This document shows, one piece after another, positions 1 through 39,207 of a DNA stretch of 39,207 nucleotides. Source of the stretch: Patescibacteria group bacterium UBA4664 (GTDB lineage: Bacteria > Patescibacteriota > Saccharimonadia > CAILAD01 > BJGX01). The translations under genes and the position numbers were made by a program. The DNA lies in the NCBI GenBank assembly GCA_943354575.1, contig CALRCL010000003.1, forward strand, positions 1 to 39,207, in the 5' to 3' direction. The notes beneath the pieces are model-generated. The model saw only the letters and a list, made by a program, of their open reading frames with translations, did no database searches and had not been told where the DNA came from. Position 1 is the first letter of the stretch. Every line of letters starts with the position of its first letter.

Positions 1-711
1 TATAACTGTGGTTTTGGACTTAGCGATAACGCCAGTTAGCTTACGCAAAGCTTGGCTCATTAGGCGAGCCTGCAGGCCCATGTGGCTATCACCCATATCG
101 CCTTCTATTTCGGCACGGGGTACAAGTGCTGCCACCGAATCGATAACAACAATATCGACGGCGCTACTACGCACTAGCGTCTCACATATTTCGAGGGCTT
201 GTTCGCCAGTATCTGGCTGCGAAATCAGCAAGTCGTCGAGCTTAACACCTATCTTAGCGGCATACTCTGGGTCGACAGCATGTTCGGCATCGATGAAGGC
301 AGCCAGGCCACCGCGCTTTTGTACCTCAGCCACTGCATGCAGGGCCAAGGTAGTTTTGCCACTAGATTCTGGGCCGTATATTTCGATAATTCGACCTTGT
401 GGCAGACCGCCACCCAAAGCGATATCAAGAGACAGGCTGCCGGTAGGGATTGTCTCGACTGCGACATTCATACCCTCACCCAGTTTCATGATTGAGCCTT
501 GCCCAAACTGGCGTTCGATTTGCTCGACGGCTAACTCGACGGCTTTGAGCCTCGAAGCTTTTTCTTTGGCATCTACGCTAGTTATTTTGTCTGATTTTGC
601 TTTTTTTGCTGGTTCGGCCACTGAGTTCTCCTGTGTTTTAGTTGCTGATGATTGCTGCTTTGTAACCTCTGCGGTACTTGCTGGTTGTTTTTGTAATTGT
701 GCTGTTGTCAT
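1..711 (-). CDS. recA: RecA recombinase, N-terminal 237 residues (cut by window edge)
   Basis: RecA polymerises on single-stranded DNA, drives ATP-dependent strand exchange and triggers SOS-type cleavage of repressors. The reverse-strand reading from ATG at 711 is open to the window edge and contains the Walker A motif GPESSGKTT, the segment [10 protein letters not shown], the Walker B stretch [15 protein letters not shown] and the loop 1 segment [17 protein letters not shown], all typical of RecA. The last third of the protein lies outside. The first 40 or so residues are an extra Gln/Thr/Ala/Lys-rich tail before the usual start of the fold. The start is supported by a strong Shine-Dalgarno (AGGAGGG, about 5 nt upstream). 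It is preceded by its own promoter and an inverted repeat (separate entries). The open + strand reading across it is a shadow. Confidence 0.97.
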
Positions 712-728
712 TATACCCTCCTAAAGAT

Positions 729-788
729 ATGTTCGGTTTTTATTCTTAAAGTAAGATTACTATACCGAACATCAGGCGTACATGTCAA
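729..788 (-). promoter_or_regulatory. recA promoter with 9-bp inverted repeat (possible operator)
   Basis: Read leftward, TTGACA (788-783) and TATAGT (764-759) are separated by 18 bp and form a good sigma70 promoter. A perfect 9-bp inverted repeat, ATGTTCGGT (772-764) and ACCGAACAT (737-729), begins in the promoter spacer and ends in the leader, with 26 nt between the arms. The half-site contains GTTCG/CGAAC, the half-site of the Gram-positive LexA box, but the arms are too far apart for one classical box. It may be a looping operator pair or a leader hairpin just before the ribosome binding site. Confidence 0.7.
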
Positions 789-897
789 CATATTTTTTGA
801 ACTTTTATAGCATTTTGTACCATTAACGGCTTTGGCAGATTTGTTTTGTACTCTTATTTAAGCAGAAATCGTCTGCTAATGAAAGCGTTGGCGAACA

Positions 898-1395
898 CTA
901 GCGAAAATTGGTGAAGTTTAGGGGCATATCGAGCTCGGAACCCTTGAGCAAGTGCATCACATTTTGGAGGTCGTCTTTGGAGGCCGATGTCACGCGGACT
1001 TCTTGGCCTTGGATTTGGGTTTTGACCTTGGGGTAAGTGTCGCGGATTAGTTTGGTGATTTTTTTGGCCTTATCTTGATCAAGCCCCTGCACCAACGGCA
1101 GCGACTTCTTATAGACCATCGATGACTGCGTGATTTCCTGAGACTTGTCCATATATTTGAGGTCGAGACCGCGTTTTATAAACTTCGACTCGAGTGTATC
1201 GACAATGGTTTCGAGCTTGAGCTCGGAATTAGATTCGATATCTATTTTTTGAGATTCTTTGTCGTAGTTAATTTTGGAGCCGGTACCTTGAAAATCGTAG
1301 CGAGTTTGGATTTCGCGGGCAGTTTGATCAACTGCATTGTTCATTTCGGACTGATCGAACTCACTGACTACATCGTAAGAAAATGTTTTGCTCAT
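898..1395 (-). CDS. yajQ: YajQ family nucleotide-binding protein (UPF0234)
   Basis: This 165-residue protein has the full length and sequence signature of the YajQ family: start MSKTFSYDVVSEFDQSEMNNAVDQ, the central repeat-like ferredoxin folds, and the ending SELDMPLNFTNFR (family consensus is LPLQFVNFR). Family members bind nucleotides and some bind cyclic di-GMP; in the cell they are small soluble proteins of poorly defined role. The start codon overlaps the stop of the upstream rodZ-like gene by 4 nt (ATGA), so the two are translationally coupled in the ftsK > rodZ-like > yajQ transcript. Nothing is truncated. A weak hairpin (AGCAGA/TCTGCT, near 862-878) follows the gene, too weak to call a terminator. 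Confidence 0.93.
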   Translation of the reverse strand: MSKTFSYDVVSEFDQSEMNNAVDQTAREIQTRYDFQGTGSKINYDKESQKIDIESNSELKLETIVDTLESKFIKRGLDLKYMDKSQEITQSSMVYKKSLPLVQGLDQDKAKKITKLIRDTYPKVKTQIQGQEVRVTSASKDDLQNVMHLLKGSELDMPLNFTNFR

Positions 1396-2435
1396 TGGAC
1401 AGAAGTATCCTTATTAAATATTATGTCTTGCTTGGATTCGCCCTCCGGACCGAGGCTGCCGATAGACTTGTTGGCGACTACCGAATTGGTCAATACTACA
1501 CTGGTACTGCCGGCATTACCAGTGGTAATTCTGATAGACTGCTTGGCCTGAAACAACTGCTTGGAGCCTGGCAGCATGGTGCCCTTGAAGGCCTCCTTGC
1601 CATCAATTTTGGTGATAATATAAATCGCCTGAGGACCAGCTGTAACGACAAGCTCGACACCATCGAACACCGTACTCCTGACTACCGGCAGCGACGAATC
1701 GTTGCTGGTAGTTTTGGCATCTACGACGATTGTTTTGGTTGTTTCTTTGCCGAACTTATTGCGAGCGCTGACCTTGATTTGGTTGGAGCCATTGACCAGC
1801 ATTACGCGGTCGCTAAAAGATCCGTCGGGGGCAGATAAAATGGGCGAGTCGTTGATAAATACATCTGAACCGGTATCGACCTCGCCGCTGACGATTGCGT
1901 AGCTTGAGGTGGTGCTGGATTTTTCGGCATTAGAAAGGCGGATGCTGGGAGGCGTCGAGAGCTGCGAGAACTGCCAGCCGACATAGATGACCATCACCAG
2001 CACAAAGATGCTTGTCAGGGCCACCAAAATGGTGCGTGGGGTAATCGAATAGCTCTGCGAGCCTATTGGCTTAAGGCCGGCGATTTTTTTGGTTTTTCCA
2101 GCTGAGCCGAGCGACATATCGTATTCGTGGCGCTCGCGCGAGTATATTTTGAGTATTTCGATGGTATCAAAGCCGAGCTCTTCGGCGTAGTTTTTGACGT
2201 AGCCACGGCTGTACACATCGTTAGGCAAATTGGCGTAATCGCCTGCTTCGATTAGCTCTAGGTACTTGCGCCGAATGTGTGTGCTGCGCTCAACACTATC
2301 GAGCTCCAGCTCGAGCTGGTGCCGGCGCTTACCAAGAAGTTCGCTTAATTTTAAGCCGCCGAGACGGGCTGAGGTTATTTTTGCTGAAGATTTAGGTTTT
2401 TCATTCGGGCTCACTAGTGCCTCCGCCGATTTCAT
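1392..2435 (-). CDS. rodZ: RodZ-like cytoskeletal/HTH membrane protein
   Basis: The protein has the RodZ layout: a cytoplasmic helix-turn-helix domain of the RodZ type (about residues 25-105, with SRGYVKNYAEELG), a basic linker, one transmembrane helix (about 135-156), an extracytoplasmic Big/PEGA-like beta domain (about 163-240, with GSDVFINDSPI) and a DUF4115-like C-terminal domain (about 250-330). RodZ links MreB to the elongation machinery in rod-shaped cells; no mreB is in view, so the role here is inferred from the fold. The ATG start at 2435 lies 35 nt inside the end of ftsK with no strong Shine-Dalgarno, so it probably depends on coupled translation. It overlaps yajQ by 4 nt. The last 15 residues are a non-conserved tail. 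Confidence 0.85.
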   Translation of the reverse strand: MKSAEALVSPNEKPKSSAKITSARLGGLKLSELLGKRRHQLELELDSVERSTHIRRKYLELIEAGDYANLPNDVYSRGYVKNYAEELGFDTIEILKIYSRERHEYDMSLGSAGKTKKIAGLKPIGSQSYSITPRTILVALTSIFVLVMVIYVGWQFSQLSTPPSIRLSNAEKSSTTSSYAIVSGEVDTGSDVFINDSPILSAPDGSFSDRVMLVNGSNQIKVSARNKFGKETTKTIVVDAKTTSNDSSLPVVRSTVFDGVELVVTAGPQAIYIITKIDGKEAFKGTMLPGSKQLFQAKQSIRITTGNAGSTSVVLTNSVVANKSIGSLGPEGESKQDIIFNKDTSVQ

Positions 2436-4521
2436 CAGAGCCCGATATTAATAGCTTCCTGGGTTTTGAAGCACCTTCAGACGGACCAACAACACCTCGA
2501 TCTTCGAGCATATCTAGTAGTCTGGCGGCTCTGCCATAACCAACTCTCAGACGGCGCTGTATGAGGCTAGTTGAGCCTTTTCCGCTCTGCAAACAAACCT
2601 CAACAGCTTGGTCAAAAAGCTCGTCATCGTCGTCGTTGCCACCATCGCCGAGGATCGAAGACAGACCTTTGATCTTGACGGCTTGAGCCAAGACTTCGTC
2701 GTTGTACTGGGGCTCGCGCTGGGCTTTGAGGAACTTTGCTATTTTGGTGACTTCAGAATTACTTACCAATACACCCTGGACGCGCTTGGCCTTGAGCAGT
2801 ATTGGGCTCTTGTAGAGCATATCGCCATTGCCCAAAAGCTTTTCGGCGCCAGCGGCATCAATAATGGTTCGGGAATCGACATTGCTAGTAGTGGTCAGGG
2901 CGATCCGTGTTGGGATGTTGGCTTTGATGGTACCAGTTATGACATTGACGCTCGGGCGCTGCGTGGCAAGCACCAGGTGGATGCCTACAGCACGAGCCAT
3001 TTGTGAAATACGCTGAATCAACGCCTCTACATCTTTGCCAGCGACAATCATAAGATCAAATAACTCATCGATAACGATCACGATGAAGGGCATTTTGTCG
3101 ACATTTTTTTGCTTATTGAACTCGCCGATATCGCGCGCCGAATTGGCAGCCAGGAGCTTAAGTCGGCGCTCCATCTCGGCTACTGCCCATTTGAGTGCAG
3201 AAATGGTCTGGGTAGGCTCAAATATTACCGGGCTCAAAAGGTGCGGTATTCCTTCATAGAGTCCGAGCTCGACACGCTTGGGATCGACCAATATCAGCTT
3301 TAGCTCGCTGGGGCTGTTGCGATAAAGCAAGCTCACCAAAAGCGTATTGATCATTACACTCTTACCAGTATTGGTAGCGCCTGCTATAAGCAAGTGAGGG
3401 GCTTTTGTGAGGTCGCCAGTGACGATACCACCATTGACATCTCGCCCTAGCACAAATGTAAGCTTGGCTTTTTCGGCCTTAACTTCGTCGGATGTCATGA
3501 TATCTTTGAGACGTACGATTGAGGCTTTTTTGTTCGGAACTTCAACGCCGACCGAGCTCTTGCCTGGTATCGGGGCTTCGATTCGGATTTGCTCGGCCTC
3601 TAATGCAAGGGCTAGATTTTTGTCGAGTTCGGCGAACTTAGAGAGCTTTACACCATCTGGTGGCTTGAGCGAGTACTGCGATACAGTTGGCCCAACATCG
3701 ACACCCTCCATTTTGACTTCGTATCCGAAATCGGCAAAAGTCTTTTCGATGGTGGCGGCGTTTTTCTTGGCATCACCGGGGTCAGCCTGTGTAGTAGTGG
3801 TTTCGAGTAGTTCGGCAGATGGGTATTTCCACTCGGCATCAAATGAAGCCACGATAGGCTCTGACTCTGACTTGGGCTCGTCCTTGTCTTTGCCGATGGT
3901 ACCTGCAATTGGTAGGGTGTTGATCTTGAAAGCGGCGTCTGGATTGCCAACTTCATTTTTGTCTTTACGCATTGGGCCAAATAGCTTGCTAACAATTTGC
4001 TGGAGTCTGGCATTGGCCGATACTATCACCGATATAATGGTTAGCATTGCAAAAATAAACACTAGCACCCATCGAGTCAGAACTGGCGAGACGAGCGAAT
4101 AGATACCGTAGCCCACGACCCCTCCATAATTGCCGACGGTACTCATGCTAAAGCTCACTTCTGGGCCGAGTATAGCCTGGAGGATTGTACTAAAACATAT
4201 AAAGAAGCTAAAAATACCGACCAAGTTGTGTAGCCTGAGTGGGTGTTTTTCTTGAGCAAAAAGCATGAAAGCTACACCAAATAGAGCTATCGGGACCATA
4301 TAGACGCTCTGCCCTATCAGGAACTTTACGGCATCGAGAACCCACTTGCCGAGATTGCCGGCTACTCCGACTAGCGCCAATATCACGAATACGCCGATGG
4401 TAATTAGAAGTATCGCCAGCACTTCTTTGAGTACTGAGCGCTTTAAGCCTGTCTCCTGGTCCTGGAGATTGCTCTTGATTTGTTTTTTGCTCTTGGTTGG
4501 TTTTCGCTTGTGTTTGGCCAT
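2401..4521 (-). CDS. ftsK: FtsK/SpoIIIE DNA translocase
   Basis: FtsK is a hexameric ATP-driven pump at the division septum that clears chromosomal DNA. The 706-residue protein has a Lys-rich N-terminus, four or five membrane helices (about residues 30-165), a short acidic linker (about 180-250, much shorter than in E. coli), and the motor: Walker A GATNTGKS (381-388), Walker B VIVIDEL (481-487), the segment LVLATQRPSVNVITG, and a winged-helix gamma domain (about 632-690, with SLIQRRLRVGYGRAARLLDMLE) that reads KOPS/SRS-type polarity sequences. The Walker B stretch reads DELFDLM where most family members have DELADLM. There is no Shine-Dalgarno; a TATAAT lies 8 nt before the ATG. The C-terminal 35 nt overlap the rodZ-like gene. 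Confidence 0.96.
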   Translation of the reverse strand: MAKHKRKPTKSKKQIKSNLQDQETGLKRSVLKEVLAILLITIGVFVILALVGVAGNLGKWVLDAVKFLIGQSVYMVPIALFGVAFMLFAQEKHPLRLHNLVGIFSFFICFSTILQAILGPEVSFSMSTVGNYGGVVGYGIYSLVSPVLTRWVLVFIFAMLTIISVIVSANARLQQIVSKLFGPMRKDKNEVGNPDAAFKINTLPIAGTIGKDKDEPKSESEPIVASFDAEWKYPSAELLETTTTQADPGDAKKNAATIEKTFADFGYEVKMEGVDVGPTVSQYSLKPPDGVKLSKFAELDKNLALALEAEQIRIEAPIPGKSSVGVEVPNKKASIVRLKDIMTSDEVKAEKAKLTFVLGRDVNGGIVTGDLTKAPHLLIAGATNTGKSVMINTLLVSLLYRNSPSELKLILVDPKRVELGLYEGIPHLLSPVIFEPTQTISALKWAVAEMERRLKLLAANSARDIGEFNKQKNVDKMPFIVIVIDELFDLMIVAGKDVEALIQRISQMARAVGIHLVLATQRPSVNVITGTIKANIPTRIALTTTSNVDSRTIIDAAGAEKLLGNGDMLYKSPILLKAKRVQGVLVSNSEVTKIAKFLKAQREPQYNDEVLAQAVKIKGLSSILGDGGNDDDDELFDQAVEVCLQSGKGSTSLIQRRLRVGYGRAARLLDMLEDRGVVGPSEGASKPRKLLISGSDEIGGGTSEPE

Positions 4522-4529
4522 ATTAAGTT

Positions 4530-4625
4530 ATTATAGCCTTATTAAGATAAGGGTTGCTAGAGTATTTTTTGGTGTATTGTTATTCAAAACATAAGTATTA
4601 TAGCATATTTATGTAATAAATACAA
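4530..4625 (-). promoter_or_regulatory. ftsK promoters (two -10 boxes)
   Basis: A leftward promoter TTGTAT (4625-4620), 17-bp spacer, TATAAT (4602-4597) with an extended -10 TGC lies about 75 bp before ftsK. A second perfect TATAAT (4535-4530) lies only 8 nt before the ATG and could give a leaderless mRNA. Between them a 6-bp hairpin CCTTAT/ATAAGG with a 4-nt loop sits in the leader of the longer transcript. Confidence 0.65.
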
Positions 4626-4638
4626 CGCTTGTCAAACC

Positions 4639-6753
4639 CTAAACTTCGACAACAACAGGCAGAACAATAGGGTTGCGTTTGGTAACCTTATAGAGGTAGT
4701 TGCTGAGCTCATCGCGCATGCGGGCCTTGAAGGCTGGCGAACTGGCTGGCACGCTCGGGCTTTTGCTGGCAAAGATGTTTTTAACAATCTTACGGGAGTT
4801 ATTGAGGATATCGGCGTTATCTTTGACATAAATAAAACCACGGCTAATGACATCGGGGCTGGTTACTAGCTTGCCGGTCCGCTTATCGACCGTTGCAATA
4901 ACCATAAACACTCCGTCGCTACTCATAGCTAGGCGGTCCTTAAGGACGATTTCTTGGACATCACCGATACCGGCACCATCAATTAGTACTGCGCCAGACT
5001 GAACCTTAGGTCCGAGCTTGATGGCGTCTTTGGTCATTTCGAGAGTTTGGCCGTTTTCGATAACGAAGACATCTTTTTTGTCGTAACCCATATCGGTCGC
5101 GATTTTGGCATTATGCACTAGGTGGTGCAGCTCGCCGTGAATCGGTAAGTAGTACTTGGGCTTGGTGAGCTCGAGCATTTCTTTGACTTCATCGACATTG
5201 GCATGGCCAGAGATGTGGAATATACCAAGGTCGTCGACTCCGCGCGTGGCAGTCTGATAGACATAGGCGCCCCAACGGTAGAGATTGTCGACCATACCCC
5301 AGACCGACTTTTCGTTGCCGGGGATAATCGAAGAAGAAAGTATTACAATATCGCCTTCTTTTAATTTGACATCGCGGTGCTCTCCTTTGCCCATGCGTTG
5401 CAAGGCCGAAAACTCTTCGCCCTGCGAGCCAGTAGTAAGCACGGCTATTTCGCTATCTTGGTAGTTTTTCATATCTTGGGCCTTGATTATTAAACCAGGC
5501 GGAACCTTGATATAACCGAGTTTCACGGATAGCTCGAGGTTGTTGAGCATACTTCGGCCGGCCACCACTAGCTTACGATGGGCTTTATCGACGGCATTAA
5601 TGATGATCTGCATTCTGGTAATCTGGCTACCAAATGAAGATATGATTGCCCGGCGGTTGTAATTGCGTACCATGATTTCGTCTAGAGTATCGACAATTTC
5701 GCGCTCCGATGGAGTGCGCCCAGGGTTTTCGCAATTGGTCGAATCGCACATTAGTAGTGCTACGCCTTCGTCGCCGAGCTCTTTTAAGCGGCTTTTGTCA
5801 GATAGCTTGCCGTCTAGCGGCTCTTCTTCGAAGCGCCAATCGCCAGTGTTGATGATGGTACCAACAGGGGTGTGGATTGCCAGCGCGCAAGCGTCAGGGA
5901 TAGAGTGAGTGACGCGAATAAACTCTACGGTAAATACACCAAGCTGGATTTTGTCGTGGTTGTCTTGGTTGATGATGTGTAGCTCGGGCTTAAAATCGAG
6001 CTTGTACTCTTCGAGTTTGCGCTCGATAAACTTGATGGTAAATTGAGCTGCATAAATCGGAGCCGGGATTTTTGGTAACAGAAACGGGATACCACCAACG
6101 TGGTCTTCGTGGGCGTGCGTGATGACGATTCCACGGATCTTGTGCTTGCGTTGCTCGAGGTAGGTGATATCTGATACAACCAAGTCGATACCAGGCTGGT
6201 CTTCGTTCGGGAAGGTAAAGCCCATATCCATTACAATAATGTCATCTTCGTACTCCAGAGCCATAATGTTTTTACCAATTTGGTTGAGCCCACCAAGCGG
6301 GATTATTTTGAGCTTACCGGCGTCGATTTTGCTCATTCCTACCGGAGCTGTAACGACCGGAGCAGCTGGCTTGATCTGGTTGAAGCTACCAACCGCGTAT
6401 TGGGTTGGTCGTTTGTCGAAACGCCTGTTGTTGTTGCCGCCGCCGCGAGGCTTTTGGTAGTTGCGGTTTGGGTTACCTGGTTTGGCGCTGTTATTGTTGC
6501 GGTTACCAGCGTAGGCCGGTTTTGGCTGGGCTGGGCTAGCAGTAGCCTGTGAAGCTGGCTGTGAAGCTGGCTGTTGGGTATTTTGGCTAACCGAGTTAGT
6601 TTGGTTTGAAGCCGGCACCGAAGCCTTGGCTGCGGTTGTAGGGCTTGATTGCCCTGACTGGCTAGGTTGGCTAGGTTGGCTCGACTGATTTGTCTTATCG
6701 AGTCCTAGATCTTGCGCCGTCAATGGACGGCTTTTGAAATTATCTTTTGACAT
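4639..6753 (-). CDS. rnj: Ribonuclease J (metallo-beta-lactamase/beta-CASP)
   Basis: RNase J is the 5'-to-3' exo/endoribonuclease that replaces RNase E in many bacteria. The catalytic core starts near residue 145 (LKIIPLGGLNQIGKN) and carries the zinc motif HAHEDHVGG (from 213), the later ligands in RVTHSIPDA and NTGDWR, the beta-CASP region, and the C-terminal ISGHANVDEVKEM and PIHGELHHL motifs. All expected metal ligands are present. The first 140 residues are an added low-complexity arm rich in Gln, Ser, Pro and Asn, ending in a basic Gly/Asn/Arg stretch (about 84-115) that looks RNA-binding. A strong Shine-Dalgarno (AAGAAAGGATG) supports the ATG at 6753. It follows the uracil-DNA glycosylase gene by 27 nt in the pnp transcript. 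Confidence 0.96.
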   Translation of the reverse strand: MSKDNFKSRPLTAQDLGLDKTNQSSQPSQPSQSGQSSPTTAAKASVPASNQTNSVSQNTQQPASQPASQATASPAQPKPAYAGNRNNNSAKPGNPNRNYQKPRGGGNNNRRFDKRPTQYAVGSFNQIKPAAPVVTAPVGMSKIDAGKLKIIPLGGLNQIGKNIMALEYEDDIIVMDMGFTFPNEDQPGIDLVVSDITYLEQRKHKIRGIVITHAHEDHVGGIPFLLPKIPAPIYAAQFTIKFIERKLEEYKLDFKPELHIINQDNHDKIQLGVFTVEFIRVTHSIPDACALAIHTPVGTIINTGDWRFEEEPLDGKLSDKSRLKELGDEGVALLMCDSTNCENPGRTPSEREIVDTLDEIMVRNYNRRAIISSFGSQITRMQIIINAVDKAHRKLVVAGRSMLNNLELSVKLGYIKVPPGLIIKAQDMKNYQDSEIAVLTTGSQGEEFSALQRMGKGEHRDVKLKEGDIVILSSSIIPGNEKSVWGMVDNLYRWGAYVYQTATRGVDDLGIFHISGHANVDEVKEMLELTKPKYYLPIHGELHHLVHNAKIATDMGYDKKDVFVIENGQTLEMTKDAIKLGPKVQSGAVLIDGAGIGDVQEIVLKDRLAMSSDGVFMVIATVDKRTGKLVTSPDVISRGFIYVKDNADILNNSRKIVKNIFASKSPSVPASSPAFKARMRDELSNYLYKVTKRNPIVLPVVVEV

Positions 6754-6780
6754 ATTGGTTAATACATCCTTTCTTGTTAT

Positions 6781-7392
6781 TTATAATTTTACTTTGTTAA
6801 TAATGGCTAATATTTGAGGGATTTTGGCAAAATCATCAAATAATGTTTTACGCATTGATCCGTTATAAAGAGCGGCGGCTGGGTGGTAGAGTGGCAAAAA
6901 TGTTTGCTTCACTCGGACTTTAGGGCCTAGCTCGATTACCTGCATGAGAGGCTCACCGTGAGCTTCACCAATAGTGAGATTCGGGAAAAAAACATTGGCA
7001 GCGTGCCGACCCAAAAAAACTATCAGTTTGGGTCGTAAGGCGTCGATTTCCTGATACAAAATGTGCATACAGGCCTTGATTTCGGCGGCGCTGGGATCAC
7101 GGTTCTTGGGTGGTCGGAACTTGACGATGTTAGTGATAAAAACATCCTGCCGCTCGAGGCCAATGCTAGCAAGCATGGCGTCGAGGAATTTACCACTAGC
7201 TCCGACAAAAGGACGCCCGAGTTGGTCTTCCTTGGCACCTGGTGCTTCGCCAATTATCATTAGCTCGGCACTGGCGCTTCCCTCTCCTGGTACGGGGTTC
7301 AAACAAGATTTGGCGAGCTCAATATCTATAGCGCGGTTAGCGATAACACTGGCGATAGAATCTAGCTTGGCTTGCCGCTTATCTTGTTTCAT
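6781..7392 (-). CDS. udg: Family 4 uracil-DNA glycosylase with incomplete Fe-S ligand set
   Basis: The protein excises uracil from DNA to start base excision repair. It has the family 4 motifs: GEAPGAKEDQLGRPFVGASG (48-67), ITNIVKFRPPKNRDP (86-100), IVFLGRHAA and the catalytic HPAAAL (170-175). In the Thermus family 4 enzyme, four cysteines hold a 4Fe-4S cluster. Here only two plausible counterparts remain, Cys30 and Cys108; the first N-terminal cysteine aligns with Ala27, and the cysteine of the usual VKCRPP motif is Phe92. The spacing from 92 to 108 equals that in the Thermus protein. The cluster is therefore probably lost or altered. Length 203 is normal. The Shine-Dalgarno is a run of G (GGGGGGAT). 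It lies between pnp and rnj. Confidence 0.9.
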   Translation of the reverse strand: MKQDKRQAKLDSIASVIANRAIDIELAKSCLNPVPGEGSASAELMIIGEAPGAKEDQLGRPFVGASGKFLDAMLASIGLERQDVFITNIVKFRPPKNRDPSAAEIKACMHILYQEIDALRPKLIVFLGRHAANVFFPNLTIGEAHGEPLMQVIELGPKVRVKQTFLPLYHPAAALYNGSMRKTLFDDFAKIPQILAIINKVKL

Positions 7393-7405
7393 TTATCCCC
7401 CCAGT

Positions 7406-7430
7406 TCTGCCCAGCTAATAGTTGGGCAGA
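7406..7430 (-). promoter_or_regulatory. Hairpin between pnp and udg
   Basis: An 8-bp stem TCTGCCCA/TGGGCAGA, extended by two more pairs after a mismatch, lies in the 58-nt gap between the pnp stop and the udg start, just before the udg ribosome binding site. No T-run follows, so it is more likely an mRNA processing or stability element (or a translation modulator) than a terminator. Confidence 0.5.
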
Positions 7431-7450
7431 CTCTGGAGCGACAAGGGGTC

Positions 7451-9589
7451 TTACTTGGCGGCCTTAATCGAAAGGTTGAGCCGTCCGCGGTCGTCGATTT
7501 CGGTCAGCTTTACCTTGACCTCGTCGCCTTCGTTGAGTTCCTTACGAATATCCTCGACACGCTCGTCGCGGATTTGGCTGACATGGACCATGCCTTCTTT
7601 GCCAGGCATAATCTCGACGAAAGCACCGAAATCCATGACCTTAATAACCTTACCATTATACACCTTGCCAACTTCTGGTTCAGCTACTATTGCCTCTATC
7701 ATTTCCTTGGCAACTTGAGCGGCACCCGAATCGGCGCTAGATATCATAATTAGGCCGGAATCCTCGATATCGATATCAACACCAGTCTCAGCGGTGATGC
7801 GCTGGATTGTTTCGCCACCCTTGCCAATAACTTCGCGGATTTTATCGGGGTTAATTTGGAGCTTCGTGATGCGTGGCGCATAGGGGCTGAGATCAGCACG
7901 GGGCTTATCTAAAACCTTGTTCATAGCAGAGAGGATTTCGGCTCGGCCCTGCTGGCCTTGCTCGAGAGCAGCTTTGAGGATTTCAAGGCTCAGACCTTTG
8001 AGCTTGATATCCATCTGGACTGCTGTAACGCCTTGGCTGGTACCAGCTACCTTGAAGTCCATATCGCCAGCAAAATCTTCGGCGTCTTGGATGTCTGAGA
8101 GTATTACGTACTGGCTAGGGTCAGCGTGGTTAACGATTAGACCCATGGCGATACCACTAACTGGGCTCTTGATCGGTACACCAGCGTCCATGAGGCTCAA
8201 GCTGCTGCCGCAAGTGGCGGCCATTGAGGTTGAGCCAGCGCTACTTAGTATTTCGGTAACAATTCGAATGGTATAAGGAAAGTCTTCTTTGGTCGGCAAA
8301 ACAGCTTGCAGGGCTCGTTCGGCCAAATTGCCGTGGCCTATTTCGCGGCGGCTAGTAGAGCGCATTGGACGAGCCTCGCCAATCGAAAAAGATGCGAAGT
8401 TGTAGTGGTGCAAAAAGAACTTTTCGGTGTCTTCGTCCATACTTTCTATTTGCTGGGCGGCACCGGCCGGAGCCAGTGTGGTTAGGGTTAGGGCTTGGGT
8501 CGCACCGCGCGTAAATAAGCCGCTGCCGTGAGTCCTTGGAATAATACCAACCTGCATGCTCAATGGTCGGATCTCGGTGTTTTTGCGGTTATCTGGTCGG
8601 GTGGCTTCTTCAAGAATAGCTCGGCGGATTTCGGCATCGATGATTTTTTCGAAAGTTATCTCGATATCTGGGTGGCCGTAGCGAGTTTTGCCATCGTCTT
8701 CGACGTCGTCTGGTAACAGTCCGAATTCGGCCATTACCTCGTCGTGTAATTCGCCAATCGCCTCGTGGCGTTTAGATTTGTCGGCGTGCCGAACACGCTC
8801 GCCCAAGCGGGTTTTGAGGTATTCTCCAATTTTGAGCTCGACTTCGGCGTTTGGTTTAAATAGCTCAAAGTCTTTTTTTGTAATGCCGAGGTCTTTGACC
8901 ATTTTGTTTTGTAATTCAATGACCGGCTGCCAGGCTTTAATAGCCAGCTCGAAGCCATCGAGAATGACAGCTTCCGAGACTTCTGAGGCGACCGACTCGA
9001 CCATCATTATGGCGTCTTTGGTGCCGGCAACGGTGAGGTTTAGTTTGCTATCGAGCTGCTCGGTGAGGGTGGGGTTAACAACCAGCTTGCCGTCGATTTG
9101 GCCAATACGAACCGCTGCGACAGGGCCCTCAAAAGGTGTGCCAGCCAGCATTAAAGCTGTGGAAGCAGCAATAATAGAGACCACATCGGGTTCGTTTTCG
9201 AGATCAACACTCAAGACCGTAATTACTACCTGCACATCATTGCGGTAGCCTTTGGGAAATAGCGGGCGGATTGGGCGGTCGATAAGTCGAGCTGTTAGTA
9301 TCGCCTTGTCCGAGGGCCTGGCTTCGCGTTTCATGTAGCGGCTTCCAGAAATCTTTCCGGAGGCGTACCAACGCTCTTCGTAGTCGATCATTAATGGGAA
9401 GAAATCGGTGTCGGGCCTCGGTTTGGGTTCGACTATTGCAGTTGCTAGTACCATGGTGTCGCCGTAGCGAACGGTGACTGCACCGTCGGCCCTAAAGGCC
9501 ATATTGCCTGTTTCGATTATTAGTTTTTTATCAGCAAAATCGGTTTCGAATTTGAAGGTTTTGCCTCCAAAAGGATGAATTATTTCCAT
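7451..9589 (-). CDS. pnp: Polyribonucleotide nucleotidyltransferase (PNPase)
   Basis: PNPase degrades RNA 3'-to-5' by phosphorolysis as a trimeric ring. The 712-residue length is normal. Two RNase PH-like domains are present (first from residue 10; second from about 310, with the phosphate-binding segment SSAGSTSMAATCGSS and the catalytic GDMDFKVAGT), joined by the all-helical linker, followed by a KH domain with the loop VIGKGGETIQ and a C-terminal S1 domain (GKVIKVMDFGAFVEIMPGKEGMVH). The usual acidic tail is missing; the protein ends right after S1. A Shine-Dalgarno (AGAAAGG) precedes the ATG. It lies directly downstream of rpsO, the order conserved in many bacteria, with a hairpin leader between. 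Confidence 0.98.
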   Translation of the reverse strand: MEIIHPFGGKTFKFETDFADKKLIIETGNMAFRADGAVTVRYGDTMVLATAIVEPKPRPDTDFFPLMIDYEERWYASGKISGSRYMKREARPSDKAILTARLIDRPIRPLFPKGYRNDVQVVITVLSVDLENEPDVVSIIAASTALMLAGTPFEGPVAAVRIGQIDGKLVVNPTLTEQLDSKLNLTVAGTKDAIMMVESVASEVSEAVILDGFELAIKAWQPVIELQNKMVKDLGITKKDFELFKPNAEVELKIGEYLKTRLGERVRHADKSKRHEAIGELHDEVMAEFGLLPDDVEDDGKTRYGHPDIEITFEKIIDAEIRRAILEEATRPDNRKNTEIRPLSMQVGIIPRTHGSGLFTRGATQALTLTTLAPAGAAQQIESMDEDTEKFFLHHYNFASFSIGEARPMRSTSRREIGHGNLAERALQAVLPTKEDFPYTIRIVTEILSSAGSTSMAATCGSSLSLMDAGVPIKSPVSGIAMGLIVNHADPSQYVILSDIQDAEDFAGDMDFKVAGTSQGVTAVQMDIKLKGLSLEILKAALEQGQQGRAEILSAMNKVLDKPRADLSPYAPRITKLQINPDKIREVIGKGGETIQRITAETGVDIDIEDSGLIMISSADSGAAQVAKEMIEAIVAEPEVGKVYNGKVIKVMDFGAFVEIMPGKEGMVHVSQIRDERVEDIRKELNEGDEVKVKLTEIDDRGRLNLSIKAAK

Positions 9590-9623
9590 TTTATTTATAT
9601 ACCTTTCTTAAAGGACTCAAGAT

Positions 9624-9684
9624 GATAGTTAGTTTCGGAATCAATTGATCAATTCGTATTAGATCAATCCGTTCCGCCACTATC
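9624..9684 (-). ncRNA. Leader hairpin between rpsO and pnp
   Basis: A 61-nt interrupted stem can form in the rpsO-pnp intergenic RNA: GATAGT/ACTATC outside (9624-9629 with 9679-9684), CGGAA/TTCCG (9636-9640 with 9672-9676), and ATTGATC/GATCAAT inside (9644-9650 with 9662-9668), closed by an 11-nt loop. In E. coli the same gap holds an RNase III-cut hairpin used in pnp autoregulation; a similar role here is an inference. Upstream of it in the transcript (9688-9707) is a tandem copy of GATTAGCTAC. Confidence 0.55.
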
Positions 9685-9687
9685 TAT

Positions 9688-9742
9688 GATTAGCTACGAT
9701 TAGCTACGAGACCTGAGATTATTTATTAAGCATTATTTATTA
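9688..9742. repeat. Short tandem repeats in the rpsO-pnp gap
   Basis: GATTAGCTAC is present twice head to tail at 9688-9697 and 9698-9707, and ATTATTTATTA is present at 9718-9728 and again at 9732-9742. They fill the rest of the 179-nt gap between rpsO and pnp. No function is evident; slippage during replication is the simplest origin. Confidence 0.6.
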
Positions 9743-9768
9743 ATTACAATGTACTGACCCGGGAAAAA

Positions 9769-10035
9769 CTATCGGCGTAGTTTGAGCTTTTTGACGAGCG
9801 CTTCGTAACGCTTGGCGTCTTTTTTGCTCAAGTAATCTAGCAATCGGCGTCTTTTGCTGACCATAGCCAGTAAGCCACGACGAGAGTGGTTGTCTTTTTT
9901 GTGCTCCTTGAGGTGCTCGGTCAATTGCTTGATCTGCTCCGTAAAAAGCGCAACCTGAACTTCGGCCGAGCCAGTGTCTTTGGCGTGGATACCGTTGTCT
10001 TTCATTACCTTAGCTTTGATAGTCTTTTGAATCAT
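9769..10035 (-). CDS. rpsO: 30S ribosomal protein S15
   Basis: S15 binds the central domain of 16S rRNA early in 30S assembly. The 88-residue length is standard and the sequence has the family signature: [29 protein letters not shown] followed by [20 protein letters not shown] and the basic end. The usual N-terminus is slightly varied ([20 protein letters not shown]). It lies between truB and pnp, as in many bacteria. No strong Shine-Dalgarno is visible before the ATG, only 30 nt after the truB stop. Confidence 0.98.
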
Positions 10036-10065
10036 TATGGGACTATCTTAACAGATACCAGCAAA

Positions 10066-10704
10066 TTAATCAATGCTTAGGGCGTCTTTCAAATCGAATT
10101 GCCCAATTCGAGTGCGCACAATTTTTGTACAATAAGCACCAGTTTTTAGCTCTTCGCCGATCGTGCGAGCCAGCGACCTAATGTAGGTACCAGAGCTAAC
10201 ATCGGCTTTTAAGCTAACATTTGGGTAGTGGTAAGCAATAATTTCAAAACTTGCAATGCTCACCTCGCGGCTGGGCATATCTGGTGTTTGGCCTTGTCGG
10301 GCTAGCTTGTAGGCACGCTGGCCACCAATCTTGATGGCCGAATAAATCGGTGGGGTTTGGGTTATTACCCCTGTTAGGGCTTTTATAACTTCAGCTAATC
10401 TGGCTTTAGTTGGTTTGGCATCAGAGACCTTAGTTTTGTCACCCTCTAGGTCGTCAGTGCTAGAAAACTCACCAAGCTTTATATCAAATTGGTATGTTTT
10501 GTCGAGTTTCGAATAGTCGCCGGCTTGCCTGGTAAATTCCTTACCGACCAAGACTATCAAAAGGCCTTCGGCTTCTGGGTCGAGGGTGCCGGCGTGGCCA
10601 ACCTTTTTGATGCCACTGGTGCGTCGCACTTGAGCCACCATACTAAAACTACTTCGGCCTCGAGGCTTGTTTATTAGGTGTAGTCCTTCTGATTTGATAT
10701 CCAT
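10066..10704 (-). CDS. truB: tRNA pseudouridine(55) synthase TruB
   Basis: TruB makes pseudouridine 55 in the T-loop of tRNA. The catalytic motif GHAGTLDPEAEGLL is present with Asp42 as the nucleophile, along with KTYQFDIKLG, the segment QTPPIYSAIKIGGQRAYKLARQG, and SSGTYIRSLARTIGEELKTGAY. At 212 residues it consists of the catalytic domain only; the C-terminal PUA-like domain of longer TruB proteins is absent. There is no Shine-Dalgarno, and a TACAAT box lies 7 nt before the ATG (10717-10712), so a leaderless transcript may start here in addition to read-through from the DHH gene upstream. Confidence 0.96.
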   Translation of the reverse strand: MDIKSEGLHLINKPRGRSSFSMVAQVRRTSGIKKVGHAGTLDPEAEGLLIVLVGKEFTRQAGDYSKLDKTYQFDIKLGEFSSTDDLEGDKTKVSDAKPTKARLAEVIKALTGVITQTPPIYSAIKIGGQRAYKLARQGQTPDMPSREVSIASFEIIAYHYPNVSLKADVSSGTYIRSLARTIGEELKTGAYCTKIVRTRIGQFDLKDALSID

Positions 10705-10742
10705 AGTTTATATTGTAGCTTAAAAGTTAGCTAAAGTGCGGA

Positions 10743-10850
10743 CTAGGCTTGGGCGGCAGTTGGGCCAATTTTGCCCTGGAAAGGTCCAGGCTTAAAGGCT
10801 TCGTCTGTGTCTTGAAAATCGCCTTTAGACCAAATTAGATCTTTTTTTTT
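10743..10850 (-). other. Possible -1 frameshift extension of the DHH-family protein at an A9 run
   Basis: The coding strand has nine A residues at 10850-10842 just before the DHH stop. In the zero frame they read AAA AAA AAG, which contains the A-AAA-AAG slippery heptamer of E. coli dnaX in the correct phase. A -1 slip continues in a frame open for 32 more codons, starting DLIWSKGDFQDTDEAF and ending at TAG 10745-10743. The tail uses ordinary codons and looks like protein. An 6-8 bp hairpin (CCTGGA/TCCAGG, 10775-10790) lies about 50 nt downstream, farther than usual for a frameshift stimulator. Transcriptional slippage, a recent frameshift mutation or a homopolymer sequencing error are alternatives. 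Confidence 0.5.
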
Positions 10851-11881
10851 GAGCCGTTGTGTTGGACTTCGCTAGCCTTGGTCTCTGGAGCTTTAGTTTT
10901 TGGAGTATCTTCTGGAGCCTTATTATCTGCAGTACCAATTGCTGACTCGGTTTCGGCAGCTATTTGAGCCTGCTTGATAGCCTCTTTAATGCTAGTTGCA
11001 GCGGTCGCATCCGGAGCTACAGCCTCGATATTGGGCTCTTTAGCAGCAGTTGGAGGCTGAGGGTTGGCGGTTATTGGGTTCGGTTTGTTGTATGGCGCAG
11101 GAGATGATGTAGGCTTGGGAGTATTATTAGATTGCAAAACCCTTACAATCTCTTGCTGTTTGGCGCCAGCTGCTAGCATCTGGGCGGCAACCGTCATAGA
11201 CTTGGCGGTTGTATCTGGGGTAGTAAAGTTGTGGGTGGCAGTAGTAATACCAGTATATAATGCTGTGGCGATCGATTCATCGACCATTCCCTGCTCTAGG
11301 GACTCAAATAGCGATACTAGCATTTCGCAGACTGAGCTAGAGTTTTGATCGATATAATTGACACTACCGTACTCTTCGTTGATGCGATGATAATCGATAT
11401 TAATAAGGTGAAGGCCGTCGAATATAGTTGGGTTTTTTTCGACAATTTTATCGAGTTTTATAATCTGTGGTACGCCTAGCGCAATAACTAAATCGAACTT
11501 AAATGGACCTTGCTCAAAGCTAACATCGCCGGCCTTAAAGTTGCCATTGAGGGGTGTAATCGTGACATCTAGCCTGTCGCCTTCGACATTGTATTTGAGC
11601 TTATCAACCACTACGGAATGCATTGCAACGCTAATTATAAAGTCGCGCACACCCTGGATGTCGTTACTGATAAATTGGGTATCGAAAAGCTCGGCGCTCT
11701 TGGGTAGTGCGTCGGTAATAACAATACTGGCCTGCTTTTGGAGCTTATTTAGTGCTCGCTGGGTAGCGATTGCAGCCGCAAGCTGATCGTTGCTTGGCTC
11801 TCGCCCTGTAACAATCACGATATTGTGAGCTTGCTTAATGAGCTCGCTGGCTTGCTGTTTTGGGGTTAAATCATTTTGCAT
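10835..11881 (-). CDS. Degenerate DHH-family (NrnA-like) protein, probable pseudoenzyme
   Basis: The N-terminal 250 residues align by pattern with DHH phosphoesterases such as the oligoribonuclease NrnA, and the gene sits just upstream of truB as nrnA often does. The catalytic motifs have been lost: the first motif (HxxPDxDAxGS) reads GREPSNDQLAAA (26-37), the second Asp is Gly in LVIALGVP, the DHH triad reads DYH (163-165), and the fourth (DTGxF) reads TATHNF. Catalysis is therefore unlikely; an RNA- or nucleotide-binding role is conceivable. Residues from about 255 are a Pro/Ala/Thr/Lys-rich tail. The gene ends in an A9 run that may allow frameshifting (separate entry). It heads the truB-rpsO-pnp transcript behind a near-perfect promoter. 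Confidence 0.8.
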   Translation of the reverse strand: MQNDLTPKQQASELIKQAHNIVIVTGREPSNDQLAAAIATQRALNKLQKQASIVITDALPKSAELFDTQFISNDIQGVRDFIISVAMHSVVVDKLKYNVEGDRLDVTITPLNGNFKAGDVSFEQGPFKFDLVIALGVPQIIKLDKIVEKNPTIFDGLHLINIDYHRINEEYGSVNYIDQNSSSVCEMLVSLFESLEQGMVDESIATALYTGITTATHNFTTPDTTAKSMTVAAQMLAAGAKQQEIVRVLQSNNTPKPTSSPAPYNKPNPITANPQPPTAAKEPNIEAVAPDATAATSIKEAIKQAQIAAETESAIGTADNKAPEDTPKTKAPETKASEVQHNGSKKKI

Positions 11882-11928
11882 AATATTTGCGTAGTTATAA
11901 TTATTGTTATCTTCTTAAACAATGGGTT

Positions 11929-11957
11929 ATTATACACGACATAAGCGTTATTGTCAA
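11929..11957 (-). promoter_or_regulatory. Near-consensus sigma70 promoter of the DHH-truB-rpsO-pnp block
   Basis: Read leftward, TTGACA (11957-11952), an exact 17-bp spacer and TATAAT (11934-11929) match both consensus hexamers perfectly. It lies about 48 bp before the DHH gene start and is the strongest promoter in the window, fitting a transcript that carries ribosomal protein S15 and the main RNA-decay enzymes. Confidence 0.9.
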
Positions 11958-11958
11958 G

Positions 11959-12230
11959 GTATAAGAGCCTTCAAGCTCGGTGGGGCTACCCCCGCTATAC
12001 TTTCCGCCACAGATCGCTAGTAAATTAGTGAGCTCTGGTGGTCGCCCCAGGGTGGATTCCTGGGGCGTTATTGTTTGGTGACGGCCAGACTTCTCTAGCC
12101 TCACGGAGCTTCCCCGTGATATTGCGGGCGGTTGTTTTACAAGAGTGCCATACTCTTGCCGTTCGAGAGAAGCTTGGGCTGTCGGTCGGGCAGTACCGAC
12201 TGTATGGTACTGGGCTAGCACCCCACATCC
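11959..12230 (-). ncRNA. Candidate structured RNA, family not recognised
   Basis: This stretch is GC-rich compared with its flanks, lacks a convincing reading frame, and is dense in stems: CGCCCCAGG/CCTGGGGCG (12043-12067), TCACGG/CCGTGA (12101-12119), CAAGAGT/ACTCTTG (12140-12158), CCACAGA/TCTGGTGG with one bulge (12007-12041), CAGTACC/GGTACTG (12191-12212) or, exclusively, GTCGGT/ACCGAC (12181-12200). Long-range pairs also fit: GTGGGGCTACCC (11980-11991) with 12212-12226 over 12 bp with bulges, and CTTCTCT/AGAGAAG (12090-12172), which crosses ACGGC/GCCGT (12081-12162) as a pseudoknot. It lacks the hallmarks of tmRNA, RNase P RNA, SRP RNA and 6S RNA that I know. The strand is uncertain: minus places it after a 55-residue gene with a strong -10; plus has a fair promoter near 11911-11940. 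Confidence 0.55.
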
Positions 12231-12398
12231 TCAATTCTCTCTTCGGAGTCGATGCAAACCATACGCATAGGCAATTGTGATGGTGCCCGCAATTGCTGCT
12301 ACCGCAAACTTAGTCTTGTATGGTGCACTGACCAGCAAGACGTATCCCATGGTGATTATGCAGATCCAAGTCGCCACCTCTAGCAGTCGGAGCTTCAT
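12231..12398 (-). CDS. Small membrane protein, 55 residues, unknown function
   Basis: The ATG at 12398 has a good Shine-Dalgarno (AAAGGAG, 6 nt upstream); a longer upstream reading has no support. The protein is almost entirely two membrane helices, about residues 5-25 (LEVATWICIITMGYVLLVS) and 30-48 (TKFAVAAIAGTITIAYAYGL), with a basic end (LHRLRREN). No family was recognised. It has an extended -10 promoter (TGT TATAAT, 12440-12435) about 37 bp upstream, and it ends directly against the candidate structured RNA, with which it may share a transcript. Confidence 0.7.
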   Translation of the reverse strand: MKLRLLEVATWICIITMGYVLLVSAPYKTKFAVAAIAGTITIAYAYGLHRLRREN

Positions 12399-12493
12399 TT
12401 TTTCTCCTTTGATGCAAGGTATATTTGCCTCAAAATTATAACATAACCTCAAAATGGTACTTAACAAGTGCGCCTCAATCGTGGCAAATACCC

Positions 12494-12522
12494 TTTACAG
12501 ATGAGGCATTATCAGGTATACT
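12494..12522 (+). promoter_or_regulatory. rpsT promoter
   Basis: TTTACA (12494-12499), a 17-bp spacer and TATACT (12517-12522) form a good sigma70 promoter. The leader to the rpsT ATG is about 52 nt and ends in an AAGAAGG ribosome binding site. Divergent from the promoter of the 55-residue gene about 55 bp to the left. Confidence 0.75.
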
Positions 12523-12580
12523 TATGCCTATCACTATTTATTAAGTAATTTACTCTTTAAAAAGAAGGATTAATCGTTAT

Positions 12581-12970
12581 ATGCCAGTAATCAAATCAGC
12601 TATCAAGAGAGTCCGCCAAGAAAAAAAGCGCAAAGCTTATAATATTGGTGTAAAGACATCTGTAAAAGCCAAGTTTAAAGCTGTTCGCGACGAAGTTGCA
12701 ACTGGCAAAGTCAAGAGCAACGAAGAGCTAGTTGCTGCTATTAAAGCTATCGACCAAGCTGTACGCAAGGGCGTTATCAACAAACACAGCGCCGGCCGCA
12801 AAAAGAGCCGCCTAACACTTGCCTACAACTCAGTAGCCGAAAAGGCTTTTGGAACCGAGCCTGCCAGCAAGCCTAAGGCTAAAAAAGCTGCCGTCATCAA
12901 GAAACCAGCTGCAAAAAAAGCTGCTACCATCAAAAAGACAGCTACCAAAAAAGCTGCTCCAAAAAAATAG
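12581..12970 (+). CDS. rpsT: 30S ribosomal protein S20 with Lys/Ala-repeat tail
   Basis: S20 binds 16S rRNA near the 5' domain and helix 44. Residues 1-90 carry the family pattern: MPVIKSAIKRVRQEKKRKAYN, then AVRKGVINKHSAGRKKSRLTLAYN. At 129 residues it is about 40 longer than the usual 85-90. The extra C-terminal part is a repeat of Lys/Ala blocks (KKAA four times, with PAAKKAATIKK) resembling histone H1 tails and likely binds RNA. It has its own promoter, a clear AAGAAGG Shine-Dalgarno and a strong terminator 40 nt downstream, so it is a single-gene transcript. Confidence 0.97.
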   Translation: MPVIKSAIKRVRQEKKRKAYNIGVKTSVKAKFKAVRDEVATGKVKSNEELVAAIKAIDQAVRKGVINKHSAGRKKSRLTLAYNSVAEKAFGTEPASKPKAKKAAVIKKPAAKKAATIKKTATKKAAPKK

Positions 12971-13009
12971 AAGACTATCAGGCTCTACATACATACCGAG
13001 CTAGCATTT

Positions 13010-13036
13010 AAAAAACCTCCAAAACGGAGGTTTTTT
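13010..13036 (+). terminator. Terminator of rpsT (bidirectional)
   Basis: AAAAAACCTCC (13010-13020), a 5-nt loop and GGAGGTTTTTT (13026-13036) form a GC-core hairpin with A and T tracts on both sides. It can end rpsT rightward and holA leftward (holA stops at 13056). Confidence 0.92.
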
Positions 13037-13055
13037 AGTTTTTAGAGCTGGGCTC

Positions 13056-13967
13056 TTAGTTACAAAGGCTATAAAACAGCCCGTTCATGGCTTCTTCGGA
13101 CGACAGTGCACCAGTTTTGGTAGCAATGTCGGCCTCGGCGATGAGCTGATAGGCCCCTGAGATATCTTCGATATCTAGCCCCTTGACCAAAGGCAGGGCT
13201 TTTTGGGTTGAATACGGCGATATTTTGTAGGCCTGATTGAGCTGAGGGTTATTGATAATAACCAGCATCAATACCCGGAACTGATAAATAATAGCCCCTA
13301 GTATCATCTGGTCGGCGTAGCCCTGCAGCTTAAGGCTTTTGTATAATTTTATTACTCGCGGTAAATCCTTACGCACCAAGGCTTCGGCCAAGATGAAGGC
13401 GTTGTTTTCAAGACTCGGCGTAGCCAGCTCGTCGACCGAAGCCCGAGAAATATCGCTGTTGTAGCTGGCCAGCTTGGCTATTTCGTTATGCAAACTCCAC
13501 TGGCTCTCGCCCACTAGGTCGATGAGATAGCCAGCTAGCTGGCTATCGAGCGTAGCACCTGCCCTGTGGGCCTCGACCAGTGCCCATTTTGTTAGCTCGA
13601 CTCGGCTAGGCCGCCTAAACTCCGTAGCGCCCTTAACCTTACTAAGGCTCTTATAAAGAGTGGTACGCTTATCCGGATTGGGGTCGATAATCACCAAATT
13701 GGTACTCTCGCTGGTGTTTTGCAATATAGCATCAATCTGCTTTTGGCTTGGCTTCGATTTGGGTAGATTGGTCAAAACAATCAGCCGACTACTAACAAAC
13801 ATCGGCATCGCGGACAAATTAGCAATCAGACTATCACTACCCTGCTCGAGGGCATCGATAGTTTGCATATCTCCCTCGGATCCTGTTTTTTTGATATATT
13901 GAGATTTTATTAGACTCAGCTGGCGACTGATTGCATAACTATTTTCGCCATATAAATACAAGATCAT
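13056..13967 (-). CDS. holA: DNA polymerase III delta subunit (clamp loader)
   Basis: HolA is the clamp-loader subunit that opens the sliding clamp. The 303-residue protein has the HolA layout: an N-terminal AAA+-like domain beginning MILYLYGENSYAISRQL with no functional Walker A, the segment MPMFVSSRLIVLTNLPK (family pattern: lF..rRlvvv...), and a C-terminal helical collar domain (about 195-303, with MILGAIIYQFRVLMLV and EEAMNGLFYSLC). Sequence conservation is low, as usual for this family. An AGAGG Shine-Dalgarno lies 8 nt before the ATG, and a TATAAT at 13999-13994 gives a leader of about 20 nt. Confidence 0.9.
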   Translation of the reverse strand: MILYLYGENSYAISRQLSLIKSQYIKKTGSEGDMQTIDALEQGSDSLIANLSAMPMFVSSRLIVLTNLPKSKPSQKQIDAILQNTSESTNLVIIDPNPDKRTTLYKSLSKVKGATEFRRPSRVELTKWALVEAHRAGATLDSQLAGYLIDLVGESQWSLHNEIAKLASYNSDISRASVDELATPSLENNAFILAEALVRKDLPRVIKLYKSLKLQGYADQMILGAIIYQFRVLMLVIINNPQLNQAYKISPYSTQKALPLVKGLDIEDISGAYQLIAEADIATKTGALSSEEAMNGLFYSLCN

Positions 13968-14035
13968 TTTTAAAACCTCTGCTTTCGAGCTTAATTATAC
14001 TTCATATCAGTGCAGGTGTGGCTAAAAGGTGCTGG

Positions 14036-14923
14036 CTAGCCTGCAAGTTTTGGCACTTTTTGACAGTGTGGACAGATGTGAGTACCCCTGCCTGCGGCGC
14101 GGATCTTGATAATTTTATGCCCGCAGTTGGGGCAAGCGCTACCCTCTTTGCGAAAAACCTGAGCAAATTTTAAGTAGCTGCCTTTGTTGCCCTTGGCATC
14201 GACGTAATTTCGGTCGCTGCTCCCGCCTAAACTAATACTGAGGCTCATGACCTCTCTTACTGCGTTAAAAAGCCTTTTGAGCTTCACAGCGCTAACATCG
14301 CCAACTTTGGTAAGGGGGTGGATTCTGGCCATAAAGAGAGACTCGTCGGCATATATGTTGCCAACCCCGGCCAGTACCGTCTGGTCTAGCAGGGCGGCCT
14401 TGATGCTAGTTTTGGAGCGCTTTTTAAGAGCCGAGCCAAATTGCTCAAAAGTATAGCTATCTTCGAGTGGTTCGGGGCCGAGCTTTTTCAAAAAAGCATT
14501 GTTTTGATACAGGCCGTCGCTTGGCTCGAGCTTGACCCAGCCAAATTTGCGCTGGTCGTTAAAAAATAGCGTGCCGCGGGTAAGCTCCATGATGACCCTT
14601 GTAGATTTGTCGGGAAGTTTATCGACCAAGCTAGCGTTAGGGTGCCCTCCCCCGAAGCCACGGCCAGATTTTGGCCGATACACCAATTGCCCAGTCATCT
14701 TGAGGTGTATCAAAATACTATAACCACTACTTAGTGGCATAATTATAAGCTTGCCGCGGCGCTGAACTGATTGGACTGTGGCACCAATCAGCTTGCTGGC
14801 CATCAGCGCCTCACTTATGGCCAAGCTCTTTGGCCAGTCACAAGTAGCTGATATTACCTTTTGCGTAGGCATAAACTCTTGTAAGCCGAATCGAACTGTC
14901 TCGACTTCAGGCAGCTCAGGCAT
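14036..14923 (-). CDS. mutM: Formamidopyrimidine-DNA glycosylase
   Basis: MutM (Fpg) removes oxidised purines such as 8-oxoguanine and nicks the strand. The mature N-terminus PELPEVETV provides the catalytic Pro2 and Glu3; the basic RRGKLIIM segment, the helix-two-turn-helix region (LAGVGNIYADESLF) and the C-terminal zinc finger C-x2-C-x16-C-x2-C with FRKEG before it and GRGTHICPHCQK within it are all intact. The length of 295 is slightly over the usual 270-290. No Shine-Dalgarno is visible; a TATAAT lies at 14963-14958, giving a leader of about 28 nt. holA follows 68 nt downstream. Confidence 0.97.
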   Translation of the reverse strand: MPELPEVETVRFGLQEFMPTQKVISATCDWPKSLAISEALMASKLIGATVQSVQRRGKLIIMPLSSGYSILIHLKMTGQLVYRPKSGRGFGGGHPNASLVDKLPDKSTRVIMELTRGTLFFNDQRKFGWVKLEPSDGLYQNNAFLKKLGPEPLEDSYTFEQFGSALKKRSKTSIKAALLDQTVLAGVGNIYADESLFMARIHPLTKVGDVSAVKLKRLFNAVREVMSLSISLGGSSDRNYVDAKGNKGSYLKFAQVFRKEGSACPNCGHKIIKIRAAGRGTHICPHCQKVPKLAG

Positions 14924-14977
14924 TTGGTGATTTCTGGTTTGAATTGTTCATTAGTCCATTATACCTGATAATTAAGC

Positions 14978-15006
14978 TTTACTTTTATACAATTTTGTTA
15001 TATTAT
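14978..15006 (+). promoter_or_regulatory. Promoter of the small 34-residue/116-residue operon
   Basis: TTTACT (14978-14983), a 17-bp spacer and TATTAT (15001-15006) form a plausible rightward sigma70 promoter, divergent from the mutM -10 box only 15 bp to the left. Transcription would start about 30 nt before the first small gene. Confidence 0.6.
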
Positions 15007-15045
15007 GTTTTATTGAAATCCGTACCTACTACCGAAAGGTGTTTG

Positions 15046-15150
15046 TTGTCCAGAGCGAGTATTCCAGAGACAATAAAAACTTTAGCAGCCGTCGCGACCA
15101 TCTGCATTGCCGCCATGGCATGCATGATTGTCGTCATTAGCCTGCCCTGA
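15046..15150 (+). CDS. Predicted 34-residue single-helix membrane peptide
   Basis: A TTG start (15046; a second TTG is one codon before) lies 6 nt after GAAAGG, the same kind of ribosome binding site used by pnp and rnj. The peptide has a short polar head (LSRASIPET) and one membrane helix (TLAAVATICIAAMACMIVVISL). It stops 16 nt before the next gene, whose Shine-Dalgarno lies in the gap. No family recognised. The longer reading with an ATG at 14944 would start before the promoter and is not preferred. Confidence 0.45.
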   Translation: MSRASIPETIKTLAAVATICIAAMACMIVVISLP

Positions 15151-15166
15151 ACCATGAGGAGCTACC

Positions 15167-15517
15167 GTGTCTTATATCAGCAGAAGCAAGCTTGAAGGCC
15201 ACGGCCTTGTCGCTAAACTCATCAGAATGACAAAACGGCTCGACCTGTATAGCTACCAGGAGCAGCAAATTGTTAATACAAAACGGTCACAAAAAATGAT
15301 TGTTCGTTTCATGCACGAACACCAAGTAATGTTTTTTGAGTTTGAGGGCTTTGGCGACCTGCTCGGTCAGGAAGCCACCCTCTACTCAGGGAATGTTGAA
15401 ATATCGAGTGGATTTATTGGAATCAATAACGATGTCTCGCTCTACTATCGATGTCCACTACCAAAAGGTGGTATCTCAGTTACCGTTGCCAATCCCAACG
15501 AGCCTAGCTTTTATTAG
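15167..15517 (+). CDS. Hypothetical soluble protein, 116 residues
   Basis: The GTG start has a good GAGGAGC ribosome binding site. The protein begins with a basic, helical segment (SRSKLEGHGLVAKLIRMTKRLDLYSYQEQQ) and continues as a predicted beta-rich domain (KMIVRFMHEHQVMFFEFEGFGDLLGQE, VEISSGFIGINNDVSLYYRCPL) without membrane helices or cysteine pairs. I recognise no family. It follows the 34-residue peptide gene, probably as one transcript, and its last five codons form the left arm of its own terminator, so the end is certain. Confidence 0.65.
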   Translation: MSYISRSKLEGHGLVAKLIRMTKRLDLYSYQEQQIVNTKRSQKMIVRFMHEHQVMFFEFEGFGDLLGQEATLYSGNVEISSGFIGINNDVSLYYRCPLPKGGISVTVANPNEPSFY

Positions 15518-15536
15518 CTAGGCTCGCTTTATTTAT
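15500..15536 (+). terminator. Terminator overlapping the end of the 116-residue gene
   Basis: A perfect 10-bp stem GAGCCTAGCT (15500-15509) / AGCTAGGCTC (15516-15525) with a TTTATT loop is followed by GCTTTATTTATT. The stop codon TAG is inside the loop and right arm. It faces the end of polA (stop at 15540), but there is no T-run in that direction. Confidence 0.85.
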
Positions 15537-15539
15537 TGG

Positions 15540-18305
15540 CTATTTGAGATCCCCCCAGCTAGAGCCTTGGCGAACTTCTGCGACAATAGGAACCTCGAAC
15601 CGATGCACCCCCTCCATAGCCTGCTTGATAATCTCGGCGATTTTATCAGCATCTGCCTTGGGACATTCGGCTATTAATTCGTCGTGAATTTGCAGTAGCA
15701 AGTTTGCTTGCTCTGGGGCCTTCTTGCCCTCATTAAAATGCTCTAGTCTGTTGGCTATGTCGACCATTGCTAGCTTCATCATATCGGCCGCTGTACCCTG
15801 GAGAGGCAGGTTGACTGCAGCTCGTTCGGCAGAGGCACGAACTATAAAATTGCTAGAGCTAACATCTGGGCATGGGCGGCGGCGTCCAAAATATGTTTCG
15901 GTGTAGCCTTCGTCATGGGCAAACTTCTTAATACTAGCGATGTATGCAGCAACGCCTTTGCGCAACCCAAAGTAGCTGTCTATAAACTCTCGGGCTTTAT
16001 CGTAATCGAAACCCGTAGCAACTGATAGCCCGTGGGGGTTCATACCGTACAGTACTCCAAAATTGATGGTCTTGGCGGCGTAGCGCATTTCTTTGGTTAC
16101 TTTTGCTGGCGCAACGCCAAACATTTCGGCAGCGGTTAGTGTGTGGATGTCAGCCCCGCTCTTAAAATCGTTGATCATTGGCTGGTCTTTAGCTAACTCG
16201 GCAGCTAGGCGCAATTCTATTTGGCTATAATCGGCCGAAACCAGCACCTTGCCTGGGCTTGCCACAAAAGCCTTTCGTATCTCTCGGCCCATCTCGCTGC
16301 GAATCGGTATATTCTGAAGGTTCGGATTAGTACTGCTGAGGCGTCCCGTCTGGGCAATAGTTTGGTTGTAGCTGGTATGGATGCGGCCGTCTGGCTTAAC
16401 TAGCTTTGGCAAAGCATCGACATAGGTACTGGCGAGTTTTGTTAGCTCTCGATACTCGAACATCATATCGACCAGCTCATGCTTGCCACGTAATTTTTCG
16501 AGCTCACTGGCAGCAGTACTAATGCCAGTCTTGGTTTTTTTAAGGCCTGCCGTTGGTATCTTGAGCTTTTCAAATAGCACAACCTGAAGCTGAGCCGGCG
16601 AGCTAATGTTGAATTCGCCGCCAGCAAGCTTCCAGATATCGGTTTGTAGCTGGCTGATTTTTGAAGCGTACTGAACCGATAGTTTATTCAAGAAATTCGA
16701 GTCTAGCTCGACCCCGCAATACTCCATATCGCCAAGCACCGCAATTAGCGGCCACTCCATTTGTTCGGCAAGTTCGGAAAGTCGCCCGATTGCCTTCAGG
16801 GCTTTTTGCAACTTCAGGTACAATCGCCAGCTAATATCGGCGTCCTCGGCGGCATACTGGCCAGCCTCTTTAATGGGAACTGCGTCAAAAGTTCGTTGGT
16901 TTTTGCCTTTTGGTCCAATCAGCTCCTCGATACCTATCATTGATATTCCGAGCTCATTATAGGCCAGCTGACTGAGGCTCTGGGCCCGGCCGATGGGGTT
17001 TATAAGATAAGCTGCGACCATCGTATCGAAAACAATCGGCCCGAGTCGCAGATCGTTAAACGGGCGCATCATAACATAATCGTATTTGATATTGTGCCCG
17101 ACCTTGCCAATTTTATCGTCTTCTAGGATAGGGCCAATCAGCTCTACAAACTTGCCGTAGTCGATTTCGGTTTTCTCGGCGTGGGCGAGCGGCACATAGT
17201 ACGCCTCGCCGGCCTTGAAGCTAAAAGATGCACCTACTAACTCGGCGTCGATTTGGTCGGTACTGGTGGTCTCGGTATCAAAAGCAAAGTCTTTTTGCTG
17301 AGACAGCAGCTTGGCTAAGTCCTGCAGCTCGGAAACTTTTGTGATGAGCTGGTACTTGGCATCTTTGAGGTGTTGGCGGTTAAACTCTGCGGCGTCATTT
17401 TTGTGTTCATCAAAGGCTTCGGTTTGGTCGTCCGTGACTTTTTTATTCGGCAGTTTGGCCAGCAGGCTCTTGAACTCGAGCTGATGAAAAAGGTCGTAGA
17501 CACTTTTCTTGTCGTACTCGTGTATAACTGCGTCTTTGAGGTCAAAATCGAGCTTCAGATCGAGCTTGATGGTCGATAACTCTTGGCTCATATAGGCACT
17601 ATCTTTACCGAGCGTCAGCTTTTTGGCTACTGCAGGCTTTATATTATTAAGGTTTTCATAAATGGTGTCTAGGTCGTGATACTCCCTAACCAGCTCGGTG
17701 GCGGTCTTGTCGCCGATACCAGAAACGCCCGGGATATTGTCGCTAGTATCGCCCTTGAGTGCCTTATATACAATAAACTCTTTGGGGTTAACGCCATACT
17801 TGTCGATGACGGCTTGGGTATCATAAATAAAGGTATCGCTAAAACCCTTGCGCATCGTAAATACCGTTGTGCCGTCACTTACCAGCTGAAGCTCATCCAT
17901 ATCGCCCGTCACTACTACGACATCGACCTGGTCCTGGTACTGTGCACTGAGTGAGCCAATGATATCGTCGGCTTCAAAGCCAGGCATCTCCAAGAGCGGA
18001 ATATTGAAGGCCGCAACCACAGCCTTGGTTGTTGGGAACTGATCGTAGAGTTCTTGATCGGCCTTTTTGCGGGTGGCCTTGTATTGGTCGTACTGGTCGT
18101 GTCGAAAAGTTTTGCCTGGCGCGTCCCAGGCCACAGCGACGTAATCTGGCTTGAGCTCACGCAACGCCAAGAGCATCATCATCGTAAAGCCATACACCGC
18201 GTTGGTCGGAGTACCATCTTTGGTCGTCAAGTGCGGAATTGCATGGTAGCCCCTATGGACTAAGGCATGGCCGTCGAATACAACTAGTTTTTTGCGTTTG
18301 TTCAT
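15540..18305 (-). CDS. polA: DNA polymerase I with active 5' and 3' exonuclease domains
   Basis: PolA fills repair gaps and removes RNA primers. The 921-residue protein has all three domains: 5' nuclease (DGHALVHR from 11, EADD 111-114, TGDMDELQLV, GIGDKTA helix-hairpin-helix), 3'-5' proofreading domain with intact Asp343/Glu345 (FAFDTETT), Asn405-x3-Asp409 (GHNIKYDY) and Tyr484-x3-Asp488 (YAAED), and the polymerase (motif A SADYSQIELRLAAEL about 690, motif B KTINFGVLYGMNPHGL, motif C QIHDELI). Many bacterial PolA proteins have lost proofreading, so the intact set is notable. No Shine-Dalgarno; a perfect TATAAT (18318-18313) lies 7 nt before the ATG, implying a leaderless mRNA. Single-gene transcript. 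Confidence 0.98.
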   Translation of the reverse strand: MNKRKKLVVFDGHALVHRGYHAIPHLTTKDGTPTNAVYGFTMMMLLALRELKPDYVAVAWDAPGKTFRHDQYDQYKATRKKADQELYDQFPTTKAVVAAFNIPLLEMPGFEADDIIGSLSAQYQDQVDVVVVTGDMDELQLVSDGTTVFTMRKGFSDTFIYDTQAVIDKYGVNPKEFIVYKALKGDTSDNIPGVSGIGDKTATELVREYHDLDTIYENLNNIKPAVAKKLTLGKDSAYMSQELSTIKLDLKLDFDLKDAVIHEYDKKSVYDLFHQLEFKSLLAKLPNKKVTDDQTEAFDEHKNDAAEFNRQHLKDAKYQLITKVSELQDLAKLLSQQKDFAFDTETTSTDQIDAELVGASFSFKAGEAYYVPLAHAEKTEIDYGKFVELIGPILEDDKIGKVGHNIKYDYVMMRPFNDLRLGPIVFDTMVAAYLINPIGRAQSLSQLAYNELGISMIGIEELIGPKGKNQRTFDAVPIKEAGQYAAEDADISWRLYLKLQKALKAIGRLSELAEQMEWPLIAVLGDMEYCGVELDSNFLNKLSVQYASKISQLQTDIWKLAGGEFNISSPAQLQVVLFEKLKIPTAGLKKTKTGISTAASELEKLRGKHELVDMMFEYRELTKLASTYVDALPKLVKPDGRIHTSYNQTIAQTGRLSSTNPNLQNIPIRSEMGREIRKAFVASPGKVLVSADYSQIELRLAAELAKDQPMINDFKSGADIHTLTAAEMFGVAPAKVTKEMRYAAKTINFGVLYGMNPHGLSVATGFDYDKAREFIDSYFGLRKGVAAYIASIKKFAHDEGYTETYFGRRRPCPDVSSSNFIVRASAERAAVNLPLQGTAADMMKLAMVDIANRLEHFNEGKKAPEQANLLLQIHDELIAECPKADADKIAEIIKQAMEGVHRFEVPIVAEVRQGSSWGDLK

Positions 18306-18312
18306 ACTTAAA

Positions 18313-18318
18313 ATTATA
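18313..18318 (-). promoter_or_regulatory. polA -10 box, leaderless spacing
   Basis: TATAAT ends 7 nt before the polA ATG, so the transcript would start at or next to the start codon. No good -35 hexamer is evident at 17 bp. Confidence 0.6.
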
Positions 18319-18375
18319 CACCTTATCTTATCAGCAAATTAGCAAAATATAACGCTGATGTGCTTTAATGTAACT

Positions 18376-18693
18376 ATGAGTGAAAAATCATTCCCACATG
18401 AAGCCGATGATTTCCCCAGGAATAGAGCTTTCTATGCAGAAAGTCTTAAGGACGATATAAAAAAAGAAACCAATCAGCACCTACCTGACCCAGGCGAAGA
18501 AACAGGTAAGCCAGGAGATTTGGGTGGTGGATACAATAGTCTAAACGAGGGCCAAATTACCCCTCCGCCAACCGTAAATCGTTACTGGCCCAACCAAGAG
18601 CAAAGAGCTGCTGGCCGAGAAGGCATCAAGAGGTCTCGTGAAGCACTCAAGCGACCTAAAGACCCTGAAGCTACTACCGAAGATCCTAGCTAA
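18376..18693 (+). CDS. Hypothetical small acidic-polar protein, 105 residues
   Basis: Reading from ATG 18376 ([16 protein letters not shown]) gives 105 residues rich in Pro, Glu, Lys, Gly and Asn, with no membrane helix, no cysteine and little predicted fold; it looks largely disordered. The segment [24 protein letters not shown] may form a helix. No family recognised. A longer reading begins at 18358 but has no better support; neither start has a Shine-Dalgarno, and a weak TAATGT lies 4 nt upstream. The 3' end overlaps the convergent rpoD stop by 8 nt. Real coding is likely but not certain. Confidence 0.5.
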
Positions 18694-19795
18694 TGTAGTC
18701 TCTGAGTCGTTTGCTGTCTTTGTGCTTGCGCAGCTTAGTGAGGGCTTTGGCTTCGATTTGGCGGATTCGCTCTCTGGTTACACCAAACTCCTGCCCGACT
18801 TCTTCGAGTGTGTGGCTTCGGCCGTCTTCAAGACCAAAACGCATGCGCAGTATCTTTTGCTCGCGTGGCGTGAGGAGCTCGAGGGTATCGTCGATGTGCT
18901 CTTTGAGCAGCTCGTAGGTAGCGGCTTCTTCTGGGCTGACGGTATCTTCGTCTTGAATAAAGTCACCCAAACTAGAATCTTCGTCTTCACCAACTGCGGC
19001 ATCAAGGCTGGTGGTGTCTTGGGATATTTTAAGAATATGGTTTACTTTATCGACATCGATTTCCATTTCTGCAGCTAGCTCCTCTGGTAGTGGCTCGCGA
19101 CCTAGCTCTTGAGTAAGTCGACGCTGGGTACGGATAAGTTTGTTGATTGTCTCAACCATATGGACAGGAATTCTGATGACCCTGGCTTGGTCGGCGATAG
19201 CGCGGGTGATGGCTTGGCGAATCCACCAAGTAGCGTAGGTACTAAACTTAAAACCTTTGTGATAATCAAATTTTTCGACGGCTCGGAGCAGGCCTGTGTT
19301 GCCCTCTTGGATGAGGTCGAGTAGGTCTAGCCCTCGGCCAATGTATTTTTTGGCGATACTAACCACGAGACGCATATTGGCTTCAGCCAGAGCGTCCTTG
19401 GCAGCTTTATCGCCCTTTTCGATTCTTTTGGCGAGCGATACTTCTTCGTCGGCGGTGATGAGTGATATTTTGCCAATTTCGCGCAAATACAAACGCACTG
19501 AATCGTCGGCGATATCCTTGATGTTGGCTTCGCTGGTGGCGTTTTCGACATCTTCCTCTGGCTCTGTCTCCCAAAGCTTATCTTTTTGGTCGGTAACTTC
19601 AATGCCTTTATCGATGAGTTGCGAATACAAGTCGTCGAGCAAATCGACGCTGTCTTCGGCCTCGGGAATAGTGGCCTGGATTTCTTGCTGGGTCACAAAG
19701 CCCTGCTGTCGTCCTTTGACGATTAGCTTTTCAATTGCTTCACTAAAATCATTTGTTAGTTTTGGCTCAGGAGTAGATTTGGCTTTTCTAGGCAT
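18686..19795 (-). CDS. rpoD: Primary sigma factor (sigma70/RpoD)
   Basis: The housekeeping sigma factor directs RNA polymerase to TTGACA/TATAAT promoters, the type seen across this window. In 369 residues it has a region 1.1-like domain (about 10-70), region 1.2 ([16 protein letters not shown]), region 2 with [25 protein letters not shown] and the -10 reading [19 protein letters not shown], region 3 ([13 protein letters not shown]) and region 4 with [14 protein letters not shown] and the -35 reading [18 protein letters not shown]. The non-conserved insert between 1.2 and 2 is absent, as in Gram-positive SigA. It starts 7 nt after the dnaG stop, the conserved primase-sigma operon order. Confidence 0.98.
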
Positions 19796-19802
19796 GTAGT
19801 TA

Positions 19803-21587
19803 TTAATCCTCGTTTAATAGTGCTTGATAATCTCTTAGTAGCTGTTTTGTTTTTTTGGTGTCTCCAGAGGCCTCGGCTTCTGATAGCTGTCGGGCCAATT
19901 GGTGTTTGGCGTTTTGTCTGTTGATTTCTTGGATCCTAGCAACCTGGGTGAAGGCTTCGAGCCTAATGTCGTGCGCCGTCAAATCGGCGTAATTTTGTTC
20001 ACCTCTTAATGAAAGAATTTTAACATAATTTTCCTCTTTAGGCAATGCCTTTAGGATCGTCGCGAACTTTGCTTTCGGTGATTTTTTGATAACCTTGAAT
20101 ATCCTACGGTGCAGCTCCGAGGACTGATCCAAATCTAGGTCGTCAAGTGATGAGATGTTTTCAGGGAAAGCCAAGCAGAGTTCTAGCAGTATTTGCTCGA
20201 GCTTTTCTTGTCGGGTCAGCTTTCGTTTTTCTGATGGGCTTTTACTTGGGTCGGCTTGCGAGTCGCTATCAGGCTGGAGCTCTGGGTTGGGCTGTGAGTA
20301 GGCCGAGGTAGCTGTCTGGGTCTTGGCTAAAACCAATTTGCTAATACTGTCTTCGGTGGTATCTAGCAATTGAGCGACTACTTTAGTGTAATGTTGGTTT
20401 TCGATATCATCATGCAAGCTCAAGAGCATCGGTGTAATAAATTTAATAAACTGCTTCTTGCCAGGCGCTGTGGTGGTGCCATATCTACTCTTAGCGATTT
20501 CTACTAGGTAGTCTGGGGCGTACTTGGCACCCTCAACCGCCTTCTGCCATTCGGACTTACCTTTTTTGAGAAGTTCATCGGGATCTTTTGCGCCCTTGAG
20601 GCTGATGATATCGATTTTGACATCCATCGTGGCTGCGATATCGATGGCCCGAAGCGTTGCAGCAATACCAGCCTCATCGCTATCGAAGCAAAAAGCAATA
20701 TTGCCAGTTAGGCGGGCTAGCTGTTTTAATTGCAGTTGAGTTAGTGCTGTGCCGCTACTCGCCACGACATTACCAAAGCCAGCATTAGACAGTGCCACAA
20801 CATCCATATTGCCCTCTACCACAACGGCCAGGTCGGCCTGCCTGATGGCTTCCTTGGCCTGAGCCAGTCCATAAATGGCCTCACTCTTGTTGTAAATGGG
20901 CGTTTGGGGGGTATTAATATATTTGGCAGTTTTTTCGTTGCCGAGTATTCTGGCGCTAAACCCCACCACCCGAGCTTGGGCATCGAAAACCGGAAACATC
21001 ACGCGGGCCCTAAAAAGATCGTAGGCACCTTTGCCCTGCTTGCCCTCGACGCATAAACCCGCGGCAATCAGGTCTTCAACCTTGAAACCTTTTTTGGTCA
21101 AATAGTTTGTAAGCGATTCCCAGCTATCAGGCGAGTAACCTAGCTTATAATTCTTGATGGTTGCCGAGCTCAATCCTCTGGTTTTAATGAAGTACTCCTT
21201 TGCCTTCTCGTTTTTAGATAAGGACAAATGAAAGTATGCCATAGCCGACTGGCAAGCATCGTAGAGCTTGGTCTTATGGCTGGCGTTGGTTTGGTTCGAT
21301 CCAGATCTGGGCGTCAGCTTGACTCCAGCTCGCTTGGCGAGCATCTCGAGGGCTTCAGGAAAACTCAAGGCCTCCATCTCCATGACAAAACTAATAACAT
21401 CGCCGCCCTTGCCCGAACTAAAGTCGTGCCAGATATTTTTGTCAGGGCTAACAATAAAGGATGGTGTTTTTTCGGTCTTAAAGGGGCTAAGGCCCTTAAA
21501 GCTCTTGCCGGTTTGCTTTAATGGCACATAGCCACTTATGACATCGACTATGTCGAGGCGCGATTTGACTTCATCTACATCATTCAT
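19803..21587 (-). CDS. dnaG: DNA primase DnaG with a zinc-ligand-free N-terminal domain
   Basis: DnaG makes RNA primers at the fork. The N-terminal CHC2 fold is clearly present ([40 protein letters not shown]) but all four zinc ligands are replaced: in E. coli they are Cys40, His43, Cys61 and Cys64; here the same spacing gives Ser34, Lys37, Asp55 and Ser58. The catalytic core is intact, with the TOPRIM motifs EGNMD (258-262) and DSDEAG (302-307) and the RNA-polymerase domain before them. The C-terminal part (about 430-594) is the poorly conserved helicase-binding region. The ATG at 21587 lies 6 nt after a TATAAT with no Shine-Dalgarno. rpoD follows directly. Confidence 0.96.
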
Positions 21588-21593
21588 ATATCT

Positions 21594-21641
21594 ATTATAG
21601 TCTTACACCGCCGTTATAAAAGCAAACCCAATATCTGACAA
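21594..21641 (-). promoter_or_regulatory. dnaG-rpoD promoter region
   Basis: Two overlapping possibilities are seen. TTGTCA (21641-21636), 17 bp and TATAAC (21618-21613) form a promoter with a leader of about 20 nt; a perfect TATAAT (21599-21594) lies 6 nt before the dnaG ATG and would give a leaderless mRNA. The 28-bp repeat described separately covers the region between them. Confidence 0.6.
21600..21627. repeat. 28-bp repeat, copy 1 (upstream of dnaG)
   Basis: This segment matches 23697-23724 at 26 of 28 positions, in the same orientation; the 3' 17 bases as written are identical (TGCCGTTATAAAAGC in copy 2, CGCCGTTATAAAAGC here, then AAAC). Copy 1 ends 12 bp from the dnaG start. Flanking bases are unrelated, so only this block is shared. 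Confidence 0.9.
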
Positions 21642-21716
21642 TCGTACACTTGAAGGTTAATATTTATTCTATTGATGGCTACAAAATTATGAAATAATTG
21701 CAAAATAAATTGTCAA

Positions 21717-23660
21717 CTACCTAGTGTTCTCTAATTTATCGAGCAGACCCACAGCAGTTTGATTGCTACTATTTAAGGCTAACGCCTTTTTCAAGCTTTC
21801 TATGGCTTTCGGGTTGTCTCCATTGGCTATCAGCAAGATAGCTCGGAGTGTTAATATGTTAGAAATTTGAGCGACAAGATTGGGTCTAAGGGGTGCCTTG
21901 GCGCGGATTGTAGCATCATCATAATTCGTCAATATCCTATCGCTAAGCTCAAGTGCCTTTTGGGATTCATTATTGCGGGAAAGGAACCCGATATAGCTGA
22001 CATATATATCCAAATTATTAAACTGCGAACGACTCAAGGCTAGCTCGTAATTCTGACGGGCAGCTGAATGGTCTCCTTTGATATCGTAGATTTTAGCTAG
22101 TAGCAAATAGTTTTGATTATCAAATGGGTCAGCACTAATAGCTTTTTCGGTTAGCTTCCTGGCAGCTTCTAGTCTTTCAGCGCGTGCAGCTTGGTCACCA
22201 TTGACTGCCTCATTAATTAGATCGGCCGCTTGCATACCAATGATATCAGGGCTATAGAGTAGGGTACCGCTTGCGGCCAATAAGGATTTAGTGCGGTCTT
22301 CAGATGTGAAGCCGGTATATTCAGTTACTAAGTCTAGATTCATTTTAGATAAAAAATAATTAAAAGATAATAGGCTTGCCGCTATTATTAAAAATGCAGC
22401 TAGACCATAAAATACATACTTCAGCTTAGCTAATATAGGAAGTTGATTTTTAGACAACTCGAGATTGTCATCCGACGCGATGGATACTATACCCAGAAGA
22501 ATGAGTACTAAAAACAATATTGCCGGGTAAATAAAGTCTGTGCTGAAAAAAGCGTGTGCCAGTACGGCTAAAATACCAACTCCAGGGATTAGAACGTTGT
22601 TTTTGTCTCGATTTTTTATAATTGAAGTCAGCAAATAGAGTATAGCCAAGGACAATAATCCAAACCCCACAAGACCTGCTTCGGAGAAAACCTTGAGAAA
22701 GATGTTGTGCGGATCGTTTGTCTCGGCCATAGCATTGAGCTGGTAGCTTTGATAAATAGATCTAAAGGTGCCATAGCCAGTGCCCAACACAGGATAGTCT
22801 TTTATGATATTTAGGGTGCCAGACCAATAGCTTTCTCTATCGGAAAGGCTATTGCCAAGTGTTTCCTGAACCTGCTTACTGGTGTTGGTTGTATTGATAT
22901 TGATATTATTTTTAAATACCACAGATCTTATAAAATAAAGTGTCGACGCTAGAAGTATTGAAAGGACTAGCACTTTCAGCAGGCAAAGAATCCACTTTTT
23001 CTTTTCTTTGACTAATATGACAAGCAGAACAAGGCACGGAATAAAAATGACGTAGGCGCTTCTTGAGAAAGTTAGCCAGAAGCCAGCAGACAATACTGCA
23101 GCAGCCACCAAATAGTAGCTCCTGGCGCGACCTTTTGCCTGTGAATATCTATAAACAGTATAAATTATTACTGGCATCAAATATGCTGCCGTGGCATTCG
23201 GCCAGTATAGTAATGTCACAAACCTGCCATCTACGCTGTTTAGCATGTACTCTCCGATGCCCCATATTACAGTCGCTAGCGTAGAGCCAATCCATAGTAT
23301 CTGCCAAAGGTGATAGAGTTTTTCGTCGCATAAAAATTTGCGGGTTACTTCATATAGCAACCCGCCAACAATCAGCAATGTCACCCCTAGTGTAGTATCG
23401 AATCTACTTATGGACCACAAGTATGACATAGCCAGCCAAATACCCAGGGACAAAAGTAGCAACGACAATTTGTTAATGCTCGGTTGAACCTCTTTCTTAC
23501 TCTGATACAAGCAAATACCTAGCACCATAAGACTGGCTGAATATACAATATAGGCGACCCAATCTAATCCACCTGTCATCCAACTACAAGACAAGAATAG
23601 GATACCAGTTAGTGCCAATATTTGATTAAGGGCAAACTTAGTACTTTTAAAATCATGCAT
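21717..23660 (-). CDS. O-antigen ligase-like polytopic protein with C-terminal TPRs
   Basis: The first 430 residues contain about eleven membrane helices and a large external loop with the Wzy_C/O-antigen ligase signature NDPHNIFLKVFSEAGLVGFGLL, preceded by VLGTGYGTFRSIYQSYQ. Proteins of this family (WaaL, PglL, Wzy) join lipid-linked glycans to an acceptor. From about residue 470 to 645 there are TPR-like helical repeats (LLLAKIYDIKGDHSAARQNYELAL; AIESLKKALALNSSNQTAVGLL). This ligase-TPR fusion suggests glycosylation or polymerisation of a surface glycan, but the substrate cannot be read. The start has no Shine-Dalgarno; a GATAAT/TATACT pair lies 4-9 nt upstream. It is bracketed by the two 28-bp repeats and has lower GC than its neighbours. 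Confidence 0.8.
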   Translation of the reverse strand: MHDFKSTKFALNQILALTGILFLSCSWMTGGLDWVAYIVYSASLMVLGICLYQSKKEVQPSINKLSLLLLSLGIWLAMSYLWSISRFDTTLGVTLLIVGGLLYEVTRKFLCDEKLYHLWQILWIGSTLATVIWGIGEYMLNSVDGRFVTLLYWPNATAAYLMPVIIYTVYRYSQAKGRARSYYLVAAAVLSAGFWLTFSRSAYVIFIPCLVLLVILVKEKKKWILCLLKVLVLSILLASTLYFIRSVVFKNNININTTNTSKQVQETLGNSLSDRESYWSGTLNIIKDYPVLGTGYGTFRSIYQSYQLNAMAETNDPHNIFLKVFSEAGLVGFGLLSLAILYLLTSIIKNRDKNNVLIPGVGILAVLAHAFFSTDFIYPAILFLVLILLGIVSIASDDNLELSKNQLPILAKLKYVFYGLAAFLIIAASLLSFNYFLSKMNLDLVTEYTGFTSEDRTKSLLAASGTLLYSPDIIGMQAADLINEAVNGDQAARAERLEAARKLTEKAISADPFDNQNYLLLAKIYDIKGDHSAARQNYELALSRSQFNNLDIYVSYIGFLSRNNESQKALELSDRILTNYDDATIRAKAPLRPNLVAQISNILTLRAILLIANGDNPKAIESLKKALALNSSNQTAVGLLDKLENTR

Positions 23661-23696
23661 TATTAGTATATTATCATCTGGTCTTATGCTTCACAA

Positions 23697-23724
23697 GTCT
23701 TGCACTGCCGTTATAAAAGCAAAC
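23697..23724. repeat. 28-bp repeat, copy 2 (upstream of the ligase-like gene)
   Basis: Second copy of the repeat at 21600-21627, same orientation, two mismatches. It lies 36 bp upstream of the ligase-like start, so its distance to the gene differs from copy 1. Both copies contain TATAAC on the minus strand, which could serve as a -10 box. Confidence 0.9.
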
Positions 23725-23737
23725 TTAAAATAAATAA

Positions 23738-23762
23738 GTTCAGCTCAATGGTTGAGCCGAAC
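23738..23762 (-). terminator. Terminator of the 193-residue gene
   Basis: Read leftward, GTTC-GGCTCAA and TTGAGC-TGAAC pair as an 11-position stem with one mismatch and a 3-nt loop (23738-23762), followed by TTATTTATTTT. It ends the transcript of the two genes to the right before the ligase-like gene begins. Confidence 0.75.
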
Positions 23763-23775
23763 TTTATAAATAACC

Positions 23776-24357
23776 TTAATACTGCTGCTTAGTGACCGTA
23801 TATGGTAGGGCTATTAAGCCGTACTGGGTTCTGGCCTTACGAATCTCTTGATCTCGAGCATCGGCATGAGCCTCAACGCGGCGTTTATGTCGGATAGAAT
23901 CGATAAAGGCCAGGCTATCACTGAGGTCTTTTTTGGTAAAAGCTAGCTGGGTGTTATGACTTCTCGCGTAGTTATCAGCAACCTTACTATAAAGCTTGGT
24001 TCTGATAGTTGCGATTTCATCACGGCTGTAACTATCGACCATGTCCCACTGGGCGAGCCAGAGGTTAACAAAATCCAAACACTGAGTGGTTGGTCCAAAA
24101 TTCTGCCTAGGCTTTTTAACTTTTTTATTATTTAGATTTAGCAAGTAATCAACAGCCGAGCCTAGCTCGGCCTTAGTGAAACCAACCTGTCCAGTCGACA
24201 AATAGTTGCTTGCGACCTTCTTAGTCATAAAGCTCTTAATTACTGCCATCTCCAATGGGCTGTAGTTGGATGCCTCGGGCCAATTGGCTTCCCAGTTATC
24301 AAGGAAGCTATCGATGAGTCCTTCGGCGTCATTGAGTAGATTAGGTCTTTTTTTCAA
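23776..24357 (-). CDS. Hypothetical protein with an internal duplication, 193 residues
   Basis: The start is TTG, supported by AGAAAGG 6 nt upstream. The protein is two copies of a helical unit of about 65 residues: residues 14-79 (LIDSFLDNWEANWPEASNYSPLEM and on) and 94-160 (LDFVNLWLAQWDMVDSYSRDEI and on). Shared positions include W in the first helix, a central tyrosine and serine before an acidic turn, the K-VASNY / K-VADNY motif, and a late FTKAEL / FTKKDL motif. No membrane helix or signal is present and no family is recognised. It follows the Pro/Thr-rich membrane protein gene by 82 nt with no promoter between, so they are probably co-transcribed. Confidence 0.7.
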   Translation of the reverse strand: MKKRPNLLNDAEGLIDSFLDNWEANWPEASNYSPLEMAVIKSFMTKKVASNYLSTGQVGFTKAELGSAVDYLLNLNNKKVKKPRQNFGPTTQCLDFVNLWLAQWDMVDSYSRDEIATIRTKLYSKVADNYARSHNTQLAFTKKDLSDSLAFIDSIRHKRRVEAHADARDQEIRKARTQYGLIALPYTVTKQQY

Positions 24358-24439
24358 GGCTAGCCTTTCTGGTACGGCGCTACGATGCGCGTTTTACAAG
24401 ACTACTACTATGCCAAGAATTTATCAAGTACTGCCCTTG

Positions 24440-25729
24440 TTACTGCCAGCGCCAGGTATCGAGTACGTTTTTTGTAACTGTTTTGTCGAATTCGTCTTGG
24501 TAGGTCGTAGTAATAGCAACAACCGTGACAGTTTTGCCATCTTGCTGATAGTTTTTGCCCACCAATAGCAATGCTACTAGGGAGTAGGTTTTGCCATCAG
24601 TAGCTTTGTATATAACCTGCGTAGCATCGAGACCGTCGAGCTTGATAACATCTGTTGATAGTACTGTTACAGAGGCACTAGATATTGCTAAGTATTCATC
24701 AATCTTTTGATAAGGTTCTGTCTTGGTATCCACCGCAATTGTACTAATTGCTTTTTGGCCAAATGTAGAGGTGGCGAAAGTGCAGGTTTCATCTTTAGGC
24801 ACGGTATTGGGTACATAAAGGGCAAAGCTATAGCACTGTTTAGTGATAGTGGCATAGCCTTCAGGGGGAGTGGCAGGGCCAGAGGTTGGTGTTGGTGTAG
24901 GTACCGGTGTAGGTGTCGGTGCTGGTGCTGGGGTTGGAGTCGACTTTTTAGCGATTACTGTAAAGTAATAAACTCCGCCGCCGACTAAGGCGAGGCCCAA
25001 AACTACGCCAAGAATAATAAATAAAAGCTTTTTGCTCTTTTTTGGGGGCGGTCCATAGCTACCCATGGAATCTAGCCCAGCTGCTACAGGCGCAAGCTGA
25101 TCGGCGCCTGGTAGTGCGCCAGGCTGAGCGTAGCTCGGTGGCAATTCTGATGGAGCAGTTACTGGTTGATTATAGCTAACTGGCATCGAATCTGGAGGCA
25201 TTGCAGGCTGTGGCTCCATTGGCATACCAGGTGGGAGTGAGCCACCAGGTACATCTTCGACAGGTGGTGGGCTAGCGACTGGTGAGCTGGGCAAAACTGG
25301 CTGGGGTTCTGCTATGGGCTGCGTTTGAGGTTGCTCGGCAGGCATTGCGGCAGGTATCGGTGCTGTAGCAACATCTGGCATTGGCATATCTAGAGGGTTG
25401 GGCTGTACAGGAGCGGACGGCTCGATGGTTGCAGCAATTGGTGGCGCATATGGTGGCTGAGAGGGTGGTGTAGCTATTTCTGGAACAGCGACAGGAGCTA
25501 CTGGCAAAGTTTGGTCTGAAGTTTGGGCGCCTAGCATACTAGCATCAGCTTGGGCGTCCTGCTGCCAAGCGGGAGCTGACTGGGTTGGGCTGGCTTGGGG
25601 CTGAAAAGTCGTACCACCCATTAGCGGGCCTGAGGCGGCGGCAGGCTGACTGGCTGCACCGGCAACACCAGCGGCTGATGTATCGGTCTTGATTTGATCT
25701 ATCGGAAAGTCGTTGTCTTGTGGTTGCAT
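24440..25729 (-). CDS. Single-pass surface protein with Pro-rich cytoplasmic arm and PT linker
   Basis: The protein has four parts: a long Pro/Ala/Gln-rich N-terminal arm (1-230), a basic anchor and one membrane helix (KKSKKLLFII to YYFTVIA, about 231-260), a Pro-Thr wall-spanning linker (264-285), and a C-terminal globular domain of about 140 residues with two cysteines (299, 316) that could form a disulfide. The positive-inside rule puts the Pro-rich arm in the cytoplasm and the C-terminal domain outside. The last domain resembles small extracellular domains of the PsbP/DUF type only in outline; I assign no function. A TATAAT lies 10 nt before the ATG with no Shine-Dalgarno. The 193-residue gene follows. 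Confidence 0.75.
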   Translation of the reverse strand: MQPQDNDFPIDQIKTDTSAAGVAGAASQPAAASGPLMGGTTFQPQASPTQSAPAWQQDAQADASMLGAQTSDQTLPVAPVAVPEIATPPSQPPYAPPIAATIEPSAPVQPNPLDMPMPDVATAPIPAAMPAEQPQTQPIAEPQPVLPSSPVASPPPVEDVPGGSLPPGMPMEPQPAMPPDSMPVSYNQPVTAPSELPPSYAQPGALPGADQLAPVAAGLDSMGSYGPPPKKSKKLLFIILGVVLGLALVGGGVYYFTVIAKKSTPTPAPAPTPTPVPTPTPTSGPATPPEGYATITKQCYSFALYVPNTVPKDETCTFATSTFGQKAISTIAVDTKTEPYQKIDEYLAISSASVTVLSTDVIKLDGLDATQVIYKATDGKTYSLVALLLVGKNYQQDGKTVTVVAITTTYQDEFDKTVTKNVLDTWRWQ

Positions 25730-25739
25730 AATTAGCTTT

Positions 25740-25745
25740 ATTATA
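25740..25745 (-). promoter_or_regulatory. -10 box of the surface protein gene
   Basis: A TATAAT on the minus strand ends 10 nt before the ATG at 25729. The start site would lie within 1-4 nt of the start codon. The region to 25850 is AT-rich and holds the divergent murE-like promoter. Confidence 0.55.
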
Positions 25746-25851
25746 TCTAAAAAATTTATAAAGTTCTAGTGCTTAGTCAATCAATGCACCTTTTTAATAC
25801 TATTTTTTTAGTAGATCAGTTAGAGTCTAATGTAATAAACTTTTTTTGAGC

Positions 25852-25857
25852 TATAAT
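25852..25857 (+). promoter_or_regulatory. murE-like -10 box, leaderless spacing
   Basis: A perfect TATAAT ends 6 nt before the ATG; no Shine-Dalgarno exists. The position rules out use of the upstream in-frame ATG at 25846. Confidence 0.65.
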
Positions 25858-25863
25858 GTAAGT

Positions 25864-27186
25864 ATGAAAAAAATGCTCAAAAAAATTGTTCAGCCAATAA
25901 TTCCAAAATCATTCATAAATTTTTTACACTACAGCGAATCGCTGGCTGCGGCCCAGAAGTATAAGCACCCAGGCAACAAGATGATTGTGATTGGGCTGGT
26001 CGGTAGCAAGGGCAAAACCACAACTGCCAATATGCTGTGGTCGATACTCTCAGCCGGTGGATCTAAGGTCGGGCTTATAGGTACCGCCAATATTCGTTAT
26101 GGGCAAAAAGAAGAACTCAATCGTTATCACATGACTATGCCGGGCGCTTTTGTGCTGCAGCGGCTGCTCGCAAAAATGTCGGCTATTAATTGTCAGTATG
26201 TAATTATGGAGGTTCCGTCGGAGGGTCAGACTCAATACCGACATGTTGGTATTAATTTTGATGTATTAATATTTACCAATGTCACCAATGAGCTAATGGC
26301 GGCCCACGACTTTAGCCTCGAAACCCTGCACAAACACAACAAACGCGTCTTTAAGCGACTCGCCCACTCCAAGCGTAAAACTATCGGGCTACAAAAAACA
26401 CCCAAAATAATTGTTGCCAACATCGACAGCAAAGATGCCCCAAACTACCTTCTGTTTCAGGCTGATAAAAAACTAACTTTTGGCACCAAAGCCAGCGCTG
26501 ACTACATTATAAAAGATGTCCAAGATACCCAAAACGGCATCAGCTTCGATATTAACAACACAAGCTATAGGGTTAAGATGCTTGGCAAAATAAATGCCGT
26601 TAACGCTGCTGGAGCTATCGCCACCGCCACCGCCCTTGGAGCAAATAAAAAAGCCATTGCGTTGGGACTCAGCAAGCTACCAACAATCCCGGGCCGCATG
26701 GAAGTTATCGAAGGCAAGCAGCCATTTACTGTGATAGTCGATTACGCCCACGAGCAAGCCAGTATGACCGCACTGATGGACAGTGCGCGCGATATGAAGC
26801 CAAAAGGTGCCAAGGTTATTACTCTTTTGGGCGCCGAAGGTGGCGGGCGCGACAAGGCCAAACGCCCCGAAATGGGCGCAATCTGCGCCAAGGGTTCAGA
26901 TATAATAATACTTAGTAATGTCGACCCCTATGATGACGATCCTATGACAATTCTTGCTGATATCTCTGAAGGGGCGCTTAGCACAGGTGCCGAAAAAAAT
27001 AAGAATATGTTTATTGTCCCCGACCGCCGCGAAGGTATCCGTAAGGCCCTTGAGCTAGCTAGCAAAGACGACTTGGTGCTAATTACCGGCAAAGGTGCCG
27101 AACAGTCGATGGAAATTGGCGGCCAGTCGATAGCTTGGGATGACAGAAAAGTTGTCAGAGAAGAACTGAATAAGTTAGTCGGCTAG
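25864..27186 (+). CDS. murE: MurE-like Mur ligase lacking the UDP-binding N-terminal domain
   Basis: Mur ligases add amino acids to the peptidoglycan precursor using ATP. The P-loop GLVGSKGKTTTANML is at about 44-58, whereas in full MurE it comes after an N-terminal UDP-binding domain of roughly 100 residues; that domain is missing or tiny here. The central and C-terminal domains follow: EVPSEGQTQYRH (MurE has EVSSHAL), NVTNELMAAHDFSLE (NLTxDHLDxHG), and DYAHEQASM (DYAHxPxxL). The MurE DNPR motif that contacts diaminopimelate is replaced by SNVDPYDDDP, so the added residue cannot be predicted. The start was set at ATG 25864, 6 nt after TATAAT; the longer reading from 25846 would begin upstream of that box. 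Confidence 0.82.
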   Translation: MKKMLKKIVQPIIPKSFINFLHYSESLAAAQKYKHPGNKMIVIGLVGSKGKTTTANMLWSILSAGGSKVGLIGTANIRYGQKEELNRYHMTMPGAFVLQRLLAKMSAINCQYVIMEVPSEGQTQYRHVGINFDVLIFTNVTNELMAAHDFSLETLHKHNKRVFKRLAHSKRKTIGLQKTPKIIVANIDSKDAPNYLLFQADKKLTFGTKASADYIIKDVQDTQNGISFDINNTSYRVKMLGKINAVNAAGAIATATALGANKKAIALGLSKLPTIPGRMEVIEGKQPFTVIVDYAHEQASMTALMDSARDMKPKGAKVITLLGAEGGGRDKAKRPEMGAICAKGSDIIILSNVDPYDDDPMTILADISEGALSTGAEKNKNMFIVPDRREGIRKALELASKDDLVLITGKGAEQSMEIGGQSIAWDDRKVVREELNKLVG

Positions 27187-27203
27187 GCTTTGTAGGTGCA
27201 GCT

Positions 27204-29666
27204 CTAGGTATATACCGTACTAGGAACATCTCCTCCGTTGAACCTTACAGTGCCGTCAGGATCAATAATGATACTACCAGATGTTATTTCCTTTGAGGCT
27301 TCAACCTTCACATCATGGTAATCAGCAATAGACTCAGCGATATTTTTGCCATAGGTCACTTCTCCCGCCGTTGAGCAAGCTTTCAAAATAACCCTGAATC
27401 GTTTTCCTAAATGCCTTTGATAGTTATTGGATTTTTGGCTATTTGGTAGGCCTAACAGATAGTCGTCGGTGTCAATTCTTTGCCCTTCCGTACCAAGTAA
27501 TATTCCTTCCGGGTTGGCGTGCCCATCTATTACGAAGTTTTCCAGGCCGCTGTCTTCTTCGGGTATTCGACCGTTTGCTCGTTCCCTATTGCCAACAGCC
27601 ACCGCCACCTTTGCCATTTCAGTGCTATCGTTGGCTTCAAAAAAGAAAAGCCCGTCGTCTCCGAATAATTTATGAAAGCTTGAGCCCACGTCATCAACAG
27701 CACCGTTCCAATCGGATCTTGCACCTACAACGATATTTTTTACAGTTAAAGCACCGGATTTCCAGCTGATCAATTGTTCATGTAATAATTCGGGCTGATA
27801 ACGCATAAAATTATAAATGCCAAATGTTTCTACTATTGCCAAAGCCTCTTCGGTGCCAAAACGCTCTACATATGTTGTAAGTGCCTCTGCTTGTTGTGCT
27901 ATACGTTGACCCTGCTCTGCCAGAGTGCCATCAATATCTTCTGGATTCACGCTAGTTCGCATTTCGTCATTTTTATACAATCTTCGCCTTAATGAAGAGT
28001 AGCTAGCCCATGATGCAAACATCTCCTGCGCCAACTGTGGTGGTATGCCAAGACTTTCGAGGCGCTTACTTAGCTCCGGCAAATCTACAATCTTGGGCTT
28101 TGATTCAATATTTATTGAGCTTAATTGTCCAATTTCTCTGGCTGGTCGCCAGTACTCTTGATAGGCCAGCTCTGATTCATGACCAATCTTCCAATCGCTG
28201 CAATATCTTTCGACTGTACTAGGTTCTTTTCTACTCACTTCAAATAGCCCTCTAACCCCAATGTCTTCGATTGTCAGCCCGTATTTTTGAATTTCATCTA
28301 TGGATCTGACTATTTCATTGGCGGTAGTCTCAGGATTTTGGCCATTTAGTATTACCTTTTGTATTTCACGGCGCAGAGAATCGTCCAAGCTCTTGATTGA
28401 TGCTTCTATTATTGAAGCTGCTCGCCCTAATGCAATTGGGTATTCTGCTCTAGCGATATCACTCATAAGAGCTAGGTTTGAATCTGCCGAAACATTGGCC
28501 AGCCTTAGGCCTTCGGCAATATTTTTGGCACGCTCTACTGGATTATCGTTGGCATAAAATTGCGCTGATAATCCCTGTATGTAATCATCAGCTATGCCCT
28601 TGTCATCGCAATATTCTTTCATTATTTTCAGCGAGGCTATGTCCTCTTCCCTAAATCTTGCCAAATCTACTCCGTAGCCAGGATTTAGCAATCTATAGAG
28701 TTCTCGCAAGCCCTTTTGGGGGTCATCCGAACCATACATTGCGTTAGCAGCTTTTAGGGCACTCATAGGGTCTTCAAAGTTTGCAAGTTCTTGTGCAACT
28801 GAGCTTATATCTGGATTAAATTCCTCTTCGGCACTTTTGCGCTGGCCCAAAGATTCAATAGCCAGGCTAAGTGAGGCTAAATAGCGGGCAGACTTTTCTT
28901 TGTCGCCTATTGATATAACTTTTTTTAGTAAAGTTTTGTTATATTCCTGTAGTTCATATTTTTTAATGGCGTCTATGGAGCCTGCCGTTTTAGCCAAATC
29001 ACTACCTCCAGACTCCAATAGTTCCGTCAAAGAACTCTGCTGATCTGCGGCTAGCCAAAACTCGCTAGGTATATCAGCTGCTGAATCAGGGTCTGCAGAC
29101 CTAGTGATTATCCAATCTGTCACAGCTTCACTGACACCCTTAACTTTCAGTTCTTGCCTTAGCTCATCTTGCTTTTGTTGACATAATTTTTCCAACGTTG
29201 TCTTGATGTCACTTTTAGTTTTAGGCTCTAGCTCCACATATTCTAAGACGCGCTCTAAGTGCTGTGAATCTTGTGGCGATGATGATACAAGGTCTTTAGC
29301 GAGATCAAAATGCCCATCTTGGACAAGCTTTACCACGGCTAAATCAAGAGTATAAGTATAGCTGTCATTTATGCGATACGTACTATTGCCTGCTTGGCGC
29401 CTTATTCTGAGATTTCTTAATGCCAACTGTAGCTCATCCTTCGAAGAGGTGGTGCTGGCTTTTTCCAAAATTCCAACCAATTCATCCTCAGGAACATTTT
29501 CTATTCCTAGTCTCTTTAGGCTAGCGCTTGTCTCCTCATTTGCTGCTGGGCCTGTAATGTACTCAGAATTCTGGCCATTTTCTTGAGCAAGAGCTTTTAG
29601 TTCGTCATAAATAGTGCTCGGGCCTTGTTTGGGCCCGTTTTCACCTGATTTTAATTCTTTTGACAT
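27204..29666 (-). CDS. Large unknown protein with a C-terminal clan CD (caspase-like) peptidase signature
   Basis: The 820-residue protein has no signal peptide or membrane helix. Residues 1-650 are almost entirely predicted helix, with many short Leu/Ala/Glu/Lys repeats that suggest a solenoid, and match no family I know. The last 150 residues change character: a beta strand ending in FVIDGHANPEG (His716), then RFRVILKACSTAGEV (Cys764), then ADYHDVKVEASKE. A His in GHA/GHG and a Cys after a hydrophobic strand 48 residues later is the arrangement of clan CD peptidases (caspases, CHAT, C80). Peptidase activity is therefore a reasonable guess, not shown. A TACAAT lies 9 nt before the ATG. The gene faces murE-like convergently and stands alone. 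Confidence 0.72.
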   Translation of the reverse strand: MSKELKSGENGPKQGPSTIYDELKALAQENGQNSEYITGPAANEETSASLKRLGIENVPEDELVGILEKASTTSSKDELQLALRNLRIRRQAGNSTYRINDSYTYTLDLAVVKLVQDGHFDLAKDLVSSSPQDSQHLERVLEYVELEPKTKSDIKTTLEKLCQQKQDELRQELKVKGVSEAVTDWIITRSADPDSAADIPSEFWLAADQQSSLTELLESGGSDLAKTAGSIDAIKKYELQEYNKTLLKKVISIGDKEKSARYLASLSLAIESLGQRKSAEEEFNPDISSVAQELANFEDPMSALKAANAMYGSDDPQKGLRELYRLLNPGYGVDLARFREEDIASLKIMKEYCDDKGIADDYIQGLSAQFYANDNPVERAKNIAEGLRLANVSADSNLALMSDIARAEYPIALGRAASIIEASIKSLDDSLRREIQKVILNGQNPETTANEIVRSIDEIQKYGLTIEDIGVRGLFEVSRKEPSTVERYCSDWKIGHESELAYQEYWRPAREIGQLSSINIESKPKIVDLPELSKRLESLGIPPQLAQEMFASWASYSSLRRRLYKNDEMRTSVNPEDIDGTLAEQGQRIAQQAEALTTYVERFGTEEALAIVETFGIYNFMRYQPELLHEQLISWKSGALTVKNIVVGARSDWNGAVDDVGSSFHKLFGDDGLFFFEANDSTEMAKVAVAVGNRERANGRIPEEDSGLENFVIDGHANPEGILLGTEGQRIDTDDYLLGLPNSQKSNNYQRHLGKRFRVILKACSTAGEVTYGKNIAESIADYHDVKVEASKEITSGSIIIDPDGTVRFNGGDVPSTVYT

Positions 29667-29691
29667 GCTACCAATATTGTAACATAAGGAC

Positions 29692-30561
29692 TTATAATAC
29701 TAATTTTTCCTTCACCGCCACTGGACACAATCCATTGTGCTTCTTGTCGCACTCTTTGCAGCAAATAAACAGCTGGTGGCAATCTGGCTTGGCGCAATCA
29801 ATGTATCGGTCGCTAGATTTTTTACAGTGCGCGCATTTGCTCAGCACCTTCTGGCCACTCTTGCTGTCGCCGTTGGTTGTCATGCGCTCATCAAACACGA
29901 AGTTTTTGCCTATAAAGTAGCCGTCGGGGTATTTTTCGAGGTATTTTACAATCCCGCCTTCTAGCTGGTAGACATCGGTAAAGCCCTCTTCGGCAAGTAA
30001 CGCTGTGGCTTTTTCGCAGCGGATTCCGCCAGTACAGTATGTAACTACTTTTTTATTCTTATCTATCTTCAGGTTCTTGATTTTTTCGGGTAGCTCATAA
30101 AACTTGACCGTGTTGGGCTGTATCGCACCGTCAAACCGCCCAACCTCGTACTCATAATTATTGCGCATATCTACCACCACCATATCTTCGCCCCTTTCAA
30201 AGAGCTGATGCATTGATTTAGGCGTTAGGTATTGGCCGGTTTTTTTCATATCGACCTTTTTACCGAGCGTCACTATCTCGGGCCGGTACTTGACTATCAT
30301 TTTTGGGAAAGGCATTTTACCAGCCGGGGTACGTTTGAATACGATACCTCCAAAGCTCGGGTGGGCGTTCATGTACTCAACATATTGCCTGAGCTCGGAG
30401 CGATGGCCGGCTACGGTACCGTTAATTCCCTCTTCGCTAATTAAAATACGGCCCTTCAAGCCGATGCCAGTACAGACCAGCTTGTGCTGTGTGGTTTCGA
30501 ACTTCGGGTCAGCGATATCTACGAATTTATAATAAAGTAGTACAAAAATGTTATTCGACAT
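29692..30561 (-). CDS. trhO: tRNA uridine-34 hydroxylase TrhO (rhodanese family)
   Basis: TrhO (YceA) hydroxylates uridine 34 in the tRNA wobble position. The protein has the N-terminal ferredoxin-like acylphosphatase-type domain (LVCTGIGLKGRILISEEGINGTVAG), a rhodanese domain with the catalytic loop VTYCTGGIRCEKA, and a C-terminal cysteine-rich zinc-binding segment (CAHCKKSSDRYIDCAKPDCHQLFICCKEC). Length 289 is usual. No Shine-Dalgarno; an extended -10 (TGC TATAAT, 30576-30571) lies 9 nt before the ATG. Its promoter diverges from that of pyrH. Confidence 0.95.
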   Translation of the reverse strand: MSNNIFVLLYYKFVDIADPKFETTQHKLVCTGIGLKGRILISEEGINGTVAGHRSELRQYVEYMNAHPSFGGIVFKRTPAGKMPFPKMIVKYRPEIVTLGKKVDMKKTGQYLTPKSMHQLFERGEDMVVVDMRNNYEYEVGRFDGAIQPNTVKFYELPEKIKNLKIDKNKKVVTYCTGGIRCEKATALLAEEGFTDVYQLEGGIVKYLEKYPDGYFIGKNFVFDERMTTNGDSKSGQKVLSKCAHCKKSSDRYIDCAKPDCHQLFICCKECDKKHNGLCPVAVKEKLVL

Positions 30562-30570
30562 AATCCAAAG

Positions 30571-30576
30571 ATTATA
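30571..30576 (-). promoter_or_regulatory. trhO extended -10 box
   Basis: TGC followed by TATAAT on the minus strand ends 9 nt before the ATG at 30561, giving a leader of at most a few nucleotides. Confidence 0.6.
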
Positions 30577-30617
30577 GCAATAAATAACTTCTTATTCCAG
30601 GAGAGCATGCTTGCTTT

Positions 30618-30631
30618 AGATATTGATATCT
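30618..30631. promoter_or_regulatory. 14-bp palindrome upstream of pyrH
   Basis: AGATAT-TG-ATATCT is a perfect two-arm palindrome 50 bp before the pyrH start, inside the divergent trhO/pyrH promoter region. A TATAAC at 30641-30646 may be the pyrH -10 box. A repressor site is possible but unsupported by other copies in the window. Confidence 0.35.
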
Positions 30632-30681
30632 GGTAAAACTTATAACGATGCTTATCAATATTTCCGACCTAGAGGAGAAGC

Positions 30682-31440
30682 ATGGCACTAGAACTACAAG
30701 ACAGACTGTTCGAACTTCCGGATATCCAGCCGCCCTGTAATTTCAGGAGGGCCCTACTTAAACTTAGCGGTGAAGCCCTCATGGGCAGCCAAGAGTCTGG
30801 CATCGATGCCGATGTCATCAGAAGATTTGCTCAAGAAATTGTGATCGCTCGTCAAGATCTTGATGTAGAGCTAGCCGTGGTGGTAGGTGGCGGCAACTTC
30901 TGGAGAGGCAAGCAGCATCCAGAGATGGACCGCAACCAAGCAGATTTCGCGGGCATGCTGGCAACAGTAATGAACGGGCTTTGCTTGCAAGACCACCTCG
31001 AAAAGCTCAATCAACCAACTCGAGTTATGTCAGCAATTAGTATGGAGAAGGTTGCCGAACCCTACATTCGACGGCGTGCCATCAGGCACCTCGAAAAAGG
31101 TCGGGTTGTAATCTTGGCTGGAGGCACAGGCAACCCGACCTTCACTACCGATACTGCAGCCGCACTACGGTCGGTCGAAATCGAAGCCGAAGTACTGCTG
31201 ATGGCCAAAAATGGTGTCAATGGAGTTTACTCTGCAGACCCCAAAACTAACCCTGACGCAGTTCGCTACAAGGAGCTAACCTACCTTGATATCATCAATG
31301 ATGATCTACAAGTAATGGACCCCACGGCCGCAACCCATGCCATGGAAAACCATATGCCGATTGTTGTTTTCGATGGTTTGCGCGAAGGTGGCCTCGAGGA
31401 AGCCCTCGTCAACCCATATTCGGGAACCGTTATTAAATAG
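30682..31440 (+). CDS. pyrH: UMP kinase
   Basis: PyrH phosphorylates UMP to UDP in pyrimidine synthesis. The amino-acid-kinase fold is evident: RALLKLSGEALMG (P-loop-like lysine), AVVVGGGNFWRG, the allosteric/UMP loop VILAGGTGNPTFTTDTAAALRSVEI, and LLMAKNGVNGVYSADPKTNP. About 20 extra residues precede the fold (MALELQDRLFELPDIQPPCN). The length of 252 is slightly above the 240 standard. A strong ribosome binding site (AGAGGAGAAGC) supports the ATG. Unusually it is not next to frr or tsf; a terminator follows, so it is a single-gene transcript. Confidence 0.97.
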   Translation: MALELQDRLFELPDIQPPCNFRRALLKLSGEALMGSQESGIDADVIRRFAQEIVIARQDLDVELAVVVGGGNFWRGKQHPEMDRNQADFAGMLATVMNGLCLQDHLEKLNQPTRVMSAISMEKVAEPYIRRRAIRHLEKGRVVILAGGTGNPTFTTDTAAALRSVEIEAEVLLMAKNGVNGVYSADPKTNPDAVRYKELTYLDIINDDLQVMDPTAATHAMENHMPIVVFDGLREGGLEEALVNPYSGTVIK

Positions 31441-31460
31441 CTCTCTCTAGAGAGCTCTAC

Positions 31461-31496
31461 TAGTCGCTTGCAATTACTGCAGGCGACTATTTTATT
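31461..31496 (+). terminator. pyrH terminator
   Basis: TAGTCGC (31461-31467) pairs with GCGACTA (31483-31489), extended inward by a G-T pair and TGCA/TGCA around a 5-nt loop, then TTTTATTT follows. The palindrome CTCTCTAGAGAG lies just before it. Confidence 0.88.
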
Positions 31497-31501
31497 TATA
31501 A

Positions 31502-31780
31502 TTAAGATTTACGGCGGCGTTTTTTGATAACGAAAGTTATGAAAGCTATAATAGCTACAAAATAAATTCCGAGCACCAATAGTAGAGCTGAGTCGTTGAG
31601 CACCGCAAAAAATGGCAGGATAAAAAACAACCCGAGCCCTAGCACTAACAATCCGATTACGACATCGCCAAATACTCCGGCTTGGTAATCTTCGTGCGGT
31701 GTTTGGTAGGATTGGTTCTCGTGCTTCTTTTTATGTTCATGCTTGGCGTGGCTGTTTTTGCTCATTTTAAAGTCTTTCAT
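31502..31780 (-). CDS. Small membrane protein with His/Lys-rich N-terminus, 87-92 residues
   Basis: After a polar head rich in His, Lys and Glu (NSHAKHEHKKKHENQSYQTPHEDYQ) come two membrane helices (about 37-57 and 63-84) and a basic tail (KKRRRKS). Function unknown; the His-rich head might bind metal, which is of interest because the same run contains a nicotianamine-synthase-like gene. Two starts are possible: ATG 31780 or ATG 31765 (MSKNSH), the second preceded by GAAAG. It follows dus by 21 nt. Confidence 0.7.
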   Translation of the reverse strand: MKDFKMSKNSHAKHEHKKKHENQSYQTPHEDYQAGVFGDVVIGLLVLGLGLFFILPFFAVLNDSALLLVLGIYFVAIIAFITFVIKKRRRKS

Positions 31781-31801
31781 ATTATTTATATTAAATATAT
31801 T

Positions 31802-32770
31802 CTAACTCTTTTTTAGGATTAATTCTATCTCATCAAGGGCCTCTTGTGGCGAGTGAGTCTCCATTAGTTTGGCCCGAACTTTGGCCGAACCGTCGAAGCC
31901 ACTAATATAGAGCTTGAAGAATTTCTTGAGTGGCTCAAATGATTTGCTATCTCCCCAAGTTTTTTGATAGAGGCCAATATGCTCTACCAGGATTCCTAGC
32001 ATCTCGGCTAGGCTGTGCTCAGTTTGGGTTTCGTCGAAAACAAATAAATTTTGAAATACTCCCCGCCCAATCATAACTCCATCGACTCCGGTTTGTTTGG
32101 CTCTATCACTAGCCTCTGCCCTAGTGAGGACATCGCCATTACCAATTATGACTGTATTGGGCGAAATCTCATCGCGCAAAGCGACGGCCTTTTTGACTTC
32201 GTCCCAATGAGCAGGCACTTTGCTCATTTCTTTTTTGGTGCGACCATGCACAATAATGGCATCTAGCTTTTGTTGCAATAAAAACCCAATCCATTTTTCG
32301 GTATCGATAGTGTTAAACCCAATGCGAGTTTTAACACTAACTGGCACCTTACCATTGGCACCCTTAATCGTTGCGGCTATTACCTTGCTGGCTAGTTCGG
32401 GGTTTTGGATCATCGCGCTACAGGCGCCTTTTTTGATCATATCTTTTACGGGGCAGCCCATATTGATATCAATGCCGGCAAAGCCCATGGCAACCAAGTC
32501 TTGAGCCATAGTGAAGTAGTTGTCAGGATTAATACCCCAAATCTGAGCAATTACAGGGCCTTCGCTAGGACTTAAACGCAAGCGTGAGCTGATAGCTTCT
32601 TTACCGGGGCTACAATAGCCGTCGGCATTGGCAAATTCGGTCATCATCAGATCAGCTGGCGCATGCTTGGCGACTATTTGTCTAAAAACCGTGTCTGTTA
32701 CGTCGTCCATCGGCGCCAAAACACAAAATGGTTGTTTAGATTCTTTAAGATTTTGCCAGATGTTATTCAT
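31802..32770 (-). CDS. dus: tRNA-dihydrouridine synthase
   Basis: Dus proteins reduce uridine to dihydrouridine in tRNA D-loops using FMN and NADPH. The TIM-barrel pattern is clear: FCVLAPMDDVTDTVFRQIV (FMN site), INMGCPVKDMIKKGACSAM (catalytic cysteine in GCP), PVSVKTRIGF, IIVHGRTKKEM, and GNGDVLTRAEA with GVMIGRGVFQN. Length 322 is normal. The subtype (DusA, B or C) cannot be set by eye. The N-terminal few residues before the barrel are non-conserved. It follows the nicotianamine-synthase-like gene by 11 nt, likely in one transcript. Confidence 0.95.
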   Translation of the reverse strand: MNNIWQNLKESKQPFCVLAPMDDVTDTVFRQIVAKHAPADLMMTEFANADGYCSPGKEAISSRLRLSPSEGPVIAQIWGINPDNYFTMAQDLVAMGFAGIDINMGCPVKDMIKKGACSAMIQNPELASKVIAATIKGANGKVPVSVKTRIGFNTIDTEKWIGFLLQQKLDAIIVHGRTKKEMSKVPAHWDEVKKAVALRDEISPNTVIIGNGDVLTRAEASDRAKQTGVDGVMIGRGVFQNLFVFDETQTEHSLAEMLGILVEHIGLYQKTWGDSKSFEPLKKFFKLYISGFDGSAKVRAKLMETHSPQEALDEIELILKKS

Positions 32771-32781
32771 ATATTTTGGAT

Positions 32782-33594
32782 TTAAAAATGAGAATGCTCT
32801 GAATACTTTTTTAGTATCAGGCTATGGACTATCGTCTTGTCGTCTCCATAGACCTTGCTCTGGTGGGTAAAATGCTCTAGTAGGTCGTTATTGACCGGCT
32901 CATAAATAAACCCCCTCAGACCCTCAACGTTACGACATACCACCACCGCGCCTGCAGGCATAGTATCGCAGATTTGACGCATGATTAGCGGCTTTGGTTT
33001 GGCCAATGCTGCCACAACGATATGGGTATAACCCGAGTAATCATGCTCCGCCGCGTCACAATACCTGATGCTAATTGTCTTATCTAGCCCCAGCTCAGAT
33101 ATAATTTTGGTGGATAGAACAACAGCTTCGGGATTATTGTCTATAATTGTGATTTTACAATTATTCTGTTTGCTATAGGCGATTGCTGTTTCGGGAAACG
33201 GCCCTCCACCAATAAATACAACTTTTGATTCGGGCGTAAAACCAGCTTCTAGGGATTCCTTTTTAGCAAACTCAAAGGTACGGCCGATGAATTGATCCTT
33301 AAGAAAGTCTATTTTGCCAGAAACGATATCGAGGTAGGTGGATGTCTCCAGAAAAACCTCAAACAATTCATAAACGCGTCGAGTTTGGTGAGCTAAATTA
33401 CGAAAGTGTGCAGTATCTAAAAGCTCCTTCGATAGTTCATTGTACTGACGATCACGAGCGATGTTCTCTAACTGTTCTATGAGTGTGGTAAAGTCTTCAC
33501 TCAAAAAAACCGCTGGAGACTTTTCGGCGGCACAGAGCTCGGCGGTGATTGCTTCGATGTCAGATTTAAAATTATTATAAAGGTTATTTTTCAC
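32782..33594 (-). CDS. Nicotianamine synthase-like protein
   Basis: The protein has two parts as in nicotianamine synthase: a helical N-terminal domain (1-110) and a Rossmann SAM-binding domain with SKVVFIGGGPFPETAIAYSK (family: VxFIGSGPLPLTSI), the SAM acid ITIIDNNPEAV, CDAAEHDYSGYTHIVVAAL, and the closing block GAVVVCRNVEGLRGFIYEPV...TIVHSLILKK, which is the family's hallmark (RSAHGARxFLYPxV, VxNSVIIxRK). Such enzymes join aminobutyrate units from SAM to make nicotianamine or opine metallophores such as staphylopine. No opine dehydrogenase or metal transporter is visible nearby, so the product is unknown. The start is GTG; a TATGGT lies 6 nt upstream. dus and a His-rich membrane protein follow. 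Confidence 0.82.
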   Translation of the reverse strand: MKNNLYNNFKSDIEAITAELCAAEKSPAVFLSEDFTTLIEQLENIARDRQYNELSKELLDTAHFRNLAHQTRRVYELFEVFLETSTYLDIVSGKIDFLKDQFIGRTFEFAKKESLEAGFTPESKVVFIGGGPFPETAIAYSKQNNCKITIIDNNPEAVVLSTKIISELGLDKTISIRYCDAAEHDYSGYTHIVVAALAKPKPLIMRQICDTMPAGAVVVCRNVEGLRGFIYEPVNNDLLEHFTHQSKVYGDDKTIVHSLILKKYSEHSHF

Positions 33595-33653
33595 CGAAAT
33601 ACCATAGCATAAAAATGCTTATAATTCTAGTCACATTATGGCAATAAAAGCGT

Positions 33654-33659
33654 TATAAT
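33654..33659 (+). promoter_or_regulatory. LCP gene -10 box, leaderless spacing
   Basis: TATAAT ends 7 nt before the ATG at 33667; no Shine-Dalgarno. It lies 48 bp from the divergent TATGGT box of the nicotianamine-synthase-like gene. Confidence 0.6.
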
Positions 33660-33666
33660 AGTCTGT

Positions 33667-35151
33667 ATGCCAGAAGAAAAACACAAGACTCAGCGCAAGA
33701 ATTCGAAAAAAGAGCAAGATAAGCCAGATTTTGTGTATGACCCCGAAAGTGACGAATTTCAGCAGTCTCGCGAGGCGCTGGCGCTGGAGCTTGACCCAAT
33801 TAAAAGCAATTCTGACAACACCTTATTGGACTCCAAGCTACTCCAAAAGAAAGCCAAGAGGAAAAAAAGAATCAAACGAACAATCATACTTACATTGCTA
33901 TTTTTACTTTTGCTGGGTGCTGGTGTATTTACATACCTAGTCATTAAGGCCGGTAAAATCAGCACCAACCCATTTAACCTCTCTAGTAAGCTCAAGGGTG
34001 AAGACGAAGGGCGCGTCAATATTATGCTGCTTGGGGTTGGCGACCCAGGGCACGAAGGCGAAACGCTGGCCGATACGAATATGGTCATTAGCATCGATAC
34101 CAGAAATAACAAAGTTGCAATGATCAGTATCCCCCGCGACACCAGAGTATATATACCCGGCGAGGGCTACGCAAAAATCAACAATGCCCATGCTATTGGT
34201 GAGAATAAAACACCTCCTCAGGGTATTGAAATAGCCCAAAAAACTATCGAACAAACACTGGATATACCAATACATTATTATGTACGAGCCAACTTCTCAG
34301 GCCTCAAACATGCCGTTGATGCTGTTGGCGGTATTGATATAGATGTCAAAGACGCTCTGTATGACCCCGAGTACCCCTGTGAAAAAAATGAGGGGCGAAG
34401 CTGTGGTTTCAAAATTAGCGCCGGCCAAACTCAGATGGACGGCTCGACGGCACTAAAGTATGCCCGATGCCGCAAGGGCAACTGTGGAGACGACTTTGGT
34501 CGAGCTTTGCGCCAGCAAGAGGTCTTGCAGGCTCTCCGCACCAAAGCCGCTAGTACAAAAACTCTTTCTGACCCCAAAAAACTCAGCGGTCTTATTGAGG
34601 CAGCAGCCAATAACATCAAGACCAATATGAGCCTTTCTGAAATGCAACGGGCTTATGAATTAAGTAAAAAGATATCACCCGAAAATATTATCGATGCAGT
34701 TCTTTCCTTAAACCCCAATGGATTCCTGAAGTCTGATCCCTCAAGCAGTGATTTGCTACCAGCGGCTGGCAACTTTGATGAGATCAAAAAATTCGTCAAA
34801 GACATATTCATCTTTGGTCCAATCTGGGCGGAAGATCCAAAAATAGTGTTGCAAAATGGAACCTCTGTAGTCGGTATCGCTGGGAAGCTAAATATTAAAC
34901 TGACTAATTCTGGAGTGCCTATCACGGTTTTAGAAATCCAAAACTCCGATACCAGAGATTACACCACCAGCGAAATAATTGATTATACTGATGGCAAAAT
35001 GCCCAATACCATTAAGTACCTTGAAGATCTACTCGGAGTTAAGGCTACTCTGTCAGATAAAGCCTCTAGGCCTCCGTCGGGCGAAGACATTACCGTTATT
35101 TTAGGCACCGACTATGCCGATAAAATTACCCAATACGGCACAGCTGACTAG
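33667..35151 (+). CDS. LytR-CpsA-Psr (LCP) family cell wall glycopolymer transferase
   Basis: LCP enzymes attach teichoic acids or other glycopolymers to peptidoglycan outside the membrane. A charged cytoplasmic head (1-70) is followed by one membrane helix (about 71-94), then the LCP domain (VNIMLLGVGDPGHEGETLADTNMVISID, with the key arginine in MISIPRDTRVYIPGEGYAKINNAHAIGE, and the GGIDIDVKDALYDPEYP and AGQTQMDGSTALKYAR motifs) and a C-terminal LytR_C domain (about 395-490, with VLQNGTSVVGIAGKL and ITVILGTDYA). An unusual pair of cysteines flanks NEGRS (Cys in EYPCEKNEGRSCGF), and another pair is in RCRKGNCG. It heads an envelope cluster. Confidence 0.93.
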   Translation: MPEEKHKTQRKNSKKEQDKPDFVYDPESDEFQQSREALALELDPIKSNSDNTLLDSKLLQKKAKRKKRIKRTIILTLLFLLLLGAGVFTYLVIKAGKISTNPFNLSSKLKGEDEGRVNIMLLGVGDPGHEGETLADTNMVISIDTRNNKVAMISIPRDTRVYIPGEGYAKINNAHAIGENKTPPQGIEIAQKTIEQTLDIPIHYYVRANFSGLKHAVDAVGGIDIDVKDALYDPEYPCEKNEGRSCGFKISAGQTQMDGSTALKYARCRKGNCGDDFGRALRQQEVLQALRTKAASTKTLSDPKKLSGLIEAAANNIKTNMSLSEMQRAYELSKKISPENIIDAVLSLNPNGFLKSDPSSSDLLPAAGNFDEIKKFVKDIFIFGPIWAEDPKIVLQNGTSVVGIAGKLNIKLTNSGVPITVLEIQNSDTRDYTTSEIIDYTDGKMPNTIKYLEDLLGVKATLSDKASRPPSGEDITVILGTDYADKITQYGTAD

Positions 35152-35156
35152 CGAAG

Positions 35157-35186
35157 TTAACAAAATAATAGAATTTATTGTATAAT
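35157..35186 (+). promoter_or_regulatory. Promoter of the DUF308/Bax-inhibitor operon
   Basis: TTAACA (35157-35162), an 18-bp spacer and TATAAT (35181-35186) precede a 20-nt leader with an AAGGAG ribosome binding site before the ATG at 35213. It lies just after the LCP stop codon. Confidence 0.75.
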
Positions 35187-35212
35187 CAGCTTAATTAACA
35201 AGGAGTTTTACA

Positions 35213-35779
35213 ATGGATTTAGTGTATTCGCCATCTCGCAGTTCAATGATATTAAGAAGCGCTGTCAATATCCTATTTGGGGCGGTTATTATTCTGTTCC
35301 CAGGCATTAGTTTACTGGTAGTGGCAGTTGCCTTTGCAGTCAATTTATTGGTACTAGGGATGTTTATGATATTTGAACCGACCATCGATAACCAGAATAA
35401 ACATGCCGTCCTAACTGTTATGCTGGGTATTCTAACGGTCGGCGCAGGAGTCTATGTGCTGTCTCGACCACTAGCAGGAATCGCCGTACTAAGCCTACTC
35501 TTTGCCGCCTGGGCGCTACTTTATGGCATCATCGATCTTATGATCGGCTTGAGACTATCAGACTCAAAAAACAAGAGCAGCTGGGTATTTTTGCTAGCCG
35601 GGCTAATATCAGTAATCTTTGCAGTCTACTTGGCGTTTAATCCGCTCGAGGGCAGCCTAACACTATTATGGATAGTGGGCGTTTATTCGATAGCGATTGG
35701 TTTGGTGCTAGCCTTTGAAGTGGCCGCTAGCAATCGAGGTAAAAAGGCTATTAAGGCTGTCCCCAAAGGCAAAAAATAA
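35213..35779 (+). CDS. DUF308/HdeD family membrane protein (copy 1)
   Basis: The 188-residue protein has six membrane helices arranged as three hairpins, the DUF308 repeat pattern (ILFGAVIILFPGISLLVVAVAFAVNLLVLG, GILTVGAGVYVLSRPLAGI, GLISVIFAVYLAFNPLEG). HdeD-like proteins are linked to acid or membrane stress; the biochemical role is unknown. The end is Lys-rich. It has a clear AAGGAG Shine-Dalgarno and overlaps the next gene by one base (TAATG). A second copy lies at 36545. Confidence 0.85.
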   Translation: MDLVYSPSRSSMILRSAVNILFGAVIILFPGISLLVVAVAFAVNLLVLGMFMIFEPTIDNQNKHAVLTVMLGILTVGAGVYVLSRPLAGIAVLSLLFAAWALLYGIIDLMIGLRLSDSKNKSSWVFLLAGLISVIFAVYLAFNPLEGSLTLLWIVGVYSIAIGLVLAFEVAASNRGKKAIKAVPKGKK

Positions 35780-36462
35780 TGGATCGAGCCGATGTTCAGA
35801 GCAAGGCAGCCGGAACATTTAGCGACTACCTTTCTGGAATATTTGCCTGGATGTTCGCTGGGCTTTCTGCTAGTGGGCTTGTCGGATATTTAATCGCCAA
35901 TAGCGGAGATAGCATTAAGGCGCTGTTCTTGAACCCAATATCATTTTTTGTGCTAATTATCGCTCAGTTCGGGCTTGTAATATTCTTGAGTGCGCGCATC
36001 ACCAAGCTATCTGCCAATGCAGCCCGTGCGCTGTTTATGGCCTACGCCGTTAGCGTCGGGGCGACACTATCGACAATATTCTTAGTGTATACATCGAGCT
36101 CCATAATGCGCGTCTTCTTTATTACTGGCAGTATGTTCTTGGTGATGGCAATAGTCGGATACCTGACAAAAGTCGATCTCAGCAAGTTTGGTGCTCTACT
36201 CATAATGGGCCTTGTTGGAATCATTATTGCTAGCGTTGTAAATATCTTTCTGGGCTCCGACTCACTCCAAATGATAGTTTCGTATTTGGGTGTCGGCATT
36301 TTCTTGGGCCTGACGGCCTATGATGTTCAGAAAATCAAAAAGCTATACGCCGAATTCGGAAGCGCCGGAAACCTCGCAATCTTGGGTGCTCTTAGTTTGT
36401 ACCTAGATTTTTTGAATCTTTTTCTGTTTTTACTGAGAATCTTCGGAGTGAGCAAAGATTAA
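35779..36462 (+). CDS. Bax inhibitor-1/YccA family membrane protein
   Basis: Seven membrane helices and the BI-1 patterns are visible: the N-terminal SDYLSGIFAWMFAGLSASGLVGYL, the segment SVGATLSTIFLVY, and the C-terminal FLGLTAYDVQKIKKLYAE and LGALSLYLDFLNLFLFLLRIFG with the conserved Asp residues used as a pH-sensitive calcium-leak gate in BsYetJ. Family members affect calcium homeostasis or FtsH protease function. Length 227 is typical. The start shares the A of the upstream TAA, so it is translationally coupled to the DUF308 gene. Confidence 0.93.
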   Translation: MDRADVQSKAAGTFSDYLSGIFAWMFAGLSASGLVGYLIANSGDSIKALFLNPISFFVLIIAQFGLVIFLSARITKLSANAARALFMAYAVSVGATLSTIFLVYTSSSIMRVFFITGSMFLVMAIVGYLTKVDLSKFGALLIMGLVGIIIASVVNIFLGSDSLQMIVSYLGVGIFLGLTAYDVQKIKKLYAEFGSAGNLAILGALSLYLDFLNLFLFLLRIFGVSKD

Positions 36463-36485
36463 AGTACTTAACCAGCTCAAAAAAC

Positions 36486-36515
36486 TTGCATAATACATTA
36501 ATAAAGCATTACAAT
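36486..36515 (+). promoter_or_regulatory. Promoter of the second DUF308 gene
   Basis: TTGCAT (36486-36491), 18 bp and TACAAT (36510-36515), followed by an AAGGAGGAG ribosome binding site before ATG 36545. Confidence 0.6.
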
Positions 36516-36544
36516 TAAAGATATTAATTTAAGGAGGAGTCATT

Positions 36545-37081
36545 ATGGAGATCGCAGTTTTACCATCGAAGAACGCAATATTAATAAGAGCAGCCCTGAA
36601 TATAGGTCTTGGAGCCATACTATTGATTTGGCCCGGAATCACACTATTGGTTTTGATCTATGCTTTTGCGCTGAACATACTACTGGTGGGGCTATCGACC
36701 CTTTTTGAGCCATCTTACGACAAATCCAGTAAGGGTTCTGTAGTGCACGTCTTATTGGGCATCGTAGGGATTGTAGCTGGCATATACCTAGTCGCAAGAC
36801 CAGAGCTAACAGCCGAAATAATTGCCCTACTTCTAGCTATGTGGGCCATAATTTTTGGTATCGTTGATATCTACCTTGGCTTCACAACCAAAGATGGTGG
36901 CGGCAACTTGTTATTTATCTTGGTAGGTATAGTTTCAGTGATATTTGGTATCTACGTACTAAATAGCCCATTGCAGACAATTCTAGATCTTGTGTATGTA
37001 ATTGGTATCTACTCTCTAATTGTTGGTGTAGTACTAGGCATCCTAGGCCTTGTCTTCTACCCAAAAACTAAGTCAAAATAA
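36545..37081 (+). CDS. DUF308/HdeD family membrane protein (copy 2)
   Basis: This is a paralogue of the gene at 35213, with the same six-helix plan and matching landmarks (IGLGAILLIWPGITLLVLIYAFALNILLVG; LLGIVGIVAGIYLVARPE; VGIVSVIFGIYVLNSPL). It is 178 residues and has its own promoter and a strong AAGGAGGAG ribosome binding site. The two copies flank the Bax-inhibitor gene, probably from a local duplication; they differ at most positions, so it is not recent. Confidence 0.85.
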   Translation: MEIAVLPSKNAILIRAALNIGLGAILLIWPGITLLVLIYAFALNILLVGLSTLFEPSYDKSSKGSVVHVLLGIVGIVAGIYLVARPELTAEIIALLLAMWAIIFGIVDIYLGFTTKDGGGNLLFILVGIVSVIFGIYVLNSPLQTILDLVYVIGIYSLIVGVVLGILGLVFYPKTKSK

Positions 37082-37087
37082 TTTCTT

Positions 37088-38032
37088 ATGGCTGATAGTT
37101 TAAAAACAAAAATAGCACATTCTGGCTGGAACAGACTAGTCTTAGTTATACTAACGACTACTCTTGTTCTGGTCAGTTTTGCTACTGTCCTAAGAGACAA
37201 TTTCACTACCGGCGCAAAGAGTTATTTATTTTTAAAGGAATCGCAAGCTTTTGATAACATCTCGCAAATTGCTAAAAATGAAATCAGCAATAACTTGCCC
37301 GATAACATTAAAAACAACTTTGTAAAACGGGCAATCATTGCAAAGATTACGGATATTATAATAACACCCGAAAATGTAGCAAAGGTTGCCGAGCCAGGCA
37401 TTATAAGACTCTACACGGTAGCCGGCGAGGCTACAAAAATTGCCGACAAAAAGATTGTCTTTGATACGGCCACCTTTAAGTCGCAGGCCAAAGAATACCT
37501 ACCTGCGGTGGGGCTACCAAAAGGGCTAGCCGATACTACCTCAGAATTTGTAGGCTCAATACCCGACACAATCACAATACTAGATGTCGAAAATAACCCT
37601 AATTCGCCATTAGCAATACTAATAAAACTACAGTCGGCTTTTAAGGCCATCTCTACCGTTACCAGCGCCCTATGGTGGGCCGTGATAGCTAGCATCTTGG
37701 TTGTGCTGCTGCTAAATATTAAAAGCCTACGCAGGCTTCTCAAAACATACTATTTGGCTTTTGGTATTTCCGCCGCATTGGTACTTGGGTTGTCGTATGG
37801 TGGTCCTGCAATCACATCTGCCCTACTGCCAGCATCCACGCCCACCAATGCCCTAGTCAATAACCTAGTCAATAACTTCTGCCTGATGACTCAAGGCTAC
37901 GGCTGGATACTTTTATCGATTGCAGCTGCCACCCTTGCCATTAGCTGGCTAACGAACACTACGAAAGCTAAGCAAACCATTGCATCTGTTCAGCTAAAAG
38001 TATCAGACTTCAAGAAAAAGACTTTTTCTTAG
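37088..38032 (+). CDS. Hypothetical membrane protein with one external domain, 314 residues
   Basis: One N-terminal membrane helix (about 18-37), an external domain of about 150 residues with mixed helix and strand (FDNISQIAKNEISNNLPDNIKNN onward), then three C-terminal helices (about 195-215, 225-245 and 275-292) and a Lys-rich tail. No family recognised. It starts 6 nt after the DUF308 stop with no separate promoter, so it probably belongs to that transcript. A weak A/T hairpin (AAGAAAA/TTTTCTT, 38012-38030) overlaps its last codons. Confidence 0.75.
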   Translation: MADSLKTKIAHSGWNRLVLVILTTTLVLVSFATVLRDNFTTGAKSYLFLKESQAFDNISQIAKNEISNNLPDNIKNNFVKRAIIAKITDIIITPENVAKVAEPGIIRLYTVAGEATKIADKKIVFDTATFKSQAKEYLPAVGLPKGLADTTSEFVGSIPDTITILDVENNPNSPLAILIKLQSAFKAISTVTSALWWAVIASILVVLLLNIKSLRRLLKTYYLAFGISAALVLGLSYGGPAITSALLPASTPTNALVNNLVNNFCLMTQGYGWILLSIAAATLAISWLTNTTKAKQTIASVQLKVSDFKKKTFS

Positions 38033-38040
38033 ATAGCAGG

Positions 38041-38541
38041 CTAGATTCCTAAATCTGAGAAGCTGTCGATATAAAGATTAAGGTCGTCCAGAAGAGGCTG
38101 GATGCTTTCGGTAAAGCTGCTGTTCGCCTCGGTAGTGTATGTTTGCCCATTATTGAGCGTGATGCTAATGGTATAACTAGGGCCCCCGATTAGGGGTTTT
38201 TGAGCATCCTGCTTGTTGGCCATTATTTTATCGATGACCGAATAATTATAAATGTCTTTTTGGAGCGCGCCAAACTTATCGGCCTGAAGGTTACAAGCTG
38301 TAGATGTGGCCTCGTTTGAGATTGTCTTGGTAACTGTAATGCTACAGCTCGTGCTAGTTAGCTCAAAAACCGTAGTCTGCTGAAACTCTGGCGATACCGG
38401 GCCCGAGTTGGTGGTTATGGTGATAGACCGCAGCTTGTGCGAGAAGCTGTTTTGGGCAATTAATAATATCCCGACTATTAGGGCGACGAATATAAGTATT
38501 CCGGTGATAAGTTTTTTGGCTGCTGAATAATTGTTTGGCAT
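38041..38541 (-). CDS. Hypothetical single-pass exported protein, 166 residues
   Basis: The ATG at 38541 has a Shine-Dalgarno (GGAG, 8 nt upstream); a longer reading to 38595 has none. A short basic head is followed by an N-terminal membrane helix (about 13-32, LITGILIFVALIVGILLIAQ) and a beta-rich external domain with two cysteines (in TSCSITV and TACNLQAD) that may pair, and a motif SYTISITLNNGQTYTTE. No lipobox or sortase signal. No family recognised. An extended -10 (TGC TATGAT) lies about 25 bp upstream. Confidence 0.7.
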   Translation of the reverse strand: MPNNYSAAKKLITGILIFVALIVGILLIAQNSFSHKLRSITITTNSGPVSPEFQQTTVFELTSTSCSITVTKTISNEATSTACNLQADKFGALQKDIYNYSVIDKIMANKQDAQKPLIGGPSYTISITLNNGQTYTTEANSSFTESIQPLLDDLNLYIDSFSDLGI

Positions 38542-38629
38542 TGTTTTCTCCTTTTTTATATCATAGCACCTTTCAAAAATAGTAAAATAGTACATTTATC
38601 TGTATCATGAAATTATATAAGGAGAACTA

Positions 38630-38998
38630 ATGAAAAAATTAAGCATTATAAACATCTGTGTTTCGCTACTGTTTTTAGCTATTGCCGTAATTGTACTAAT
38701 CGACTTGCTGGGGCTTCTTGACTCCTCGGTGATAATTTCTGAGTACTGGCCTGTGCTACTGGTTTTCATTGGACTCTTTACGATATCTCCCTCTAGGGCT
38801 AAGGGTAATGGTTTTTCGTTCGGTATTATGACTCTAGGGCTAATTTTTATGCTCCGAAACCTAGGCGTATTCAATACCCAGACAGGTAAAGTGATGCTTG
38901 TAATACTGCTAGCCTTGTGTGGTTTAGTAGTGCTGATATTCGCAACTTCCAAGAGTGGCGATAGCACCAAGCAAGACAAAAAAGATCTCTACTTCTAG
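38630..38998 (+). CDS. Small membrane protein resembling the LiaI/LiaF membrane region, 122 residues
   Basis: Four membrane helices are seen, ordered in pairs, with the segment EYWPVLLVFIGLFTI, which recalls the conserved WPlllI.GL.ll motif of DUF5668/LiaF-type envelope-stress sensors. The C-terminal cytoplasmic DUF2154 domain of LiaF is absent, only a Lys/Asp tail (SGDSTKQDKKDLYF) remains. A clear AAGGAG ribosome binding site supports the start. The 3' end overlaps the convergent partial gene by 4 nt (stop codons overlap). Confidence 0.7.
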   Translation: MKKLSIINICVSLLFLAIAVIVLIDLLGLLDSSVIISEYWPVLLVFIGLFTISPSRAKGNGFSFGIMTLGLIFMLRNLGVFNTQTGKVMLVILLALCGLVVLIFATSKSGDSTKQDKKDLYF

Positions 38999-39207
38999 TC
39001 TTTAGTAATTGGCTGGCGGATAATTGTTCTTAGCCGACCAGTCTTGGTGCGTGTTGGGTCGCTCAAATATATACTATGGAGTCTCAGGGCGGGCTTAAAG
39101 CCTTTTTTATCTAAAAAGGCATTCAGCGTATCGGTAGCTTTTTGTTCATTCTTAAGCAATCCTGTGTGTAATACCTGTACGGAAGTTTTTTCTTGTAGCG
39201 ACGCGAT
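38995..39207 (-). CDS. GyrI-like domain protein, C-terminal 70 residues (cut by window edge)
   Basis: The reverse strand is open from the window edge to TAG at 38997-38995. The translated end includes VQVLHTGLLKNEQKATDTLN, FLDKKGFKPALRLHSIYLSDP and the closing RLRTIIRQPITKD, which matches the end of GyrI-like/effector-binding small-molecule-binding proteins (HEIYLSDPR...KTILRQP). The start and most of the protein lie outside the window, so the ligand or partner cannot be judged. Confidence 0.75.
   Translation of the reverse strand: MASLQEKTSVQVLHTGLLKNEQKATDTLNAFLDKKGFKPALRLHSIYLSDPTRTKTGRLRTIIRQPITKD

What the first reader, a model, noticed from the sequence alone, without database searches (positions are those of the whole stretch)
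27204..29666. 820-residue helical protein ending in a clan CD cysteine peptidase-like domain
His716 in DGHA and Cys764 in LKACSTAG sit on strand ends 48 residues apart, as in caspases, CHAT and C80 autoprocessing domains. The rest is a long helical array of no known family. Stand-alone caspase-like proteins with helical scaffolds can be toxins, proteases acting on partners or defence effectors; in a reduced genome that devotes 2.5 kb to it, the role should matter.
Basis: inference. Interest (0 to 1): 0.7.

Follow-up and report, generated by a model that had tools for sequence, protein, structure and literature searches.

The report
Caspase-like protease of dwarf epibiont bacteria
This gene encodes a predicted protein-cutting enzyme built like a caspase, from a previously unnamed family scattered among ultrasmall, probably parasitic bacteria; its closest solved relative is a putative cysteine-protease effector carried inside a bacterial injection tube, so it may be a tool these cells use on their hosts.

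Summary
The ORF at 27204-29666 (-) encodes 820 residues. His716 and Cys764 lie just after strands 3 and 4 of a confidently predicted caspase-like fold (pLDDT 88.8, pTM 0.87), 48 residues apart. With Glu677 they are invariant in 25 of 25 family members; Asp652 is kept in 24. Foldseek's best PDB match is Tce1 (DUF4347), a putative cysteine-protease T6SS effector, then the MARTX cysteine protease domain (C80) and caspases. A profile search also ranks Tce1 first, but only at E 0.017. No Pfam, NCBIfam, PADLOC or PHROG model recognises the family. It is a stand-alone, leaderless, acidic, sporadic family: about 20 of 393 Saccharimonadia genomes sampled, plus five genomes of other Patescibacteria classes. 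The window gene is inserted between a murE-like and a trhO-like gene that abut in four relatives, and its GC3 is unusually low; both suggest horizontal gain. The N-terminal ~470 residues are predicted helical at low confidence and not conserved. I judge it a clan CD cysteine peptidase of a new family (about 0.92). Its role is inferred: effector in the host cell (0.45), acting on the cell's own proteins (0.25), defence (0.2), non-proteolytic (0.1).

The parts
27204..29666 (-). whole ORF, 820 aa, leaderless acidic protein (net charge -41)
28107..29666 (-). N-terminal region, residues 1-520: disordered start, then predicted helices; not conserved in relatives
   Evidence: full-length model, pLDDT mostly 30-60 up to residue ~470; relatives align only from ~485-525 onwards
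27738..28106 (-). conserved helical lead-in to the catalytic domain, residues 521-643 (FGIYNFMRYQPELLHEQL)
   Evidence: high-confidence helices; conserved in close relatives
27207..27737 (-). caspase-like catalytic domain, residues 644-820
   Evidence: model and Foldseek; family alignment
27711..27713 (-). Asp652 after strand 1 (SDWNG motif); possible S1-pocket residue (inference)
   Evidence: present in 24/25 members; aligned with the Asp of RGDSGSAF in Tce1
27636..27638 (-). Glu677 at the end of strand 2 (FFFEA); family-specific invariant
   Evidence: 25/25 members; not shared by Tce1 in the profile alignment
27519..27521 (-). His716, predicted catalytic, after strand 3
   Evidence: 25/25 members; aligned with the conserved His of Tce1; codon checked
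27375..27377 (-). Cys764, predicted nucleophile, after strand 4
   Evidence: 25/25 members; aligned with the conserved Cys of Tce1; codon checked
25846..27186 (+). flanking Mur-ligase (murE-like) gene, left border of the insertion slot
   Evidence: Pfam; lies within about 35 bases of the trhO-like gene in four relatives
29692..30561 (-). flanking UPF0176/rhodanese (trhO-like) gene, right border of the insertion slot
   Evidence: Pfam

Best explanation
The protein is a leaderless clan CD cysteine peptidase of a new Patescibacteria family on the DUF4347/C80 side of the clan. His716 activates Cys764, which attacks a peptide bond. The acidic residues at the ends of strands 1 and 2 (Asp652, Glu677) probably shape the substrate pocket; by analogy with metacaspases and MALT1 this hints at cutting after Arg or Lys. 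The variable helical N-terminus is the targeting or restraining part. The gene moves between species as a single-gene cargo. Most likely role: an effector made by the epibiont and passed into the host bacterium, plausibly by the type IV secretion system, where it cuts one or a few host proteins. Shown here: ORF, fold prediction, invariance of the dyad, family and its scatter, insertion site. Inferred: catalytic activity, substrate preference, role of the N-terminus, export, host target. Fold and dyad about 0.92; the whole chain including the effector role 0.45.
For: Confident caspase-like model with H and C after strands 3 and 4. Foldseek: Tce1 E 5.9e-4, MARTX CPD 1e-3, then caspases; Tce1 is also the top sequence-profile match, though only at E 0.017, with His on His and Cys on Cys. 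Dyad plus Glu677 invariant in 25/25. Profile-profile links to other classes at 99.0% (E 7.9e-18) and to the second Saccharimonadia branch at 97.1% (E 5.7e-11). Tce1 and Tce2 are Hcp3-loaded putative cysteine-protease effectors, and Tce2 toxicity in yeast needs its predicted active site (PMC13323088). No signal peptide or transmembrane segment by hydropathy, and strong acidity, in essentially all 25. Accessory insertion into a slot that is empty in four relatives, GC3 0.37 against 0.41-0.56 for eight neighbouring genes, scattered occurrence, a broken copy in another genome. The own genome has a VirB4/TraG-like ATPase. A T4SS is essential in a saccharibacterium with unknown role, and effectors have been proposed (PMC11665869).
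Against: No export signal was tested or seen, and no linkage to secretion genes was found. Occurrence in only about 5% of the class does not fit a universal parasitism tool. Tce1 is the nearest fold, but TM-scores are modest (0.55 on the target; query diluted by helices) and the shared ancestry is old. Tce1 itself was not toxic in yeast or E. coli. No activity data for this family.
Confidence: 0.45

Rival explanations
1. A cytosolic processing or regulatory protease acting on the epibiont's own proteins, for example a stress or developmental switch, held inactive by its helical N-terminus.
For: Leaderless, no linked partner. In six genomes of two families, members lie close to a ribosomal L31, RF or rpsB/tsf region, which hints at some vertical inheritance in that branch. 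Cellular caspase homologues (orthocaspases, metacaspases) are known (PMC6426788).
Against: Absent from about 95% of the class and from the same-genus genomes; no conserved substrate gene nearby; fast divergence of the N-terminus.
Confidence: 0.25
2. A defence effector: the helical N-terminus senses phage or plasmid and releases a suicidal caspase-like protease, as in TPR-CHAT/Craspase.
For: Accessory, mobile, helical region plus C-terminal caspase-like domain; weak whole-chain Foldseek resemblance to the Cas7-11-Csx29 entry (8eey_B, probability 0.20).
Against: No credible PADLOC match for any member and no conserved sensor or partner gene in about 25 neighbourhoods. Recognised defence caspases usually come with partners (own knowledge).
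Confidence: 0.2
3. The fold is kept for a non-proteolytic purpose, such as binding, and the dyad is not used for peptide hydrolysis.
For: Catalysis has not been tested; pseudo-orthocaspases exist (PMC6426788).
Against: Pseudo-enzymes lose the dyad; here H and C are the residues kept in 25/25 while most columns vary.
Confidence: 0.1

Closest known systems
DUF4347 / Tce1 (PA0256, PDB 9qpe_G), putative T6SS cysteine-protease effector
   Same: Best Foldseek match (E 5.9e-4) and best PDB profile match (E 0.017); His, Cys and the strand-1 Asp align; leaderless with an N-terminal extension.
   Different: Below the Pfam DUF4347 gathering cut-off (12 against 24.6 bits for the window; best E of 25 members 0.039); about 14% identity; Glu677 not shared; long helical N-terminus; no T6SS link.
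Peptidase C80, MARTX cysteine protease domain (3gcd, 3eeb, 3fzy)
   Same: Second-best fold (E 1e-3), caspase-like domain with a His-Cys dyad.
   Different: No C80 Pfam match; not part of a giant secreted toxin; inositol-phosphate site not tested.
Caspases (C14) and orthocaspases/metacaspases
   Same: Caspase-like order of strands; H-to-C spacing 48; caspase-3/7/8 among the Foldseek matches.
   Different: No Pfam caspase match; acidic residue rather than caspase Arg after strand 1 (comparison from own knowledge).
TPR-CHAT (Csx29, Craspase)
   Same: Helical region followed by a caspase-like domain.
   Different: No CHAT or TPR Pfam match, no CRISPR neighbours recognised, whole-chain structural match not significant.

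Membership tests
Clan CD cysteine peptidases (as a fold class) | caspase-like alpha/beta/alpha sheet | tested here: met
   AlphaFold2 model and Foldseek
Clan CD cysteine peptidases (as a fold class) | His after strand 3 and Cys after strand 4, conserved | tested here: met
   H716 and C764 in 25/25
Clan CD cysteine peptidases (as a fold class) | Cys-dependent proteolysis | not testable with these tools
   needs biochemistry
DUF4347 (PF14252) | Pfam score above gathering cut-off (24.6 bits) | tested here: not met
   12 bits for the window; best of 25 members E 0.039
DUF4347 (PF14252) | fold of the solved member Tce1 | tested here: met
   Foldseek probability 1.00, E 5.9e-4
Peptidase C80 (PF11713) | Pfam match | tested here: not met
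   no C80 match at E 1
Peptidase C80 (PF11713) | inositol hexakisphosphate activation | not testable with these tools
   no assay
TPR-CHAT / Csx29 | CHAT or TPR domain and CRISPR linkage | tested here: not met
   no CHAT/TPR in Pfam; no CRISPR genes recognised among neighbours
Caspase C14 / orthocaspase (PF00656) | Pfam match | tested here: not met
Injected effector | transfer into a host cell by a secretion system | not testable with these tools
   only indirect: leaderless protein and a VirB4/TraG-like ATPase in the genome

The most novel reading that the evidence does not exclude
A Patescibacteria-wide family of caspase-like proteases that epibionts inject into their host bacteria (or archaea): effectors of the essential but unexplained type IV secretion system of Saccharibacteria, sharing a fold with cysteine-protease effectors and toxins of other bacteria.
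Probability: 0.35. Interest if true: 0.8.

Novelty: new variant of a known kind. Interest (0 to 1): 0.52.

Why it matters
How ultrasmall epibionts act on their hosts is open: their T4SS is essential in one species, its role is unknown, and cargo is only speculated about (PMC11665869). A recognisable enzyme family with a two-residue active site gives a concrete candidate whose role can be tested by removal. It also adds a family to clan CD between DUF4347/C80 and caspases, in a group where I found no published clan CD family.

Tried and rejected
Single-sequence searches of Pfam and PDB gave nothing. A single-protein scan of genome contigs found no relative. Profile hits L005 (RecX), L049/L050/L052 (trigger factor) and L059 (asparaginase-like) were read and rejected as false positives. 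A viral or plasmid origin was searched and not supported: viral contigs with three alignments, phage and plasmid records by tblastn; the two viral structure matches (A0A8S5P2H5, A0A8S5MXG5) could not be followed because their sequences are not held. Recurrent partner genes: none beyond a shared L31/RF/rpsB neighbourhood in one branch. Hidden divergent copies at that locus in 29 rpsB loci: none. A common N-terminal module with exchangeable C-terminal parts: profiles of N-termini matched only family members and the broken copy. murE 3'-end duplication beside the window gene: none. Weak PADLOC (Cas11b, Csm2) and PHROG hits in single members were treated as chance.

Full report
WHAT WAS CHECKED. 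The ORF at 27204-29666 (-) is real and complete: ATG start, 820 aa. His716 and Cys764 are as described. A single-sequence search of Pfam finds nothing credible, and neither does PDB.

FAMILY. The genome (606,730 bases, 92% complete) has one copy. Relatives in its class align from about residue 485-525 to the end at 37-41% identity in three genomes, and at 50-66% over two pieces in a fourth, where the gene is broken by in-frame stops. The contig names are uncultured Saccharibacteria or Patescibacteria bins. A profile of four found one distant protein, which opened a second branch of 15 proteins. In a 19-protein alignment five columns were invariant, including His716 and Cys764. That profile found about 20 of 393 class genomes, not counting three trigger-factor false positives, and in the phylum sample five genomes of other classes, not counting false positives. 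E-values of those five (5e-8 to 2e-4) overlap with those of the false positives, so three of them were checked separately: profile-profile comparison of the window group with them gives 99.0%, E 7.9e-18, with His on His and Cys on Cys; with the second Saccharimonadia branch 97.1%, E 5.7e-11. Over 25 proteins His716, Cys764 and Glu677 are invariant and Asp652 is kept in 24. The prevalence figures are lower bounds, because the genome search begins with a loose first look.

STRUCTURE. Residues 440-820 model well: pLDDT 88.8, pTM 0.87. Strands 644-649, 673-678, 710-714, 758-762 and 787-790 carry Asp652 after the first, Glu677 on the second, His716 after the third and Cys764 after the fourth. Foldseek against PDB: Tce1 (9qpe_G, E 5.9e-4), the MARTX cysteine protease domain (E 1e-3), then mostly caspase-3/7/8. 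The 25-member profile ranks Tce1 first in PDB by sequence, E 0.017, which is suggestive only. The full-length model is poor before residue ~470, and a structure search with it adds no significant match beyond the catalytic domain.

CONTEXT. The murE-like and trhO-like neighbours lie within about 35 bases of each other in two same-genus genomes (G001, G003) and two same-family genomes (G004, G006), so the window gene is an insertion between convergent genes; one of those (G006) carries its family member elsewhere. Other relatives carry other genes there: a methyltransferase-like and an oxygenase-like gene (named by eye) with a duplicated murE 3' end in G002, and small genes, HAD-like by eye where I read one (G007), in others. 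GC3 of the gene is 0.37 against 0.41-0.56 for eight window genes. The catalytic-domain tree puts the window next to the broken copy from another family (88/90), but a clade with the same-family member is not rejected (p-AU 0.21). Neighbourhoods of about 25 members show no constant partner. A serine recombinase lies beside one member (L091) and related recombinase fragments beside another (L090). By hydropathy no member has a convincing transmembrane segment or signal peptide (highest value at the N-terminus 1.11, in L051), and all are acidic, -10 to -47.

MECHANISM. Shown: sequence, predicted fold, conserved dyad, scattered and mobile occurrence. Inferred: catalysis. The acidic residues at the strand 1 and 2 ends suggest a pocket for a basic residue, by analogy with metacaspases and MALT1 (own knowledge). 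For the role, the nearest fold is a putative effector: Tce1 and Tce2 are loaded into Hcp3, and Tce2 toxicity in yeast depends on its active site, while Tce1 itself was not toxic (PMC13323088). Patescibacteria live on other cells; their T4SS is essential in one species with unknown role (PMC11665869), and the window genome encodes a VirB4/TraG-like ATPase. An effector role is therefore my first choice at 0.45, with own-cell processing at 0.25, defence at 0.2 and a non-proteolytic role at 0.1.

KNOWN OR NEW. It works like a clan CD cysteine peptidase, as far as fold and conserved residues can say; it is not a member of DUF4347, C80, C14 or CHAT by their Pfam models, nor of a PADLOC defence family. 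Literature searches for caspase-like or cysteine-protease proteins in Saccharibacteria or Patescibacteria found no description of this family; the library holds open-licence papers only.

LIMITS. His-Cys distance not measured (no coordinates). AlphaFold DB not available. One broken relative was read only in pieces and not repaired.

Noticed in passing
window 27187-29691; L081 (G002), L082 (G007), L083 (G008), L084 (G009): The gap between the murE-like and trhO-like genes is a variable cargo slot: empty in G001, G003, G004 and G006, and filled with different genes in others. In G002 the insert ends with a second copy of the murE 3' end (90% identical to the window's protein), as if the element restored the gene end.
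   Followed up: partly
L112/L138, L113/L139, L109/L140 (upstream of rpsB): Large leaderless proteins of no evident family (304-457 aa seen, longer in the wider loci) occupy the variable region upstream of rpsB in several Saccharimonadia genomes, the neighbourhood where some caspase-like members sit in others.
   Followed up: partly
L012 7974-8738 (same locus as L010, L048): A relative of the window gene (50-66% identical in pieces) is broken by in-frame stops and lacks the N-terminal part.
   Followed up: yes
L090 3-263 and 3329-3706; L091 9587-11236: Serine-recombinase sequences beside two closely related family members, suggesting integration with a mobile element.
   Followed up: no
BFVD A0A8S5P2H5 and A0A8S5MXG5: Two phage proteins, one called a minor capsid protein fragment, match the model by fold with E 7e-6 and 5e-5; caspase-like domains in phage structural proteins would be worth a look.
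   Followed up: no
window 32782-33594 (-): Protein with a significant nicotianamine synthase match (PF03059, E 1.6e-14) over its C-terminal half in a 0.6 Mb genome.
   Followed up: no
window 21717-23660 (-): O-antigen ligase (Wzy_C) domain followed by TPR repeats, with GC3 0.41, the next lowest of the window genes compared.
   Followed up: no
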